DNA of 64,000 nt from Sphingobium yanoikuyae (lineage in GTDB: Bacteria > Pseudomonadota > Alphaproteobacteria > Sphingomonadales > Sphingomonadaceae), in contig NZ_CP053021.1 in assembly GCF_013001025.1 (NCBI RefSeq), forward strand, positions 5,153,001-5,217,000. Direction: 5' to 3'. The position numbers and the translations under genes are program-made. The notes beneath the pieces were generated by a model. It ran no database searches. It saw only the letters and a list, made by a program, of their open reading frames with translations, and was not told where the DNA came from. The number at the start of each line of letters is the position of its first letter. Position 1 is the first letter of the stretch. This document shows positions 1-64,000 of the stretch, piece after piece.

Positions 1-672
1 GAACATACGACGGTCGACACCGACTGGACCACGCCCATGGCCTTCGGCACGACCGAGACGATGACGATCTGCACCGCCTTCGACGCGGACACGTCCGACG
101 CGGACTATGGCGGCAGCGCGGGCGCGCCGCTGCCCGGCAACAGCCTCAAGATCGTCGATCCGCTGACCCGCGCGATCCTGCCGGTCGGCCAGCATGGCGA
201 AATGTGCATCAAGGGGCCGACGCTGATGACCGCCTATCTGGGCAAGGCGCCGGAGGAGTGTTTCGACGCAGAAGGTTATTACCGCACCGGCGACGGCGGA
301 CGGGTGGATGAACAGGGGCGCTTCTTCTGGGAAGGTCGCCTGACCGACATGATCAAGACTGGCGGCGCCAATGTCGCGCCCGAGGAAGTAGACGCGGTGA
401 TCGCCACCTTCCCCGGCGTCAAGCGCAGCCAGACGGTCGGCGTGCCCGATGATCTGCTGGGCGAGATGGTGGTCGCCTGCATCGTCCCGGTCGATGGCGC
501 GCGGGTGACGGAAAGCGACCTGATCGCCCATCTCAAGGCGCGCATGGCCAGCTTCAAGGTGCCGCGTCGGGTGCTGCTGCTGGACGAGGCGGATTTCGCC
601 CTGACCGGCAATGAAAAGGCCAAGGCCGCCGACATTCGTGCGGTCGCGGTGGCGCGGCTCAGCCATCCATAG
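1..672 (+). CDS. AMP-dependent acyl-CoA synthetase/ligase, C-terminal part (5' truncated by window)
   Basis: The reading frame is open from base 1, so the gene begins upstream; about 223 C-terminal residues are present. Visible ANL-superfamily motifs are the FGTTE motif, YRTGD, the hinge region GRLTDMIKTGGANVAPEEVD and a C-terminal TGNEKAK holding the likely catalytic lysine. Enzymes of this family adenylate a carboxylic acid with ATP and transfer it to CoA in the cytoplasm. The substrate cannot be read from this fragment. Its place at the head of a catabolic cluster with CoA-transferases, a P450 and a Rieske oxygenase suggests activation of a pathway acid (inference). Confidence 0.9.
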   Translation, partial: EHTTVDTDWTTPMAFGTTETMTICTAFDADTSDADYGGSAGAPLPGNSLKIVDPLTRAILPVGQHGEMCIKGPTLMTAYLGKAPEECFDAEGYYRTGDGGRVDEQGRFFWEGRLTDMIKTGGANVAPEEVDAVIATFPGVKRSQTVGVPDDLLGEMVVACIVPVDGARVTESDLIAHLKARMASFKVPRRVLLLDEADFALTGNEKAKAADIRAVAVARLSHP

Positions 673-755
673 CGCTGGCCTATGGGATACCCGCAAATCG
701 CTATTTGACCCTTTGATCGCTCCATGCCAGCCCTCGGCCCAGACAGGGGAGAGGC

Positions 756-1724
756 ATGCGGACTGTGATCAATCGGCGCGGGTTCATCGCAGCGGGCGCC
801 AGCCTGATGATCGGCAGCGCCGCCCGATCCGCCCTGCCGGTGATCCGGCAGGCGCCCAAGGCGCGCATCATCATCGACAATGATTTTGCCGGCGATCCCG
901 ACGGCTTGATCGCGCTCGCGCATCAACTGGCGACGAAGGCGGCCCGGCCGGTGCTGGTCACGACATCGGCGCTCGACGCGAAGCTGGCGGCGCTGGGCGG
1001 ACAACCGGCCGGCGCAACTGCCGCGGCGGGCAAAGAGGCGGCGATCGACCTGATGCAGATCATGGGGCTGACGAATCTCTGCCCGGTGATTGCCGGCAGC
1101 GAGCAGTTCGGCGTTGCCGGGGCACAGGCGTCGGCGGCGGCACGGGCGATCGTGGCGGAGGCGATGCGGGACGATCCGCTGCCGCTCTTCTTCACCTGCG
1201 GCGGGCCGCTCACCAATCTCGCCCAGGCGTTGCAGCTGGAGCCGGCGATCGCCGATCGCATGACCCTGGTCTGGATCGGCGGCGCCGATTATCCGCAGGG
1301 CGGCACCGAATATAATCTGTCCACCGATCTGGAGGCCGCGCGCGCCGTGATCGAACGGAGCCGCATGCCGATCTGGCAAATTCCCGCCGGCGCCTATCGC
1401 CAGTTGCAGATGTCGGTGGCGGAAATGACGGCGACCTTGCGGCCGATGTCGCCCGCGACGAACTGGCTCTATGGCCGCTATGCCGATCTGCCGCCTTTCG
1501 TTCAGCTGGGCGGCGCTATCACCCTGGGCGACAGTCCGATGGTGTTGCTGACGTCCGTGTCTGCGGAGAGCAGTGCCTCGTCGATCATCTCGGGCCGGCG
1601 CCTGCTGGACGATTCCCGCTATGGCGCGGAAATCCCCGGCCGCTCGATCCGCCTCTTCACCCAGCTCGACGCACGACTGGCGCTGGCGGATTTCCTGGCC
1701 CTGATGCAGCCGCGCAGGGACTAG
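756..1724 (+). CDS. Nucleoside hydrolase-like (IUNH superfamily) protein with Tat-like leader
   Basis: 322 residues. The N-terminus has a twin-arginine-like leader (NRRGFIAAGAS) and a hydrophobic stretch, so export is likely. Residues after about 35 carry DNDFAGDPDG, a variant of the Asp cluster that binds calcium in inosine-uridine nucleoside hydrolases; FTCGGPLTNLAQAL and WIGGADYPQGGTEYN are also typical of the fold. Classical members cleave N-ribosidic bonds; the altered cluster and exported location make the substrate uncertain. The ATG follows AGGGGAGAGGC, a good ribosome site. The stop overlaps the convergent Rieske gene stop within CTAG. Confidence 0.8.
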   Translation: MRTVINRRGFIAAGASLMIGSAARSALPVIRQAPKARIIIDNDFAGDPDGLIALAHQLATKAARPVLVTTSALDAKLAALGGQPAGATAAAGKEAAIDLMQIMGLTNLCPVIAGSEQFGVAGAQASAAARAIVAEAMRDDPLPLFFTCGGPLTNLAQALQLEPAIADRMTLVWIGGADYPQGGTEYNLSTDLEAARAVIERSRMPIWQIPAGAYRQLQMSVAEMTATLRPMSPATNWLYGRYADLPPFVQLGGAITLGDSPMVLLTSVSAESSASSIISGRRLLDDSRYGAEIPGRSIRLFTQLDARLALADFLALMQPRRD

Positions 1725-2035
1725 CGCGCGATCTCGATCCAGCCGTCCACAATCCGCAATTCATAGACTCTGATGGGTGCCTTCGCCGGCGGGTTCATGG
1801 CGCGGCCGGTTTCCAGATCGAACCGCGCGCCATGGACCGGGCAGGCGATCCAGCCCGCGCGCACCCGGCCGCAGGCGAGCGGCTCGTCGGCATGGGAGCA
1901 GCGATTGGCGACCGCGAACAGCCGCCCATTGCTGTGGCACAGGAGGATGCTCTCGCCGTCGACATCGACGGCCTTGGTGGTGCCCGGCGGCACATCGTCG
2001 ACATGGGCGACAGCGGTGAAGGTCAGCATGGTCAT
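1721..2035 (-). CDS. Rieske [2Fe-2S] ferredoxin (non-heme oxygenase electron carrier)
   Basis: About 104 residues. The Rieske signature is complete: CSHADEPLACG (C-x-H) and CPVHGARFDLETG (C-x2-H). Small single-domain Rieske ferredoxins carry electrons from a reductase to ring-hydroxylating oxygenases in the cytoplasm. A large-subunit Rieske oxygenase without its own ferredoxin lies at 13151-14560 and is a possible partner (inference). Start choice is uncertain: ATGs at 2047, 2035 and 2029 are in frame, and GGGG lies 8 bases before the last. The gene ends tail-to-tail with the nucleoside-hydrolase-like gene. Confidence 0.85.
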   Translation of the reverse strand: MTMLTFTAVAHVDDVPPGTTKAVDVDGESILLCHSNGRLFAVANRCSHADEPLACGRVRAGWIACPVHGARFDLETGRAMNPPAKAPIRVYELRIVDGWIEIAR

Positions 2036-2186
2036 GGCCCCATTCATCATGGGCCGACGGGCACGGCAATTGCCCGCAACCCGATGCGCGCACCGGTGCA
2101 AGCGGCGCTGCCGCCGGGGTCATTCCGCTTCACTGCCCCGCCTTCGATAGTGGCCGGCAGAAGAACAGAGCGGGAGAGGGCGATCC

Positions 2187-2651
2187 GTGCGCCGGGACTA
2201 TTACCAGCATGCCTATGTGACCACCGACTGGCGCCGGGCGATGGACGAGATCGGCGCACTGCACGGCATCGGCCATTATATGGAAATGCCCGATGCGCTG
2301 TTCGACACCGGGCAGGACCGGCAGGCGGTCGCCCATTTCGCGCTGGCGACCAGGGATGAACTGCAGTTCGAGATCATCCAGCCCCTGTCGGGCGACATCG
2401 CCGTCTATCAATGGGGCCTGCCGGCGGAGGGCTTTGGCCTCCATTATCATCATCAGGGCCGGCATTTCGGCGCTCGCGCCGCCTTTGACGCGGCGGTCGC
2501 GGCGGCCAAAGCGCGCTGGGCGATGCCGATCGCCTGGGACACGATGGGCGGCACCTATGCCTATTTCGATGCGCGGGCGGATCTGGGGCATTTCATAGAA
2601 TATTTCTGCTTCCCGCCCGGATCGCATCTCGAAGCGGTGCCGAGCTTCTGA
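2187..2651 (+). CDS. VOC/glyoxalase-like domain protein
   Basis: 154 residues, GTG start preceded by GGGAGAGGG at good spacing. The pattern (HAYVTTDWRRAMDEIG near the start, HFALATRDELQFEIIQP in the middle, LGHFIEYFCFP near the end) fits a vicinal-oxygen-chelate fold with its paired beta-alpha-beta-beta-beta units. The family includes dioxygenases, epimerases and isomerases that bind a divalent metal through His and Glu. The stop codon overlaps the start of the flavoprotein gene by one base (TGATG), so the two are probably co-translated and act in the same pathway. Exact function is unknown. Confidence 0.75.
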   Translation: MRRDYYQHAYVTTDWRRAMDEIGALHGIGHYMEMPDALFDTGQDRQAVAHFALATRDELQFEIIQPLSGDIAVYQWGLPAEGFGLHYHHQGRHFGARAAFDAAVAAAKARWAMPIAWDTMGGTYAYFDARADLGHFIEYFCFPPGSHLEAVPSF

Positions 2652-4369
2652 TGATGGAAAGCTTCGACCTCATCATCGTCGGATCGGGCGCCGCCGGCGC
2701 CATGGCAGCCTTGCGGGGCGCCGATCTGGGCCTCTCCGTCCTGATCGTGGAGAAGGCGCATCAATTTGGCGGCACGTCGGCCACCTCGGGCGGTGTGATG
2801 TGGGTGCCCGGCCATGGGCTGGACGGCGACCAGGGCGACAGCGCGGCCGAGGCGTTGCGCTATCTGCGCAGCGTCATCGGCGTATCGGTCGATCAGGAAC
2901 GGCTGGCCGCCTATGTCGATCGCGCGCCGGAAATGCTGCGCTTCCTCAAGGACAGCGGCGTGCCGGTGATGGCGGCGGCCTGGCCCGATTATTTTCCCGA
3001 TGCGCCAGGCGCGCGGGCGGATCGCTCGATCATCTGCCCCACCTTCGACGGGCGGCAATTGGGGGATGATCGCTATCCGCTGATGCGGGCGCAATATAGC
3101 CGGTTCACGCTGTTCCGCCGCTATGCGATGGACCTTGGACAGACCTTCGCGCTGATGATGCAACAGCGCGGCTGGCGCTGGACCGCGGCGAAGATGATCG
3201 CGCGCTACTGGCTCGACATCGGCACGCGGCGGCTGTCGGCGCGGGACCGGCGCTTCACCCAGGGGGCGGGGCTGATGGGCGCGCTCTACAAGCAGGTCTT
3301 CGCCCGCGGCGTCGAACTGCGGCTGGAAACCGCGCTGGAGGGGCTGACGCTCGCCGCCGACGGCCGCGTGTCGGGCATCACCGTCCGCCGCTTCGGTCAG
3401 GTGCAGCAGCTTGGCGCGCGCTATGGCGTGGTGCTGGCGGCGGGCGGCTTTGAATGGAATCAGGCGCTGCGCGACCGTTTCTACCCGGTTCCGGGCCTCG
3501 CCCGCCACAGTTCGACCCCGGAGGAAGGCAATCGCGGCGACGCACTGATCGCGGCGGAAGCGATCGGCGCCTCGCTTGCCCATACCGATCAGGGCTGGTG
3601 GATACCGACCATGACCCTGCCGGCGCCGGGTGCCGCCAATTTCCACGAAATCCACCAGGCCGCTTTCGATGTCGGCCGGCCGTGGAGCGTGTGCGTCAAC
3701 CGGCTGGGCCTGCGCTTCGTCAATGAAGCGACCGGCTATGACAGGTTCGGCCAGGCGATGGTGGCGGATCAGGTGAAGACTGGCGCCAACATGCCCTGCT
3801 GGCTGATCTTCGACGCCAAGTTCCGGGCAAAGTTCAGCGTCGGCGGCCTGATGCCCACGGTCCATACGCCCGATCATCGCATCCCCGGCCATTGGTGGGA
3901 CCATTATGTCTTCCGCGCCGGATCGATCGAAGAACTGGCGCGCACGATCGGCATCGCGCCGCAGGCGCTGAGTGAAACCGTGCAGGTGATGAACGGCTAT
4001 GCGCAGACCGGCGTCGATCCCGAATTTGGCCGGGGCGGCAATATCTATGATCGCTTCTTCGGCGATCCCGGCGTCACGCCCAATCCCAATCTGGGGCCGA
4101 TCGATACCGCGCCCTTCTATGCCGTGCCGATCAACAATGGCGATCTGGGCACCAAGGGCGGGCTGCGCTGTGACGCACAGGCGCGGGTGCTGGATGGCGG
4201 CGGTCGGCCGATCCCGCATCTTTATGCCGCCGGCAATTGCGCCGCGAGTCCCTTTGGCGACTGCTATCCCGGCGCTGGCGCGACGATCGGTCCGGCGCTG
4301 ACCTTCAGCTTTGTCGCAGCCGAGGACATTGCAGTGCGGGCGAACGACGAACAGAGGATGATGGCATGA
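2651..4369 (+). CDS. FAD-dependent 3-ketosteroid delta-1-dehydrogenase-like oxidoreductase
   Basis: 572 residues. The N-terminus has the dinucleotide-binding motif VGSGAAGAMAA followed by VEKAHQFGGTSATSGG, as in the fumarate reductase/KstD flavoprotein family. The C-terminus has YAAGNCAASPFG and YPGAGATIGPAL; the Y-P-G-x-G (Tyr about residue 539, Gly about 543) corresponds to active-site residues of 3-ketosteroid delta-1-dehydrogenases. Such enzymes introduce a ring double bond and reduce FAD. A steroid substrate is not proven; related flavoproteins act on other cyclic ketones. The gene is coupled to its neighbours by a 1-base overlap upstream and a 4-base ATGA overlap downstream. Confidence 0.85.
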   Translation: MMESFDLIIVGSGAAGAMAALRGADLGLSVLIVEKAHQFGGTSATSGGVMWVPGHGLDGDQGDSAAEALRYLRSVIGVSVDQERLAAYVDRAPEMLRFLKDSGVPVMAAAWPDYFPDAPGARADRSIICPTFDGRQLGDDRYPLMRAQYSRFTLFRRYAMDLGQTFALMMQQRGWRWTAAKMIARYWLDIGTRRLSARDRRFTQGAGLMGALYKQVFARGVELRLETALEGLTLAADGRVSGITVRRFGQVQQLGARYGVVLAAGGFEWNQALRDRFYPVPGLARHSSTPEEGNRGDALIAAEAIGASLAHTDQGWWIPTMTLPAPGAANFHEIHQAAFDVGRPWSVCVNRLGLRFVNEATGYDRFGQAMVADQVKTGANMPCWLIFDAKFRAKFSVGGLMPTVHTPDHRIPGHWWDHYVFRAGSIEELARTIGIAPQALSETVQVMNGYAQTGVDPEFGRGGNIYDRFFGDPGVTPNPNLGPIDTAPFYAVPINNGDLGTKGGLRCDAQARVLDGGGRPIPHLYAAGNCAASPFGDCYPGAGATIGPALTFSFVAAEDIAVRANDEQRMMA

Positions 4370-5130
4370 CGGAACAGAAGGTCGCGATCGTCACCGGCGC
4401 GGCGGGCGGCATTGGCGCGGCGATCGTGCGCGCCCTGTGCGCCGATGGCGTGGCCGTGCTGGGCACCGGCCGCAGCGCGGACAAGCTGGCGGCGCTGGCG
4501 GCCGCGCTGCCGCAGGACGCTGCCTTTGCCTTCGTCGCGGCCGACATTGGCGATGACGATGCGCCGGACAGGATCGTGGCGGAGGCACTGGCGCGTTTCG
4601 GGCGGGTCGATCATCTGGTCAACAATGCCGGCGCGGGGGTGTGGGCGCCGGTGCATGACACCAGCGACGCCATGCTGGACGAAGTGATCGGCCTGTCGCT
4701 GCGCGCGCCGTTCCGCCTGTGCCGGGCCGCCCTGCCGCATATGGGCATGGGGTCGGCGATCGTCACCATCGGGTCGACCTTCGGCATCATGGGCGGGATG
4801 GATGGCGGCATCTATTGCGCGGTGAAGGCGGGGCTGACCGGCCTTACCCAGACGATGGCGGCGCAATATGGCGAACATGGCATCCGTTCCAACATCGTCG
4901 CGCCGACCGTGGTGCGCACGCCGATGACCGACGCGGCCTGGGACTATCCCGCCTTCCAGCGGATCAACCAGGGGCTGACCCCCTTCTACCGCGATTGCGC
5001 GCCGGAGGATGTCGCCCATGTCGTCACCTTCCTTTGTTCCGACAAAGGCGAATATATCAATGGCCAGGTGATCGCGGTGGATGGCGGCTGGTCGACCACC
5101 CGGATGATCAACAGCCGCTTTATCGGCTGA
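4366..5130 (+). CDS. SDR family NAD(P)-dependent oxidoreductase
   Basis: 254 residues, classical short-chain dehydrogenase/reductase. It has the nucleotide-binding TGAAGGIG near residue 12, NNAGAG after strand 4, a catalytic Ser in TIGSTFG and YCAVK (Tyr-x3-Lys). The C-terminal GQVIAVDGGWS is typical. The ATG overlaps the flavoprotein stop (ATGA), which places it in the same operon and fits a keto/hydroxy interconversion in that pathway (inference). A longer upstream extension of the frame lies inside the flavoprotein gene and is not supported. The 3' end overlaps the convergent gene by 11 bases. Confidence 0.9.
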   Translation: MTEQKVAIVTGAAGGIGAAIVRALCADGVAVLGTGRSADKLAALAAALPQDAAFAFVAADIGDDDAPDRIVAEALARFGRVDHLVNNAGAGVWAPVHDTSDAMLDEVIGLSLRAPFRLCRAALPHMGMGSAIVTIGSTFGIMGGMDGGIYCAVKAGLTGLTQTMAAQYGEHGIRSNIVAPTVVRTPMTDAAWDYPAFQRINQGLTPFYRDCAPEDVAHVVTFLCSDKGEYINGQVIAVDGGWSTTRMINSRFIG

Positions 5131-5974
5131 GATCGTCGCGCAGCGCGCCCTCGTCCCGTTCCAGCGCGTCGAGCGTCGCCAGCGCCATGGCGCGATAGGC
5201 TGGCAGCAGCGCGGGTGCGTGCGCGCGCAGCGCCGTCTGATGGTTGCCGATCGTCTGTCGGTCGCCGCGCAGCAGCGGGCCGGACAGGGCATGGATCCCG
5301 CGATCCAGGCTGTTGTCGAGCGCGGCCCGGACCAGCGGCGCCAGCAGCGCGCCGGGCTCCACCACGCCGGCCGCAACCAGCGCGTCGGACGCGCCGGCGA
5401 TCAGCGTCACCAGATGATTGGCCGCATGGCAGAGGGCTGCATGATAGAGGGCGCGATGCGCCTCCGCGACCTCGACCGCCACGCCACCCAGCAGCGCGAC
5501 CAGCCTGCGCGCCGCCGCGATAGCCGGCGCATCGGCGCCGGTGATGGCGAAGCGGGCGCCCTGCATCCGCGCGACTTCGGCGGCCGGATCGCCGGTGAAG
5601 GTCATCGCCGGATGGACGGCGGCGGTGATCGCGCCCTGCGCTCGCAGCGGGTCAAGCAGCGCCGCGCCGCTGCGCCCGCTGACATGGCAGATGGTGGCGG
5701 CGAGCGGCATGGTAGCCAGGTCCGCGATCACCGCCGGCAGGGCGTCGTCGGCCACCGCCAGCAGGATCAGGTCGCAATGGGGTGACAGCGAAGTTGACAG
5801 GGCAACGGCCTGCGCACGGCCAATCGCCTCGACCGCAGCGGCGGCATGATCCGGATTGCGACCCTGCACCAGGATCGGCGCAGCGCTGTGCGGCGCCAGT
5901 GCCAGCCCCAGCGCGCGCGCGACCCGGCCGGTGCCGATGAGGCCGATCTGGCGATAGGCGGGATGCTCGGTCAT
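5120..5974 (-). CDS. Rossmann-fold/DUF2520 domain protein
   Basis: 284 residues. The N-terminus holds a Rossmann motif (IGLIGTGRVARALG), and the C-terminal half resembles the DUF2520 helical domain that often follows it (HPAMTFTGDP, LYHAALCHAANHLVTL). Proteins of this architecture look like ketopantoate reductase/6-phosphogluconate dehydrogenase relatives and probably bind NAD(P); their reaction is not established. It is transcribed opposite to the SDR gene, with the two 3' ends overlapping by 11 bases. Confidence 0.8.
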   Translation of the reverse strand: MTEHPAYRQIGLIGTGRVARALGLALAPHSAAPILVQGRNPDHAAAAVEAIGRAQAVALSTSLSPHCDLILLAVADDALPAVIADLATMPLAATICHVSGRSGAALLDPLRAQGAITAAVHPAMTFTGDPAAEVARMQGARFAITGADAPAIAAARRLVALLGGVAVEVAEAHRALYHAALCHAANHLVTLIAGASDALVAAGVVEPGALLAPLVRAALDNSLDRGIHALSGPLLRGDRQTIGNHQTALRAHAPALLPAYRAMALATLDALERDEGALRDDLSR

Positions 5975-6006
5975 GGCGCGCCTATATCCCGGCCGGTGCG
6001 GCTACT

Positions 6007-6867
6007 CTAGCCCGGATTGGTGGCGGTCACGATCCAGGCGGCGCCGTCAATCAGGATCGCGGTCTCGCCGGGCCGCGCGGCGAAGGCCTGGCGCACCGCC
6101 TGGGCGGCGCGATCCCGCACATCGGCAGGCTGATCGGCCAGCGCGCGGGAGAGCGGGCCGACCTCGAACGCCATGGCGAGTGCATCGTCCAGCGCCGCCT
6201 CGCGATCGGCGCCCTGGCCGAAGGGGATGACGCCATCGATCGGGGCTAGGTCGATTTCGGCAAAGCCGGCGTCGGTCAGGATGCGCGTTACCCGTGCCGG
6301 ATCGCCGAAGGAGAAGGGGCCGGGCGCTTCGGGATCGGGCGGCGCCAGCGGCGGCACGATGTCGCGGATCGCGCCCATCGGCAGGCGCACCCAGTCATTG
6401 TCTGCCGCCGCCCGCCAGCAGACGAAGGCGATCCGTCCGCCCGGCCGCAGCCAGCGCCGCATATGGGCGAAGCTGGCCACGGGATCGTCGAAGAACATCA
6501 CGCCAAAGCGGGAGAAGAGCAGGTTGAAGCCATGGGTGGTCAATGTCGCACTGCCGGCATCGGCCAGGGCATAGCGGACCGGAAGGTCGGTGGGCTGCTG
6601 CGACTGAGCCAAGGCAATCAGCGGCCCGGAAATGTCGAGGCCCAGCACCTCGCCGGTCGCGCCGACCTGGCGGGCAAGGGCGATGCTGCTGGTGCCCGCG
6701 CCGCAGCCCACGTCCAGCACGCGCTCGCCCGGCCGGGCGGCGGCAGCTGCCATCGCCGCATCGCCAAAGGGCGCGAGCATCGCGTCGAGCCGCTGCCGGT
6801 GCGTGACCCAGCGTTCGCCGCTCGATCCGTTCCAGTCGGACACCTGATAGACATTGGGCTGCGCCAT
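6007..6867 (-). CDS. Class I SAM-dependent methyltransferase
   Basis: 286 residues. Motif I is VLDVGCGAGTSSIALA, followed by VLGLDISGPLIALA (motif for the SAM ribose), and post-motif RWLRPGGRIAFVCW. The C-terminus (DDALAMAFEVGPLSRAL) resembles UbiE/Tam-like methyltransferases that methylate small molecules. The chosen ATG is preceded by AGGAAAGAAG; an upstream in-frame ATG at 6924 lies beyond a palindrome and has no such site. A 9+9-bp perfect inverted repeat sits directly upstream of the ribosome site, suggesting its own regulation. Confidence 0.88.
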   Translation of the reverse strand: MAQPNVYQVSDWNGSSGERWVTHRQRLDAMLAPFGDAAMAAAAARPGERVLDVGCGAGTSSIALARQVGATGEVLGLDISGPLIALAQSQQPTDLPVRYALADAGSATLTTHGFNLLFSRFGVMFFDDPVASFAHMRRWLRPGGRIAFVCWRAAADNDWVRLPMGAIRDIVPPLAPPDPEAPGPFSFGDPARVTRILTDAGFAEIDLAPIDGVIPFGQGADREAALDDALAMAFEVGPLSRALADQPADVRDRAAQAVRQAFAARPGETAILIDGAAWIVTATNPG

Positions 6868-6876
6868 CTTCTTTCC

Positions 6877-6897
6877 TTTTGCGAATCGTTCGCAAAA
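6877..6897. promoter_or_regulatory. Perfect palindrome, candidate operator of the methyltransferase gene
   Basis: The arms TTTTGCGAA and TTCGCAAAA flank a 3-base spacer TCG, giving an uninterrupted 9-bp inverted repeat. It lies immediately upstream of the ribosome site of the methyltransferase gene, where a bound repressor would block transcription. Its core TGCGAAT-C-GTTCGCA has a 7-1-7 layout like Fur-family boxes, and a similar motif occurs upstream of the siderophore receptor at 50935-50949. The binding protein is not identified. Confidence 0.5.
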
Positions 6898-6934
6898 ATC
6901 TAATGGCTGGCGATCAACTTGCAAGAGCGGGTAG

Positions 6935-8134
6935 TCACCAAATGACGCGACGGGCGATCAGGTCGTCAATTTCGCTGTCACTAAATCCCAATATCTCGCC
7001 ATAGACCAGATGGTTATGCTCGCCGAGCAACGGCGCGCCACGGGTGATGCTGGCCTCGTTCGGTGTCATGCGCCAGCCCGGCCCGATGATCGGCCGCGGC
7101 TCGCCCTTGGCGTCGCTGACCATGCGATAGGCGCCCAGTGCCCAGAGCGCCTCGCTGCCGATCAGGTCGAGCGAGGACTGGCTGCGAAAGGTCGGCACGC
7201 CCGCGAGAAGCAGCGCTTGCGCCATCGCTTCGGCGTCCCATTCGGGACTACGTTGGGCGATCGCCGCATCGAGCGCATCCCGGTTGGCGATGCGGGCGGC
7301 CGCATCGGCGAAGCGGGGATCGGCGGCCAGCGCCTGCGCGTCGATCGTGGTGCAGAAGGCGCGCCATTCCCGGTCATCGGCGATGGCGAGGCTGATCCAT
7401 TGCCCGTTAGCGCAAGGATAGCAGCCATGGGGCGCCATGTCGGCATGGGTGTTGCCGGTCGCCTGCGGCAACTCGCCGGTCAGGCCATAGGCGAACAGGC
7501 TGTCACCGACCATCATCGACAGCGTCTCGACCGCAGACAGGTCGATAAACTGTCCCTCGCCGCTCGTCTCGCGATGATGGAGCGCGGCGATGATCGCCAG
7601 CGCGGCGGCGGCGCCGACGGTGGAGTCGCCATAGCGGATATTCATCCCCGCCGGCGTCTCGCCGGTATGGCCGACGAGTGCGTTGAGCCCGCCCAGCGCC
7701 GCGAAACAGGGGGCATAGCCGGTCTGGTAGCCGAGCGGCCCGTCGCTGCCATACATTTTGATCGACAGCTGGATGATGTCCGGTCGGATCGCGCGGACAT
7801 CCTCATAGCCCAGGCCCGATCGTTCCATCGCGCCGGGCCGAAGATTGTCGATCAGCACATCGGACGCGGCGATCATCGCGCGCAGATAGGCCATGCCCTC
7901 GTCGCTCTTCATGTCGAGCTGGACGCTCAGCACCTCCTGGTTGATGCTGCGGAAATAGGGGGCGCTGTCGATATCGACCCCGCCATAGGCGCGCATCTCG
8001 TCCAGATTGGCGCGGCTTTCGACCTTGATGACCTCCGCACCGAGGAAGGCGAGCAGCTTGCCGGCATAGGGGCCGGCCCAGACTTTCGCGATCTCCAGCA
8101 CACGGACACCGGCGAGTGGTCCGCCCCGGCTCAT
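6935..8134 (-). CDS. CaiB/BaiF (class III) CoA-transferase
   Basis: 399 residues, normal length for family III CoA-transferases. The N-terminus GVRVLEIAKVWAGPYAGKLLAFLGAEVIKVE is split by the usual Rossmann-like fold; SGEGQFIDLSAVETL and the interlocked C-terminal region are present. These dimeric cytoplasmic enzymes move CoA between carboxylic acids. It is the last gene of the minus-strand operon that starts at the amidohydrolase, and it overlaps the next CoA-transferase by 4 bases. Two adjacent but dissimilar copies suggest either two substrates or a heteromer (inference). Confidence 0.9.
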   Translation of the reverse strand: MSRGGPLAGVRVLEIAKVWAGPYAGKLLAFLGAEVIKVESRANLDEMRAYGGVDIDSAPYFRSINQEVLSVQLDMKSDEGMAYLRAMIAASDVLIDNLRPGAMERSGLGYEDVRAIRPDIIQLSIKMYGSDGPLGYQTGYAPCFAALGGLNALVGHTGETPAGMNIRYGDSTVGAAAALAIIAALHHRETSGEGQFIDLSAVETLSMMVGDSLFAYGLTGELPQATGNTHADMAPHGCYPCANGQWISLAIADDREWRAFCTTIDAQALAADPRFADAAARIANRDALDAAIAQRSPEWDAEAMAQALLLAGVPTFRSQSSLDLIGSEALWALGAYRMVSDAKGEPRPIIGPGWRMTPNEASITRGAPLLGEHNHLVYGEILGFSDSEIDDLIARRVIW

Positions 8135-9243
8135 GCCAGCATCGCCTGATCGGCGCCGGGCGCGGGGGCCGGGCTGTGCAGCCGCACCGGCGAGGCGCTC
8201 ATGCGATAGGGCACAGTCGGATGCAGCGCACCGCCCAGCGACTGGAAGAAGCCGCGATGCCGATATTGAGCATGGTCGATCAGGTCGGCGGCGCTGTTGA
8301 CCTGCACCAGCGGCACGCCGGCCTGCTGCGCAGCCTGCGCCACGATATCCTTCGCCTGGGTCGCGATCCAGACGCGGAAATGCCGGCGGAATTCAGCGAC
8401 CCGGTCGGGCGTGCAATGATATTCCAGCCAATCCTCCGGGAAGGCGACGGCCCAGTCGGGATCGCCCATCAGCGCACACAGCCCGCGCCAGTGCGCGCGC
8501 GTCGTCATCAGCAGATAGACATGACCATCGGCGCAGGCAAAGGCCGCGCCGGGCCCGCCCATGTCATAGCGGGTGCGCTCCGGTCCCGGCTCCGCATCGC
8601 CCGCCAACATCCGTCCTAGCACGCAGTCGGCCCGCGACAGCTGGACGGCGACCTCGCTGATGTCGATCGCCTGTCCCATGCCGGTCCGCCGTTTGCGCAG
8701 CAGCGACGCGGCGGTGCAGAGCGCGGCATCCAGCCCCGCCTCATAATCGCTCATGAAGCGGCCGGCCCCCATCAGCGGCGGCCGGTCGGACGCGCTCTCG
8801 CTGGGCGTGTGCCAGGCCCAGCCACCGGCATTCATGACATTGATCGGCCGCGCGACCTGCCAATGGGGCGGGGCGTCCTGGCCAAAGGGGGTGATGGCGC
8901 AATGGACGATATCGGGCTGGCTGCCGAGCGCCAGTCCGTGCTGCGCCGCCCAGTCCGGCGCATGATCGTCGATCAGCGCATCGGCGCGTGTCAGCAGGCG
9001 GTCGAGCAGGGCGCGGTTCTGCGGGGCATCGAGGTCGAGCAGCACCGACTTCTTGTTGCTGTTGAGATAGCGGAACAGCGTGCTTTGCCCGTCATGAAAC
9101 GGCCCCATGGCGCGGGTCGGGGCGCCGCCCGGCCGTTCGATCTTGATGACCTCCGCGCCGAAATCGGCGAGCAGGCGGGCGGCAAATTCGCCCACCACTC
9201 GCTCCGCCGTCTCCACGATCACCAGCCCGGCCAGCGCCGTCAC
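8131..9243 (-). CDS. CaiB/BaiF (class III) CoA-transferase
   Basis: 370 residues. Family features are LLADFGAEVIKIERPGG near the start, NSNKKSVLLDLDAPQ, a central FMSDYEAGLDAALCTAASLL with the likely catalytic aspartate region, and a conserved C-terminal lobe. It overlaps both neighbours by 4 bases (HyuA-like upstream, second CoA-transferase downstream), so it belongs to a translationally coupled operon. The acid it activates is unknown. Confidence 0.9.
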   Translation of the reverse strand: MTALAGLVIVETAERVVGEFAARLLADFGAEVIKIERPGGAPTRAMGPFHDGQSTLFRYLNSNKKSVLLDLDAPQNRALLDRLLTRADALIDDHAPDWAAQHGLALGSQPDIVHCAITPFGQDAPPHWQVARPINVMNAGGWAWHTPSESASDRPPLMGAGRFMSDYEAGLDAALCTAASLLRKRRTGMGQAIDISEVAVQLSRADCVLGRMLAGDAEPGPERTRYDMGGPGAAFACADGHVYLLMTTRAHWRGLCALMGDPDWAVAFPEDWLEYHCTPDRVAEFRRHFRVWIATQAKDIVAQAAQQAGVPLVQVNSAADLIDHAQYRHRGFFQSLGGALHPTVPYRMSASPVRLHSPAPAPGADQAMLA

Positions 9244-11339
9244 GACTGGCGCACCAACAGATAGTCGCCGACATCATCGACCCGCGCCTGCCAACCGGGA
9301 TAGATAGCGATGGTGGTGAAGACCTCCTCGATGATCGCGGGGCCGGTGACACGCGCGCCGGGGAGCAGGTCCGGCCCCTTGTGGATCGCGACATCGGCAA
9401 AGCCATCGCCCAGATTGGCGCGGCGATATCCATGGGGCGCCGGCTCCACGACCGGCGCGGTGAAACCACCGCCGGCGGGCGGCATCGGCGTCTCGACCTG
9501 GGCGGTCAGGCGCACGCCAGTGATTTCCGGCACCTCGCCCTCGCGGACATGGCCATATTCGGCCAGATGCCGCGCGTTGAAGGCGGCGATGGCGCGGGCC
9601 GACAGGGTGTCGTCGACGAAGCCCAGATCATCCAGCCCGCGGCCTTCATGCAGGTCGAAGGTCAGCGCCCAATTCTGCCCGGCATAGCGCATCGCCACCC
9701 GCCAGCGCGCCTGCACCGCATCGGCGGAAAAGCCTGCCTCGCCGAAATGCTCGGCGGCATCGGCGGCCAGGTCGGCCCACAGGCCACGCAGCCGGTCGAG
9801 GTCCAGCGCATCGGCGGGCGCACTGCAGGAGCGTTCCTCGTCGATCGCCGGATGGGCGACCAGCGTGCCGAGCGCCGAGAAAGTGGGGGAAGCGCGGGGC
9901 ACCAGCACCTGGCTGATCCCCAGATCCTGCGCCTGGATCGCGGCGAAGGCCGGGCCATTGCCGCCATAGGCGAGCATCATCATGTCGGCCGGGTCCATGC
10001 CCTTGGCCGCCGTCGTGCGCCGCACCGCCTGGGTCATATTGGCGTTGACCAGACGCCAACAATCGAACGCCGCCTGCTGCGCATCATAGCCCAGCTCTGC
10101 GCCCAATGCCGCAAACGCCTCCGCCACGCCCTCGTCGCGCAGGCGGAAGCTTCCGCCGGCGAAACCCTCGCCGGTGGAGAGGATGCCCAGCATCAGCAGC
10201 GCGTCGGTCACGGTCGGCCGCAACCCGCCGCGGCCATAGCAGATCGGCCCCGGCGCCGCGCCGGCGGAGGCAGGGCCGACCTTCAATTCGCCCTTGTCGA
10301 TATGGCAGATCGATCCGCCACCCGCGCCCAGCGTTTCCGCCTGCACCATCGGCACACCGACCAGATAGCGGTGATGCATGTTCCATCCCGCTTCGGCCGG
10401 GGCGGCGCCGTCCCGCACCACCGACATGTCATAACTGGTGCCGCCCATGTCGACGCACAGCAGGTTGCGATACCCCTTGGCGCCGCCGGTGCGCGCCGAT
10501 GCGATCACGCCGCCGGCCGGGCCGGAGGCGAGCAGGCGGATCGGCGCGGCTTCGATATAGGCGCGGGTCATGACCCCGCCGGACGCCTGCATCACCATCA
10601 ACTGGCGGGCATAGCCGGCCTGCGCCAGACGGCTGACCAGCCGTTCGAGATAGGCATTCACGCGCGGCGCGACATAGGCGTTCACCACCGTCGTGCTGAT
10701 CCGGTCATATTCCGGCGCGCGCGACAGGATGCGGTGGCCGAGCGAGACGGGGATGCCGGGCATCTCCTCCGCCACGATCTGCGCCACCCGATCCTCATGA
10801 TCGCCATTCACATGAGCGAAGATCAGTCCGATCGCGACGGATTCGACCCCTTGCTTGCGCAGCCTGGCACAGGCCCCGCGGACCGCCGCCTCGTCCAGTT
10901 CTTCATGCACGCTGCCATCGGCCAGTACCCGTTCGGGCACGGTCAGGCGGCGGCGGCGCGGCACGATCGGGATCGGCGGCTCCAGCCGCACGTCCCAGAT
11001 GCTTTCCTTATAGCCGCGCCGATATTCCATTTCGTCGCGGAAACCCTGGGTGGTGATGAGGCCGGTGACGGCACCGTCCATCTCGATCAATATATTGTCG
11101 GCGACCGTGGTGCCGTGGACGATCGCCTCGCAGCGAGTAAGGAACTCGCCCAGCGACAGCCCCTCCTTGCCGGCCAGCGTCTCCAGCCCCTCCATCACGC
11201 CGATCGAGCGATCCTGCGGGGTGCTCAGATTTTTGTGCAGGATGACCTGTCCATCCTTCAACCCATCCTTCAACCCATCCTTCAACAGGGCGAAATCGGT
11301 GAAGGTGCCGCCAATGTCGATGCCGACGCGATAGCTCAT
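9240..11339 (-). CDS. Hydantoinase/oxoprolinase family protein, HyuA-like subunit
   Basis: 699 residues, full length for HyuA. The N-terminal phosphate loop DIGGTFTD (residues 8-15), VHGTTVADN and CVDMGGTSYDMSVV define an ASKHA-like ATP-binding fold. The family covers N-methylhydantoinase, 5-oxoprolinase and caprolactamase (ATP-driven ring opening) and the acetone/acetophenone carboxylases. No biotin or small carboxylase subunit is nearby, so ring hydrolysis is the simpler guess. It overlaps the HyuB-like gene by 4 bases. Oddity: three exact copies of a 12-bp unit encode LKDG three times at residues 19-30, right after the ATP loop. Confidence 0.9.
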   Translation of the reverse strand: MSYRVGIDIGGTFTDFALLKDGLKDGLKDGQVILHKNLSTPQDRSIGVMEGLETLAGKEGLSLGEFLTRCEAIVHGTTVADNILIEMDGAVTGLITTQGFRDEMEYRRGYKESIWDVRLEPPIPIVPRRRRLTVPERVLADGSVHEELDEAAVRGACARLRKQGVESVAIGLIFAHVNGDHEDRVAQIVAEEMPGIPVSLGHRILSRAPEYDRISTTVVNAYVAPRVNAYLERLVSRLAQAGYARQLMVMQASGGVMTRAYIEAAPIRLLASGPAGGVIASARTGGAKGYRNLLCVDMGGTSYDMSVVRDGAAPAEAGWNMHHRYLVGVPMVQAETLGAGGGSICHIDKGELKVGPASAGAAPGPICYGRGGLRPTVTDALLMLGILSTGEGFAGGSFRLRDEGVAEAFAALGAELGYDAQQAAFDCWRLVNANMTQAVRRTTAAKGMDPADMMMLAYGGNGPAFAAIQAQDLGISQVLVPRASPTFSALGTLVAHPAIDEERSCSAPADALDLDRLRGLWADLAADAAEHFGEAGFSADAVQARWRVAMRYAGQNWALTFDLHEGRGLDDLGFVDDTLSARAIAAFNARHLAEYGHVREGEVPEITGVRLTAQVETPMPPAGGGFTAPVVEPAPHGYRRANLGDGFADVAIHKGPDLLPGARVTGPAIIEEVFTTIAIYPGWQARVDDVGDYLLVRQS
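11251..11286. repeat. Three exact tandem copies of a 12-bp unit inside hyuA
   Basis: The unit CCATCCTTCAAC is repeated three times without change. Read on the minus strand it adds Leu-Lys-Asp-Gly three times. Being a multiple of 3 it keeps the frame, so it can expand or contract by replication slippage while only changing loop length. Confidence 0.9.
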
Positions 11340-13141
11340 GCCGCAATCCGCTCCCCGCGCAACGCCGCCGTGGCGGCATGGTCCACCGCCAAGCTGTAAT
11401 CCTCCAGGCTGCCGGTCAGCACCACGCCATAAAGGTCACGGGCGGCGGCGATGCTCACCAGTTCGTCCAGCACATCCTCGCACACCGCCTGCGGATCGCG
11501 GCGCAGCGCCGGGCCGAAGCCCGCCCCCCCACCATGCTGATAGGCGATGACGGCCCCCGCCGGCAGCTGCGCCCGCGCCGTCAGTTCGACCCGATATTCA
11601 TCGGGCGTCCCGACCTGAAAATGATTGAGATAGGGGGTGCCGTCGGCGCCCCCGGCCAGGCCGCTGATCGGATGGTCATGGCTGACCATCCAGGCCATCG
11701 CCAGCGCCGGTTCCAATATTCGTTTCACATTGCGGCTGCCCGGCATGCCGCGCCACTGGCCCGCGCCGCCGCTGTCGGTGACCAGTTCGCGGCTGATGTT
11801 GATGACCGGGAAGCGCGCCTCGCCATCCTCCGCCTGGGACAGCAGCAAATTGCCGAGCGAGACCGGGCAGCTGCCCCAGCCATCGATGCCCTGCACGGCG
11901 GACACGTCCATCGACCGGCAATCGACGCCCTGGTCCATCCACATCTGACCCGCCGCGTCGAAGCCGATCACGGCGTTCGGCATACCGATCTTGTAGACCT
12001 GTGGCGCGGACCGGTCGGGCGCGACCTGCGACAGGGCGACGCACACCGCCTCGGTAATTTCGCAGGCGGGATGGAAGGAACCGAGCGCGGCGGGGCGGTT
12101 GGGCGCGGGGTGGGCGATGCAGCCTTCGGGCAGGATGATCTCGACCGCGTTGAACAGCCCTTCATTCTTGACGATGTCGGGGTCGATGCTGGCGGCGACC
12201 TGGGTCATGATATAGCCGCGCGAATTGGCGAAGGTGTTCCACACCCCGACCAGATCCTGCCGATCGTCGGTGCCGCTGAGGTCGACGGTCAGCTGGTCGC
12301 CGGCCACGGTGCAGCCGACCTGGACGCGGATATCCCTGGTCCCCATCGTGTCATGATCGATATGGACGGTCGCGCCATAATGGCCGTCGCGCCAACCGGA
12401 GACGGTGGCGCGCATCTGCCGTTCCGACTGGTCGATCGCATGATTGACCGCCGCCCGCACCATGTCGGCGCCCCATTTGTCGAGGATCGCGCGGATCGAT
12501 ACGGTCGCCTTTTCGACCGCGCCGATCATCGCGGCGAGATCGCCGGCGAAGCTGGGGAAGCGGTTATTGCGTTCGAGCAGATGGATGGCGTCGCGCCGCT
12601 TTTCGCCGCGATGGACCAGCTTCAGGCAGGGAATGGCCAGGCCTTCGGTGAAGATGTCGGTGGCGTCGAGGGTGAAGCCGCCCGGATCCTTGCCGCCGGT
12701 ATCGCCCTGATGCGCCTGCAGCGCCTGCACCAGCACCAACTCGCCCGCCGCGTCATAGACCGGCGCATAGACATTATAGTCGGGCAGGTGGCCGCCGCCA
12801 TAATCGGGATCATTGCCGACGAAGACGTCGCCCGGTCCCCAGTCATAGTCATGCTGCTGCATCAGGCCATAACGGACCGTGAGCTGCGACACGAAGGTCA
12901 GATGGGGTGTGCCGATCGACCCCATGGCCAGCCGGCCATGGGCGTCGACGATCGCCGCATTGCGCTCGTTCGACTGGTTGATGATCGGCGAGGAGGCGGC
13001 GCGGCCGAGATGGGTCGTCGCCTCATAGCAGACGGTTTCCAGCGCGCCGCGAATGATGCTGGCGGTGACCGGATCGATCGCCGTCGTGGTCGGCAGGGGC
13101 GGGCGCTTGGCGGCCAGTTGCGCGTTGAGGGCAAAGGACAT
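11336..13141 (-). CDS. Hydantoinase B/oxoprolinase family protein, HyuB-like subunit
   Basis: 601 residues. Typical HyuB features: DPVTASIIRGALETVCYEA near the start, HLGRAASSPIINQS, then GDVFVGNDPDYGGGHLPDY and HHxxDTGG-like QAHQGDTGGKDPGGF in the middle. HyuB subunits pair with HyuA and carry the substrate site and a metal. The gene overlaps HyuA by 4 bases and lies 9 bases after the Rieske oxygenase gene, in one operon with the amidohydrolase and CoA-transferases. Substrate unknown. Confidence 0.9.
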   Translation of the reverse strand: MSFALNAQLAAKRPPLPTTTAIDPVTASIIRGALETVCYEATTHLGRAASSPIINQSNERNAAIVDAHGRLAMGSIGTPHLTFVSQLTVRYGLMQQHDYDWGPGDVFVGNDPDYGGGHLPDYNVYAPVYDAAGELVLVQALQAHQGDTGGKDPGGFTLDATDIFTEGLAIPCLKLVHRGEKRRDAIHLLERNNRFPSFAGDLAAMIGAVEKATVSIRAILDKWGADMVRAAVNHAIDQSERQMRATVSGWRDGHYGATVHIDHDTMGTRDIRVQVGCTVAGDQLTVDLSGTDDRQDLVGVWNTFANSRGYIMTQVAASIDPDIVKNEGLFNAVEIILPEGCIAHPAPNRPAALGSFHPACEITEAVCVALSQVAPDRSAPQVYKIGMPNAVIGFDAAGQMWMDQGVDCRSMDVSAVQGIDGWGSCPVSLGNLLLSQAEDGEARFPVINISRELVTDSGGAGQWRGMPGSRNVKRILEPALAMAWMVSHDHPISGLAGGADGTPYLNHFQVGTPDEYRVELTARAQLPAGAVIAYQHGGGAGFGPALRRDPQAVCEDVLDELVSIAAARDLYGVVLTGSLEDYSLAVDHAATAALRGERIAA

Positions 13142-13150
13142 GAGCCTGCC

Positions 13151-14560
13151 TCAGCGTCCAGGCCGCAGCGGCGCCATGGCGACATAGCGGTCGACCGCCT
13201 GCTCGAAATGGCGGATGCGGATTTCCTGATAATTGCCCAGCGTCAGGCCGCGCTTGATGCTCGCCTCTATCCCTTCCTGTTGCAGGAACAGATTATCGGT
13301 ATCCTGATCGAGAATCTTGCCGAAGCCGGCATCCATGCCCGGCGCCTCGCAGAAGCTTTGTTCGTCGGTCAGCAGGATCGGCTCGGCCGGTTCGGGGCGG
13401 GTGCCGCCGTCCGGCACCGGGCGCAGGAAGAACACCTCATAGATGCAGCGGCGATGATCCCTGGGGTCCGGGCGGAAGCGATAGACCATCGGCAGCGACA
13501 CGCCGGGGAAGATGTAGGTGTTGGGAAAGAGCGTGTAGGAGAAACAGTCGAGTATCTCGCTGTCGGATGTGGCGCTCAGGTCGCTGCCGGTCGCCGCGCC
13601 GAACATGGTGCGGAACAGGTCGGCCATCGCCTGGCGCGCGGTGCCATCGCCCACCTGCGGGCGATCCTCGCTCAGCACGGACGCGTCGCCGACCGTGAAC
13701 TGGTCGAGAATATCCTGCTCGGAAAAGCGCCCCTCCAGATGCGGCGAGGCGACGCTCAGGCACGAGATGAAGCGGTTCACATGATCGCCATAGACATCAT
13801 ATTGGCTGTTCGCGTCGGCATTGGACGGGGCGACCTGCGGGTGGGTCTCGATCACATGATAGGCCTCCATGAAGGCCTCGATCGTCAGCTTCCAATTGGC
13901 CGGAAAGCTCTTCTGGACATGGAGGTGGATATAGCGATCCTCCAGCTTCCAGGCCTGGATATGGGCCAGCGCCTCGGCACCCAGATACGCCTCCAGGCTG
14001 GGCGCGTCGGGGTCCATGTTGATCCACACGAACCCGCCCAGCGTCTGCACGCGGACCTGCGGCAAGCTGTTGTTGGCCGGGTCGACATGGGGGAAGTCCC
14101 AGGGGCAGGTGATGCTCTTGCTGGACCCATCTACGTTCCAGCTCCAGCCATGGAAGCTGCATTTGAACTCGCTGGCACAGCCGGCCGATCCCGACGCGCG
14201 CAGCTTGGTGCCGCGATGCAGGCAGGCGTTGTAATAAGCGCGGATATCGTCCGCCGCGACGCGGGTGATGATGAAACTGTGGCGGCCGATGTCATAGACC
14301 TGATAGTCGCCGATTTCCGGTATATGTTCCTCGCGGCAGGCGAATTGCCAGGTGCGCGTCCACAGGCTGTCCATCTCGCGCCGGGCGAAATCGGGGTCGA
14401 TATAACGATCGGTGGAAATGTCTTCGCTGCCCAGGAAGGCATAGGATTCGCTGCGCACCCAGCCGGGCGCGGCGACCTTGTCGCGGGCGATGATATCCTG
14501 CGTGCTGATCGCCGGACAGCGGGCATCGCCCGCCGCCATCGGGCCGCTTTCCATGTTCAT
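13151..14560 (-). CDS. Rieske-type aromatic ring-hydroxylating oxygenase, large (alpha) subunit
   Basis: 469 residues. The Rieske centre ligands are Cys113, His115, Cys134 and His137 (CLH and CSFH). The catalytic domain has FMEAYHVIETHPQ, the His-x4-His of the mononuclear iron site. No small (beta) subunit gene follows, so it may be an alpha-only oxygenase such as a demethylase or monooxygenase type. Electrons could come from the Rieske ferredoxin at 1721-2035 or the plant-type ferredoxin at 16023-16346 (inference). The ATG follows GGAGAG and overlaps the amidohydrolase stop (ATGA). Confidence 0.92.
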   Translation of the reverse strand: MNMESGPMAAGDARCPAISTQDIIARDKVAAPGWVRSESYAFLGSEDISTDRYIDPDFARREMDSLWTRTWQFACREEHIPEIGDYQVYDIGRHSFIITRVAADDIRAYYNACLHRGTKLRASGSAGCASEFKCSFHGWSWNVDGSSKSITCPWDFPHVDPANNSLPQVRVQTLGGFVWINMDPDAPSLEAYLGAEALAHIQAWKLEDRYIHLHVQKSFPANWKLTIEAFMEAYHVIETHPQVAPSNADANSQYDVYGDHVNRFISCLSVASPHLEGRFSEQDILDQFTVGDASVLSEDRPQVGDGTARQAMADLFRTMFGAATGSDLSATSDSEILDCFSYTLFPNTYIFPGVSLPMVYRFRPDPRDHRRCIYEVFFLRPVPDGGTRPEPAEPILLTDEQSFCEAPGMDAGFGKILDQDTDNLFLQQEGIEASIKRGLTLGNYQEIRIRHFEQAVDRYVAMAPLRPGR

Positions 14561-15849
14561 GCAACTCTCCGTTGGGCGGGCATGGCGCTGTCGATCAGGC
14601 CGGGCGCGATGCGGTGGATCGCGCCGTCCTTCATCACCATGGCCAGCCGGTTCTTGTCTTCGAGGATGGTGACGTCGGCCAGTGGATCGCCGTCCACCAG
14701 CAGCATGTCGGCCAGCGCACCGGGCACCAAAGTGCCAAGATCGCCCTGGTCGCGCATCGCCTGCCCGCCATTGCGGGTGGCGCAGGTCAGCGCGCCGGCG
14801 GCGTCATAGCCATAATAGTCGATCATCAACTGGATATCGCGGGCATTGGTGCCCTGCGGATTCCAGGCCAGACCATAATCGCCGCCGATCAGATGGCGGA
14901 TGCCGCGCTTGCGCAATTGGCTATGCGTCTCGACCGATGCCTCGATCAGCGCGGCTATGCCCATCGCGTCGCAGGCGGCCCGGCTGATCCACGGCTCGCC
15001 ATGATGGATCATCGCATGGAACAGCCCGATCGAGGGCGCGATGACGATCCGGTCCTTCGCTTCCTCCAGCATGTCGAGCAATTCGCTGTCGGCATATTCG
15101 ACGTGGAACAGGCCATCGACCCCGGCGCGGACGCAATATTTGCTGCCCTCTATCGACCGGCTATGGGCGTTCACCTTGCGGCCGAAGGCGTGGGCGGTGT
15201 CGACCGCCATCTGCACTTCCTCGAACGCCATCGGCGTCACATGGGACGGGCTGCCGGGATAGAAGGGGTCGCCCGAGACATCGAGCTTGATATTGTCGCA
15301 GCCCTCGCGGATCGCCAGGCGCACCGCGCGGCGCATCTCCTCCGGTCCATCGATCACACAGGAAATGCCGATGCGCGGATTGTGCAGCTTGCTTTCGTCG
15401 CCCATGCCGCCGGTGACGGTGATCTCGGTCGATCCGGCGCGGATGCGGGGGCCGGGGATATGGCCGGCATCGACCGCGTCGCGCACCGCCACGTCCAGCT
15501 TCAGCTTGGCGGCCGACGCGCCATAGCAGCTGGTGAACCCCTGATCGATCAGGCGGCCGGCCATGCGCGCGGTGATGAGCGTATGGGCTTCGGGCGAAGG
15601 CGCAATCAGATCCTCGGTCGAGGCGGCATCGCCGAAGGAGATATGGGCATGGCCTTCGGTGAGGCCGGGCATCAGCGTCTTGCCGCTGCCGTCGATGACC
15701 TGATCGGCCGGCGCGCGGCCGGCACTGGCATCCGGCTCGACCGCAAGGATGCGGTTGCCTTCAATCAGCAGGTCGCCGGCAAAGGCAGGGCTGCCGGTGG
15801 CGTCCCAGATGGTGGCGTTGGCGATGAGCGTCGTCGGCACGAATGGCAT
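14557..15849 (-). CDS. Amidohydrolase family protein (metal-dependent hydrolase)
   Basis: 430 residues. The metal site begins with His67-x-His69 in GHAHIS; later histidines appear in KVNAHSRS and LFHVEYAD, and an aspartate in GGDYGLAW. The fold is the imidazolonepropionase/prolidase-like branch of amidohydrolases, with flanking composite beta domain (TLIANATIWDATG at the start and ADMLLVDGDPLADV near the end). It probably hydrolyses a cyclic amide, lactone or dipeptide-like bond. It is the first gene of the minus-strand operon; the ferredoxin/P450 operon diverges from it. Confidence 0.88.
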   Translation of the reverse strand: MPFVPTTLIANATIWDATGSPAFAGDLLIEGNRILAVEPDASAGRAPADQVIDGSGKTLMPGLTEGHAHISFGDAASTEDLIAPSPEAHTLITARMAGRLIDQGFTSCYGASAAKLKLDVAVRDAVDAGHIPGPRIRAGSTEITVTGGMGDESKLHNPRIGISCVIDGPEEMRRAVRLAIREGCDNIKLDVSGDPFYPGSPSHVTPMAFEEVQMAVDTAHAFGRKVNAHSRSIEGSKYCVRAGVDGLFHVEYADSELLDMLEEAKDRIVIAPSIGLFHAMIHHGEPWISRAACDAMGIAALIEASVETHSQLRKRGIRHLIGGDYGLAWNPQGTNARDIQLMIDYYGYDAAGALTCATRNGGQAMRDQGDLGTLVPGALADMLLVDGDPLADVTILEDKNRLAMVMKDGAIHRIAPGLIDSAMPAQRRVA

Positions 15850-16022
15850 CCTCTTCTGCTGTGAAGACTAGGCCGCGCCCATTCCTGACCCAATGACTGC
15901 ACGCGCACTTGGCGTTTCCTCTCGCCGCCGCCCGGTCTGCCGCGCCAGTCAAGCGGCTGCGCGGCGCCATGCCTTTCCGCGTCTGGCGCCATCGGCCATC
16001 CTGCCCCTTCATAAGGAGAAGG
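15850..16022. promoter_or_regulatory. Divergent intergenic region between amidohydrolase and ferredoxin/P450 operons
   Basis: 173 bases without a gene separate the two head-to-head operons, so both promoters should lie here. The only clear signal is a strong ribosome site (AAGGAGAAGG) at the ferredoxin end. I could not pick convincing -35/-10 boxes or an operator. Confidence 0.5.
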
Positions 16023-16346
16023 ATGTCGATGGTGCGGGTCACCTTTGTGGATGTGCATGGCGTGGAGCAGGCGGTCGCCGGGGAGGGCGACCTGTCGCTG
16101 ATGGAACTGGCCAAGGCGAACGGGATCGACGGGATCGCGGCCGATTGTGGTGGCGCCTGTTCCTGCGCGACATGCCTGGTCCATGTCGACCCGGCCTGGG
16201 TCGATCGCACCGGCGCACCCGACGATGTCGAATATGCGATGCTCGACATGGTGTCCGATGTCGCTGGCGACACCAGTCGCCTCGCCTGTCAGATCCGCCT
16301 GACGTCGGCGCTTGATGGCCTGCGGGTCGTGGTGGCGCAGCAATGA
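16023..16346 (+). CDS. [2Fe-2S] plant/adrenodoxin-type ferredoxin
   Basis: 107 residues. Cluster ligands fit Cys42, Cys48, Cys51 and Cys89 (C-x5-C-x2-C, then SRLACQ); Cys46 is extra. Ferredoxins of this type feed electrons to bacterial P450s. It precedes the P450 gene with a 4-base ATGA overlap, so a dedicated redox partner is likely. AAGGAG lies just upstream of the ATG; a second ATG six bases later is a possible alternative start. No ferredoxin reductase gene is in the cluster. Confidence 0.93.
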   Translation: MSMVRVTFVDVHGVEQAVAGEGDLSLMELAKANGIDGIAADCGGACSCATCLVHVDPAWVDRTGAPDDVEYAMLDMVSDVAGDTSRLACQIRLTSALDGLRVVVAQQ

Positions 16347-17623
16347 CGCAAGACACCCTGGCGCCCGAAGCGCGCACTCTGCTCGACACCGCGTCGATGA
16401 CCGATCCGATCATCTCGGCCCGGCCGCGTGCTTATTATGCGGCGATGCGGTGGCTCGACCCGGTCCATTGGGATGAGAAGCTCGGCATGTATCTGGTGTC
16501 CCGCTATGAGGATATCGCCGCGATCCAGCAGGATCCGATCACCTATTCGGTGAACAAGGGCTATCACACGCAGCAGGCCAAGGGCTTCCAGCAGGAGTTC
16601 CAGCAGATATTGGAGCGCGAGGGCGGCGGCTATTTCCCCGACGCGATCATGTCCGATCCGCCCTACCACACCCGCATCCGCAAGCTGATGGAAAAGGCGT
16701 TCAGCGCCCATCGGGTGAAGGAATTGGAGCCGCGGATCGAGAAGGTCGTGATCGACCTGATCGACAGCGTCGCCGACCGGGGCGAGGCGGACGCAGTGCA
16801 AGATTTCGCCGTGCCGTTGACGGTCCGCATCATCTGCGAGCAACTCGGCCTCGACTGGAACATGAAGGATCGCATCGCGCGCTGGTCGATCGCGGTGACG
16901 GCCCAGATCGGGCGGATGCAGGATCGGGAACAGATGCTGGGCCATGCGCGCGAGATTTGCGACCTGCAGCACTATCTGATCGCCAAGATGCGCGAGCGCG
17001 AGGCCGACCCGCGCGAGGACATGATTTCCGATCTGGTCCATGCCCGCGATGCCGAGGGGCAGGCGCTGACGTTTGCCGAGGCTGTATCGCTGATCCGGGC
17101 GCTGCTGATCGCCGGCAATGAGACGACGGCGACCGCGCTCGGCAATCTCTTCTATATTCTCGCGACCCGGCCGGAGATTGCAAATTTGCTCCAAGCGTCG
17201 GTGGATGACGACCGGCTGATGAACCGCTTTGTCGAGGAATTGCTGCGGATCGAGCCGCCGGTGCGCGGCCTGTCGCGCATGACCACGCGCGAAGTGGAAC
17301 TGGGCGGCAAGACGCTGCCCGCTGGCGCGCATCTGCTGCTCATGTATGCCTCCGCCAATGACCAGGAGGATGTGTTCCCCGATCCGCGCCGCTTCGACCT
17401 CGACCGGCCCAATATCGGCCGACACCTGTCCTTTGGCGGCGGCGTCCATCGCTGCATCGGCCTCGCGCTCGCGCGGATGGAGATAAAGGTCGCCGCGCGC
17501 GAGATCATCCGGCGGATCGGCGATATCGAACTGGCGATTTCGCCAGAGGATATCCGCTATCTGCCGACGGTCGCGACCCAGTCGATCGAGCGGCTGCCGA
17601 TCCGCTTTACGCGGCGGGGTTGA
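16343..17623 (+). CDS. Cytochrome P450
   Basis: 426 residues, soluble bacterial type without a membrane anchor. The I-helix oxygen-binding motif AGNETT is at residues 257-262, the ExxR pair at Glu299-Arg302, and the heme-binding FGGGVHRCIG places the iron-ligating Cys at 371. It hydroxylates a small hydrophobic substrate using electrons from the ferredoxin encoded just upstream. Neighbouring genes (KstD-like, SDRs, CoA enzymes) suggest terpenoid-, steroid- or alicyclic-type chemistry, but the substrate is not known. Confidence 0.95.
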   Translation: MTQDTLAPEARTLLDTASMTDPIISARPRAYYAAMRWLDPVHWDEKLGMYLVSRYEDIAAIQQDPITYSVNKGYHTQQAKGFQQEFQQILEREGGGYFPDAIMSDPPYHTRIRKLMEKAFSAHRVKELEPRIEKVVIDLIDSVADRGEADAVQDFAVPLTVRIICEQLGLDWNMKDRIARWSIAVTAQIGRMQDREQMLGHAREICDLQHYLIAKMREREADPREDMISDLVHARDAEGQALTFAEAVSLIRALLIAGNETTATALGNLFYILATRPEIANLLQASVDDDRLMNRFVEELLRIEPPVRGLSRMTTREVELGGKTLPAGAHLLLMYASANDQEDVFPDPRRFDLDRPNIGRHLSFGGGVHRCIGLALARMEIKVAAREIIRRIGDIELAISPEDIRYLPTVATQSIERLPIRFTRRG

Positions 17624-17628
17624 GCGGC

Positions 17629-18468
17629 ATGGCAGGGGAGCTGGCGGGCAAGGTCGCCATCGTCACCGGCGGCGCGGGCGGCATCGGCCGCGCCACGGTG
17701 GAGCTGTTCGTGGCCGAAGGGGCCAAGGTGCTGATCGCCGACCGCGATGGGACGGCCGGCACCGCGCTGGCCGCCACGCTCGGGCCATCGGCGCTGTTCA
17801 TGGCCGTCGATGTCGCCGATCGGGACCAGGTGCAGGCGATGGTCGCGCGCGCGGTCGATGCCTTTGGCGGGTTGCACATCCTGTTCAACAACGCCGGGGT
17901 CAGTTGCGCGCCCTTCCCACACTTCCTGGACGACAGCCTGGCCGATTTCGACCGGGTCATGGGCGTCAACCTGTTGGGGCCGATGCTGGGGACGCAGGCG
18001 GCGGCACGGCACATGAAGGATCATGGTGGCGGCGTCATCCTCAACAATGCCTCGATCGCAGGCTTGCTCGCCGGGCAGGCGATGATGAGCTATCGCGCGT
18101 CCAAGGCGGGGCTGATCCAATTCTCCAAATCGGTGGCGATCGACCTGGCGCAGCATGGCATCCGCGTGAACTGCCTGGTGCCCGGCCATATCCGCACCAG
18201 CCTGTCCTCCTTCAGCGCCCAGGGGGCAGAGGCGGACCGGGCGGCGCGGGTCGATGCCGCGATCGATGCGGTCTACCTGTCCAACCAGCCCTTGAAGCGA
18301 CGCGGCGTGCCGGACGACGTGGCACAGGCGGCGCTGTTCCTGGCCAGCGACCGGGCGCGGCAGATCACTGGCATCGCCATGCCGGTCGAGGGCGGAGTGG
18401 TGGCCGGTGATCCGGTCAACCATCTGGAGGATATATTGACGGCGCGGGCTCAGGCGCTTTTGGACTGA
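17629..18468 (+). CDS. SDR family oxidoreductase
   Basis: 279 residues. Motifs: TGGAGGIGRA for NAD(P), NNAGVS, a catalytic Ser in NNASIAGLLAG and YRASK. It starts 5 bases after the P450 stop, and probably oxidises the alcohol produced by the P450 (inference). An alternative TTG start at 17620 would overlap the P450 stop; the ATG at 17629 is preferred. Its 3' end runs 19 bases into the convergent regulator gene. Confidence 0.9.
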   Translation: MAGELAGKVAIVTGGAGGIGRATVELFVAEGAKVLIADRDGTAGTALAATLGPSALFMAVDVADRDQVQAMVARAVDAFGGLHILFNNAGVSCAPFPHFLDDSLADFDRVMGVNLLGPMLGTQAAARHMKDHGGGVILNNASIAGLLAGQAMMSYRASKAGLIQFSKSVAIDLAQHGIRVNCLVPGHIRTSLSSFSAQGAEADRAARVDAAIDAVYLSNQPLKRRGVPDDVAQAALFLASDRARQITGIAMPVEGGVVAGDPVNHLEDILTARAQALLD

Positions 18469-19700
18469 GCCCCGTCCGCAGCGGCGCGCACCATCGTGCG
18501 CAGGTCCAGCATGGCCTGGGCGCCGGCTCTGGCGGCCTCGGCCGGCGTCAGGCCGAAACAGGTCTTGCGATGACCCGATATGACGCCGGAAAAGAGCGCG
18601 GCCTCCAGCGGCGCGACCTCCCGGCCCAGGATCGCGCGGAGCAGGCCGCCGCTGGTGCGGCCGCGCCGATAGCGCAACTGGGGGGCGAAATCGCGCAGGT
18701 CACCATCGCGCGCGGCGGCCAGCATCAGTTCGTCGATCGCCGGCAGGATGCGGTCGTTGCGGGGCGGGGGATTGGAATAGCGCGCGAGCAACTGCTCGTC
18801 GGTCAATGTCACTGCCTCCGGCACGGTGCCGCCGCCCGATTCCACCGCCTTGCGATAGATCATCTCGAACGCTGCGCGGACCAGTTCGGCGCTGGACCGG
18901 AAATTATAGGAAACGACGCCCAGCGTCAGGCCGGCCCGCGTGGCGACGGCGCGATGGGTCAGGGCCGCCATGCCGTCCTGCGCCAGCACATCGGCAGCCG
19001 CCTCGGCAATCTGTTCCATCGTGCCGCTGCTGATCGTCTGTTCGGGCAGGGCAAGGTCGGCCTGTTCGCGGGCGAACTGACGCCAATGGGCGGCACGCAC
19101 CGGACGCCCGCACAGCCAGTCGTTCCAGCCGGCGCACAACTCTTCCAGTCCCGCGCGGTCGACCGGTCGGCGCCAGCGCATCAGGTGCAGCGTCGCTTCG
19201 CCATCGAACAGATAGGCGGTGAAGGCGCCCCGGCCCGGATGGCCACAGCGCGCGCAGACCTCTTCCCAGAAATTGCGCCACATCGTCGTCCAGCGTTGGG
19301 CGACCGGGCCATAGCGATCCTCCCGCGCGGCGATCAGCTGACATTCGCGCCAGGCGAAGGCCAGCCGGCGCTGTTCCTCGCACCATTGGTCGATCAGCGC
19401 GGCGAGGAGGGGCGCAAAGGCGTCACGCGACAGGGGCGCGGCGCCCTCCAGTTCCGCCAGCCGCGCCGCGCACCAGCGTTCCGACTCGCGCTGGGCCTGT
19501 TCGTGGCTGGAAAGAAACAACTGTTCCAGTGATCCGAAGTGGTGATAGATTCCGGATGCGGGGGTCTGGGCCAGGCGGCTGATCGCGCGGGCCGATGTGC
19601 CGCTCGCGCCATCACGTTCCCATAGATCGATAACCGCCTCGATAAGCCGCGCCATTGCGCCGATTTCCGATGTTTTTTCTGAATGTGCCGCCGTCGCCAT
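18450..19700 (-). CDS. Double TetR-family transcriptional regulator (two HTH domains in one chain)
   Basis: 416 residues, about twice the usual TetR length. Residues from about 15 hold a first TetR N-terminal domain (ARAISRLAQTPASGIYHHFG), followed by a ligand-domain-like helical region. A second TetR DNA-binding domain follows at about residues 215-265 (HRAVATRAGLTLGVVSYNF). Such a fused pair could bind DNA like a built-in dimer. The ATG at 19700 is preceded by AAAGGA. It faces the TonB receptor gene, and a palindrome at 19803-19818 is a candidate operator. It may regulate the whole locus (inference). Confidence 0.88.
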   Translation of the reverse strand: MATAAHSEKTSEIGAMARLIEAVIDLWERDGASGTSARAISRLAQTPASGIYHHFGSLEQLFLSSHEQAQRESERWCAARLAELEGAAPLSRDAFAPLLAALIDQWCEEQRRLAFAWRECQLIAAREDRYGPVAQRWTTMWRNFWEEVCARCGHPGRGAFTAYLFDGEATLHLMRWRRPVDRAGLEELCAGWNDWLCGRPVRAAHWRQFAREQADLALPEQTISSGTMEQIAEAAADVLAQDGMAALTHRAVATRAGLTLGVVSYNFRSSAELVRAAFEMIYRKAVESGGGTVPEAVTLTDEQLLARYSNPPPRNDRILPAIDELMLAAARDGDLRDFAPQLRYRRGRTSGGLLRAILGREVAPLEAALFSGVISGHRKTCFGLTPAEAARAGAQAMLDLRTMVRAAADGAQSKSA

Positions 19701-19802
19701 AGCGTCCTTTATGCCATATCCCGCCAAACTGGCAAAGGCTGCGTCGGGGCGATATCCGTGTCTCGCCGCTGTCATATTGCCGCTGTTCCTGTCATCAAAC
19801 TG

Positions 19803-19818
19803 AGATACATATGTAACT
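19803..19818. promoter_or_regulatory. Palindromic operator candidate between TetR-type regulator and TonB receptor
   Basis: AGATACATATGTAACT is a 16-base palindrome with one mismatched pair; its inner TACATATGTA is perfect. It lies in the 181-base divergent interval between the double-TetR gene and the TonB receptor, about 65 bases before the receptor start. Sites of this size and symmetry are typical for TetR dimers. Binding is inferred. Confidence 0.5.
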
Positions 19819-19881
19819 GCGGCTGCATACAGGCGTTCTAACTGCCCCTCCGAATTCAATATCATTCGGGGGATACGCATC

Positions 19882-22146
19882 ATGAAATGTTCGTCTGTCC
19901 TGCGCCGTCGCGCACTCATTCTGGCCGGCACCATGCTGATGGGGGCGGGCTTCGTGGCTCAGGCCCATGCGGAGGACGCGCCGCTTGACGAAGGGGATGC
20001 CGGCCTTGGTTCGATTGTCGTCACCGCACAGAAGACCGAGACCAATCTGCAGAAGACGCCGATCGCCATTTCGGTGCTGGGCAGCGATGATCTCAAGGCG
20101 CGCAGCGTGGTGAGCCTGAAGGATCTGGGCGACGGGGCGGTGCCGTCGCTGCGCATCGCCCCCTTTGCGTCGCGCAATTCAGCGCTGACCGTCGGCATTC
20201 GCGGCATCGTGCCGTTCGACGCCAACCAGCCCAGCCGCGACGCGGGCGTCGGCATCTATATTGACGGCGTCTATCTCGGCCGCTCGCAGGGGCTGGGCAC
20301 CGCCCTGTTCGACATCGAACGGATTGAGGTGCTGAAGGGGCCGCAGGGCACGTTGTTCGGCCGCAATTCGACCGGCGGCGCGCTCAGCATCGTCAGCAGG
20401 AAGCCGGGCGGCGAGTTTCACCTCAGCCAGACCATGGGCGTCATGAATTATGACGGCTATAAGGTCGAAACCCATCTCGACCTGCCCAGCTTCGCCAATG
20501 TCAGCGTCAAGCTGGACGCGCTCGTCACCAAGCGCGGCGGCACCACCGACAATCCGATGGCGGGCGAGGAGGATTATAACCAGCTCGACCAGCGCGGCAT
20601 GCACGGCGCAGTGCTGTGGGAACCGAGCAGCCGCTTCTCCGCCCAATATGATTTCGACACCTCCTATGACGCCAGCACGCCCTATTATTTCCAGATGCTG
20701 GGCAAGTCGGATCGTCTGCCGGTCGCGGACATGGTCGAGGTCCAGCCCGATCGGGCCAGGACCGCGGACATCGGCGTGCCGATCCAGAAGAGCATCGGCA
20801 AGACCCATGGCCATGCGCTGCATATGGACTGGCAGGTCGCCGATGGCATCAACCTGCGCTCCATCACTTCCTATCGTGAGCTGAGCCAGAGCCAATATGA
20901 CAATGGCGGCGCGCATCAGGGTGCCTTCGCCCCCTATGCCAAGTTTGCGCGCTACAGCCTGGCGGGCCTCGACCAGAATCAGTTCAGTCAGGAAGTGCAG
21001 TTGGTAGGTTCGCTCTCGCGCGTCGATTTCGTCGCCGGCGCCTATTATTATCATGAAAAGGGCGAGGATTGGGCCTGGGCGCCCTATACCATGCAGTGGG
21101 GCGCAACCGCGGCCGATGCGCCGACCCGCCTGCCGACGCTGGAAGCCGGTCAGGTCACGCCCTATCCGGACCGTGCCAGCGACGCCAAGGCGGACAGTTT
21201 CGCCCTCTATGGGCAGGCGACCTGGACCCCGGCGATCCTCGACGATGCGCTGCACCTGACCGGCGGCGCGCGCTACACCCGTGACAAGAAGAGCGGCGAC
21301 CTGTTCAAGGTCAATGGCGTCGACAAGGATTTCCGTTTCGACATTTCCAGCAGCCGGATCGACCCGACCGTCACTCTGGCGTTCGACGCGACCGACAATA
21401 TCCATCTCTATGGCAAATGGGGGACCGCCTATCGCGCCGGCGGCGCCAATTCCCGCTCCGTCACCTATCGCGCCTATAAGCCCGAAGAGGTCGAAACCTC
21501 TGAAATCGGCTTCAAGGGCGAGTTCCTCGACCGTCATGTCCGGCTGAACCTGGCGGCCTACAAGACGATCTACAAGAATCAGCAGATCGACTTCAACGCG
21601 GTGCTGTCCGAAGTGCCGGGCGGTCCGACCCGCACCACGATCGAGACCGTCAATGTCGATGGCCATGGCACGATCAAGGGCTTCGAGGCGGATCTGGTGG
21701 TGATGCCGGTCGAGGGGCTGACGCTGACCGCCGCCTATGCCTATACCAAGGGCGATCTGGCACAGGCGGCCAACCCCTTTGCCGGCAATGCGCTGCAGAC
21801 CGTGTTCGTGGTCTACACGCCCAAGAACGCCTTCAGCGGCGCGATCGACTATAGCCTGCCGCTCAATTGGGCGACGCTGCGCGCCCATGTCGATGCCAAT
21901 GGCGGCGATGGCTATCATTCCCAGTCCAGCGACGCGGCGCTGACCGACTCTTCCTTCCTGGTGAATGCCCGCCTGTCGCTCGCCGACATCACGCTCAAGG
22001 GCGACGCCAAGCTCCAGATTTCGGCCTGGTCGCGCAACCTGTTCAACGAACAGCACACCTTCTTCCAGACCGGCTCTTCGTCGCTGCAACTGGGCATTTT
22101 CAACGAACCGCGCACCTATGGCCTGGAAGCCATGGTGCGCTTCTAA
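19882..22146 (+). CDS. TonB-dependent outer-membrane receptor
   Basis: 754 residues. There is a signal peptide (cleavage near AQAHA), a TonB-box-like GSIVVTAQK, a plug domain with RIEVLKGPQGTLFGRNSTGG, and a C-terminal beta barrel ending in aromatic residues (MVRF). It imports a substrate across the outer membrane using TonB energy. It lies between the catabolic operons and a phosphatase gene 22 bases downstream, so it probably imports the pathway substrate rather than a siderophore (inference). It diverges from the double-TetR regulator. Confidence 0.93.
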   Translation: MKCSSVLRRRALILAGTMLMGAGFVAQAHAEDAPLDEGDAGLGSIVVTAQKTETNLQKTPIAISVLGSDDLKARSVVSLKDLGDGAVPSLRIAPFASRNSALTVGIRGIVPFDANQPSRDAGVGIYIDGVYLGRSQGLGTALFDIERIEVLKGPQGTLFGRNSTGGALSIVSRKPGGEFHLSQTMGVMNYDGYKVETHLDLPSFANVSVKLDALVTKRGGTTDNPMAGEEDYNQLDQRGMHGAVLWEPSSRFSAQYDFDTSYDASTPYYFQMLGKSDRLPVADMVEVQPDRARTADIGVPIQKSIGKTHGHALHMDWQVADGINLRSITSYRELSQSQYDNGGAHQGAFAPYAKFARYSLAGLDQNQFSQEVQLVGSLSRVDFVAGAYYYHEKGEDWAWAPYTMQWGATAADAPTRLPTLEAGQVTPYPDRASDAKADSFALYGQATWTPAILDDALHLTGGARYTRDKKSGDLFKVNGVDKDFRFDISSSRIDPTVTLAFDATDNIHLYGKWGTAYRAGGANSRSVTYRAYKPEEVETSEIGFKGEFLDRHVRLNLAAYKTIYKNQQIDFNAVLSEVPGGPTRTTIETVNVDGHGTIKGFEADLVVMPVEGLTLTAAYAYTKGDLAQAANPFAGNALQTVFVVYTPKNAFSGAIDYSLPLNWATLRAHVDANGGDGYHSQSSDAALTDSSFLVNARLSLADITLKGDAKLQISAWSRNLFNEQHTFFQTGSSSLQLGIFNEPRTYGLEAMVRF

Positions 22147-22168
22147 AATAGAGGGAGAGAGAAAGATT

Positions 22169-23260
22169 ATGCGCAAGATGATGATCCGCGCCGCGCTGGC
22201 GGCGCTGCCCCTGACGATGCCGGCCGCAGCCTTCGCCGGCACCATCGCCGATCCGGTGGTGGAACGGGTGGCGCCCGACAAGCTGACGATCCGCTGGCAG
22301 GATGCCGATCCGGTCGATCTGTTGCAGGTCGACCGCCCCGATGCCCCCATCGCCAATGCTACGCTGGTGGCGGCCGGGGACAAGGACGGCGTGCAGGAGG
22401 TGCAGGTGGCGCCGGGCACCCGCCCCTATTTCCTGCTGCGCGACAGCAAGAGCGGCGCGGTGACGCGCGTGGCCGAGCGTGTGCTGGTGATGGAGCAATC
22501 CTCCAATTTCCGGGATCTGGGCGGCTATCCGGCGGCCGGTGGCAAGCATGTCCGCTGGGGCCGGATCTACCGGTCGGGCGGGCAGGCGATGCTGACCCCG
22601 GCCGACGTGGCGCAGGTGAAGGCGCTGGGCGTTGCCAATCTGGTCGACCTGCGCTCGGACGAGGAACGGCTGTTCGCGCCGACCAAGCTGGACGGCATCG
22701 CCTATAATGCGGTTGGCTATTCGATGGCCGCGATGATGAGCGGCATGAAGTTCGATGCCAAGAATATGGACATGGCCAAGCAGGCTGAAGCCTATGCCGG
22801 CACCTATCGCGGCATGGCGACCCAGTTGAAGCCGCAACTGCGTATCGTCTTCGCCCGCCTGCTGTCGAAGGACGGGCCGCTGCTCTACAATTGCTCGGCC
22901 GGGCAGGACCGCACCGGCTTTGTCAGCGCGATGATCCTGTCGGCGCTGGGCGTACCGCGCGATGTCATCTATCGCGACTATGTGCTCTCGACGCCGTCGC
23001 GCCGCCCGCAATATGAAGTCCCGCCGATGAGCGATGCCGTCGCGCAGAGCAGCCCGATCGCCGGCATGTTCGCACAGATGCAGAAGGGCGGAGCGATGGC
23101 CAAGGCCAATCCGCTGGTGCTGCCCGACGGCACGCCCTTCCTGACCTATGCCTTCGCCGAAATCGACAAGCGCTGGGGTTCAGTCGATGCCTATCTGGCT
23201 CAGGAAATCGGCCTGACGCCGGTGGACATTGCGGCGCTGCGCACCACCTATCTGGAATAA
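22169..23260 (+). CDS. Exported tyrosine-protein phosphatase (IphP-like)
   Basis: 363 residues with a signal peptide (AALPLTMPAAAFA). After an N-terminal beta-rich segment, the phosphatase domain has NFRDLGGYPAAGGK and a P-loop CSAGQDRTG, with nucleophile Cys242 and Arg248 (C-x5-R). IphP-like enzymes hydrolyse phosphotyrosine/phosphoserine or phosphoinositides, often outside the cytoplasm. The ATG follows GGGAGAGAG and the gene is co-transcribed with the TonB receptor. It could remove phosphate from an imported ligand (inference). Confidence 0.9.
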   Translation: MRKMMIRAALAALPLTMPAAAFAGTIADPVVERVAPDKLTIRWQDADPVDLLQVDRPDAPIANATLVAAGDKDGVQEVQVAPGTRPYFLLRDSKSGAVTRVAERVLVMEQSSNFRDLGGYPAAGGKHVRWGRIYRSGGQAMLTPADVAQVKALGVANLVDLRSDEERLFAPTKLDGIAYNAVGYSMAAMMSGMKFDAKNMDMAKQAEAYAGTYRGMATQLKPQLRIVFARLLSKDGPLLYNCSAGQDRTGFVSAMILSALGVPRDVIYRDYVLSTPSRRPQYEVPPMSDAVAQSSPIAGMFAQMQKGGAMAKANPLVLPDGTPFLTYAFAEIDKRWGSVDAYLAQEIGLTPVDIAALRTTYLE

Positions 23261-23287
23261 GCGCCGCTTATTCCGGATCGGCATGAA

Positions 23288-23320
23288 GGGCGCGGCGGGA
23301 TTCATTATCCCGTCGCGCCC
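23288..23320 (+). terminator. Stem-loop after the receptor/phosphatase operon
   Basis: A 14-bp stem (GGGCGCGGCGGGAT with its complement, one G-U pair) encloses a 5-base loop TCATT, 27 bases after the phosphatase stop. There is no clear T-run after it, so it may work as an RNA 3' stabiliser or a weak terminator. Confidence 0.6.
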
Positions 23321-23380
23321 GCATGACGCTAGGAGGCTGGAAAAGGGTGCGCTATCCTTGTCCCGCTTTCTGGAGGCCAT

Positions 23381-24793
23381 ATGATTTTCCGTTCGATCGA
23401 CCCGGCCAGCGACACGCTCCTGTGGGAAGGGGAGGCGGCCGATGCCGCGACCTGTGCAGCGGCCGTGACGCGCGCCCGCGCTGCCTTCCCGGCCTGGGCG
23501 GCACTGCCACAGGCCGAACGCGAGGATCATGTCCGGCGCTACAAGGCGCTGCTGTCGGACCGCAGCGATGCCTTTGCCAAGGCGATCGCGCGCGAGACCG
23601 GCAAGCCGCTATGGGAGGCGAAGACCGAAATCGCCTCGATGATCGGCAAGGTCGACATCTCGATCGCGGCGCAGGCCGAACGCGCCGGATCGCGCGAGCA
23701 GGCTACCCCGTTCGGCCGAGCGGTGCTGCGCCACAAGCCGCATGGCGTGATGGCGGTGCTTGGCCCCTATAATTTCCCCGGCCATCTGCCCAACGGCCAT
23801 ATCGTGCCGGCCCTGCTGGCAGGCGATGTGGTCATCTTCAAGCCGTCCGAACTGACCCCGCTGGTGGGCGAACTGATGGCGCAGGCGTTTCGCGACGCGG
23901 GCCTGCCCGATGGCGTCTTCACCTTGCTGCAGGGCGGGCGGGATACTGGTGCGGTGCTGATCGCACAGGATATCGACGGCCTGCTGTTCACCGGATCGGC
24001 GGCGGCGGGCGCGCATTTCTCGCGCGTGATGGCCGACCGGCCGGGCGTGATCCTGGCGCTGGAACTGGGCGGCAATAATCCGCTGATTGCCTGGGACGGT
24101 GATGCGCAGGCGGTCGCCTCGATCATCGTCCAGTCGGCCTTCATCACTGCGGGCCAGCGCTGTTCCTGCGCGCGCCGGCTGATCCTGCCGCAGGGCGCGG
24201 CGGGCGACGCGATCCTGGACGCGACGGTGGCGCTGGCCCGGCGGCTGACGATCGGGGCATGGGACAGCCAGCCTGAGCCTTATATGGGTGCGCTGATCTC
24301 CGCCGAGGCGGCTGCTCATGCCAAGGCGCGCCATGCGGCATTGCTGGCGCTTGGCGGTGTAGAGTTGCTGCCGCTGGAACAGCCGGCAGACCTCGGCGGT
24401 GCCTTCCTGACGCCGGGTATCATCGACATGACCGGCGTGGATGCCCCCGACGAGGAGATTTTCGCGCCGCTGTTGCAGGTGATCCGCGTCGCCGATTTCG
24501 ACGCGGCGATCGCGGCGGCCAATGCGACCCACTACGGCCTGGCGGCCGGCCTCGTATCCGCCGACGATGCGCTGTGGGACCGGTTCCTGCTGGAAAGCCG
24601 CGCCGGCGTCGTCAACCGCAACCGGCCGACCACCGGCGCCAGCGGCGCGATGCCGTTCGGCGGCCTGGGTGCGTCGGGCAACCACCGCCCCAGCGCCTAT
24701 TATGCCGCCGATTACTGCGCCTATCCGGTCGCCAGTTTCGAGGCGGCGCAGGTGCTGGATCTGACCGCGGATATCAAGGGCTTGGCGGGCTAG
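23381..24793 (+). CDS. astD: N-succinylglutamate 5-semialdehyde dehydrogenase (AstD-like)
   Basis: 470 residues, aldehyde dehydrogenase superfamily. GPYNFPGHLPNGHIVPALLA is characteristic of AstD; the general base is Glu228 (LELGGNN) and the nucleophile Cys261 (AGQRCSC). AstD oxidises succinylglutamate semialdehyde to succinylglutamate with NAD in the arginine succinyltransferase pathway. No other ast genes are in the window, so an isolated aldehyde oxidation role is also possible. Confidence 0.85.
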   Translation: MIFRSIDPASDTLLWEGEAADAATCAAAVTRARAAFPAWAALPQAEREDHVRRYKALLSDRSDAFAKAIARETGKPLWEAKTEIASMIGKVDISIAAQAERAGSREQATPFGRAVLRHKPHGVMAVLGPYNFPGHLPNGHIVPALLAGDVVIFKPSELTPLVGELMAQAFRDAGLPDGVFTLLQGGRDTGAVLIAQDIDGLLFTGSAAAGAHFSRVMADRPGVILALELGGNNPLIAWDGDAQAVASIIVQSAFITAGQRCSCARRLILPQGAAGDAILDATVALARRLTIGAWDSQPEPYMGALISAEAAAHAKARHAALLALGGVELLPLEQPADLGGAFLTPGIIDMTGVDAPDEEIFAPLLQVIRVADFDAAIAAANATHYGLAAGLVSADDALWDRFLLESRAGVVNRNRPTTGASGAMPFGGLGASGNHRPSAYYAADYCAYPVASFEAAQVLDLTADIKGLAG

Positions 24794-25155
24794 TCCGCAC
24801 CGCAAGATTGACGGCGAAGGTGACAGGTCTTCGCCATTATCATGCCTGGCTTCCCGCTGCTCCGGCGGCGGGGGCATGTTGCGCTGCCGGCGCGAATCCC
24901 GCTGTCGCCACAGCCGTCCTCCATCAAGCCATTGTCTTGACAAGGTTCCATATCGTGGAACCCTGTTTCGTTATCATGTCATTCATCGATGATATGGCTC
25001 GTTTCGTCGCAAAGGCGGCGCCATCCTCGCGTGTCCATATATAGATATGAATACCCAATATATGGGATATCAAAGGGTTGTCGCGGCGGGGTCTGGTCGC
25101 GGTCGACCTCAAACCCGTGCCCAAACGGGGGGGCACGCATAGGGAGGATGTTTAA
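24794..25155. promoter_or_regulatory. Regulatory interval upstream of the pectin locus, with inverted repeat 24944-24962
   Basis: 362 bases without a convincing gene. A small hairpin (GGCGAAG/CTTCGCC at 24813-24835) may end astD transcription. GGTTCCATATCGTGGAACC at 24944-24962 is a perfect 7-bp inverted repeat with 5-base spacer and overlaps the end of a TTGACA (24937-24942), as an operator would. Further on are a 10-base palindrome TCATCGATGA and an AT-rich stretch near 25037-25075. The receptor start is preceded by GGGAGG. Which regulator binds is unknown. Confidence 0.45.
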
Positions 25156-27882
25156 GTGAGGTTTTCCAATTATCGCGCCTTGTTGTCGACGTCGGCCGTC
25201 GCCGCCGTCCTGCTGGGCGCCATGCCGGCCGCGGCACAAGACCAGCAGCAGCCCGAACAGCCCCAGCAGGCGCCCGAAGCGAGCAGCGAGGATATCGTCG
25301 TCACTGGTATCCGTTCCAGCCTTCAGGGCGCGCTCAACGCCAAGCGCAATGCAGCCCAGGTTCTGGACGCCATCTCGGCCGAGGATATCGGCAAGTTCCC
25401 GGACAAGAATGTCGGTGAAGCGCTGCAGCGCGTGACCGGCGTCCAGCTGACCCGTTCCGACGGTGAAGGCTCCGGCATCACCATCCGCGGCGCCGATCCG
25501 TCACTGAACCGCGTCGAGATCAACGGCGTCACCGCCCTGTCCACCACCGTGGGCGGCGGCCGCGATGTCGATTTCCGCGATCTGCCCTCCGAATTCGTCA
25601 ACCGCCTGGAAGTTGTGAAGTCGGCCACCGCCGACATGACCGAAGGCGGCGTCGGCGGCACCGTGCGCGTCATCACCCGCCGGCCGTTCGACAATGGCGG
25701 CAAGCCATATCTGGCCGGTTCCGCCCAGGCCATCTATGCCGATATCGGCGACCATATGGACCCGCGCCTGGCGCTGATCGGCAGCGACACCTTCGCCAAT
25801 GGCACGATCGGCGTGCTGGTGTCGGGCACGTTCGAGAACCGCAATGTCGAAAGCCATCAGGCGCGCACCACCGGCTGGGTCCAGCTGGACAGCGATCCCA
25901 ATACGGCCGGCATGCAGGCCTATGACCTCAACAATGACGGCGTCGGCGATTTCTTCCCCGACATTCCGCGCTATGTCATCAACCGCCTGGAAACCCGCCG
26001 CTATGCGCTGAACGGCATCCTGGAATGGCGCCCGAGCGACGATTTCAAGGCCTATGTCGAAAGCAACTGGACCAAGTCGATCCAGTCGGTGACCTCGCAA
26101 TATCTGCAGACCGGCACCAGCGGCGGCATCGTCGACACGGAAAACACCATCATCGGCCCGGACAATACGGTCGAATATCTGGTGATGACCAACAATACGT
26201 CGAAGGCGCAGACCAGCCAGCTGGGCGTGTCCTATCGCAACATTCTGGGCGACATCAAGCGCACCACCTATAATGTCGCGCTGGGCGCTGACTGGACGAC
26301 CGGCAACCTGACGCTGACGCCGAAAATCTCGCTGTCCAAGGCCAAGGCTTATAATAACGAGATCAATGCGACCGCGGCCGTTACCGGCATGTCCAGCCTG
26401 ATCGTCGACTATAGCAACGGCCAGAATGCGCCGAACATCATCCTGCCCAATGATCCGACCACCACGGCCGGCATCAACCAGCTGACCGTGCTGCGCCGTC
26501 CGCGCTATGACGACCAGACCGAGAAGATGGCCAAGCTGGACGCGGAATATAAGACCGACGGCGGCCTGTTCACCTCGTTCAAGATTGGTGGCCAGTATCG
26601 CGACCTGACGGTCAAGAGCCGCTTCTACACCCGCACCACGACGCTCAATGGTTTCAGCGATCCGGCGGTGCAGGCGCAGATCAACAGCATCGTCAGCGGC
26701 AATGCGGCGCTCGGCACCTCGCCCTTCTTCCACACCGGCAATCTGGGCTTCACCGGCGATTATAGCGGCTGGCTCAACATGACCCAGGGCGTGGCCGATG
26801 CGGTCGGCATTCCCGATCCGTTCGCGGAAGGCGGCTGCCCGGCCAATGCCGACGGCACCTGCCAGGTCTATACCGACACCTGGAAGGTCGGCGAACGCAA
26901 CCTGGCCGGCTATGGCCAGGCCAGCTTCGCCTTCGACGTCGGGGCCGTGCCCGTCAGCGGCGTGATCGGCGCCCGCGTCGTCAATACCAAGGTCAACACC
27001 TCGGGCTATCTCAGCACCGGCGGCGTGATCTCGCCCGTATCCTATGACAGCAACAGCACCGAATTCCTGCCCTCGATCAACATGAAGGCGGAACTCATCC
27101 CCAACAAGCTGATGGCGCGTGCGACCGCGACCGAAGTGATGGCCCGTCCGCTGCCGCAGCAGCTGGCCCCGCGCTTCACCATCGACGTCGTTGGCCTGTC
27201 GGGTTCGCGCGGCAATCCGGATCTGCAGCCGTTCCGCGCCCGCCAATATGATGCGGGCCTGGAATATTATATCAACCGCACCAGCTTCGCGTCGGTCACC
27301 TATTTCCGCAAGGAAATCAGCTCGTTCATCCAGAACACGACCGAGCCCTACACCGATGCCAGCGGCGTCACCTACACCATCACCGTGCCCACCAACGGCA
27401 CGCAGAAGGTGACGATCAACGGCGTGGAAGCCGGCGCGCAGATCGCGTTCGACTTCATCGACGTGCCGGTGCTCAAGCAGATGGGCGTGGTCGCCAACTA
27501 TACCTATTCCAAGGATAGCGGCTACGAAGGGAAGGATTATTTTACCGGCGATTCCCTGCCCTTCCAGGGTCTGTCGCGCCATGCCTACAATATCTCGGCC
27601 TATTATGAAGACGACGTCGTCAGCCTGCGGGGCGCCTATAACTGGCGGTCCAAATATCTGATCACGGCGCAGGGCCGCGGTAACAATCCCGAGTTCGGCG
27701 AAGCCTATGGCCAGCTCGATGCGTCGCTCAACGTCACGCTGATGCCGGGCATCTCGATGTTCCTGGAGGGTGTCAACCTGCTCGACGCGACGCGCAAGGA
27801 AAATGCCAACAGCGTCGAACGCCGCACCATCATCGAGACGGTCGGCCGCCGCGTCTATGGCGGTATCCGCTTCAAGCTCTGA
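25156..27882 (+). CDS. TonB-dependent receptor (likely oligosaccharide uptake)
   Basis: 908 residues, GTG start after GGGAGG. Signal peptide to about residue 28, then a Gln/Pro-rich linker and a TonB box SEDIVVTGIRSS. The plug contains DAISAEDIGKFPDKNVGEAL and GVQLTRSDGEGSGITIRG, the signature of the large CirA-like receptors that sphingomonads and xanthomonads use for plant glycans. The barrel ends in GGIRFKL. It is the first gene of a cluster with pectin-active lyases, so it probably imports galacturonan or rhamnogalacturonan fragments (inference). Confidence 0.93.
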   Translation: MRFSNYRALLSTSAVAAVLLGAMPAAAQDQQQPEQPQQAPEASSEDIVVTGIRSSLQGALNAKRNAAQVLDAISAEDIGKFPDKNVGEALQRVTGVQLTRSDGEGSGITIRGADPSLNRVEINGVTALSTTVGGGRDVDFRDLPSEFVNRLEVVKSATADMTEGGVGGTVRVITRRPFDNGGKPYLAGSAQAIYADIGDHMDPRLALIGSDTFANGTIGVLVSGTFENRNVESHQARTTGWVQLDSDPNTAGMQAYDLNNDGVGDFFPDIPRYVINRLETRRYALNGILEWRPSDDFKAYVESNWTKSIQSVTSQYLQTGTSGGIVDTENTIIGPDNTVEYLVMTNNTSKAQTSQLGVSYRNILGDIKRTTYNVALGADWTTGNLTLTPKISLSKAKAYNNEINATAAVTGMSSLIVDYSNGQNAPNIILPNDPTTTAGINQLTVLRRPRYDDQTEKMAKLDAEYKTDGGLFTSFKIGGQYRDLTVKSRFYTRTTTLNGFSDPAVQAQINSIVSGNAALGTSPFFHTGNLGFTGDYSGWLNMTQGVADAVGIPDPFAEGGCPANADGTCQVYTDTWKVGERNLAGYGQASFAFDVGAVPVSGVIGARVVNTKVNTSGYLSTGGVISPVSYDSNSTEFLPSINMKAELIPNKLMARATATEVMARPLPQQLAPRFTIDVVGLSGSRGNPDLQPFRARQYDAGLEYYINRTSFASVTYFRKEISSFIQNTTEPYTDASGVTYTITVPTNGTQKVTINGVEAGAQIAFDFIDVPVLKQMGVVANYTYSKDSGYEGKDYFTGDSLPFQGLSRHAYNISAYYEDDVVSLRGAYNWRSKYLITAQGRGNNPEFGEAYGQLDASLNVTLMPGISMFLEGVNLLDATRKENANSVERRTIIETVGRRVYGGIRFKL

Positions 27883-27888
27883 TTGGCG

Positions 27889-27953
27889 CTCATGGCCTGG
27901 CCTCCCCCAGGTCATGAGACAGGCTGCGGGTCGGGATATGCCCGACCCGCAGC
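27889..27953 (+). terminator. Two tandem stem-loops between receptor and lyase genes
   Basis: The first stem pairs 27889-27900 with 27907-27918 (12 bp, one G-U). The second pairs GCTGCGGGTCGGG (27923-27935) with its perfect complement (27941-27953) around ATATG. They begin 7 bases after the receptor stop. A short TTTT occurs after the second. They may terminate, attenuate or stabilise the receptor mRNA so that the receptor is made in excess of the enzymes. Confidence 0.7.
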
Positions 27954-27987
27954 ATCATGTTTTCAAGATCAAGCGGGACAGGTCGCC

Positions 27988-28680
27988 ATGTTCTCTCGCC
28001 GCACCCTCCTTGCATCGCTGGTCCTCGCGCCGATCGCCGGCCCCTTGAACGCTGCGGCGCGGGGGCCGCTCTGGCGCGACGATTTCCGTCATGGCCTCAA
28101 GCAATGGCAGCTGGAGGCGGTGGGCGATGCGCGCGTGACCGCGCAGGACGGGCTGCTCGATATCGTCGCGCCCAAGGGGCTAACGCTCTGGTTCCGCAAG
28201 CAACTAAGCGGCCCGGTCGCGATCCGCTATGATGTGCGCGCCGTGTCGGACGGCGGCCCCTATGACGAGGTCAGCGACGTCAACGCCTTCTGGATGGCGC
28301 GCGACCCGGCGGCGGCCGGCGGATCGGCGCTCGGCCGCACGCGCAGCGGCACGTTCGAGGAGTATGACAGCCTCCGCACCTATTATGTCGGCATTGGCGG
28401 CAACCGGAACAGCACCACGCGGATGCGCCGCTATGTGGGGGAGCCGGGCCATCGCCCGCTGCTGCCGGAACATGACCGCACCGACAAGGCGGCGATGCTG
28501 GTGCCCAATCAGTGGTTTTCGATCGGCCTGATCGCCAACGGGTCTCATGTCGCGGTGGAGCGGGACGGGGCGACCCTGTTCACGCTCGACGATCCCGATC
28601 CCTATCGCAGCGGCCATTTCGGCCTGCGCACGACGCAGAGCCATCTTCAGGTCCGCAATTTCACCATCACCAAGATCTGA
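27988..28680 (+). CDS. DUF6250-like exported protein of the pectin locus
   Basis: 230 residues. A leader (FSRRTLLASLVLAP) suggests Tat or Sec export. The body (WRDDFRHGLKQWQLE, SDVNAFWMARDP, RTYYVGIGGNRNSTTRMRRY, FGLRTTQSHLQVRNFTI) looks like a jelly-roll beta-sandwich of the concanavalin type, as seen in the DUF6250 family linked to pectin utilisation. It may bind or cleave a pectic oligosaccharide. It lies 23 bases before the rhamnogalacturonan-lyase-like gene. Activity is unproven. Confidence 0.75.
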   Translation: MFSRRTLLASLVLAPIAGPLNAAARGPLWRDDFRHGLKQWQLEAVGDARVTAQDGLLDIVAPKGLTLWFRKQLSGPVAIRYDVRAVSDGGPYDEVSDVNAFWMARDPAAAGGSALGRTRSGTFEEYDSLRTYYVGIGGNRNSTTRMRRYVGEPGHRPLLPEHDRTDKAAMLVPNQWFSIGLIANGSHVAVERDGATLFTLDDPDPYRSGHFGLRTTQSHLQVRNFTITKI

Positions 28681-28703
28681 ACAACATAAAAAGGGAGAGC
28701 AGC

Positions 28704-31412
28704 ATGGATATCAGGGCGGGGATCAGCCGGCGCGACAGCCTGAAGGCGGGATTGATGGCGAGCGCGACTGCGCTGCTGCCGGGCGCGGCGCAGGCGGCGA
28801 CCAGTGCGCGCGGCGGCGCCATGCCGGAAACGCCGGTGCGCTGGATCGACGATGCCGCCCCGCCGCTCTCGCTCGGCCAGACCTTTGGCGTGCCATGGCC
28901 GCGCGGCGTGCTGCGCGCGGGCAAGCCGCTGTCGGTGCAGGGCGCCGATGGCACCGCTCTGCCCTCGCAGCACTGGACACTCGCCACCTGGCCCGACGGG
29001 TCGATCAAATGGACCGCTCATGCACTGCCCGCCGGCACCGGCCAGCCCGGCGCGCTGCGCGTGGTGTCGGGCAAGCCCGCCGCGCCGCAGGCGCCGGTAC
29101 TGGTGCGCGAACTCGCCGACCGGATCGAGATTCAGGTCGGCGCGCTGCGCTGGAGCATCGGCCGCTCGGGCAATGCGATCATCCAGTCGGCGCAGCAGGG
29201 CGGTCGCACCGTCGTTGGTCCCCTGACGCTGGTCGCCAGCGTCGACAGCGCGCCCGAAGGTGGCACCCGCACGCCCTTCACCGGCCGCATCACCAGCGCG
29301 ACGGTCGAGCACAAGGGGCCGGTCCGCGCCGTCGTCAAGCTCACCGGCGTGCATGAAGGGCAGGGGCGACAGATATTGCCCTTCACCCTGCGCCTCTACG
29401 CCCATGCCGGCGGCGACCATCTGCGCATAGTCCACAGCTTCATCTTCGACGGCGATCCGGCGAAGGATTTCATCAGCGGCATCGGCCTGACCGCCGCCGT
29501 GCCGATGGCGGGCGCACCGCACGACCGCCATGTCCGCCTCGCCACTGCCGACGACGGCCTGTTCAGCGAAGCGGTGCGACCGCTTACCGGCCTGCGCCGC
29601 GATCCGGGCAAGGCGGTGCGCGCCGCGCAGATCGCCGGCAAGGCGGTGCCGATGGACGCCATGGCGCCGGGCGTCGCCAAGCTGCTCGATCGCATTCCGA
29701 CCTGGGGCGATTTCGACCTGACCCAATTGTCGGCCGACGGTTTCGCCATCGCCAAGCGTACGCAGGACGGCCATGCCTGGGTCGATTCCGTCGCCGGCAG
29801 CCGATCTCAGGGCCTGGGCTATGTCGGATCGCCCCAGGGCGGCGCGGCGATCGCCACCCGCTATTTCTGGCAGCGCCACCCGTCCCAGATCAGCATTCGT
29901 GACGCCGAAAGCGACACCGCGACGCTGACCGCCTGGCTCTGGTCGCCCGACGCCAAGCCGATGGACATGCGCTCCTATCGCGGCGTCCTGGGGATGGAGG
30001 GCTATGACGCCCAGAATGAAGGGCTCGACATCACCTATGAGGATTATGAGCCCGGCTGGGATGCCGCGACCGGCGTCGCCCGCACCAGCGAACTGACCCT
30101 CTGGGCCTGCGCCACCACCCCCTCGGCCGATGCGCTCGCCGCGATGGCGCAGGCGAACGCCGTGCCGCCGCAACTGATGGTGACGCCCGAACGTATCCAT
30201 GAAGCCGGCGTGTTCGGCATCTGGAGCCTGCCGGACCGCTCGACGCCCATGAAGGCGCGGATCGAGGACCAGAATACCAACCTCGTCGACTTCTATGTCG
30301 GTGAGGTGGATCGCCGCCGCTGGTATGGTTTCTGGAACCATGGCGACATCATGCACACCTATGATTTCGACCGGCATGTCTGGCGTTACGACATTGGTGG
30401 CTTCGCCTGGGACAATAGCGAGCTGTCACCTGACCTGTGGTTCTGGACCAGCGTGCTGCGCACCGGCAATGCCGCCGCCTTCCGCTTTGCCGAGGCGCTG
30501 ACCCGCCATACCGGCGAGGTCGATGTCTATCATCTCGGCCGGTTCAAGGGGCTGGGCACGCGCCATGGCGTCCAGCACTGGAGCGACAGCAGCAAGCAGC
30601 CGCGCGTCAGCAACGCTATGTATCGCCGCATCTTCTATTATCTGACCGCCGACGAGCGGGCCGGCGACCTGATGCGCGATCTGGTCACGTCCGACCTGTC
30701 GCTGGAGCATGTCGAGATCGGTCGCAAGGTGCCGGGGGCGCAGCGTAATCCGCTGCCCGCCGGCGTCATTGATCTGAGCTTCGGCACCATGTGGTGTTCC
30801 GTCGCCTCGGCCTGGCTCACCGAATGGGAGCGGACTGGCGACAAGCGCTGGCGCGAGCGACTGCTCAACGGCATGGATAGCATCGGTCGGCTGAAATATG
30901 GCTGGTTGGCGGGCAGCGCCCCCTATGACCTCAAGACCGGGCGCTTCATGGGGGCGGGGGACAAGATTTCCATCTCGCACCTCAATGCCGTGTTCGGCGC
31001 GCTGGAGGTGAATGCCGAGCTTCTGGAGCTGCTTGACGTGCCGCGCTATCGCACCGCCTGGCTCGACTATTGCCGCTGGTTCAACGCCTCGCCGCAGGAG
31101 TGGAAGGCGAAGTTCGACCAGCCCTTCGGCCGCCGCAACCTCAAGGAAGGCCATTCGCGCCTGACCGCCTATGTCGCGCGCGAGACCGGCGACAGGGAAC
31201 TGGCCGTGCGCGCCTGGAAGGAATTCCTCGGCGGCGACGCGGGCCTCGGCCTGTCGAACGGCGATCCGCGCGTGGCGCTGAAGGGGCCGGCCTATGTCCG
31301 CCCGATCGTCGAATGGCCGGACGTGTCCACCAATGCGGCGTCGCAATGGGGTCTTGCTGCGATCGAGAATCTGGCGCTCATTCCCGACGCGCTAGCCGAT
31401 GCTGCCAAGTGA
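28704..31412 (+). CDS. PcRGLX/YetA-like exo-rhamnogalacturonan lyase family protein (PL26-type)
   Basis: 902 residues with a Tat leader (SRRDSLKAGLMASATALL). The order fits PcRGLX/YetA: an N-terminal RIFT-like barrel (VRWIDDAAPPLSLGQTFGVP, DGSIKWTAHAL), a central beta-sandwich (RLYAHAGGDHLRIVHSFIFD), and a C-terminal alpha/alpha toroid (WFWTSVLRTGNAAAFRFAEA, HLGRFKGLGTRHGVQHWSDS). PL26 enzymes release unsaturated galacturonosyl-rhamnose from rhamnogalacturonan I. AGGGAGAGCAGC precedes the ATG. Family assignment comes from remembered architecture, not a search. Confidence 0.8.
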   Translation: MDIRAGISRRDSLKAGLMASATALLPGAAQAATSARGGAMPETPVRWIDDAAPPLSLGQTFGVPWPRGVLRAGKPLSVQGADGTALPSQHWTLATWPDGSIKWTAHALPAGTGQPGALRVVSGKPAAPQAPVLVRELADRIEIQVGALRWSIGRSGNAIIQSAQQGGRTVVGPLTLVASVDSAPEGGTRTPFTGRITSATVEHKGPVRAVVKLTGVHEGQGRQILPFTLRLYAHAGGDHLRIVHSFIFDGDPAKDFISGIGLTAAVPMAGAPHDRHVRLATADDGLFSEAVRPLTGLRRDPGKAVRAAQIAGKAVPMDAMAPGVAKLLDRIPTWGDFDLTQLSADGFAIAKRTQDGHAWVDSVAGSRSQGLGYVGSPQGGAAIATRYFWQRHPSQISIRDAESDTATLTAWLWSPDAKPMDMRSYRGVLGMEGYDAQNEGLDITYEDYEPGWDAATGVARTSELTLWACATTPSADALAAMAQANAVPPQLMVTPERIHEAGVFGIWSLPDRSTPMKARIEDQNTNLVDFYVGEVDRRRWYGFWNHGDIMHTYDFDRHVWRYDIGGFAWDNSELSPDLWFWTSVLRTGNAAAFRFAEALTRHTGEVDVYHLGRFKGLGTRHGVQHWSDSSKQPRVSNAMYRRIFYYLTADERAGDLMRDLVTSDLSLEHVEIGRKVPGAQRNPLPAGVIDLSFGTMWCSVASAWLTEWERTGDKRWRERLLNGMDSIGRLKYGWLAGSAPYDLKTGRFMGAGDKISISHLNAVFGALEVNAELLELLDVPRYRTAWLDYCRWFNASPQEWKAKFDQPFGRRNLKEGHSRLTAYVARETGDRELAVRAWKEFLGGDAGLGLSNGDPRVALKGPAYVRPIVEWPDVSTNAASQWGLAAIENLALIPDALADAAK

Positions 31413-31426
31413 TGAAGGGCCATAAG

Positions 31427-32749
31427 ATGAAGACGATGATGATTGGCCTGATGGCGGCGCTGACCGTAAGCGCGGCGACCCCGGCGCTGGCCAAGCCCGT
31501 GGCCGAATGGGTCGACCAGACCACCGGCCACCGCGTTCTGCGGCTGACCGATACGCCGGGCAGCGCCAGCCTCTATTTCCACCAGAACAGCTATACGCCG
31601 CAGGGCGACAAGATGGTGATCTCCACCCCCGACGGCATTTCGGTGCTGACGCTGGCCGACTGGAGCATCAGGCCGCTGGTCAAGGGCAAGGATATCCAGC
31701 TGCTCTTCACCGGGCGCAAGACGCGCACCGCCTATTATGCCAGCCACAAGCGCGACGATGGTGCGGGGGCCACGACCCTCTATGCCGCCGACATCGACAG
31801 CGGCAAGGTCCGCAAGATCGCGACCGTCGATCGCGGATCGATCGGCTCGATCAATGCGGACGAGACGCTGCTGCTCGGTCAATGGGCGGCAAGCGACAAG
31901 CCGCTCCAGCCTGACGGCACCCAGAAGCGCGCCGCGCCGGAGATCAAGCAGCAGTTCGGCCAGGCTAATTATGCCGCCAACGGTCCGGACGGAAAGCCGC
32001 TCAGCTTTGCCGAGGCGAAGGAAGTGCGCCTCAATGAACGGCTGGAGGCGCGCATCCCGATGGAGATATTCACCATCGACATCCGCACCGGGGAGCGAAA
32101 GGTGGTGGTCGCCTCGACCGATTGGCTGAACCATATCCAGTTCTCGCCGACCGACCCAGGCCTCATCATGTATTGCCATGAAGGCCCCTGGCACAAGGTC
32201 GACCGGATCTGGACGATCCGCACCGACGGCAGCGGCCAGCAACTGGTCCACAAGCGCAGCATGAACATGGAAATCGCCGGCCACGAGTTCTTCTCGCCCG
32301 ACGGCAAGTGGATCTGGTATGATCTCCAGACGCCGCGTGGCGAGGTGTTCTGGCTCGCCGGCTATGAATTGGCGACCGGGCATCGCCAATGGTTCAAGGT
32401 CGACCGCAACCAATGGTCGGTCCATTACAACCAGGCGCCCGACCTCCAGCATTTCTCCGGCGACGGCGGCGACAGCGAAATGGTCGCCCATGCTCCCGAC
32501 GGCAAATATCTCTATCTCTTCACGCCCCAGGCCATTCCCGATGTCGCCGGCATCCATGCCGACAATGCCGCCGACCTGATCGCGCCGGGCACCTTCGGCG
32601 TCGAGAAGATCGTCGACATGCGCAAGCATGACTATCGGCTGGAGCCGAACATCACCTTCACGCCCGACGGCAAATGGATGATCTTCCGCTCCAACATGGA
32701 CGGCGCGCCGCAAATCTACGCGGCGGAGATTGCCAAGACGGCGCACTGA
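31427..32749 (+). CDS. Oligogalacturonate lyase family protein (PL22-type)
   Basis: 440 residues with a signal peptide (MALTVSAATPALA region). The seven-bladed propeller signatures of oligogalacturonate lyase are present: LNHIQFSPTDPGLIMYCHEG, GHEFFSPDGKWIWYDLQ, and QWSVHYNQAPDLQHFSGDGGD, which hold the manganese-binding His and Gln positions. The enzyme cleaves short oligogalacturonates by beta-elimination. The export signal implies periplasmic action, unlike classical cytoplasmic Ogl. An upstream ATG at 31412 overlaps the previous stop, but AGGG spacing favours 31427. Confidence 0.88.
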   Translation: MKTMMIGLMAALTVSAATPALAKPVAEWVDQTTGHRVLRLTDTPGSASLYFHQNSYTPQGDKMVISTPDGISVLTLADWSIRPLVKGKDIQLLFTGRKTRTAYYASHKRDDGAGATTLYAADIDSGKVRKIATVDRGSIGSINADETLLLGQWAASDKPLQPDGTQKRAAPEIKQQFGQANYAANGPDGKPLSFAEAKEVRLNERLEARIPMEIFTIDIRTGERKVVVASTDWLNHIQFSPTDPGLIMYCHEGPWHKVDRIWTIRTDGSGQQLVHKRSMNMEIAGHEFFSPDGKWIWYDLQTPRGEVFWLAGYELATGHRQWFKVDRNQWSVHYNQAPDLQHFSGDGGDSEMVAHAPDGKYLYLFTPQAIPDVAGIHADNAADLIAPGTFGVEKIVDMRKHDYRLEPNITFTPDGKWMIFRSNMDGAPQIYAAEIAKTAH

Positions 32750-32819
32750 CGACGAGCGATTGCCGGGCGGGGCGTCGCTGGCCTATGGTCGCGGCGCCCC
32801 GCGTGAAAAGGCTGACGTC

Positions 32820-33371
32820 ATGATGCGTGCCCGGCACTGCTCCCTACTGTTGTTCCTGACGCCGGTTGCGGCCGATGCCATGCCGCCGCCGACCCCGGCC
32901 GATCTCGCCGGCTGCGAAGGATCGGCCTTCGTCGTGGACAAGCTGGTCTGCGCCGACCCGGCGCTCAAGGCGGCCGATGCCCGCGTCCGGGTGCCCAGCG
33001 CGGATCAGTCCAAGCTGCTGGATGCCGCATCCGATTATGTTGAGCGGCAGGACGCCTGGTTCCAGCGCCGCAACCGCTGCGCCTTCGCGCCCGACCAGCC
33101 GGCCTGCCTGCGCGACGCCTATGCCGAGCGCAGCGCCGTGCTGATGGCACTGGCCCATGACCCCGCACCGGACCGGGCCAAGCAATGCGGCGAGATGGCG
33201 GTGCGGATCGGCACGCTAGAGGGGGCGACCATCATCCGCGATGACAGCCGGCTGGTCGCGGTGGGGCTGCCGAAGCCCCGATCGTCCTGGCGCCCTTTCG
33301 TGACGGCGGAACCGCGCGGCAAGGCATGGCGCCTGCGCCGGCTGGACGGCGCGCATATCGACTGCCGCTAA
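32820..33371 (+). CDS. LprI/DUF1311-like exported protein
   Basis: 183 residues with a signal peptide (LLLFLTPVAADA). The region RQDAWFQRRNRCAFAPDQPACLRDAYAERSAVL, described here in two parts (RQDAWFQRRNRC and ACLRDAYAERSAVL), matches the lysozyme-inhibitor LprI/DUF1311 pattern with its Cys pair and the CL-x3-Y-x2-R motif. LprI from mycobacteria inhibits lysozyme; most bacterial homologues are uncharacterised. AAAGG lies 9 bases before the ATG; the next codon is also ATG. It stands alone after the pectin locus and converges on the HTH gene. Confidence 0.7.
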   Translation: MMRARHCSLLLFLTPVAADAMPPPTPADLAGCEGSAFVVDKLVCADPALKAADARVRVPSADQSKLLDAASDYVERQDAWFQRRNRCAFAPDQPACLRDAYAERSAVLMALAHDPAPDRAKQCGEMAVRIGTLEGATIIRDDSRLVAVGLPKPRSSWRPFVTAEPRGKAWRLRRLDGAHIDCR

Positions 33372-33374
33372 GGC

Positions 33375-33941
33375 TCAGTCCTCGTCCTCGCTGTGCATGA
33401 TGTCGGCGCGGGTGATGGTGCCGCCCTGGCTGTGGACCACGGCCAGCCGCTTGCGCCCCTTGTCGCGGAAGCGGATCTCGCCGCTGTCGATCGCGGGATC
33501 GGCGATCATGATGAGGGCGTCGAACACGCCGCGCGCCTCGCGCAATTCGCTCAGGATCGTCAGCAGTTCGTGCGAGGTGATGCGGGTGCCCCCTTCGCTG
33601 TCGGGCATCTGTTTCTCGATGATCCGGTGCAGCGCCTCGACGATCGCCAGCGTTGGGTGCAGCCGCTCGACCGAGACGGGCGCGGCCAGCGGCACGGCGC
33701 GAACATCGGCCAGCGCCAGATAGGGGTCGATCGCGCCGGGGCCGAAAACCTGCTCGATATTGGCAAGGGTCACGGCGTCCAGGTTGCTCGCCTCGTTGCG
33801 CGCATTCTTGACCGTGCCGGCCGAACAACCGATCCGCTCCGCCAGCTGGCTGTCGGACAGGCCATGGGCCTTCTGGATGCGCCGCACGATGGTGGCGACC
33901 GCTTCCCGATAGATGCCGTTCGATAGCCGCGTTCCGGCCAT
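33375..33941 (-). CDS. Helix-turn-helix (XRE-like) DNA-binding protein
   Basis: 188 residues. An HTH of XRE type is seen at about residues 25-60 (LSDSQLAERIGCSAGTVKN). The remaining part is helical, with no recognised domain. It is likely a small cytoplasmic regulator. A start at 33941 (MAGTRLSNG) is preceded by GGGAGAAGCGAGA. It diverges from the L,D-transpeptidase gene with 133 bases between, and could control it (inference). Nothing phage-like surrounds it. Confidence 0.75.
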   Translation of the reverse strand: MAGTRLSNGIYREAVATIVRRIQKAHGLSDSQLAERIGCSAGTVKNARNEASNLDAVTLANIEQVFGPGAIDPYLALADVRAVPLAAPVSVERLHPTLAIVEALHRIIEKQMPDSEGGTRITSHELLTILSELREARGVFDALIMIADPAIDSGEIRFRDKGRKRLAVVHSQGGTITRADIMHSEDED

Positions 33942-34074
33942 GTCTCGCTTCTCCCGCTTCGACGTGCCTCGCCCGACAAAAATGCCGGGCTGGATGGATG
34001 TGCGCAAGACTTTGTGCGCGGCGCCCGATTCCGGCAAAGACCTTGGCGGGGCCTGCACCCTAGTTGCACCATCC

Positions 34075-34746
34075 ATGAACCCCGATCGTCGCCGTTTTCT
34101 CCTCTCCGCTTCCGTTCTGGTCGCGGGCGCTGTTGGCACCGCGCGTGCCTCCGCGCCGGGGCCGATGCGCGCGCTGAAACCCATGGTGCCGGCCCAGCCG
34201 ATCGCGCCGGTCACCACGCCGACCCCGCCGGCGCTGGTGAAGCCCGCTTTGTTTGCACAGGCCCGCGCGGCGCTGGAACGGCATCCGCAGATCGTCAATC
34301 GGCACCGCATGGCGCTGGTCGATTTTGCTGCGCCCTCGTCGGAGCCGCGGCTGCATATCGTCAACCTGCTGGATGGCACCACCACCTCCTATCTGGTGGC
34401 GCATGGCAGCGGATCGGACCCGGATCATAGCGGCTGGTTGGAGCGCTTTTCCAATGCGCCCGGTTCCAACGCCTCCTGTTCGGGCGCGTTTCTGACGGCC
34501 GATCCCTATGTCGGGAAACATGGCCCGTCGCAGCGCTTGCAGGGGCTCGATCCGACCAACGACAATGCGATGAGCCGGGCGATCGTGCTGCATGGTGCCT
34601 GGTATGCCGAACCCACGCTGGCCGGTGCGCGCGGCAAGCTGGGGCGCAGCCAGGGCTGTTTCGCGGTCGGCGACAGCGTTCGATCGCAGGTCATGGCCCA
34701 GTTGGGCCGGGGCAGCCTGATCTACGCGGCCAAGCTGGTCGTCTGA
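34075..34746 (+). CDS. Murein L,D-transpeptidase catalytic domain family protein (YkuD_2-like)
   Basis: 223 residues with a Tat leader (DRRRFLLSASVLVAG). The catalytic region has VLHGAWYAEP (His173) and GRSQGCFAV (Cys195), the His/Cys pair of L,D-transpeptidases; LHIVNLLDGTTTSYLVAHG is the family strand pattern. It works in the periplasm on peptidoglycan stem peptides, cross-linking or attaching proteins. A longer upstream frame has no ribosome site. A hairpin terminator follows at 34828. Confidence 0.85.
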   Translation: MNPDRRRFLLSASVLVAGAVGTARASAPGPMRALKPMVPAQPIAPVTTPTPPALVKPALFAQARAALERHPQIVNRHRMALVDFAAPSSEPRLHIVNLLDGTTTSYLVAHGSGSDPDHSGWLERFSNAPGSNASCSGAFLTADPYVGKHGPSQRLQGLDPTNDNAMSRAIVLHGAWYAEPTLAGARGKLGRSQGCFAVGDSVRSQVMAQLGRGSLIYAAKLVV

Positions 34747-34827
34747 ATTTTGCCATAAGCGCGTCGCCCCAATCGGCGCGCGGGTCCGTGCCGCCGCTTA
34801 ACCCCTTTCGCGGTGGGCACCATGGCC

Positions 34828-34859
34828 GTCCGGGAGCGGTGCTTGCATCGCTCCCGGAC
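34828..34859 (+). terminator. Intrinsic-type terminator after the L,D-transpeptidase gene
   Basis: GTCCGGGAGCG and CGCTCCCGGAC form a perfect 11-bp stem around a 10-base loop, followed by TTTATCT. It lies 81 bases past the stop codon. Confidence 0.75.
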
Positions 34860-34985
34860 TTTATCTCTCGGTATTTTCCCTGAGCCCTATCCACGGCTTT
34901 GCCGAATGCGCCGCGCCAGCGTTGCTATAGCATGCGGCCGTCTGCGACTCCGCTTTCCGGCATCGCAGGAACAGGGGAAATGAGG

Positions 34986-35717
34986 ATGACGCGTTTTTCG
35001 ACATTGTTGTCGGTGACCGCCTTGCTGGCGGCTGCCCTCCCGATCTCGCCGGCCCATGCGGCGCCGCCGCGCGATGTCGATGATCTGGTCGGCGCGCGGG
35101 GCTCTTCGGGGGAAAATGCGCTGCAATCGCGCGGCTATCGCATCGCCAAGCAGAATGGCCTCACCAACTATTGGTGGAACAGCGCGAAGGACCAGTGCAT
35201 CCGCGTCGTCACCTATAATGGCCGCTATGATGCGATCGACAGCGCGTCGGACGGCGATTGCGGTCATGGCGGCGGCAATACGGCCGCCGCGGCAGTAGCC
35301 GGCGTTGCGGCGATCGGCCTGATCGCGGCGCTTGCCAGCCACAAGAAGAGCCATAATGACAGTTCGGCTCAGCATGACAGCGAATATGAGCGCGGCTATC
35401 ATGACGGCCTGTATGGCGGTGACTATGATCGCAACGACAGCGAAGCCTATCATTCGGGCTTTTCGGCGGGCAATGCGGAGCGGAGCAATCGTCTTGCCGC
35501 CAACAGCCAGATCGTGCGGGGCGCGCCGGCGGCGGCGCAGCGGGCCTGTGCCCGGCGCGGCGACGAGTTCCAGAACGTGCCGGCGGGCAGTTCCGTGCCG
35601 GTCAGCGTCTATCCGCAAGGTGGGGATCGCTACGAGATCATCATTGCGTCCGGCCATTATCGTTCGCGCTGCACCGTGACGGGCAACGGCAATGTGATGT
35701 CGATGGACCCCTATTGA
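34986..35717 (+). CDS. Exported hypothetical protein with Gly-rich transmembrane-like segment
   Basis: 243 residues. Signal peptide (LLAAALPISPAHA). An N-terminal module (DVDDLVGARGSSGENAL, YWWNSAKDQCIRVVTYNGRY) recurs in alphaproteobacterial envelope proteins. A Gly/Ala hydrophobic stretch (TAAAAVAGVAAIGLIAALAS) follows, then an acidic, Tyr-rich repeat (YERGYHDGLYGGDYDRND) and a C-terminal domain with two Cys. Function unknown. AGGGGA is spaced well for the ATG at 34986 and too close for the ATG at 34980. The PliG-like gene follows 15 bases later. Confidence 0.8.
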   Translation: MTRFSTLLSVTALLAAALPISPAHAAPPRDVDDLVGARGSSGENALQSRGYRIAKQNGLTNYWWNSAKDQCIRVVTYNGRYDAIDSASDGDCGHGGGNTAAAAVAGVAAIGLIAALASHKKSHNDSSAQHDSEYERGYHDGLYGGDYDRNDSEAYHSGFSAGNAERSNRLAANSQIVRGAPAAAQRACARRGDEFQNVPAGSSVPVSVYPQGGDRYEIIIASGHYRSRCTVTGNGNVMSMDPY

Positions 35718-35732
35718 ACGAAAGGATGCATC

Positions 35733-36407
35733 ATGAGGAATGCCATGATCGCGACCGTCGCGCTGTCGGCGTTGGCCATGCCAGCCATCGCCCAGGCCCC
35801 GGTGCGCAGCGAGCGGGTGCAATTCGCCAGGGGGAGCGCGTCGAAGGTCATCAAGGCGTCGCTCAAGGGCTATGACATGGTCGATTATCTGGTCGGCGCG
35901 CGGGCCGGCCAGACCATGAATGTCCGGCTTCAGACCAGCAACGCCTCCAGCTATTTCAACGTGATCGCGCCCGGTGCAGGAAATAGCGCCATGTTCGTCG
36001 GCTCGTCCGCCGGCAACAGCTTTTCCGGCCGCTTGCCCGCCAATGGCGATTATCGCATCCGCGTCTATCTTATGCGCAATGCCGCCCGCCGCAATGAAGT
36101 CGCCAACTATACCCTGACCGTCAGCGTGCAGGCGCTGGCGGCGACCGCGGCGCAGGTGATGCCGGCGGCGACCGGCCCGGCGCTGACGCCCGGCAACATG
36201 CCCGCTTATTGTCGGGGGGAAGTGTCCGGCCAATATGGCACCCGTCCGACCTATGTGAAGACCGGCGCGATCGCCAAGGCGCCCGGTGGCTTCTTCATCG
36301 ACGGCACGGTCGACAAGGGCAGCGAGGGGATCAAGCGCTTCCGTTGCCGCTTCGATGCGCAGCGCCGCTTCGTTGACGTGATGGCGATGACGCCGGACGG
36401 CGAATAG
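35733..36407 (+). CDS. Exported protein with PliG/PliI-like lysozyme-inhibitor-type domain
   Basis: 224 residues. Signal peptide to about AIAQA. Residues 25-135 (VQFARGSASKVIKASLKGYD, VGARAGQTMNVRLQTSNASS, ANGDYRIRVYLMRNAARR) match the beta-sandwich pattern of inhibitors of g-type lysozyme, ending in YTLTVSV. A C-terminal extension with a Cys pair (YCRGEVSGQYG, RFRCRFDAQ) is extra. It probably sits in the periplasm and shields peptidoglycan or binds another ligand. It appears to be in an operon with the preceding hypothetical gene. Confidence 0.72.
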   Translation: MRNAMIATVALSALAMPAIAQAPVRSERVQFARGSASKVIKASLKGYDMVDYLVGARAGQTMNVRLQTSNASSYFNVIAPGAGNSAMFVGSSAGNSFSGRLPANGDYRIRVYLMRNAARRNEVANYTLTVSVQALAATAAQVMPAATGPALTPGNMPAYCRGEVSGQYGTRPTYVKTGAIAKAPGGFFIDGTVDKGSEGIKRFRCRFDAQRRFVDVMAMTPDGE

Positions 36408-36412
36408 CCGGT

Positions 36413-37087
36413 TCAGCCGCCCAGGATTAGGAAGCTCGCCCCGCTGTTGATCAGCGAGGCGAGCAGCCAGGTGCCCAACGCCGATCGGAACGCCTTGCCG
36501 GTCGATTTCCGGGTGCGACTGCGCAGCCAGATCGTCTCGATCCGCAGATACCAGCTGATTGTCACCAGCATGATGACCAGCGCGGCGATCGCCCAGCCGA
36601 CATCGCCAAGGCGCGCCAGGATCGACGCGATGCCCAGCACCAGCGCGGCCGGCCCGGCAATATAGCATTGGGCGTAGAAGGGGCGGCGCAGCGTGTCGCG
36701 GTTGAGTGCCAGGCCCTGCGCCTTCAGCCGCCGCACCGCGAACATCAGCGGATAAATGGCGAAAAGGAAGGCGCGCAGCACCAGCAGGTTCATCTCCGAC
36801 GCGGTGATTTCCTTGCCGATGCCGGTGGTCGCGACCTCCGGCATCTTCTGGTGCGACGCCACCTCGATCAGGTGCGACAGCAATATGGTCAGCATCAGGA
36901 ACAGGGGCGGGCTCAGCATGTCGGTGAATTGCTGGTCCGGCGCATCCTCCAGTTCCTTGTCGGAATAGCGCAGCATCTGGATCGGGTGGCGGATGGTCCG
37001 CCATAGGGTGCGGGGATAGAAGACCAGCCAGCTCATCGCCTCATAGAGAAATTCTTCCAGCGACTGGAACAGGCGTAGGAAATCCAT
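36413..37087 (-). CDS. Inner-membrane protein, Yip1-like permease fold
   Basis: 224 residues. Several hydrophobic segments are visible (LFLMLTILLSHLIEV, LLVLRAFLFAIYPLMFAV, AGPAALVLGIASILA, WAIAALVIMLVTISWYL, WLLASLINSGASFLILG). The N-terminal PRTLWRTIRHPIQMLRYSD is cytosolic. The layout resembles Yip1-like permease proteins. No catalytic motif is seen; function unknown. It converges on the PliG-like gene with 5 bases between the stops. Confidence 0.7.
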   Translation of the reverse strand: MDFLRLFQSLEEFLYEAMSWLVFYPRTLWRTIRHPIQMLRYSDKELEDAPDQQFTDMLSPPLFLMLTILLSHLIEVASHQKMPEVATTGIGKEITASEMNLLVLRAFLFAIYPLMFAVRRLKAQGLALNRDTLRRPFYAQCYIAGPAALVLGIASILARLGDVGWAIAALVIMLVTISWYLRIETIWLRSRTRKSTGKAFRSALGTWLLASLINSGASFLILGG

Positions 37088-37282
37088 CGACGCTCCCGAT
37101 CATGAGGAAGGCTGGCATCCCGCCGCCGGGGCAGGGGCGTGCCGCCGGGCAGGGTTGTGCAGGCGGGCTGGGCAGGCGTTGGTGCCGCCCCGGCCGAATG
37201 TTTCCCGGTTCAGTTGGGCCGGTTGAGCGTGAATCCGTCAGCCCGTTCAACGCAGGCCCGTCCGGCTCGGATGATGGCCGCG

Positions 37283-37480
37283 CTAGCGGTTGCTGGCGAG
37301 CTGCTGCCCGGCGCGCGCCGCCGGCTTGTCCGCGGTCAGATCGTCGAGCCAAGGCATGGCCGGTGGCGCCAGTCTGACGGTGGGGGTTGCATCCTGCGGC
37401 GTGCCAATGCTGCTTGCCGTGGCCAGTGCCACACAAATGCCGGCGCCCGCTGCGACCATTGCAGGCCAGTCTCTTACCAT
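37283..37480 (-). CDS. Possible small membrane/exported protein
   Basis: 65 residues. The N-terminus (WPAMVAAGAGICVALATASS) is a plausible membrane anchor or signal, followed by a Pro/Ala-rich tail. GGGAG lies about 9 bases upstream of the ATG. The gene would be transcribed toward the permease gene. No family is recognised, and the region is GC-rich enough that a chance frame cannot be excluded. Confidence 0.4.
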   Translation of the reverse strand: MVRDWPAMVAAGAGICVALATASSIGTPQDATPTVRLAPPAMPWLDDLTADKPAARAGQQLASNR

Positions 37481-37538
37481 CGCACACAGCTCCCTCTGCT
37501 GGGCTGCGATCGGCAGGAAAAGTTTCGCGATTGGCGCC

Positions 37539-37634
37539 GCGACTCACCCGTCCGACCGCTGGAATAAGGGATGATCGCGCATTCGCGGGCATCGCGCCAT
37601 AGCGGATTTTCCGGGGGTCGGACGGGTGAGTCGC
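37539..37634. repeat. Pair of 18-bp perfect inverted repeats in a divergent intergenic region
   Basis: GCGACTCACCCGTCCGAC at 37539-37556 recurs as its exact reverse complement at 37617-37634, with 60 bases between. Similarity continues inward (GGAA after a short gap in both). The pair lies between the small minus-strand frame ending its start at 37480 and the DUF4136 lipoprotein at 37744. Each copy points its GTCCGAC side to the centre. It could be a pair of regulator sites or back-to-back promoters. Confidence 0.7.
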
Positions 37635-37743
37635 TTCACGCCATTGGCTAGGGATATCCGGGGCGCTCCCTAGGGGAGAATCCCGATGGCTGGCCCGGCG
37701 TCCGCTTGGCTATGCCCAGGGATATTCAAAGGGAGGTCGCGAT

Positions 37744-38280
37744 ATGATCAGGCGCATATTCGTCACGGGTCTGCTGCTGGCGCTGGCAGGCTGTGCCACC
37801 ACGCCACGGGTCAATTATGATGCCGATCCCGCGGCCAATTTCGCCAGCTATCGCAGCTATAGCTGGGCGTCGATCAATGTGCCGCAGGGCATGAACCCAT
37901 TGCTGTTCCAGCGGGTGAAGGCGTCGATCGACAGCGCGCTCGCGGCGCGCGGCTATAGCCAGGCTGAACCCGGCGAATTTGCCATCGGCTTCACCCTGGG
38001 CGCCCGCGATCGGGTGGAGGTGACCGATTTCGGTCCCTACGCCACCTATTATCGTCCCTGGGGCGGGTGGGCCGGCTGGGGCGGCTATCGCAATGTCGAT
38101 GTGCGCAACGTGACCGACGGCACGCTGACGGTCGACATTTATGACACCGGGACGAAACAGCCGGTCTGGCACGGCACGGCCACGCAGGAGGTCAGCCGCA
38201 AGAGCCCCGACCAGGCGACAATCGACAAGGCGGTGACCGCCGTGCTCGCCAATTTCCCGCCGCCGATCAAGCCGAACTGA
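37744..38280 (+). CDS. DUF4136 lipoprotein
   Basis: 178 residues. The lipobox LALAGC puts the lipidated Cys near residue 18. The rest follows DUF4136: NYDADPAANFASYRSYSW, VKASIDSALAARGY, FAIGFTLGARDRVEV, a Trp/Gly-rich middle (WGGWAGWGGY), and LTVDIYDTGTKQPVWHG near the end. It is outer-membrane or periplasmic; the molecular role is unknown. It is followed 14 bases later by the heptad-repeat membrane protein, likely in one operon. Confidence 0.88.
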   Translation: MIRRIFVTGLLLALAGCATTPRVNYDADPAANFASYRSYSWASINVPQGMNPLLFQRVKASIDSALAARGYSQAEPGEFAIGFTLGARDRVEVTDFGPYATYYRPWGGWAGWGGYRNVDVRNVTDGTLTVDIYDTGTKQPVWHGTATQEVSRKSPDQATIDKAVTAVLANFPPPIKPN

Positions 38281-38294
38281 CAGGAGGGGAGCAT

Positions 38295-38927
38295 ATGGCC
38301 GAATCGCAGGAAACCAGGGGCGCGCCCATCCGCCCGGCCCGCAATGTGGGCGAGCCCGTGCCGCCCATTCCGTCGGTCGACATGAGCGATCCCGAAGGGG
38401 CATCGACCGCCTATTCGCATTTCCGCACTGGCCTGTCGCGCCATCGCACGGGCCTGTCGGAACATCGCACCGACCTGTCCGAATATCGCACCGACCTTTC
38501 CGGGCATCGCACCGAAATGTCGATGCGCCGGACCGGCATGTCGTTCCAGCGGACCCGGATGAGCGCGGACCGGACCCTGATGTCGGAAATGCGCACCGCG
38601 CTGTCGCTGATCGGCTTCGGCTTCACCATCAACCAGGCATTCCAGAAGATGCAGGACGCGGGCAGCATCCAGAATGTCAACGCGCCGCGCAATTTCGGCG
38701 TGGCGCTGCTGGTGTTCGGCATCGTGCTGCTGGCCGGCGGCATCGTGCGCCATGTCCAGTTCGCGACGGAATTGCGGGATCGGCGCAAGATCATGACGGA
38801 GGATGGGCTGATTCACTCCGACAGCCGCTTCCCGATCTCGGTGACGCTGGTGATTGCGCTGTGTCTGCTGGCGCTGGCGCTGGCGGCGGTGCTGGGCATC
38901 GTCTTCAACATCGCCCTGCTGGGCTGA
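38295..38927 (+). CDS. DUF202 (YidH)-like membrane protein with nine RTxLS heptad repeats
   Basis: 210 residues. After a Pro-rich head, residues 43-105 are nine consecutive heptads of the form x-R-T-x-L/M-S-x (for example HRTGLSE, HRTDLSE, YRTDLSG, RRTGMSF, DRTLMSE). The last runs into LIGFGFTINQAF, the DUF202 membrane segment. Two more transmembrane helices follow at about 134-156 and 182-208. Ordinary DUF202 proteins show only two or three such RT-x-LA motifs, so the repeat is expanded. AGGAGGGGAGC precedes the ATG. Function unknown. Confidence 0.8.
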   Translation: MAESQETRGAPIRPARNVGEPVPPIPSVDMSDPEGASTAYSHFRTGLSRHRTGLSEHRTDLSEYRTDLSGHRTEMSMRRTGMSFQRTRMSADRTLMSEMRTALSLIGFGFTINQAFQKMQDAGSIQNVNAPRNFGVALLVFGIVLLAGGIVRHVQFATELRDRRKIMTEDGLIHSDSRFPISVTLVIALCLLALALAAVLGIVFNIALLG

Positions 38928-38941
38928 ATCGCGGGCAGGCG

Positions 38942-38961
38942 GGCGGGGCCTGTGCCCCGCC
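38942..38961. terminator. Bidirectional hairpin between convergent genes
   Basis: GGCGGGGC and GCCCCGCC form a perfect 8-bp stem around CTGT. It sits between the ends of the heptad-repeat protein (+) and the DNA glycosylase (-), where it could serve both; no T-run is evident. Confidence 0.5.
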
Positions 38962-38966
38962 GCGTC

Positions 38967-39596
38967 TCAGCTCTGCAGCATGTCCTGCCCTTTATTATAA
39001 TGGTGCCAGGCCATGATCGCGGCGGCGCCGCGATGCGGCCGCCAGGCTTCGGCAAGGTCGCGGGTCAGCTTCTCGCTCGGCCGCTCGCCAAGGCCTAATA
39101 TCCGCCCGACCGCGATCTGCACCGCCAGGTCGCCGGCCGGCCAGATGTCGGGGCGGCCTTCGGCGAACAGCAGATAGATTTCCGCCGACCAGCGGCCGAT
39201 CCCCTTGATCTGCACCAGTTGCGCGATCGCGGCCTCATCGTCGGCGGGCAGGGCGTGGAGGTCCAGCGTGCCGTCCACCACAAGTTCGGCCAGGCTGCGG
39301 GCATAGCCCTGCTTCTGCCGCGACAGGCCACAGGCGCGCAACGTATCGAAATCGCGCGCCAGCAGCGCTTCGGGTGTGCAGCCCACGCCCAGCTCCGCCT
39401 CCAGCTTGCGCCAGACCGCCGCGGCGGAGGCGACGCTGACCTGCTGGCCGACGATGGTGCGCAGCAACGTCTCATATCCCGGCTCGCGCACGCGCGGCAC
39501 CGGATAGCCGACGCTGGCGATCGCCGCGCCGAATGCCGGCTCCGCCGCAGCGATGAAGTCCAGGCTGACGCGCAATTCTTCCGCCGTGCTTACCAT
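38967..39596 (-). CDS. DNA-3-methyladenine glycosylase, HhH-GPD type (AlkA-like)
   Basis: 209 residues. Motifs: TLLRTIVGQQVS, the helix-hairpin-helix LVQIKGIGRWSAE at 127-139, and the catalytic Asp156 in IWPAGDLAV. The enzyme removes alkylated bases from DNA. It lacks the N-terminal extra domain of E. coli AlkA, as is common for short alphaproteobacterial forms. It is transcribed alone, divergent from the ferredoxin gene at 39673. Confidence 0.92.
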   Translation of the reverse strand: MVSTAEELRVSLDFIAAAEPAFGAAIASVGYPVPRVREPGYETLLRTIVGQQVSVASAAAVWRKLEAELGVGCTPEALLARDFDTLRACGLSRQKQGYARSLAELVVDGTLDLHALPADDEAAIAQLVQIKGIGRWSAEIYLLFAEGRPDIWPAGDLAVQIAVGRILGLGERPSEKLTRDLAEAWRPHRGAAAIMAWHHYNKGQDMLQS

Positions 39597-39672
39597 GTCC
39601 GCCCGTCCAGCCCTTGATTTCGCCGCCGCTGTCGGTCAGAGCGGCGGGGATAAGTCCAAAAGGAATGGGTAG

Positions 39673-39990
39673 ATGCCGAAGCTGATCGTGGTCAACCGTG
39701 ATGGTGCCGAACAGACTGTTGAGGGGGACAAGGGTCTCTCGGTGATGGAAGTCATTCGCGACCATGGCTTTGACGAACTGCTCGCGCTGTGCGGCGGCTG
39801 CTGCTCCTGCGCGACCTGCCATGTCTATGTCGACCCGGCCTTTGCCGACGCCCTGCCGGCGATGAGCGAGGACGAGAATGACCTGCTCGACAGCAGCGAT
39901 CATCGCAACGAGACCAGCCGCCTGTCCTGTCAGGTCGTACTGAGCGATGCGCTTGACGGCCTGCGCGTCACCATCGCGCCGGAAGACTGA
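39673..39990 (+). CDS. [2Fe-2S] ferredoxin
   Basis: 105 residues. Ligands fit Cys40, Cys46, Cys49 and Cys86 ([10 protein letters not shown] and SRLSCQ), with Cys43 and Cys44 extra. It resembles the P450-linked ferredoxin at 16023 (same CSCATC core and a similar tail DALDGLRV), so the two are probably paralogues. This copy has no oxygenase beside it and may be a general electron carrier. Its stop lies 9 bases from the stop of the convergent lipoprotein gene. Confidence 0.93.
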
Positions 39991-39999
39991 TCCCTTATT

Positions 40000-40767
40000 T
40001 CAGGGCCTGACCCGCAACGTCGCGGCCGGCGCATCGCCGGTCAGCGGCGTGATGGTCCATGTGATGCGCTTGCCCTCCGGCACGGTGGTGGCGCCATCTT
40101 CCTGATTCTGGCTGACGATCTCCGCATCGGTGGTCAGCGTGAACGTGCCGTTCAGCGCCTTGGCGGCGGCGTCGCCCGATCCGCCGCCCATGCCGGCCGG
40201 CCCCTGGCTCTTGTCGAAACCGTTGGCAAAGCCCGGTGCCTTCACCCGCACCCGGTCCGCCCCGCGCATTTCCACCGCGACGAAGGGCAGGACAATCTGC
40301 GCGTCGATGTTGAAGGGGAAGAGGAAGGCATGGTCCAGCCTTCCGCTGATCGCATAGTCGATCGCGAATTTGTGATCGCCCAGATACTGGACCGACCGGA
40401 ACCCCTTTTCCTTGGTGAGCGCGCTCGCCATCGCCTGCATCTGCGTATCGTCGCCGCTGGTCTTGTCGAACTGGGGCTCGGCGGGCGGTGTAGGCGTCTT
40501 GCTCTGGCTCTGCGCCACCTTCTGCAGCACGGCCTCCTCGCCCTCGGGCGGGGCGACGCCTTCCAGCGGATCGTCCTCGGCATCGCTGTTGAGGCCGCCC
40601 AGCGCCTTGTCCATGTCCGACGCCAATATCTCGCCCTTATAGGCAAAGGCGAAGCTGCGGTCGGCGCGGATGTCGAGGGTGGAGGTGAAGCTGCCGGGGG
40701 TCACCAGGCATCCGGGCAGCATCAGCAGCGCCGCCAGTGCGCCCGCCGCGCGGGACAATAGGACCAT
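40000..40767 (-). CDS. Lipoprotein, function unknown
   Basis: 255 residues. Lipobox LLMLPGC near residue 19. The beta-rich body (TSTLDIRADRSFAFAYKGEI, KGFRSVQYLGDHKFAIDYAI) is broken by a Pro/Ser-rich linker, and the last part (NGTFTLTTDAEIVSQNQEDG, RITWTITPLTGD) looks like a second beta-sandwich. It should be anchored in the outer or inner membrane. No family is confidently recognised. It lies in the same orientation as rlmB, 85 bases downstream. Confidence 0.8.
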   Translation of the reverse strand: MVLLSRAAGALAALLMLPGCLVTPGSFTSTLDIRADRSFAFAYKGEILASDMDKALGGLNSDAEDDPLEGVAPPEGEEAVLQKVAQSQSKTPTPPAEPQFDKTSGDDTQMQAMASALTKEKGFRSVQYLGDHKFAIDYAISGRLDHAFLFPFNIDAQIVLPFVAVEMRGADRVRVKAPGFANGFDKSQGPAGMGGGSGDAAAKALNGTFTLTTDAEIVSQNQEDGATTVPEGKRITWTITPLTGDAPAATLRVRP

Positions 40768-40852
40768 GGCGAACCCCCGTTCGTCTGCGCGACGATGCGA
40801 GCGGGGCAGGGCGCCCCGCCCACATCGTCGCAAGATGGTGCCCGGCGGCCGC

Positions 40853-41593
40853 TTACCGGCTGGTGGCGGCGTACAGGGCGATCGCTGCCGCATTGGAGAC
40901 GTTCAGGCTCTCCATGCGCGGGCTGATCGGCAGCTTAGCGATAATGTCGCAATGCGCCATGGTGTTGTGGCGCAGCCCTTCACCCTCGGCGCCCAGCACC
41001 AGCGCGACGCGCGATTCGCCGATCGCGTCGGCCAGCACGGTGTCGCAATCGCCGTCCAGGCCGATGCGCCAGTAACCGGCTTCGGCAATCTCTTCGAGCG
41101 CGCGGGCCAGGTTCACCACCCGCACCCAGGGCACGGTTTCCAGCGCGCCCGACGCGGCGCGGGCCAGCACGCCCGATTCGGGCGGCGCATGCCGGTCCTG
41201 GGTTACGATGCACAGCGCGTCGAAGGCGGCGGCCGAACGCAGGATCGCGCCGACATTATGCGGATCGGTCACCTGGTCGAGCACCAGGATCGGGCGCTGG
41301 TCGTCCCGTCCCTGTTCCAGCACGTCGCCCAGCCAGACATCGTCCAGCGGCTCGACTTCGGCGACAATGCCCTGATGCGGCGCATCCGACGGCACCATGC
41401 GGCCCATGTCGGCGACGTCGGAATAGACGATCGGCAGCACAGGCGGCAGGTCGAGCGCGCCGATCGCTTCGCGCGTGCCCCATATCTTGCGCACGACGCG
41501 GTTCGGATTGGCGAGCGCAGCCGTGATGGCGTGGCGTCCGTAGAAGCGGGGGAAGGCGCCTTTCGGCTTGCCGGTACGATGTCCTCTTTTCAT
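40853..41593 (-). CDS. rlmB: 23S rRNA (guanosine-2'-O-)-methyltransferase RlmB/TrmH family
   Basis: 246 residues. Features of SPOUT enzymes are present: FYGRHAITAAL at the substrate-binding start, LVLDQVTDPHNVGAILRSAA (motif 1), VLGAEGEGLR (motif 2) and ISPRMESLNVSNAAAIALY (motif 3, trefoil knot). RlmB methylates G2251 of 23S rRNA in E. coli. It is divergent from tRNA-Tyr, with about 100 bases between. Family-level assignment is firm; the exact RNA target is inferred. Confidence 0.92.
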   Translation of the reverse strand: MKRGHRTGKPKGAFPRFYGRHAITAALANPNRVVRKIWGTREAIGALDLPPVLPIVYSDVADMGRMVPSDAPHQGIVAEVEPLDDVWLGDVLEQGRDDQRPILVLDQVTDPHNVGAILRSAAAFDALCIVTQDRHAPPESGVLARAASGALETVPWVRVVNLARALEEIAEAGYWRIGLDGDCDTVLADAIGESRVALVLGAEGEGLRHNTMAHCDIIAKLPISPRMESLNVSNAAAIALYAATSR

Positions 41594-41696
41594 GTTTTCG
41601 CTCTTTTCACATCACCCCATTGACAGGCAAGCCTCCATTCGCCATTGAGCCGCCTCCAGCGCGGCGGGACAGCAAATTTCCACCGCGTAGGGCACT

Positions 41697-41782
41697 GGAC
41701 AGGTGGCCGAGTGGTTAAAGGCAGCAGACTGTAAATCTGCCCGGGTTTCCGTACGCTGGTTCGAATCCAGCCCTGTCCACCA
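41697..41782 (+). tRNA. tRNA-Tyr (GTA anticodon), CCA encoded
   Basis: The acceptor arms GGACAGG (41697-41703) and CCTGTCC (41772-41778) pair fully. The anticodon stem GCAGA/TCTGC presents GTA at 41731-41733. There is a long variable arm, as in class II bacterial tRNA-Tyr, and a T arm CTGGTTCGAATCCAG. A discriminator A is followed by encoded CCA. Confidence 0.97.
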
Positions 41783-41867
41783 CTGCCCTCATCGGCGCGC
41801 CGCCTCTTTCGGGTTTCCGGTCCGCGCGCCGCTCCAGCCGAGCCCGTTACCGCAAGAGGAACGCCGC

Positions 41868-42188
41868 TTGGCCTGGGTCATTCTCGGCATCGCCGTATTC
41901 ACCGAAATCATCTGGGCATTGAGCCTGAAATGGGCCGCCACCGTCGGCAGCTGGCAGGCTTCCGTCGTGCCCATTGCCCTGAGCTTCCTCAACATGGGGC
42001 TGCTGGCGCTGGCGATGCGCGATCTGCCGGCGGGCACCGCCTATGCGATCTGGACGGGCCTGGGCGCCGTGGGCGTCATCATCGGCGGCATGATTCTCTA
42101 TGGGGATCGGGTCAACATGGCCCAGATCGGCTTCATGGCGATGATCGTGATCGGCGTGGTCGGCACCAAATTGTCGGCCCAGGCGTGA
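41868..42188 (+). CDS. Small multidrug resistance (SMR) family exporter, SugE/Gdx-like
   Basis: 106 residues, four transmembrane helices. The TTG start is preceded by AGAGGA and gives the normal SMR length. Features: FTEIIWALSLKWA with the membrane-embedded Glu in helix 1, GTAYAIWTGLGAVG in helix 3 and IIGGMILYGD before helix 4. The WA-x-S-L-K-W pattern places it nearer the guanidinium/quaternary ammonium exporter (Gdx/SugE) group than EmrE. It works as an antiparallel dimer using protons. It follows the tRNA by 85 bases. Confidence 0.88.
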   Translation: MAWVILGIAVFTEIIWALSLKWAATVGSWQASVVPIALSFLNMGLLALAMRDLPAGTAYAIWTGLGAVGVIIGGMILYGDRVNMAQIGFMAMIVIGVVGTKLSAQA

Positions 42189-42349
42189 TTGCTTCTCCTG
42201 ATTCGCGTAACATGATTCGGCGCATGGCCTGATCGCGGGATCGGGGCGTCGCGCCGCAGGCTTATTGCCGCAGCGCAACAAAAACGGCGGAAGTCCGTTT
42301 GTCTTCGGACAAGCCCCGTTCATTCTTCCCCGGTTACGCTCTCCCCCGC

Positions 42350-44635
42350 ATGACTCTTGATCGCCGCGACCTCCTCATCCGCACCCTGGGCGGTGTCCTC
42401 GCCCTTGGCATTCCCCGCCGCGCGCTGGCGCAGGCCGACGTCGCCCGCGTCGATGCGCTGATCGCGAAGATGACGCTGGAGGAAAAGGCTGGGCAGATGA
42501 CCTGCCTGGCCGACAGCTTCCGTCCCTTCAACCCGCCCAACCCGGCGGCCGGCATCCAGGACGAGAAGCGCCTGGCCGACGAGATTCGCAAGGGCCGGGT
42601 CGGCTGCCTGTTCAACGGAATCGGCGTTGCCGGTGGGCGCCGCGCGCAGGAGATGGCGGTCAAGAACAGCCGCCTGGGCATCCCGCTGCTGCTGGCGGGC
42701 GACGTGATTCACGGCCTCAAGACCATCTTTCCCGTGCCGCTGGGGGAGGCTTCCTGCTTCGATCCGGTGCTGGTGGAAAAGACCGCGCGGGTCATGGCGG
42801 TGGAGGCGACGGCGGCCGGCCTGCACCTCACCTTCGCGCCGATGGTCGATGTCGCGCGCGACCAGCGCTGGGGCCGGGTGGTTGAAGGCGCGGGCGAGGA
42901 TGTCTATCTGACCGGCCTGTTGTCGGCGGCGCGGATTCGCGGCTTTCAGGGGCGCGACCTGCGCCGCGACGATTCGCTGCTCGCCTGTCCCAAGCATTTC
43001 GCCGCCTATGGCGCGGTCGCCGCGGGCCTCGAATATGGCAGCGTCGACATCAGTGACGAGACGCTGCGCGAAACCCATTTGCCGCCCTTCGGCAAGGCCT
43101 TTGCCGCCGGTGCGCTCACCACCATGGCCGCCTTCAACGAGATTAACGGCGTGCCCGCCACCGCCGACCGCGAATTGCTGACCGACATATTGCGCGGCGA
43201 GATGCAGTTTCGCGGCTTCGTCTTCTCCGATTACACCGCCGACGAGGAACTGGTCGCCCATGGCTTTGCCGAGGATGAGCGCGACGCCGCCCGCCTCGCG
43301 GTGCTGGCCGGGGTCGACATGTCGATGCAGAGCGGCCTCTATATCCGCCACATCCCCGATCTGGTGAAGAGCGGCGCGGTGCCGATGGCGACGGTCGATG
43401 TCGCGGTGCGCCGCATCCTTTATGTGAAGACCGCGATGGGGCTGTTCGACAATCCTTATCGCTCGCTCGACGAAGAGGTTGAAAAGGCGCGCATCGGCAC
43501 GCCCGCCCATCATGCTTTGGCGCGCGAGGCGGCGGCCCGATCGGTCGTGCTGCTCAAGAATGACGGGGTGCTGCCGCTCGATCCCGCTGCCGGGCAAAGG
43601 ATCGCGCTGATCGGCCCGTTCGGCGAGGACAAGGCCAATCTCTACGGCCCCTGGGCCTTTTACGGCGATCCCGACAAGGGCGTCGACATCGCCACCGGCC
43701 TGCGCGCGGCGATGCCCGATCCCGCAAAGCTGACGGTCGAACTGGGTTGCGCGGTCAACGGCCCGATCAAGGACGGGATCGCCCGTGCCGTCGCCGCAGC
43801 GAAGGCGGCGGACGTGGTGATCCTGGCGGTTGGCGAATCCCAGGCGATGTCGGGCGAGGCGCAATCGCGCACGATGATCGAGCTGCCCTCCTCGCAACAG
43901 GCACTGGCCGATGCGATCGCCGCCACCGGCAAGCCGGTCATCGTGCTGCTGCGCCATGGCCGCGCGCTCGCTTTGCATGATGGTGTCGCCAATGCGCAGG
44001 CGTTGCTGGCGACCTGGTTCCTGGGGTCGGAAACCGGCCATGCGCTGGCCGACATAATGTTCGGCAAGGTCGATCCCTCGGCCAAGCTGCCGGTCAGCTT
44101 CCCCTGGGAAAGCGGGCAGGAGCCTTTCTTCTACGATCGCAAGTCGACCGGCCGACCGACGGTGGACAATGGCAGCACCGAATATAAGGCGCGCTATGCC
44201 ACCACCGACAACAGCGCCCGCTTCCCCTTCGGCCATGGCCTCAGCTACACCGATTTCGCCCTCAGCGACCTGAAGCTCTCCGACACCGCGCTGCGCTGGG
44301 ACGGCGCGGTGGAGATCACCGCGCGCCTCACCAACAAGGGCAAGCGCAAGGGCAGCGAGGTGGTGCAACTCTATATCCGCGACCGCGTCGCCAGCCGCAC
44401 CCGCCCGATCCGCGAACTGAAGCGCATCCAGCGCGTCACTTTGTCGCCGGGCGATTCCACCCAGGTCCGCTTCACCCTGTCGCGCACCGACCTCGAATTT
44501 GTCGGCGCCGGCAACCGCCGCCTCGCCGAACCGGGCCTGTTCGACCTGTGGGTCGGCCAGTCCTCGACCGGCGGCCTGCACGGCCAGTTCACCCTCTACG
44601 CGGCATCTCCAACGTCCTCGTCACCCCGGGCTTGA
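42350..44635 (+). CDS. Glycoside hydrolase family 3 beta-glucosidase (BglX-like), exported
   Basis: 761 residues. Tat-like leader (LDRRDLLIRTLGG). GH3 N-terminal barrel: KMTLEEKAGQM, the KHFAAYGAV motif, and the nucleophile Asp in GFVFSDYTAD. The C-terminal domain (VVLLKNDGVLPLD) and a fibronectin-III-like tail (EVVQLYIRDRVASRTRP) complete the BglX layout. It should act in the periplasm on beta-linked oligosaccharides. The last residues (about TSSSPRA) are encoded by the flanking REP-like repeat, so the natural stop has probably been replaced. The ATG has no clear ribosome site. Confidence 0.9.
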   Translation: MTLDRRDLLIRTLGGVLALGIPRRALAQADVARVDALIAKMTLEEKAGQMTCLADSFRPFNPPNPAAGIQDEKRLADEIRKGRVGCLFNGIGVAGGRRAQEMAVKNSRLGIPLLLAGDVIHGLKTIFPVPLGEASCFDPVLVEKTARVMAVEATAAGLHLTFAPMVDVARDQRWGRVVEGAGEDVYLTGLLSAARIRGFQGRDLRRDDSLLACPKHFAAYGAVAAGLEYGSVDISDETLRETHLPPFGKAFAAGALTTMAAFNEINGVPATADRELLTDILRGEMQFRGFVFSDYTADEELVAHGFAEDERDAARLAVLAGVDMSMQSGLYIRHIPDLVKSGAVPMATVDVAVRRILYVKTAMGLFDNPYRSLDEEVEKARIGTPAHHALAREAAARSVVLLKNDGVLPLDPAAGQRIALIGPFGEDKANLYGPWAFYGDPDKGVDIATGLRAAMPDPAKLTVELGCAVNGPIKDGIARAVAAAKAADVVILAVGESQAMSGEAQSRTMIELPSSQQALADAIAATGKPVIVLLRHGRALALHDGVANAQALLATWFLGSETGHALADIMFGKVDPSAKLPVSFPWESGQEPFFYDRKSTGRPTVDNGSTEYKARYATTDNSARFPFGHGLSYTDFALSDLKLSDTALRWDGAVEITARLTNKGKRKGSEVVQLYIRDRVASRTRPIRELKRIQRVTLSPGDSTQVRFTLSRTDLEFVGAGNRRLAEPGLFDLWVGQSSTGGLHGQFTLYAASPTSSSPRA

Positions 44636-44649
44636 CCCGGGGTCCCGCT
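44619..44649 (+). repeat. Left copy of 31-bp inverted repeat (REP-like) flanking the GIY-YIG gene
   Basis: A 31-base element with internal hairpin ACCCCGGG-CTTGA-CCCGGGGT. The exact reverse complement is at 44973-45003. The left copy contains the end of the GH3 coding sequence, including its TGA stop. The element type (CACCCCGGGCTTGACCCGG) resembles REP sequences that are common in sphingomonad genomes. Confidence 0.92.
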
Positions 44650-44666
44650 TTGCAAATGTTCGCAAC

Positions 44667-44966
44667 ATGGCGCGCGAACGGCAGGGCGGATGGGTCTACA
44701 TCATGGCCGATCGGTATCGGGGCACCCTCTATGTCGGCGTGACCGCCGATCTTGCTGCCCGAATCCATCAACATCGATCCGGTACGGGGGCCGACTTCTG
44801 CGCCCGCTATGGATTATTCCGGCTTGTGTGGGCCGAGCATGGCGACGACATGCTGAGCTGCATCGCCCATGAGAAGCGCCTCAAACATTGGCGCCGGCAA
44901 TGGAAGTTCGACCTGATCGAAGGCGCCAATCCGGACTGGCAGGATCTGTTCGACCAGATTGTCTGA
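44667..44966 (+). CDS. GIY-YIG nuclease family protein
   Basis: 99 residues. The GIY half appears as WVYIM (9-13) and the YIG half as LYVGVT (21-26). ARIHQHRSG supplies the conserved Arg and EKRLKHWRRQWK a Glu (69) and a basic helix; ANPDWQDL is the usual end. Small stand-alone GIY-YIG proteins of this group (YhbQ/UPF0213-like) are predicted structure-specific endonucleases. The gene and its 17- and 6-base margins fill the space between two perfect 31-bp inverted repeats, like cargo of a mobile unit. There is no neighbouring transposase. Confidence 0.88.
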   Translation: MARERQGGWVYIMADRYRGTLYVGVTADLAARIHQHRSGTGADFCARYGLFRLVWAEHGDDMLSCIAHEKRLKHWRRQWKFDLIEGANPDWQDLFDQIV

Positions 44967-44972
44967 CGCAGT

Positions 44973-45003
44973 AGCGGGACCCCGGGTCAAGCCCGGGGTG
45001 ACG
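44973..45003 (-). repeat. Right copy of 31-bp inverted repeat flanking the GIY-YIG gene
   Basis: Exact reverse complement of 44619-44649, beginning 6 bases after the nuclease stop. It can form the same 8-bp hairpin and may also end transcription of the nuclease gene. Identity over 31 of 31 bases indicates recent origin or gene conversion. Confidence 0.92.
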
Positions 45004-45149
45004 GGTAGAGGTGGGCGCCTTCTCCGATCCACCCTCTCTCATAGGAAAATCCGATCACTGTGACGGAATCGATTCGTTTCGATCCGCCGCTGCACGGGAC
45101 TACCCCTTTTCGCGCCTTGAACAGGCAGAACAGGACAGGGGAGAGAAAC

Positions 45150-47414
45150 ATGTCCACGACCCGCATTTCCACATTCGCCCTGGCGTGCGCGCTGCTCGCC
45201 AGCCCGGCGCTCGCCGCCGATCCCAAGCCCAAGCCGGCGCCGCAGGCCGACACCGTGACCGAGGCGCCCAAGCCGCCCGTCACCGAAAAGCCCGGCGGCA
45301 TGACCAACAAGGACTGGTGGCCCAACCGCCTGGACCTTACCGCGCTGCGCCAGCATGAGGCGACCCGCGCCAATCCCTATGGCGCCGACTATGATTATGT
45401 GAAGGAATTCAACAGCCTCGACCTCGAAGCGGTCAAGGTCGACATCCGCAAGGTGCTGACCACGTCGCAGCCCTGGTGGCCGGCCGACTATGGCCATTAT
45501 GGCCCCTTCTTCATCCGCATGGCTTGGCACAGCGCCGGCACCTATCGCGTCGGCGACGGCCGTGGCGGCTCGGATGGTGGCGAACAGCGGTTCGATCCGC
45601 TCAACAGCTGGCCCGACAATGTCAGCCTCGACAAGGCCCGCCGCCTGGTCTGGCCGATCAAGCAGAAATATGGCCGCAAATTGAGCTGGGGCGACCTGAT
45701 GGTCCTGTCCGGCAATGTCGCGCTGGAGGATATGGGCTTCAAGACCGTGGGCTTTGCCGGCGGCCGCATCGACGCCTGGCAGCCGGACGTCGTCTATTGG
45801 GGCCCGGAAACCAAGATGATGGGGACCGAGCGCTCCAATCCCGACGGCTCGCTCAAGCGTTCGCTCGCCGCGACCACCATGGGCCTCATCTATGTGAACC
45901 CCGAAGGCCCCGGCGCCAATCATGATCCCAAGGGCGCCGCCGCCGACATCCGCCGCGCCTTTGGCAATATGGCGATGGATGACGAGGAAACGCTGGCGCT
46001 GATCGCGGGAGGCCACACCTTCGGCAAGGCGCATGGCGCCAAGAAGCCCGAGGAATGCCTGGGCGCGGAACCCGCCGCCGCCGGCATCGAGGATCAGGGC
46101 TTCGGCTGGAAGAACAAGTGCGGCAAGGGCAATGCGGAGGATACGCTGACCTCGGGCCTGGAGGGCGCCTGGTCGGCCACGCCGACCCAGTTCACCACCC
46201 AATATATCGACAATCTGCTGAACTTCGACTGGGTGAAGACCAAGAGCCCGGCCGGCGCGACCCAGTGGATCCCAACCGATCCCGCCACCGCCAGCATGGT
46301 CCCCGACGCGCATGTGAAGGACAAGCGGCACGCGCCGATCATGTTCACCACCGACATTGCGCTCAAGGAAGATCCCGGTTTCCGCAAGGTACTGGAAAGC
46401 TGGCAGAAGAATCCCGAGCTGTTCAGCAAGGCCTTCGCCCGCGCCTGGTTCAAGCTGACCCATCGTGATCTCGGCCCGCAGGTTCGCTATCTCGGCAAGG
46501 ACATTCCGTCCGAAACCTATAGCTGGCAGGATCCGCTGCCCAAGGCGAGCTTCGCCCCCGTCAGCGCCGCCGATCAGGCCAAGCTGAAGGCCGCTGTGCT
46601 GGCGTCGGGCCTGACCGGGCCGGAACTGGTGCGCACCGCCTGGGCGTCGGCCGCGACCTTCCGCAGCACCGACATGCGCGGCGGTGCCAATGGCGCGCGC
46701 CTGCGGCTCGATCCGCAGCGCGGCTGGGCGGTCAACGATCCGGCGGAGTTGAACAAGGTGCTGGCCAAGCTGACTGCGATACAGAAGGATTTCGCGAAAT
46801 CAGGCAATCAGGTGTCGATGGCCGACCTCATCGTCCTGGGCGGTAACGCCGCGGTCGAGCAGGCGGCGCAGAAGGGCGGCTACAGCATCACCGTGCCGTT
46901 CACGCCGGGCCGCGTCGATGCCGCGCAGGCACAGACCGATGTCGCCTCCTTCGCCTATCTGGAGCCCAAGGCGGACGGCTTCCGCAACTGGTATGGCCCC
47001 AGGGCGGAGGTCAGCCCGGCCGACGCGCTGGTGGACAAGGCCGATGCCCTCGACCTCACCGTGCCGGAAATGACCGTGCTGGTCGGCGGCATGCGCGCGC
47101 TCGGCGCCAATAGCGGCGGATCGAAGAATGGCGTGCTGACCACCCGTCCGGGCACGCTCAGCAACGACTTCTTCGTCAACCTGCTGACGATGGACACGGT
47201 GTGGAGCAAGTCGGCGACGCCGGGCCTCTATGACGGCAAGGACCGGGCCAGCGGCGCGGCGAAGTGGACGGCGACCCCGGTCGACCTGATCTTCGGCTCC
47301 AACTCCGAACTGCGCGTCGTGGCCGAAGTCTATGCCGAGGATGACGCAAAGGAGAAGTTCGTCACCGACTTCGCCGCCGCCTGGACCAAGGTCATGAACG
47401 CGGACCGCTTCTGA
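45150..47414 (+). CDS. katG: Catalase-peroxidase (KatG), with export signal
   Basis: 754 residues. The N-terminus [22 protein letters not shown] is a Sec signal peptide, unusual because most KatG proteins are cytoplasmic. The core is complete: [11 protein letters not shown] (distal Arg/Trp/His), [10 protein letters not shown] and [11 protein letters not shown] (Tyr and Met of the Trp-Tyr-Met cofactor), [12 protein letters not shown] (proximal His), and the C-terminal duplicated domain. It degrades hydrogen peroxide and oxidises donors, here probably in the periplasm. AGGGGAGAGAAAC precedes the ATG. A 10-base palindrome GAATCGATTC is at 45066, and a terminator follows. Confidence 0.93.
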
Positions 47415-47419
47415 AAATG

Positions 47420-47454
47420 AAGAACCCGGCGGCGCAGGGCGACGCCGGGTTCTT
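47420..47454 (+). terminator. Intrinsic-type terminator of katG
   Basis: AAGAACCCGGCG and CGCCGGGTTCTT form a perfect 12-bp stem around an 11-base loop, 5 bases past the katG stop. The TTCTT end serves as a short pyrimidine tail. Confidence 0.8.
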
Positions 47455-47473
47455 CGGATCGAATTGGCCGGAA

Positions 47474-48036
47474 GCGACCATTTTTTGTCATTCGCATGGT
47501 CTCGACGCTCGCCCAATTGCGGATGCTGCGGATCCGGGGCTAAGCTCAGCAAATGATCCAGTCTATCCCGAACTTCCACGATGGCTACGTGACAGGGTTA
47601 AAGGTGCGCGAAGGTGGCGCTACGCTCTACTTGCGGCAAGTAGATGGCGCAGATTTCAATATGATCCTTGAAGACCTCGAGGCGCTGCAAATCGATGATT
47701 TTCGGCAGGGCAATATCATATCGCACGTCGATATTATCGCAGGGCGCTTGCTGAGTGCCAATGCCCTTGACCGGCTTTATGAGCCGCCACATCCGGCGGC
47801 GACCCCGCAATATCACGAGAAATACGCCTCTTTTTTAAATGGGCAAGTGGAGCGGATCGAACGCGGGGAAGCTCAGTTACTGGTGATTGTCCCGTCCTAT
47901 GGTGCAGATCTGTTAGCGATATGCCGACAGGTGCATTGTGTAGCAGCCTGACGGCTAACGACCATTTTTAGTCATTCGGTCCAACAAACGCTTTCGACAA
48001 TTGCAGATATTCGTTGTTTCGGCCTATGATCCAGTC
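47474..48036. repeat. Degenerate direct duplication of a gene leader (47474-47563 and 47958-48036)
   Basis: Two stretches share the same ordered blocks: a CGACCATTTTT-x-GTCATTCG block (47474-47494 and 47958-47978, 19 of 21 bases equal), then CAATTGC (47514 and 47998), then ATGATCCAGTC (47553 and 48026). In the first copy that ATG starts the 132-residue protein; in the second the frame closes after about 28 codons. The second copy thus looks like a decayed duplicate leader of the next gene. Confidence 0.7.
47553..47951 (+). CDS. Hypothetical protein, AT-richer islet
   Basis: 132 residues, no signal peptide. The sequence (MIQSIPNFHDGYVTGLKVRE, GADFNMILEDLEALQIDDF) looks like a small alpha/beta protein; HDGYVTGL with later acidic DLEAL resembles proteins of toxin-immunity type, but I cannot name a family. 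Its base composition is clearly more AT-rich at third positions than the surrounding genes, suggesting horizontal acquisition. It lies between katG and a short cysteine-rich gene with a similar leader. Confidence 0.65.
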   Translation: MIQSIPNFHDGYVTGLKVREGGATLYLRQVDGADFNMILEDLEALQIDDFRQGNIISHVDIIAGRLLSANALDRLYEPPHPAATPQYHEKYASFLNGQVERIERGEAQLLVIVPSYGADLLAICRQVHCVAA

Positions 48037-48062
48037 AACATCACACGCGGTAGGAATGACGC

Positions 48063-48428
48063 TTGAGGATATCCCCTTTCGTTCTCACCGCATTTGCCAT
48101 TTGCTCCTGTAATGGCGAGGACACACGGGCTAAGAGGATAGCGGCTATTGAAGAGGTCGAAAAACGCTGTGGCCTCCCTCCTAATACTTTTAATGCATCT
48201 CTAGCGGACAAGCCCGCGAATGAGGCACGTGCATGTGACCCGCGTAAGAGCGGAAGGAAATGCTATGACGTGCGGCATATCGACTTAGGATACGTTTTTC
48301 ACAAGCCGCTGTTATGTAAGATGGAATGCGTGAAACGATATAAATCAAAGGACGGGTATCAGTTCGGTTTGTATCTAAACTCAGTCACGCCCAAGGATGC
48401 ACCTCGTTGCGATAACGCTGTCGGTTGA
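48063..48428 (+). CDS. Hypothetical cysteine-rich exported protein, possible lipoprotein
   Basis: 121 residues with a TTG start; TAGGA lies 7 bases before it. The hydrophobic N-terminus ends in AFAICSC, which could be a lipobox. The mature part has several Cys (RCGLPP, ACDPRKSGRKC, LCKMEC, RCDNAVG), likely forming disulfides. It has the same AT-richer composition as its neighbour. No family recognised. A start at ATG 48056 is in another frame and closes early. Confidence 0.55.
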   Translation: MRISPFVLTAFAICSCNGEDTRAKRIAAIEEVEKRCGLPPNTFNASLADKPANEARACDPRKSGRKCYDVRHIDLGYVFHKPLLCKMECVKRYKSKDGYQFGLYLNSVTPKDAPRCDNAVG

Positions 48429-48494
48429 ACTCTGATGATGTCTGCTAATTTGGATTAGCAACGGCTAACCGGACCGTCCGCCATCCACCCCTTC

Positions 48495-48582
48495 CGTCAT
48501 TCCCGCGCAGGCGGGAATCCATCTCCTGACCTTGTATCTGGTCCGACGCTGGCGAGATGGATCCCCGCCTCCGCGGGGATGG
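48495..48582. repeat. Composite REP-like palindromic element
   Basis: A hairpin ATTCCCGC-GCAG-GCGGGAAT (48499-48517) and a second ATCCCCGC-CTC-CGCGGGGAT (48561-48580) are joined by ATCCATCTC and GAGATGGAT, which are themselves complementary across about 30 bases. The unit could fold into one large cruciform. Its core (CGTCATTCCCGC) is like the well-known intergenic repeats of proteobacteria. It fills the gap before the siderophore receptor terminator. Confidence 0.75.
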
Positions 48583-48676
48583 CTCTATGAAACAGGTGGC
48601 CCGCTTCCCACCCCAAAACAACGTTGCGTCATTCCTGTGCTGGACCTGCGCCAGCATCCATCCGCCCCCAAACAAA

Positions 48677-48706
48677 AAGGGCGCCCTGGTCTCCCACGGC
48701 GCCCTT
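48677..48706 (-). terminator. Intrinsic terminator of the siderophore receptor gene
   Basis: Read on the minus strand, AAGGGCGCC and GGCGCCCTT form a 9-bp stem followed by a run of T residues (CTTTTTG). It lies 7 bases beyond the receptor stop codon. Confidence 0.85.
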
Positions 48707-48712
48707 CTTTTA

Positions 48713-50863
48713 TCAGAACTTGTAGTTCGCGCTGATCGTGAAATTGCGCGGGGCGCCGTAGCGATACTGGCTGAACGAACCGGCCTGGCTGTAATATTTC
48801 TTGTCGAACAGATTTTCGACATTGGCCTGGAGCTGCAGCTGCTCGGTCACGGCATAGCGCGCCATCAGGCTGACCAGCGTATAGCCGTCCTGCTGGAAGC
48901 GGAAGGGCACGGCCGGCGTGGTGCCGGGGATGGTGCCGTCCGAATAGGCCTTGCTGCGATAATTGACGCCGCCACCGATGGTCAGGCCGGTCAGTACGCC
49001 GGGCAGGTCATAGGTGGTGAAGATCTTGAGCAGCTTGCGCGGCTGCGCGGTGTTCACGTCATTGCCGTCCGGATCCTCGATCTTGAACTGGCTGTAGCTG
49101 GCATTGACGTTCCAGCCCGGCAGCGGCTGGCCGGTGGCTTCCAGTTCGAAGCCCTTGCTCGTCACGCCCTCGACCGCGCGATAGGGCTGGAAGGTCTGGC
49201 TGTTCAGGATGATTTCCGGGCCGTCCATCTCGCCGACATTATCCTGCTCGATGCGGAACAGCGCGATCGAGGTCTGCAGCGCATCGCCGAAGAAGCTGCT
49301 CTTCAGGCCGATTTCATAGGCGGCGCCGTTCAGCGGATCGAGCAGGCGCTGTTCGCGGTCATAGCGGTTTTGCGGCTGGAAGATCTTGGTATAGCTGGCA
49401 TAGACGCGATGGTTCGACGTGATGTCGTACAATGCGCCGACATAGGGGATGAACACATTGTCGTCGCCATAGTCGCTCGGCCCGCTCCAGGCGAAGCCGC
49501 GCTGGTTCCAGCTGGCGATACGGCCGCCCAGGATGACCTTGAACGGATCGGCCACGTTCAGGCGGAACGCGCCATAATAGCCGGTCTGCTCGATCCGTTC
49601 CTGTTCGTTGCGCACCGCGTCGGTGCCCCAGACCGGCTCGGGATAGGGCACGCCTTCCTGGCCGATCACCGGCACGTCCGTCAGCCAGGGCGAGGGCGCC
49701 ACATAATTGTCGGTGTGCCGCTTCAGCACGCTGTGCAGCGCGCCCAGCACGACCTCATGATCGCGGCCGAACAGCGCCACCTGGCCCTTCAACTGGGCGT
49801 CGATGCTGTTCTGGATGCTTTCGCCCTTGGACTTGTAGGGGTTGGTGCCGTCCATCGTGCCGGTCGCCTTGTCGACGCCGCCATAGAGATAGAGAAGCTG
49901 CGTATCGCCGGTGGTCTTGAGCCGGTTGTAATTGGCGGTCAGGTTCCAGCGATCGCCAAATTCCTGGCGCACCGTGGCATAGATATTCTGGTTGGTGGTG
50001 TTCCAGTAGGTCCAGTCCGCCGCCGTGGTCTGCGACCGGGGCAGGTCGGTCAGCGTGCCGTCGGTGTAGAAGGTGGGCAGCGCGCCCCAGGTCGCGCCCT
50101 TGGGCTTGCTGTCCTGGTGGCTCATGCCGACGCGGACCAGCGTGCTATCGGTGACGTCGGCCTCGACCACGCCATAGAGGACCCACTTCTTGCGGTCCTG
50201 AATGTCGATGAAATAGTCGCCCTTTTCATAGCGACCGACCAGCCGGGCGCGGATGCGGCCATCGGCGGTCAGTGCGCCGCCAATGTCGGCCGACAGGCGC
50301 CAGGTGTTCCAGCTGCCGATGCTGGCATTGACATAGCCGGTCAGGTCGGTGGCGTCGGCATGCTTGCGCACCAGGTTGACCGATGCGGACGGATCGCCCG
50401 CGCCCGACAGCAGGCCGGTCGCGCCGCGCACGACCTCGATCCGTTCATAGATGGAGACGTCGATGCTGGTCTCGCCATTGCCGCCGGCCAGCGTCCAGGC
50501 GGCGGGCACGCCGTCGACCTGGGTGTTGCGGATCTCGAAGCCGCGCGCGAAGAAGCTGTTGCGCACGTCATCGACTTCGTTGGCGGATACGCCCACCGCA
50601 TTGGTGATGACATCCTTCACGCTGATCAGATTCTGGTCGAGGATGCGCTGCGCGGTCATGATGCTGACCGACTGCGGCGTTTCCTGGACCGTCAGGCCCA
50701 GGCCGGTCGCGGTGTCGATCTTGTCGGGCAGGGTATAGGTGCCGGTGACGACGATCTGGTCGTCGCGATTCTCATCGGCCGGTGCGGCATTGGTCTGGGC
50801 GGCGGCGGGAAGGGCGACGACGCACAGCGCGGCGCCGGCAAGCCAGTGATATTTGGACAGCAT
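48713..50863 (-). CDS. TonB-dependent siderophore receptor (FhuE/FpvA-like)
   Basis: 716 residues. Signal peptide (LSKYHWLAGAALCVVALPAAA). TonB box RDDQIVVTGTYT, the siderophore-receptor plug signature ETPQSVSIMTAQRI and SVNLVRKHA, then the barrel ending ITISANYKF-like NFTISANYKF. FhuE-type receptors import ferric coprogen- or hydroxamate-like chelates. AGGGG is 5 bases before the ATG at 50863; the frame extends upstream but crosses the promoter. Fur-like palindromes lie in the upstream region, consistent with iron control (inference). Confidence 0.92.
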   Translation of the reverse strand: MLSKYHWLAGAALCVVALPAAAQTNAAPADENRDDQIVVTGTYTLPDKIDTATGLGLTVQETPQSVSIMTAQRILDQNLISVKDVITNAVGVSANEVDDVRNSFFARGFEIRNTQVDGVPAAWTLAGGNGETSIDVSIYERIEVVRGATGLLSGAGDPSASVNLVRKHADATDLTGYVNASIGSWNTWRLSADIGGALTADGRIRARLVGRYEKGDYFIDIQDRKKWVLYGVVEADVTDSTLVRVGMSHQDSKPKGATWGALPTFYTDGTLTDLPRSQTTAADWTYWNTTNQNIYATVRQEFGDRWNLTANYNRLKTTGDTQLLYLYGGVDKATGTMDGTNPYKSKGESIQNSIDAQLKGQVALFGRDHEVVLGALHSVLKRHTDNYVAPSPWLTDVPVIGQEGVPYPEPVWGTDAVRNEQERIEQTGYYGAFRLNVADPFKVILGGRIASWNQRGFAWSGPSDYGDDNVFIPYVGALYDITSNHRVYASYTKIFQPQNRYDREQRLLDPLNGAAYEIGLKSSFFGDALQTSIALFRIEQDNVGEMDGPEIILNSQTFQPYRAVEGVTSKGFELEATGQPLPGWNVNASYSQFKIEDPDGNDVNTAQPRKLLKIFTTYDLPGVLTGLTIGGGVNYRSKAYSDGTIPGTTPAVPFRFQQDGYTLVSLMARYAVTEQLQLQANVENLFDKKYYSQAGSFSQYRYGAPRNFTISANYKF

Positions 50864-50934
50864 GAAGACCCCTGTTTTCTGGAAGGAAATTGGGCGTCGT
50901 CCTAAGGGATGCTGCGAGGCGATCGCAACAATAA

Positions 50935-50969
50935 TGCGAATGCGTCGCAATGCTATTTTGCGCAAAATA
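50935..50969. promoter_or_regulatory. Palindromes upstream of the siderophore receptor, possible Fur-family sites
   Basis: TGCGAATGCGTCGCA at 50935-50949 has a 7-1-7 symmetry (TGCGAAT/CGTCGCA). TATTTTGCGCAAAATA at 50954-50969 is a perfect 16-base palindrome, directly followed by another half-site TGCGAAT at 50970. They are about 70-110 bases before the receptor start. Fur-type regulators bind such AT-rich dyads. The first resembles the palindrome at 6877-6897. Confidence 0.5.
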
Positions 50970-51520
50970 TGCGAATATTTCCCTCTGTGACCATATTGCC
51001 ACAGCCAGTGCCGTTGACTGGCGGGTGATGCGCGTTGCGGGTGCGGTCGGTCGAAGCATCCCTCGGCCTGCTTCCGCGCGCGCACGCAAACCGGATCGTC
51101 AAATAATGTTTCAAGTCAATGTTATGAAAGCGCAAAAATAGAAATTCGGAATTTGTTCCACGCGGATGCTGATTTTTGTTTCACAACAACAGGGTGCGTC
51201 ATGGCGAAGTGTGTTGGAAATCTATAGCTGTCCTGACTCAAGTGGATCGCGTTAACACTTTCCGTCTTCGCCTTCGTTTCGTCGCAACATCCGCTCATCT
51301 GGCCTGCGCAACACGGCCGGAACACGGGCTGTTCATGCAGCAGAAAGCCGGACACGAACAGGCAATGTGTCTGGCGCATCCCACGGCGCCAAGACGTCAA
51401 AATTTATGAAGGTCAGAAGAAGGGGGTTCTGACGGCCGGAAACGCCACCAGGCGGCCGCCGTCGGACGACAAGCTGCAATGCTGCAGGCCCGACCGATCG
51501 AGAAGTGAAGGAGCAGCGTG
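50970..51520. other. Long intergenic region between siderophore receptor and OmpA-like gene
   Basis: About 550 bases between two divergent genes, more AT-rich than flanking DNA. Several short frames exist (for example 51122-51400, minus) but none has a good start or family. The OmpA-like gene's promoter should lie here; a GAAGGAG ribosome site is at 51508-51514. I see no RNA gene or clear operator in the 51000-51500 part. Confidence 0.5.
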
Positions 51521-52396
51521 ATGCCTATCATGTTCAAAAACCAAAAATATCTTGTGATGCTTGCCCTGCTGGCCGGGGCTGCCCCGGCCGCCGTCGTGGC
51601 GCAGGACCAGGCCCAGGACGCGCCGCCGGCCGATGTGTCGGCCAGCGTCGCCATGCCGGCCGCCGAACTGACGGAGGGGCCCGAGATCAAGGGCATCATC
51701 TCCGCGCGCAGCGGCGACCGGATGCAGGTGACCGCCGCCGACGGCAGCAAGAGCGTCATCACCATCAATGACGATACCAAGATCAGCGCCAGCAAGGGCC
51801 TGTTCGGCCTTGGCCGCGACCATCTGGCCGCGACGTCACTGCTGAACGGTCTGCCGGTGACGGTGAAGACCCTGCAGGCCGGCGAAGGGCTGCTTGCCAG
51901 CAAGATCGCCCTGCAGAACAAGGATCTCAAGACCGCGTCGATGATCAACAACGGCACGGCCCAGCGGTTCGATGAACAGACCGCCGCGACCGAGGCGCTG
52001 CGCGGCCGCATGGGTGAGATCGACCAGTATAATGTGAAGGGCACGACCAACGTCAATTTCGACACCGGCAAGGCGGTACTGTCGGATCAGGCGAAGAATG
52101 ACCTCTGCGCCGCGGCGACCTCGGCCAATGGCATGAGCAACGCGCTGCTGCTGGTCGTGGGCTATACCGACTCCACCGGTGGCGAGGAGCTGAATCAGGA
52201 ACTGAGCGAAAAGCGTGCCTCGCGCGTGGTCAATTATCTGCAGCAGGCGTGCGGCTGGAAGCCCTATCGCATGCTGACCCCCACCGGCATGGCCGAGGCC
52301 GATCCGGTGGCCAGCAACGACACGATCGAGGGCAAGGCGCAGAATCGCCGCGTCGCGGTCAATATCCTCGTCAGCAAGGCCGTCGACGGCCTCTGA
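51521..52396 (+). CDS. OmpA family outer-membrane/peptidoglycan-binding protein
   Basis: 291 residues. Signal peptide ending near VVAQD. The first half (EIKGIISARSGDRMQVTAAD, NGLPVTVKTLQAGEG) looks like an OB-like or DUF5666-type beta domain. The C-terminal OmpA domain has TNVNFDTGKAVLSDQAK, GYTDSTGGEELNQELSEKRA and IEGKAQNRRVAV, with the Asp and Arg that bind diaminopimelate in peptidoglycan. There is no beta-barrel domain. GGAG is 7 bases before the ATG; a GTG three bases earlier is an alternative. Confidence 0.88.
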   Translation: MPIMFKNQKYLVMLALLAGAAPAAVVAQDQAQDAPPADVSASVAMPAAELTEGPEIKGIISARSGDRMQVTAADGSKSVITINDDTKISASKGLFGLGRDHLAATSLLNGLPVTVKTLQAGEGLLASKIALQNKDLKTASMINNGTAQRFDEQTAATEALRGRMGEIDQYNVKGTTNVNFDTGKAVLSDQAKNDLCAAATSANGMSNALLLVVGYTDSTGGEELNQELSEKRASRVVNYLQQACGWKPYRMLTPTGMAEADPVASNDTIEGKAQNRRVAVNILVSKAVDGL

Positions 52397-52595
52397 CACT
52401 TGCGGGGTGGGCCCTTGCCCACCCCCATTTTTTGCGCGTCGATCGCGCGACTTCGCAAAAATCTCCTATTGCGAAGTCGTGACTGCGGACCGGCAGCGGC
52501 GCAAATGCGTCCTCTGCGACACTATATATTTTGCAGCTTTCGCAAGCGCGCCAAGCCGCTTCACCCCCCGCCGCAGCTCTGCTACAGGCGCGGCC

Positions 52596-54464
52596 ATGCT
52601 TAACTTGAACGGTATCACCGTGCGCCTGGGCGGCCGCACCATCCTCGACCGCGCCGGCGCCGCACTGCCGCCGCGCAGCCGCGTCGGCCTCATCGGCCGC
52701 AACGGCGCGGGCAAGTCGACCCTGATGAAGGTGATGATCGGCCAGCTCGACCCGGACGAGGGCAGTTGCGACATGCCGCGCGACACCCGTCTGGGCTATA
52801 TCGCCCAGGAAGCCCCCTCGGGCACCGCGACCCCGTTCGACACCGTGCTCGCCGCCGACAAGGAACGCGCCGAATTGATGGCGGAGGCGGAGCATACCGA
52901 AGATCCCGATCGGCTCGGCCATATCTATGAGCGGCTGACCACGATCGATGCCTATACCGCGCCTGCGCGCGCAGCCCGCATCCTCGTTGGCCTGGGCTTT
53001 GACGAGGAAATGCAGGGCCGTCCGCTCGACAGCTATTCGGGCGGCTGGAAGATGCGCGTTGCCTTGGCGGCGCTGCTCTTCTCCAACCCGGACCTGCTGC
53101 TGCTCGACGAACCGTCGAACCATCTCGATCTCGAAGCGACCCTCTGGCTGGAGAATTTCCTCAAGGCCTATCGCGGCACCGTGGTCATCATCAGCCATGA
53201 GCGCGATCTGCTCAACAATGTGGTCGACTATATCCTGCATCTCGAAGGCGGGAAGGTGACCCTTTATCCCGGCGGCTATGACGCGTTCGAGCGCCAGCGC
53301 GCCGAACGGCTGGCCCAGCAGGAAGCGGCGCGCGCCAAGCAGCAGGCCGAGCGCGAGAAGCTGCAGGATTATGTCGCCCGCAACTCGGCCCGCGCCTCGA
53401 CCGCGAAGCAGGCCCAGTCGCGCGCCAAGGCGCTGGCCAAGATGCAGCCCATTGCCGCTGCGATCGAAGACCCCAGCCTGCATTTCGGTTTCCCCAGCCC
53501 CGCCGAACTGCGCCCGCCGCTCATCACCATGGACATGGCCTCGGTCGGCTATGACGACACGCCGATCCTGCGCCGGGTCAATCTGCGCATCGATCCCGAC
53601 GATCGCCTCGCGCTGCTCGGCCGCAACGGCAACGGCAAGACCACGCTGGCCCGCCTGATCGCGGCGCAGCTGGCGCCGATGGAAGGCGCCATCAACAGTT
53701 CGGCCAAGATGAATGTCGGTTATTTCACCCAATATCAGGTGGAGGAACTGGACGTCACCGACACGCCGCTGGAGCATATGACCCGCGTCATGAAGGGCGC
53801 GACGCCCGGTGCGGTGCGTGCCCAGCTTGGCCGTTTCGGCTTTTCCGGCGAGCGCGCGACGCAGAAGGTCGGCTCCATGTCGGGTGGCGAGCGCGCGCGT
53901 CTGGCGCTGGCGCTCATCACCCGCGATGCGCCGCATCTGCTGATCCTCGACGAACCGACCAACCATCTGGACGTCGACAGCCGCGAGGCGCTGGTGCAGG
54001 CGCTCAACGAATATTCGGGCGCCGTCGTCATCGTCAGTCACGACCGCCACATGATCGAACTGGTCGCCGACCGGCTGGTGCTGGTCGACAATGGCACGGC
54101 CCAGCCGTTCGACGGCAGCCTGGATGACTATACCGACATCATCCTGCGCAAGGCGGACGGCAATCCGTCGGGCGGCGATGCGCCCAAGGTCGATCGCAAG
54201 GCGGACAAGAAGGCTGCCGCCGAATGGCGCGAGAAGCAGAAGACGCTCAAGAACGCCGTCAACAAGGCCGAGCGCGAGATGTCCACGCTGATCGCCGAGC
54301 GCAAGCGCATCGACGCCATACTGTCCGATCCCAGGAGCGCAACCGGCGCCGAGGCGAAGATGACCACCAGCGAACTGATGGTGAAGCGTGCATCGGTGGA
54401 GAAGAAGCTGGAAGCGGCCGAGGAAGTCTGGATGGAAGCCGGCGCCGCGCTGGAAGCGGGCTGA
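52596..54464 (+). CDS. ABC-F family ATP-binding protein (Uup/YheS-like)
   Basis: 622 residues with two ATP-binding cassettes and no membrane domain. First: GRNGAGKST, SYSGGWKMRVALA, LLLLDEPSNHLD. Linker: basic, with ARAKQQAEREKLQ. Second: GRNGNGKTT, MSGGERARLALAL, LLILDEPTNHLD. A C-terminal coiled-coil arm (AEWREKQKTLKNAVNKAERE and beyond) is seen. ABC-F proteins act on ribosomes, often in stress or antibiotic protection, or in Uup-like roles. A weak or absent ribosome site precedes the ATG. Confidence 0.92.
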   Translation: MLNLNGITVRLGGRTILDRAGAALPPRSRVGLIGRNGAGKSTLMKVMIGQLDPDEGSCDMPRDTRLGYIAQEAPSGTATPFDTVLAADKERAELMAEAEHTEDPDRLGHIYERLTTIDAYTAPARAARILVGLGFDEEMQGRPLDSYSGGWKMRVALAALLFSNPDLLLLDEPSNHLDLEATLWLENFLKAYRGTVVIISHERDLLNNVVDYILHLEGGKVTLYPGGYDAFERQRAERLAQQEAARAKQQAEREKLQDYVARNSARASTAKQAQSRAKALAKMQPIAAAIEDPSLHFGFPSPAELRPPLITMDMASVGYDDTPILRRVNLRIDPDDRLALLGRNGNGKTTLARLIAAQLAPMEGAINSSAKMNVGYFTQYQVEELDVTDTPLEHMTRVMKGATPGAVRAQLGRFGFSGERATQKVGSMSGGERARLALALITRDAPHLLILDEPTNHLDVDSREALVQALNEYSGAVVIVSHDRHMIELVADRLVLVDNGTAQPFDGSLDDYTDIILRKADGNPSGGDAPKVDRKADKKAAAEWREKQKTLKNAVNKAEREMSTLIAERKRIDAILSDPRSATGAEAKMTTSELMVKRASVEKKLEAAEEVWMEAGAALEAG

Positions 54465-54475
54465 TTCTCCGGCTT

Positions 54476-54539
54476 TAGACCCTGATTCACGCCATCGGTG
54501 AAAGCGCGGAGCGCTTCCACCTCAGACGATCAGGGTCTA
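54476..54539. repeat. 64-bp palindromic element between convergent genes
   Basis: TAGACCCTGAT (54476-54486) and ATCAGGGTCTA (54529-54539) form a perfect 11-bp stem. Inside, AAGCGC and GCGCTT pair in a second hairpin. The end of the AI-2E-type permease gene (its TAG stop) lies in the right arm. It may be a dispersed repeat and also a bidirectional terminator. Confidence 0.75.
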
Positions 54540-55631
54540 GAATGTCAGCGGTGGCGCGCCCGCTTCGTTGGAGCGGGTGCGGATCACGATCTGCCAGGTG
54601 GCGATGAACAGGGCGGCGATCACCGGCCCGATGACGATGCCGTTGAAGCCGAACAATTGCAGCCCGCCGAGCGTGGTGATCAGCACCACATAGTCGGGGA
54701 TGCGGGTGTCGCGGCCGACCAGGATCGGGCGCAGCAGATTGTCGACCATGCCGATCACGAACATGCCGCAGAAGATCAGGATCAGCCCCTTCCAGATCGC
54801 GCCGGTCGCCAGCAGATAGATCGCCACCGGCGCCCAGATGAGGCCGGTGCCGACGGCCGGCAGCAGCGAGAAGAAGCCCATCATCACGCCCCACAGCAGC
54901 GCGCCGGAAATGCCCAGTGCGCCGAACACCAGCCCGCCGATCAGCCCCTGCAGGATGGCGACGACGATGCTGCCCTTGATCGTCGCACGGATGACGATGA
55001 CGAATTGCCGCATCAGCGCGCGGCGATGCAGCACCCGCAGCGGCGCGGCCCGGTCCAGCTTGCGCGTCAGGTCGAGCCCGTCGCGCAACAGGAAGAAGGT
55101 GAGATAGAGCATCACCGTCAGCGCGATGATGAAGCTGAAGGCGCCCTGGCCGATCAGGAAGGCCTGGGCCGCGACGGTGCGGAAACTGGCGGTCAGGCCG
55201 TCGGTCAGCAGCCGCTGGACCGCCGCGAAATTGGATATGCCCAGCCGCCGCAGGCCGATCGACGCCCAGTCGGGCAGCGCCGCCTGGAACTGCGCGAACA
55301 TGTGCGGAATGTTGATCTTCCCCACATTGATCTGGGCGTAGAGCGCGGTCGCTTCCTGCACCAGCGCGATCGACAGGATGATGGCCGGCACGATGACGAT
55401 CGCGATGATCAGCAGCAGCGTCAGCAGCGCGGCGCTGTTGCGATGACCGGGGATCAGCTTGAGCAGCCCCTGGTTCACCGGGATGAACAGGATGGCGACG
55501 ATCACGCCCCAGAGGATCGCCCCGAAAAAGGGCTCGACCACCAGCGCGAAGGCGATGGAAACCAGCACCACCAGGGCGACGAACACCCCATCCTCAATCT
55601 GCGTTCGGCGATGCCGGCTCTGTCTTTCCAT
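54537..55631 (-). CDS. AI-2E family transporter (PerM/YdiK-like permease)
   Basis: 364 residues with about eight hydrophobic segments (VFVALVVLVSIAFALVVEPF, LLTLLLIIAIVIVPAIIL, FSFIIALTVMLYLTFFLLRD, GSIVVAILQGLIGGLVFGAL, GIVIGPVIAALFIATWQI). The motif GLIGGLVFGALGISGALLWG is typical of the PF01594 family. Members export autoinducer-2, sodium or other solutes; the substrate here is unknown. The stop codon is inside the palindromic repeat. Confidence 0.88.
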   Translation of the reverse strand: MERQSRHRRTQIEDGVFVALVVLVSIAFALVVEPFFGAILWGVIVAILFIPVNQGLLKLIPGHRNSAALLTLLLIIAIVIVPAIILSIALVQEATALYAQINVGKINIPHMFAQFQAALPDWASIGLRRLGISNFAAVQRLLTDGLTASFRTVAAQAFLIGQGAFSFIIALTVMLYLTFFLLRDGLDLTRKLDRAAPLRVLHRRALMRQFVIVIRATIKGSIVVAILQGLIGGLVFGALGISGALLWGVMMGFFSLLPAVGTGLIWAPVAIYLLATGAIWKGLILIFCGMFVIGMVDNLLRPILVGRDTRIPDYVVLITTLGGLQLFGFNGIVIGPVIAALFIATWQIVIRTRSNEAGAPPLTF

Positions 55632-55680
55632 GTCCGCTTCTTGGCAGAAACCGTTATGTTAATCCATGCATCGCATGGCC

Positions 55681-56925
55681 TTATTGCGCCTTGGCGTCAA
55701 AGCTGAAGGTCACCATCACTTTGGGATCAAGGCCGGTGCTGCTGTCGCCATTGCCCACGCCAAAGGGCAGGCGGGCGACGCTGGCCGATCCGCTGACCTT
55801 GCGGCTTGTGCCGCTGCCCGACAGGGTGAAGCGGATCGCCTGCGGCTTGGCCACGCCCTTCAGCGTCAGCGTGCCATGGGCGCGATAGCCGTTGGCACCG
55901 CTCTTCTCCGCACCTTTGGCAACGAAGGTCGCGGTCGGGTGGGCGGCGCTGCCAAAGAATTCGTCGCCCGGCAACATGCCGTCCTTATAGGCGTCGCCGA
56001 CGCTGGCCGATGCCATGTCGATCGTTACCTTGATGTCGGCGCTTTCGGGATGGTCGGGGTCCATCACGATCTTCGCGGTCCATTTCGAGAAACTGCCGCT
56101 GATCGTCTCGCCGCTGTTGCCGACCGAAAAGCCGATCCGGCCGCCGGGTTGCACGGCCCATGCGGGCGGTGGGCCGGCCGGTTCCTCGGCGACGGCGGCG
56201 GTCTCGTTCGCAGCCGGGGCGGCGGCATTGGCGCTCGCATTGCTCGCGGCTTCGACGGCTTCATCCTCGACCGGCGCCGCGTCTGCCTCGACCGCATTGG
56301 CCGCAGGCGTGACGGGCACAGCGGGCGCTGCGCCGGGCAGGATCGCCCGGCCCAGAGCGAAGCCCGCCAGAATCAAGGCTGGCAATCCCAGCAGCAAGGC
56401 TGTCGAACGGCCCGGCACCATCCGCCAGATCAGCCCGTCGCGCATCAGCACATGATGGCGCAGCGCGCCCGCGACATGCAGCGCGACCAGCGCGATGCCG
56501 ATCCAGGCGAGCAGGCTGTGGCCGCCTTCGGCCAGGCCATGGCTCGCCATCGGCAGCGGCAGATGGGGCAGGGGAATGACGCCGAAGAACAGGGTCGGCA
56601 CCTTGACCTTGGCGGTCGATACCAGCGCCCAGCCGGTCAGCGGCGCGCCCAGCATGAAGGCATAGAGGCCGACATGAACGCCGGAGGCGAGCGCGCCCTG
56701 CCAGCCGCCCTCCAGCTTGGCCGGACGCGGCTTCCACCAGCGCACGGCAATGCGCAGCAGGGTCAGCAGCAGCACGGTGATGCCGATCGACTTGTGCAAC
56801 TGGAACAGCGCAAAGCCGCGCGCGCCCAAACTGCCCAGCGCCCAGCCGACGGCGATCTGGAAGGCGAGCAGGGCGGCGATCGCCCAGTGCAAGGTGATGG
56901 CGGCCAGGCTGTAACGCTGCGGCAT
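55681..56925 (-). CDS. Cytochrome b561-YceI domain fusion protein
   Basis: 414 residues. The N-terminal half is a di-heme b561 membrane domain with four helices and heme-binding histidines (LHWAI His13, QLHKSIG His44, and HVGLY, LAWIGIALVALHV). An Ala/Glu-rich linker (about 205-250) follows. The C-terminal YceI domain (RIGFSVGNSGETISGSFSKW, ADIKVTIDMASASVG, GTLTLKGVAKPQAIRFTL) is a lipocalin-like fold that binds isoprenoids such as quinones. In many genomes these are separate adjacent genes; here one protein is made. It likely transfers electrons between quinone and a periplasmic partner. Confidence 0.9.
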   Translation of the reverse strand: MPQRYSLAAITLHWAIAALLAFQIAVGWALGSLGARGFALFQLHKSIGITVLLLTLLRIAVRWWKPRPAKLEGGWQGALASGVHVGLYAFMLGAPLTGWALVSTAKVKVPTLFFGVIPLPHLPLPMASHGLAEGGHSLLAWIGIALVALHVAGALRHHVLMRDGLIWRMVPGRSTALLLGLPALILAGFALGRAILPGAAPAVPVTPAANAVEADAAPVEDEAVEAASNASANAAAPAANETAAVAEEPAGPPPAWAVQPGGRIGFSVGNSGETISGSFSKWTAKIVMDPDHPESADIKVTIDMASASVGDAYKDGMLPGDEFFGSAAHPTATFVAKGAEKSGANGYRAHGTLTLKGVAKPQAIRFTLSGSGTSRKVSGSASVARLPFGVGNGDSSTGLDPKVMVTFSFDAKAQ

Positions 56926-57028
56926 ATGGACTACCCCGAAAATGACCCTGTTGGATTGGGCGCAAAATTATGTCGCGGGGGTAATGAAGTCCATCGTCGC
57001 AGCCGGAAACGATCCGTTGCCGGGTGGA

Positions 57029-58369
57029 TCAGTGCAGGTCGATCGGCGCCGCCTCCGCGTTGGGCAGGCTGGCGCCCATCGCCTTGGCCAGGGTGGGCGC
57101 GATCGCGCGCATGTCGATCAGGCCCAGATCCTTGCCCGGCTTCACCCCCGGTCCCATCGCCATGAAGGTGGCGCGCAGATTGGCCGGTCCGGGGAAATAG
57201 CCGTGCATCCCCTTGACCGGTGTCGGCGCGACCAGCGGCGCATTGGCACCGCGGAAGATGTCGGTGACGAAGCCGGGCTTGAGGTTGATCGTGAAGGCAG
57301 CCTGCGGATTGCCACCAAGCTTCGCCATTTCCGCCCGGTCGACGATGCACTCGATGCCGTTGGCGGGATTGGCGGCCAGCCTGTCGAGCAAGGCCTTCAC
57401 CTTGTCGGCCAGCATCTTGTCGTCGGGCCGGGCGAGCATGATCGCGGCCGATCCCCCGCCAATCCAGGGCATGGCCTGCCAGGCCGCGACCTTGCCGTCC
57501 GCGCCCAGGGTGATGAGGCCGGCGTCGATGAAGGGGCGGAACAGGTTGAGGCCGCTATGCGTCGCCTCGAACCCATGGTCGCTGACCAGCGCGATCAGCG
57601 CGTCGGGATGGGCCTTGCGCTCGGCGGCGACCAGGTCGCCGACGATCGCGTCGATCTTTTCCAGCACCCCTTTGGCGGCCGGCGTATCCGGGCCGCTGCC
57701 ATGCTGCTCATGGTCCAGTGCGGTGAGGTAGACGGTCAGGAAATCAGGCTGGTGCGCGGCGATCAGGGCGGTGGCGAACCGACCCCTGTTCTGGTCACCG
57801 GACAGGCTTTCATCGATCCCCATGGCATAGGGCTGGCCAACCGCCCGTTCCAGCTCCGCCTTCAGCCCCGGCGTCGCCAGCGCGTCCAGCAATCGCGCGT
57901 CATCGGCATGGCCGGTGCGCCAGATTTGCGGCAGGTTCCAGCTTATGCCCCTGGCGGCGACGCTGACCGGCCAGTGGACATTGCCGGTGGAAAGCCCGGC
58001 TTTTGCCGCCGCATCCCACAGCATCGGCACCTTCACATCCTGCGCATACCAGTACCAGCCGCCTTGGTTGATCTGCATCGGGTCGAAGCTGTTGTTGCTG
58101 ACGATGCCATGTCTGGCCGGCGACACGCCGGTCATCAGCGTGGTGTGGCTGGGATAGGTCAGGGTCGGCAATACGCCGGTGACGCCCGAGGCATGGGCGC
58201 CATCGGTCAGGAACCGGCGCAGATTGGGCAAGGCAAGGCCGCGCTTGTCCGCCTCCAGCACGTCGCCGGGGCGCAGCCCGTCGATCGAGATCAGCAGCAC
58301 CGGCTCGGCCAGCGCCGGGAGCGGCGTGATGGCGAGCAGGGCGGAGGCAAGCAGCGCGGCCTTGTTCAT
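57029..58369 (-). CDS. Exported nucleotide pyrophosphatase/phosphodiesterase (NPP, alkaline phosphatase superfamily)
   Basis: 446 residues with a signal peptide (ALLAITPLPALA). Catalytic features: LISIDGLRPG (metal Asp), LPTLTYPSHTTLMTGVSPARHG (nucleophile Thr, split here only for description as LPTLTYPSHTTL and MTGVSPARHG), ALDHEQHGSGPD and VSDHGFEATH (metal His/Asp). Enzymes of this type cleave phosphodiester or pyrophosphate bonds in nucleotides. The start codon is one base after the TonB receptor stop, so they form an operon: receptor plus phosphodiesterase. Confidence 0.9.
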   Translation of the reverse strand: MNKAALLASALLAITPLPALAEPVLLISIDGLRPGDVLEADKRGLALPNLRRFLTDGAHASGVTGVLPTLTYPSHTTLMTGVSPARHGIVSNNSFDPMQINQGGWYWYAQDVKVPMLWDAAAKAGLSTGNVHWPVSVAARGISWNLPQIWRTGHADDARLLDALATPGLKAELERAVGQPYAMGIDESLSGDQNRGRFATALIAAHQPDFLTVYLTALDHEQHGSGPDTPAAKGVLEKIDAIVGDLVAAERKAHPDALIALVSDHGFEATHSGLNLFRPFIDAGLITLGADGKVAAWQAMPWIGGGSAAIMLARPDDKMLADKVKALLDRLAANPANGIECIVDRAEMAKLGGNPQAAFTINLKPGFVTDIFRGANAPLVAPTPVKGMHGYFPGPANLRATFMAMGPGVKPGKDLGLIDMRAIAPTLAKAMGASLPNAEAAPIDLH

Positions 58370-58370
58370 C

Positions 58371-60641
58371 TTAGAAGCCCGCCTTGAGGGTGACGAAGAA
58401 TTGCTGCGGCGCACCGATCAGCAGCGTCTGCGCGTCGCCGCTATTGCCAAAGCCGCCCGATCCGATCGTGCTGATATATTTCTTGTCGAACAGGTTGCTG
58501 GCGTTGAGCTGCACTTCGATCTGGTCGGTGACGCGATAGCCGATCGAGGCGTCCACGATCACCCGGCCATTGACCGACGCATCGTTGGTGTAGCTGTAAT
58601 AGCGCTTCGACATATAGTTAGCGCCGATCCGGCCGAACAGCGGCCCCTGGTCATAATTGAGTTCGCCGCGCAGCATATGCTTGGGGCTGTCGACCACGGT
58701 CTTGCCCTTGATCGCCGCGACCAGCGTGCCGTCCGAGCTGTTGAGCACATCGTCGCGATAGGTGGCGTCGGTGTAGCTGTAGCTGGCATAGAGGCCGAAG
58801 CCCTGGCCCAGCTTCAGGTCGCCCGCCGCCTCGATGCCGACGGCGCGGACATTGCCGACATTCTGCAGCGCGGAGGCGAGGCCCAGGATCGGGCTGCCGA
58901 CCTGCACCGCCAGCAGGCGGTTGCGGAAATTGACCAGATAGGCGCCCAGCGTGCCGTTGAAGCGCGACGTGTTGTAGCGCAGGCCCAGTTCGTAAGTGTC
59001 GGAACTTTCCGGCTTCAGGTCGTCGCGGATCTGGTCGAAGCCGGCCTGGTTGGTGGAGAAGGGGCCGGTGGTGGTGGCGCTGGCAAAGGCCTTGGTCACC
59101 TGAGTGAAGCCACCGAAGATTTCCGCCTCGGGGCTCAGTTCGACGGCGAAGCCGGCATGCGGCTGGAACCAGTTCTCGGCCTTGATCTTGCCCTCGGGGA
59201 AGCTGCTCGACACGACCGCCTCGGCCTCGTTGGTGACCTTGAAGCCCTTCCAGCCCAGGTTGATCGTCAGCATGCCGAGATCGATTTTGTCGCGGACATA
59301 ATATTGGATCGTGTCGGTGGTGAAGTCGAACTCCCACTGGGTCGCGAACGGGTTCTTGGGATAGTCGCGGAAGGACAGGCCGGCTTCGGTGCGGCTCTTG
59401 AACGCATAGAAGCGGCGGGCCTGGTTGAACTTGTTATTCTCGTACCAGGCGCCGGCTTCCAGCGTCTGGACGCCGATCGTCGCATCGACGCTGCCGAAGG
59501 CGCCGATCCGATCCATGTCATATTCGGTGGTGCGGATCGACAGCGGCGAACCGCCGGTGGGGCTGGGGACGGACGGCGTCGCCCACAGGCCCATGCCGCT
59601 ATTACTGTGATAATAGCCCTTGATCTTGAAATTGGCATGATCGCCCAGCGGCGTGCTGTAGCCGATCGCACCCAGCCAGTCCTCGCGCAGGCCGGCGGCG
59701 TCATAATAGGCGTCCCAGACCGACGTCACATTGTCGGGATAGACGGTGCCGGCGGCGGCGTTGCTGACCGGCGCGCCGGTTTCGCCGCGATTATTGCCGA
59801 TGTCGGCATAGAGGACCGCCTTGGCATAGTCGGGCGACGTATTGTCCCATTTCCAGCCCAGGCGGTTGATCATCTCCATCGACATGTCCTGATAATCCTG
59901 CTCGCGGCGGTCCGAATAGCTCAGCCAGCCATCCAGCTTGCCGTCGCCGACCGGGATCACGACCTTGGCATTGACCATATGCTGGTCCTGCGTGCCCTGG
60001 CCCTTCCACTTGTCGGTCGAGCCGTATGCATAAGAGACATAGCCGCGAATGCCGTCGGCACTGCCCATGTTCAGCCGGGCGAAGGCGCGCCAGGTCTCGT
60101 CGCTGCCATAGGTGAGGTTGCCCTGTGCGCCCAGCGCATCGGCCGGATCCATCGAGAAGGTCTCGACCGTGCCGCCCAGATTGCCGGTCGACTGGGTGCC
60201 CAGCGAGCCCGAGCCCTGCGACACGCGGACGGTGCCGATATTCTCGCTGCTGATGGCGCGGGTGATGTGCAGGCCGTTATGATTGCCATAGCTCATGTCG
60301 CCCAGCGGAATGCCGTCGAAAGTGAAGCCGAGCTGGTTCTGGTTGAAGCTGCGGATGCTGACGCGCTGCGACCATTCATAGCTGCCGAACGGATCGGACG
60401 ATTGGAAATTGACGCTGGGCAGCTTCTCGATGGCTTTGAGCGCATTGGTGCCGGGCGTCAGGGTGACGAGGTCGCGGGTGGTGATTTCCTGGACCTGGCG
60501 GGTTTCGCCCCGGCCAAAGACGATGATGCCGGCGCTGTCCGCGTCGGCCGCGGCATCGGCGGCGGGCGCCATGTCCTGGGCAAGGGCGGGTGCGGCGATG
60601 CAGGCGGTCGAAGCGAGCAGCAGGCTGAGTGCGTGGCGCAT
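58371..60641 (-). CDS. TonB-dependent receptor paired with a phosphodiesterase
   Basis: 756 residues. Signal peptide (ALSLLLASTACIAAPALA). TonB-box-like DSAGIIVFGRGE, plug region ISSENIGTVRVSQGSGSLG, and a barrel that ends QQFFVTLKAGF. GGGGGATTTCACC precedes the ATG. Coupling to the NPP enzyme suggests uptake of phosphorylated organic compounds. A possible Pho box lies about 85-100 bases upstream, consistent with phosphate-starvation control (inference). Confidence 0.92.
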   Translation of the reverse strand: MRHALSLLLASTACIAAPALAQDMAPAADAAADADSAGIIVFGRGETRQVQEITTRDLVTLTPGTNALKAIEKLPSVNFQSSDPFGSYEWSQRVSIRSFNQNQLGFTFDGIPLGDMSYGNHNGLHITRAISSENIGTVRVSQGSGSLGTQSTGNLGGTVETFSMDPADALGAQGNLTYGSDETWRAFARLNMGSADGIRGYVSYAYGSTDKWKGQGTQDQHMVNAKVVIPVGDGKLDGWLSYSDRREQDYQDMSMEMINRLGWKWDNTSPDYAKAVLYADIGNNRGETGAPVSNAAAGTVYPDNVTSVWDAYYDAAGLREDWLGAIGYSTPLGDHANFKIKGYYHSNSGMGLWATPSVPSPTGGSPLSIRTTEYDMDRIGAFGSVDATIGVQTLEAGAWYENNKFNQARRFYAFKSRTEAGLSFRDYPKNPFATQWEFDFTTDTIQYYVRDKIDLGMLTINLGWKGFKVTNEAEAVVSSSFPEGKIKAENWFQPHAGFAVELSPEAEIFGGFTQVTKAFASATTTGPFSTNQAGFDQIRDDLKPESSDTYELGLRYNTSRFNGTLGAYLVNFRNRLLAVQVGSPILGLASALQNVGNVRAVGIEAAGDLKLGQGFGLYASYSYTDATYRDDVLNSSDGTLVAAIKGKTVVDSPKHMLRGELNYDQGPLFGRIGANYMSKRYYSYTNDASVNGRVIVDASIGYRVTDQIEVQLNASNLFDKKYISTIGSGGFGNSGDAQTLLIGAPQQFFVTLKAGF

Positions 60642-60724
60642 GGTGAAATCCCCCAATCATATGTGATTGGCGGGCGCTCTAGGCTGGGCATGTTGCACTG
60701 CAATGTGACTATCGCGACGCTGCG

Positions 60725-60742
60725 GCGTCAGTTTCGTGACAA
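60725..60742 (-). promoter_or_regulatory. Possible Pho box upstream of the receptor/phosphodiesterase operon
   Basis: On the minus strand TTGTCAC-GAAA-CTGACGC has two 7-base units with 11-base spacing, close to the PhoB consensus (CTGTCAT/C repeated). The second unit is weaker (5 of 7). GATAGT about 15 bases downstream could be the -10. Low certainty. Confidence 0.35.
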
Positions 60743-60860
60743 TATCGTTATGATTTTGTCTGTGTCATAAAGGTCGCAGTCGCGGCATTTTCGCCGCGAA
60801 CATTGCATCGCAAGATCGCTGGGCTAAGAGCGAAAAAAACAATTTCAAGGAAAGCAGGAC

Positions 60861-61301
60861 ATGGCCAAACCCGAATCCTGGCGGTTCAGTCCCGACGCAT
60901 ATCGCTTCATCACGAGCATCGATACGCGTTTCCAGGATCTCGATACCATGGGGCACATCAACAATGTGGCCATTTCCGGTATCTTCGAAACGGCCCGTAT
61001 CCGCTTTCATCACCATATGGGCCGCCACCCGCAGGAACAGGGCGTGCGCTGGCTGGTGGCCAATGTGAACCTCAACTTCATCGAGGAATCGCATTTCCCC
61101 TATCCGTTCGAGGTGCATTGCGCGATCGGCCATATCGGCCGCACCAGCTGGACGATCAGCTCGGCCGGCTTCCAGAAGGGCGTATGCGTCGCCACCTGCG
61201 ACACCACCGTCGTCACCCATGGCGCCGAGGGGCGTCGCTCGATCGACGACACGCTGCGCGAAGCGATGGAACTCAACTTCATCCGCAAGCCGGCGGAATA
61301 A
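60861..61301 (+). CDS. Acyl-CoA thioesterase, hotdog fold (YbgC/4HBT type)
   Basis: 146 residues. TRFQDLDTMGHINNVAI (about 22-38) is the catalytic Asp loop of the 4-hydroxybenzoyl-CoA-thioesterase family, and FIEESHFPYPFEVHC follows it. The enzyme hydrolyses acyl-CoA in the cytoplasm; chain preference unknown. It is divergent from the phosphate-linked receptor gene and convergent with the DUF983 gene. Confidence 0.9.
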   Translation: MAKPESWRFSPDAYRFITSIDTRFQDLDTMGHINNVAISGIFETARIRFHHHMGRHPQEQGVRWLVANVNLNFIEESHFPYPFEVHCAIGHIGRTSWTISSAGFQKGVCVATCDTTVVTHGAEGRRSIDDTLREAMELNFIRKPAE

Positions 61302-61315
61302 GGCCCGGCGCGCCG

Positions 61316-61702
61316 TCAGGCGAAGCCGTGCATCCGGCGCGACCATTGGAAGGCCAGCACCGCCCCCTTGGCGGGCTGGATCATCGCCAGCCCCAATATC
61401 GCCGCCAGCGTCGGCCATAGCACCGCCTGCCAGCCCAATGGGATGGCCAGCGCGGCATTGACCTCGATCATCAGCGGCACCAGCAGATGGCCGAGCAGCA
61501 GGATGACGATATAGGCCGGGAAATCATCGGCCTGATGCCCGTCCCAGCGCTGGCCGCAATGGCTGCACGCCGACACCGGTTTCAGGAAGCGCGCGAACAG
61601 CTTGCCCTCGCCACAGGCCGGGCAGCGGCTGCGCAGCCCCAGCAGCAAGGCCGGTTTGAACGGACGCGGTTCGCTGGTCGGGGCAGGGGGCTGGTCGGAC
61701 AT
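61316..61702 (-). CDS. DUF983 zinc-ribbon membrane protein
   Basis: 128 residues. Two CPxC/CxxC pairs (RCPACGEG and ACSHCGQRW) form a zinc ribbon in the N-terminal half, and two hydrophobic segments (YIVILLLGHLLVPLMIEVNA, AVLWPTLAAILGLAMIQPA) follow. The DUF983 family is widespread in alphaproteobacteria near cytochrome oxidase genes; its function is unknown. It ends 14 bases from the thioesterase stop. Confidence 0.9.
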   Translation of the reverse strand: MSDQPPAPTSEPRPFKPALLLGLRSRCPACGEGKLFARFLKPVSACSHCGQRWDGHQADDFPAYIVILLLGHLLVPLMIEVNAALAIPLGWQAVLWPTLAAILGLAMIQPAKGAVLAFQWSRRMHGFA

Positions 61703-61795
61703 GACCCCTGTCTAGGCCAGCTTTGCCCCGCCGGGCAATGATGGCGCCACCTGCATCGCTCTTTCGTGCGCGCCAAAGCCTGTTAAGAGGACGCC

Positions 61796-62974
61796 ATGCG
61801 CCTGCCTGGTCCCACCGAAGCCTTTGCCCTGTTCGACGATGCGCGCGTCCAGGGGGCAGCGCCCGCGCGGCTGTATCGCGATCCGGTGTCGGTCATCGCG
61901 GCCTGGCGGATGGAGGAAGTGCAGCCCGCGCTCGACCGCATCGCCGAGGCGCGCGAGGCCGGCCTGCATGCCGCCGGCTATATCAGCTATGAAGCCGGGC
62001 TGGCGCTGGAGGAGCGGCTGGCGCCGATCGCGCACCGCCCGCCCAAGGGCGGCCCGCAGGCCATGCCCTTGCTCTGGTTCGGCCTGTTCGAAGGGTGCCG
62101 CTTCATCCCGGCCGATGGCGTCGCGGACCTGCTGCCCGATCCTGCGGCGATCAGCGTCGATGCGCCCTGGCCTTTGGTCAGCGAGGCCGACTATCGCGCG
62201 CAGTTCGACCAGGTGCAGGAACTGATCCGTGCCGGCGACATCTATCAGGTCAATCTGACCTTCCCGTGCGAACTGCGCTTCGCCGGCGATCCGATGGCGC
62301 TCTATGCAGCGCTGCGTCCGCGCGCGCAGGCTGGCTATGGCGGCATCATCAATATCGGCGGGCATCAGATATTGTCCTTCTCGCCCGAACTCTTCTTCAC
62401 CCAGGTGCGCGGGCAACTGACGGCGCGGCCGATGAAGGGCACCGCCGTGCGCGATCATGATCCGGAACGGGATGCCGCCCTGGCGACCGAGCTGGCGCGC
62501 GATGCCAAGCAGCGCGCCGAAAATCTGATGATCGTCGACCTGTTGCGCAACGATCTGTCGCGGGTGGCACGGGCCGGGTCGGTCACGGTCCCCGACCTGT
62601 TCAAGGTCGAAACCTATCCGACCGTCCATCAGATGGTCTCGACCATTCGCGGTCGGGTGCTGCCGGGGCTGGCGCCGGTCGACGTGTTGCGGGTGCTTTT
62701 CCCCTGCGGATCGATCACCGGCGCCCCCAAGGTGCGGGCGATGGAGATCATCGACATGGTCGAGCCTTTCGCCCGCGGCGTCTATACCGGGGCGATGGGC
62801 TGGATGGATCCGGCGGGGGACGCGGCTTTCAATGTTGCCATTCGCACCATTTGCGTCGAAGAAGGAAGCGGTATCGGTCGCCTGGGCCTGGGTTCCGGCA
62901 TCGTTGCGGATTCGGATGCGTCGGCCGAATGGGCGGAATGCCTGGCCAAGGGGCGCTTCCTGTCGCTGGGATGA
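61796..62974 (+). CDS. pabB: Aminodeoxychorismate synthase component I (PabB)
   Basis: 392 residues, short form without an N-terminal extra domain. Chorismate-binding motifs: SFSPELFFTQ, RPMKGT with the catalytic Lys, RAENLMIVDLLRNDLSRVA, TYPTVHQMVSTIRG and FPCGSITGAPKVRAMEII. It adds ammonia from the PabA subunit to chorismate to give 4-amino-4-deoxychorismate, the step toward folate. The PabC-like gene follows 32 bases later, completing the pathway to 4-aminobenzoate. Confidence 0.92.
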   Translation: MRLPGPTEAFALFDDARVQGAAPARLYRDPVSVIAAWRMEEVQPALDRIAEAREAGLHAAGYISYEAGLALEERLAPIAHRPPKGGPQAMPLLWFGLFEGCRFIPADGVADLLPDPAAISVDAPWPLVSEADYRAQFDQVQELIRAGDIYQVNLTFPCELRFAGDPMALYAALRPRAQAGYGGIINIGGHQILSFSPELFFTQVRGQLTARPMKGTAVRDHDPERDAALATELARDAKQRAENLMIVDLLRNDLSRVARAGSVTVPDLFKVETYPTVHQMVSTIRGRVLPGLAPVDVLRVLFPCGSITGAPKVRAMEIIDMVEPFARGVYTGAMGWMDPAGDAAFNVAIRTICVEEGSGIGRLGLGSGIVADSDASAEWAECLAKGRFLSLG

Positions 62975-63006
62975 AAGATGATTGCAGTGGGGCGTGAATA
63001 GGTTCG

Positions 63007-63630
63007 ATGTCGGTGGCTGACGGACGATATGATCTGCTCGAGACCATGGCCTTCGATCCGCATGAAGGCGTGCGTCTGCTGGAACTGCATCTGGGCCGGC
63101 TGAAGGACAGTGCGCAGGCGCTGGGCTTCGCCTTCGACCGCCACAGCGTGCGCAACGAGCTTCAGGCCGCCACTTTCCGCCTGCGCGAACTCAGCCGCGT
63201 GCGGCTGCTGGTGTCGCGCCAGGGTTCGGTGTCGATCGAGGTGCGCGAACATCGCACCTGGCCCAAGGCGATCATGCAGGTGAAGGTCGTGCCCCGACTC
63301 GCCGCCGCCACGGATCCCCGGCTGGAGCACAAGACCACCGACCGTTCCCTCTATCGCGACGCGCTGCAGCGCGGCGGCACCTATGAGGTGCTGATGACCG
63401 ACGAACAGGGCTATCTGACCGAAGGCTGCTTCTCCTCCATCTTCGTGGAGCGGGGCGACAAGCTGGTGACGCCGCCGGCCTCGCGCGGGCTGCTGCGCGG
63501 AATCCTGCGTCAGAGCCTGCTCGACATAGGCGAGGCGGTGGAGGGCGATCTGCGCATCCATGATCTGGAACGCGGCTTCTTCATCGGCAATGCGTCGCGC
63601 GGGATGGTCGCGGCCTCGCTGGTCCGATAG
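63007..63630 (+). CDS. pabC: Aminodeoxychorismate lyase-like PLP class IV enzyme (PabC-like)
   Basis: 207 residues, shorter than most PabC (about 270) because the N-terminal domain is reduced. The PLP lysine is probably Lys109 in LEHKTTDRSLYRDA; the C-terminal fold has EVLMTDEQGYLTEGCFSS and FIGNASRGMVAASL. With PabB directly upstream, it most likely eliminates pyruvate to yield 4-aminobenzoate. A branched-chain aminotransferase-like role cannot be excluded. Confidence 0.85.
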   Translation: MSVADGRYDLLETMAFDPHEGVRLLELHLGRLKDSAQALGFAFDRHSVRNELQAATFRLRELSRVRLLVSRQGSVSIEVREHRTWPKAIMQVKVVPRLAAATDPRLEHKTTDRSLYRDALQRGGTYEVLMTDEQGYLTEGCFSSIFVERGDKLVTPPASRGLLRGILRQSLLDIGEAVEGDLRIHDLERGFFIGNASRGMVAASLVR

Positions 63631-63711
63631 TTTTCCTAGGACGCGCACAAGCCAATAACCGGCAACTGGCGGTTGCTCCGGCGTCCTTTGCGCACTAAGG
63701 ACCGCCGCGTC

Positions 63712-63728
63712 TGCCTGCGCGGCAGGCA
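63712..63728 (+). terminator. Short hairpin before the aspartate aminotransferase gene
   Basis: TGCCTGC-GCG-GCAGGCA forms a 7-bp stem 81 bases past the PabC-like stop. An AT-rich stretch with ATTATTTTTTG follows 14 bases later, so it may terminate the folate operon, with the downstream promoter in the AT-rich part. Confidence 0.4.
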
Positions 63729-63737
63729 AGGAGATAA

Positions 63738-64000
<263 letters not shown>

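Follow-up and report, generated by a model that had tools for sequence, protein, structure and literature searches.

A 385-bp unit of Sphingobium yanoikuyae consists of a gene for a small GIY-YIG nuclease enclosed by two palindromic REPs. Comparison with related loci strongly supported the view that it is a mobile, REP-bounded unit with its own nuclease. We consider it probable that it represents a minimal mobile element, a GIY-YIG gene between head-out CGTC REPs, whose movement would be driven by the nuclease. The unit was detected in the window, which means the whole stretch of 64,000 nucleotides analysed. It would operate in the manner of a REP/RAYT module, from which it is distinct in that its enzyme is an unrelated Slx1-like nuclease.

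The REP-bounded unit and related palindromes

The original prediction of a perfect 31-bp inverted repeat bracketing a 99-codon GIY-YIG gene was confirmed exactly by the coordinates of the arms and the ORF and by the match to PF01541. The arms are 100% complementary and 323 nt apart. The left arm is separated by 17 nt from the ATG at 44667, and 6 nt lie between the stop at 44966 and the right arm. The following features were assigned:

42299..44635, plus strand: upstream ORF, which we take to be glycoside hydrolase family 3-like; the left REP now contains its stop codon
44619..45003, plus strand: whole unit of REP, GIY-YIG gene and inverted REP, 385 bp; present in the window and in genome G017, absent at the same place in G050, G029 and G021
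44619..44620, no strand: CG of the left head, matched by a CG at the equivalent position in the three relatives that lack the unit; together with 45002..45003 a possible target or 2-bp duplication, at one site only
44619..44649, plus strand: left CGTC REP with head CGTC 44619..44622, stem 44623..44630 / 44636..44643, loop 44631..44635 and tail 44644..44649 (class definition in PMC3733652)
44667..44966, plus strand: GIY-YIG nuclease gene, 99 aa, PF01541 match, conserved Y11, Y22, R32 and E69
44973..45003, minus strand: right CGTC REP, identical to the left arm, head outwards
45150..47414, plus strand: downstream gene, presumably catalase-peroxidase-like, which served to locate orthologous sites
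48495..48526, plus strand: lone CGTC REP of the type flanking another GIY-YIG gene of this genome (L002), with the same tail CCATCTCC

The frame of the upstream ORF terminates at a different TGA in the three relatives that lack the unit. Each arm folds on its own into a hairpin with an 8-bp stem and a 5-nt loop (-10.4 kcal/mol, z -2.64). The CGTC heads point outward and remain unpaired beside the hairpin, while the tails face the gene. The exact 31-mer occurs at these two places only in the 5.94-Mb genome. Five further places were found within 3 mismatches, and the reversed-pattern control gave none. The nearest named relative for the nuclease gene is Sphingobium scionense, with 96% protein identity among the best 80 of 142 related loci.

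According to the available text of Di Nocera et al. 2013 (PMC3733652), CGTC-tagged REPs are composed of a head of CGTC or a variant such as TGTC, a stem of 8-9 bp, a loop of 4-5 nt and a short tail; they are predominantly arranged as head-to-head pairs and occur mostly in Alphaproteobacteria. The window arms exhibit the CGTC head, the 8-bp stem, the 5-nt loop and the unpaired tail of this superfamily, and their first stem positions are AC versus AT in the definition given in that text. The arrangement had been considered undescribed. The palindromes belong to the known CGTC class (PMC3733652, as far as available). A link between GIY-YIG genes and REPs was not found among the titles listed from the openly licensed PMC literature and may be described elsewhere. 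The term 'GIY' is absent from PMC3733652.

REPs without a gene were present in the same genome. A sample of 1.26 Mb contained three gene-less head-out pairs. The tail CCATCTCC known from the L002 unit was also seen on three lone REPs, one with a variant stem and one located at 48495 in the window. Further gene-less pairs of the window REP type were seen in the genome. The tail TCTCACTT of the L005 unit recurs on one element of a gene-less pair (L293). Judged by these matching sequences, scattered gene-less REPs are probably non-autonomous derivatives of the gene-bearing unit of matching type. The gene-less pairs and lone REPs of the window genome fit the REPIN idea, which traces small repeats back to the termini of units that carry a gene. 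GTC preceded 23 of 588 perfect hairpins in the 1.26 Mb and was second to CGC (26), a result that is weak because the window genome has few REPs.

Association of nuclease genes with flanking palindromes

Inverted repeats scoring at least 16 within 200 nt of a gene were counted as matched flanking repeats. Among the six PF01541 matches of the window genome, four are stand-alone genes, each lying within a different head-out CGTC REP pair. The fifth (L001) is of a distant type with another repeat and the sixth (L006) is presumably UvrC-like. Matched flanking repeats were found at 4/4 loci of the own genome, at 68/80 related loci (the best 80 of 142) and at 74/110 loci of a phylum sample. The 110 loci of this sample, which include the window itself as L124, were drawn from the matches listed and represent 88 of the 299 Pseudomonadota genomes in which a match was found. 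Fragments and matches below about 65 bits were left out, except 13 distant ones, and the phylum loci read span 67 genomes besides that of the window. Controls in the same loci gave matched repeats at none of 297 neighbouring ORFs and none of 1210 random positions, and chance or shared composition was therefore rejected as their source. No matched repeat at score 16 was present in 12/80 related and 36/110 phylum loci. With the window's own copy excluded, matched repeats accompanied 59/75 genes in the window's class versus 14/34 in other classes.

A strict search for CGTC hairpins with heads out on both sides detected 4/4 own, 48/80 related and 29/110 phylum loci compared with 0/2442 random positions. 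Many loci missed by this search have longer or imperfect palindromes. The GTC head of 145 units with matched arms was located at the outer end only in 94, at both ends in 22, at the inner end only in 14 and at neither end in 15. Matched head-out pairs were also found at plasmid loci of Novosphingobium (L237), Sinorhizobium (L238) and Sphingobium (L240). An Azospirillum plasmid (L239) carries REP pairs on either side of the gene. On a Neisseria plasmid (L236), a GIY-YIG gene is accompanied by dRS3-like repeats with heads toward the gene, opposite to the window. A Photobacterium plasmid locus (L241) displayed no clear flanking repeat. At the only two loci read outside Pseudomonadota, on plasmids of Spirosoma (L234) and Planktothrix (L235), GTCAT-headed palindromes adjoin the genes and no clean matched pair was seen. 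A distant GIY-YIG subfamily (14 loci, 43-56 bits) failed as a negative control, as 8/14 loci reached score 16 with flanking palindromes of other kinds such as CGTTCGCCCTGAGCTTGTCGAAGGGC.

In the sequences compared, the repeat type goes with the nuclease lineage and not with the host; in the window genome itself, each of four such genes is accompanied by a palindrome of a different type. Within 33 genomes containing at least two genes (82 genes), the best partner of a left arm was its own right arm in 63/68 tests, which rejects the idea that any REP of the respective genome would match. Pairs with another unit of the same genome scored at least 16 in 31/140 cases, many of them from genomes whose units are nearly identical, for example G251, G135 and G129. 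Arm pairs across loci reached this score in 348/1581 cases, a frequency explained by the many loci that have the window's REP type in common. Between genomes, the arm type was common to 203/241 gene pairs at 75-90% identity, 295/450 at 65-75% and 92/5616 at 45-55%, and within one genome to 0/20 pairs at 45-55%. The rank correlation of arm type and gene identity over all pairs was modest (0.22), with 0/500 permutations as high.

Abundance of the REP was linked to presence of the gene. When a window-clade gene was defined by a best E up to 1e-40, at least three copies of the window REP pattern were present in 17/26 family genomes with such a gene versus 17/173 without (199 genomes; Fisher p 1.9e-9, phylogeny ignored). 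Three of the latter 17 (G104, G211 and G294) contain another GIY-YIG unit whose REP is similar (L167, L215 and L172). The original prediction had proposed a comparison of the 31-mer with and without the gene and of empty sites. The repeat proved not to be independent of GIY-YIG genes, and both empty and duplicated sites exist.

Mobility, proposed mechanism and alternative explanations

Both heads were located in 130/213 loci (163 with matched arms). Where units have unrelated flanks, homology stopped at most 4 nt from the CGTC head in 596/687 in-register pairs on the left and 597/687 on the right. The register filter had dropped 384/1077 gene-spanning pairs with heads not in register. Counts without the filter were 730/1064 on the left and 680/1064 on the right, and those in less redundant best pairs were 38/54 and 35/54. 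Only 33/947 gene pairs at 65% identity or more had a homologous flanking ORF in common.

Duplicated units occur in single genomes. The window protein has 14 matches in G445, a single-contig genome; among eight loci read, five copies of 94-97% identity lie at five places. One of these five (L349) matches only from about codon 18, its start apparently being broken. G398 contains two copies 99.8% identical over 458 bp, both with the same frameshift. In MAG UBA1936, copies L016 and L021 show 82% identity over a stretch that begins precisely at CGTC and ends precisely at GACG. In G445 and G398, the common segment overruns the heads by 17-56 nt on the left and 25-52 nt on the right (best pairs among those listed), suggesting that the moving piece is slightly longer there.

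At the window site, the window and G017 carry the 385-bp unit between stretches of 49 bp and 50 bp; the corresponding interval in G050, G029 and G021 lacks the unit and measures 101 bp, with flanks matching within 2 bp. Each of these three relatives has CG as the two bases at the break, and none of them has a REP at this site. At the sites of the window genome's other three units, the gene was found in 6, 4 and 2 of 12 close genomes. The junctions at these three sites are not clean: intergenic sequence is replaced at L002, where different relatives also hold two divergent gene versions at the same place, and about 20 nt are extra on either side at L003. At the L005 site, G029 has the unit inverted between colinear flanks (approx. 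398 bp, minus strand, 90% identity) and G067 has a lone REP. A site without the G445 copy L347 exists in one same-genus genome, with flanks only about 80% alike and too diverged for exact junctions. The unit has the terminal inverted repeats of an insertion sequence. The 2-bp CG of one site is at most a possible target-site duplication, and the other three sites gave no clear sign of one. The encoded protein gave only GIY-YIG-type matches and none to a known transposase class (DDE, HUH, serine or tyrosine). The originally predicted RAYT-like mobile unit with a GIY-YIG enzyme is thus supported by sites without the unit, duplicated units in single genomes and the strong linkage of repeat and gene.

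The window protein consists of a single GIY-YIG domain (PF01541, E 5.1e-12, 46.3 bits at a cut-off of 22.6) with the Tyr, Tyr, Arg and Glu of UPF0213 / prokaryotic Slx1-type proteins. Its Pfam matches up to E 1 do not include the Y1 transposase PF01797. The closest solved sequences are the UPF0213 proteins 1zg2 (E 7.7e-9) and 1ywl (E 3e-4). A structure model (mean pLDDT 91.4) gave no Foldseek match at E <=0.001; the best was 1zg2 (E 2.2e-3), followed by Slx1 from 0.064, both with probability near 1. Catalytic residues were present in nearly all relatives (Y11 188/190, Y22 190/192, R32 189/192, E69 192/192), and dN/dS had a median of 0.088 and a maximum of 0.22 in 121 pairs. By these measures, the nuclease is under purifying selection with its catalytic residues kept.

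Activity of the nuclease on REP hairpins is plausible by analogy. In the available text of PMC10287932, the GIY-YIG enzyme ANKLE1 nicks one strand of a cruciform extruded by supercoiling, and Slx1 cleaves branched DNA close to the branch point (PMC6902002, in part). The window nuclease would recognise the hairpin or cruciform formed by its own REP and nick its base by the CGTC head. In this way, the segment bounded by the REPs would be released or copied to new locations, in at least one case to a CG dinucleotide, and host repair or replication would complete the movement. The nuclease would serve CGTC REPs as RAYT serves GTAG REPs, by unrelated chemistry.

The GIY-YIG domain is a classical homing endonuclease domain (PMC1564403, available text), and the nuclease might cut REP-containing sites into which break repair copies the unit, the REPs being targets and not ends. 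Gene-less REP pairs resemble possible unoccupied sites, and the two divergent gene versions at the L002 site would be in line with homing. We regard this explanation as rather unlikely. The three window-site relatives have no REP at the place without the unit, where a cryptic target sequence is possible, and most gene-less sites of the window genome's other units show no REP near the junction. Moreover, the single-domain window protein is devoid of the DNA-binding NUMODs described as typical of the homing group in the accessible part of the same survey. A quite unlikely alternative is that CGTC REPs are moved in trans by a different enzyme, for instance a RAYT or insertion-sequence transposase, with the GIY-YIG gene as chance cargo. 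REPs do move or persist without the gene, and the frameshift common to the G398 copies implies that copying of at least this unit took place in trans or subsequent to the break. PF01797, the sole transposase class searched, was matched in 7/24 genomes but was absent from 17/24, among them the window genome and G445 with its five near-identical copies. Furthermore, cargo leaves unexplained why the REP type tracks the nuclease lineage and why the gene is under purifying selection, and no transposase gene flanked by CGTC units is given in the available text of PMC3733652, where such associations are only fortuitous.

Strong purifying selection and the Slx1-like fold would also suit a host gene, either a structure-specific repair nuclease whose REPs function in termination or regulation, or a once mobile gene that has become domesticated, and REPs may act as RNA elements (PMC3733652, available text). 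In contrast, close homologues reside in unrelated contexts, as reflected by the rarity of common flanking ORFs, units come and go among close species, and copies multiply within a genome. A host function of the unit is therefore highly improbable; domestication of some copies may have occurred.

Movement of the unit by its own nuclease accordingly stays the preferred reading. On the basis of sequence comparison, the GIY-YIG family is the strongest candidate for the enzyme partner so far missing for CGTC REPs. The source of their spread is left open in the available text of PMC3733652, which considers that their transposase may have disappeared. We see an even chance that stand-alone Slx1-like GIY-YIG nucleases mobilise an unrecognised class of palindrome-bounded elements without known transposase and gave rise to CGTC REPs, perhaps also to dRS3 and relatives, and that a second GIY-YIG subfamily does the same for unrelated palindromes such as CGTTCGCCCTGAGCTTGTCGAAGGGC. 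If true, the question of CGTC REP spread raised in that text of PMC3733652 would be answered by a dedicated nuclease, still selected and present in fresh multiple copies with its repeats. It would provide a defined enzyme and substrate amenable to in vitro testing and explain what a large group of bacterial GIY-YIG proteins does. It would also imply that the combination of REPs with an enzyme came about with two DNA-cleaving chemistries that are unrelated to each other.

Comparison with known systems

The same minimal single domain is found in stand-alone GIY-YIG proteins of the UPF0213 / prokaryotic Slx1 type (PMC1564403, available text). For these, the accessible part of that 2006 survey gives methyltransferase neighbourhoods in Lactobacillales, unlike the window situation, and 'palindrom' and 'inverted' are absent from PMC1564403. 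ANKLE1 resembles the window nuclease in the activity proposed for the latter, cruciform nicking (PMC10287932, in part), and Slx1 has the next closest fold. In contrast to the window protein, Slx1 and ANKLE1 are larger eukaryotic cellular repair enzymes with further domains or partners. We know of no repeat family linked to either of them.

CGTC REPs, including dRS3 of Neisseria and RPE-4 and RPE-6 of Rickettsia, agree with the window palindromes in head, stem, loop and head-to-head pairing (PMC3733652, available text). They are described in that text without a dedicated enzyme, whereas the window pair encloses a GIY-YIG gene. REPtrons, composed of RAYT and GTAG REPs, likewise carry one small enzyme gene between inverted palindromic REPs; there too, a genome can harbor several REP types, each with its own enzyme, next to many gene-less REPs and REP pairs (same source, as available). 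The window unit exhibits the matched inverted palindromes of the RAYT arrangement but neither an HUH/Y1 transposase nor a GTAG head. Where REPtrons combine an HUH/tyrosine enzyme with a GTAG head, it combines a GIY-YIG nuclease with a CGTC head.

Orientation and duplication of the GIY-YIG units

Comparison of two close relatives revealed that the entire unit, consisting of the GIY-YIG nuclease gene and its two inverted REPs, is reversed at one orthologous site in G029 (L270) relative to L005 in the S. yanoikuyae genome, while the flanks are colinear. At the site of L002, another GIY-YIG unit of this genome, two diverged versions of the nuclease gene were found at one position in different close relatives (loci at this site: L242, L243, L245, L246, L247 and L250).

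Two copies located at separate places in genome G398 (L361 and L362) displayed 99.8% identity across 458 bp. Both carry the same frameshift in the nuclease gene and, therefore, an already broken copy was duplicated. The segment common to the five copies in G445 (L344-L347 and L349) reaches a few tens of nucleotides past the REPs. GCGGACA-like motifs occur in the sequence beyond the REPs of these loci, which perhaps represents another repeat hosting the units.

Further features of the window

Two additional elements were located:

41697-41782, tRNA-Tyr gene
48495-48526, lone CGTC REP of the type flanking L002

The start of a called 161-aa ORF (41703-42188) overlaps the tRNA-Tyr gene and, for this reason, the first part of the ORF is probably spurious.

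GIY-YIG genes at other loci

On plasmid AZO_p3 of Azospirillum lipoferum 4B, a GIY-YIG gene flanked on both sides by REP pairs (L239) is positioned between sufB and sufC. Comparison of flanking repeats showed that matched inverted repeats also enclose genes of a distant GIY-YIG subfamily at 8 of 14 loci (L001, L364, L365, L367, L369, L374, L375 and L376). The palindromes flanking this subfamily are of other kinds, for example ...CCCTGAGCTTGTCGAAGGG...
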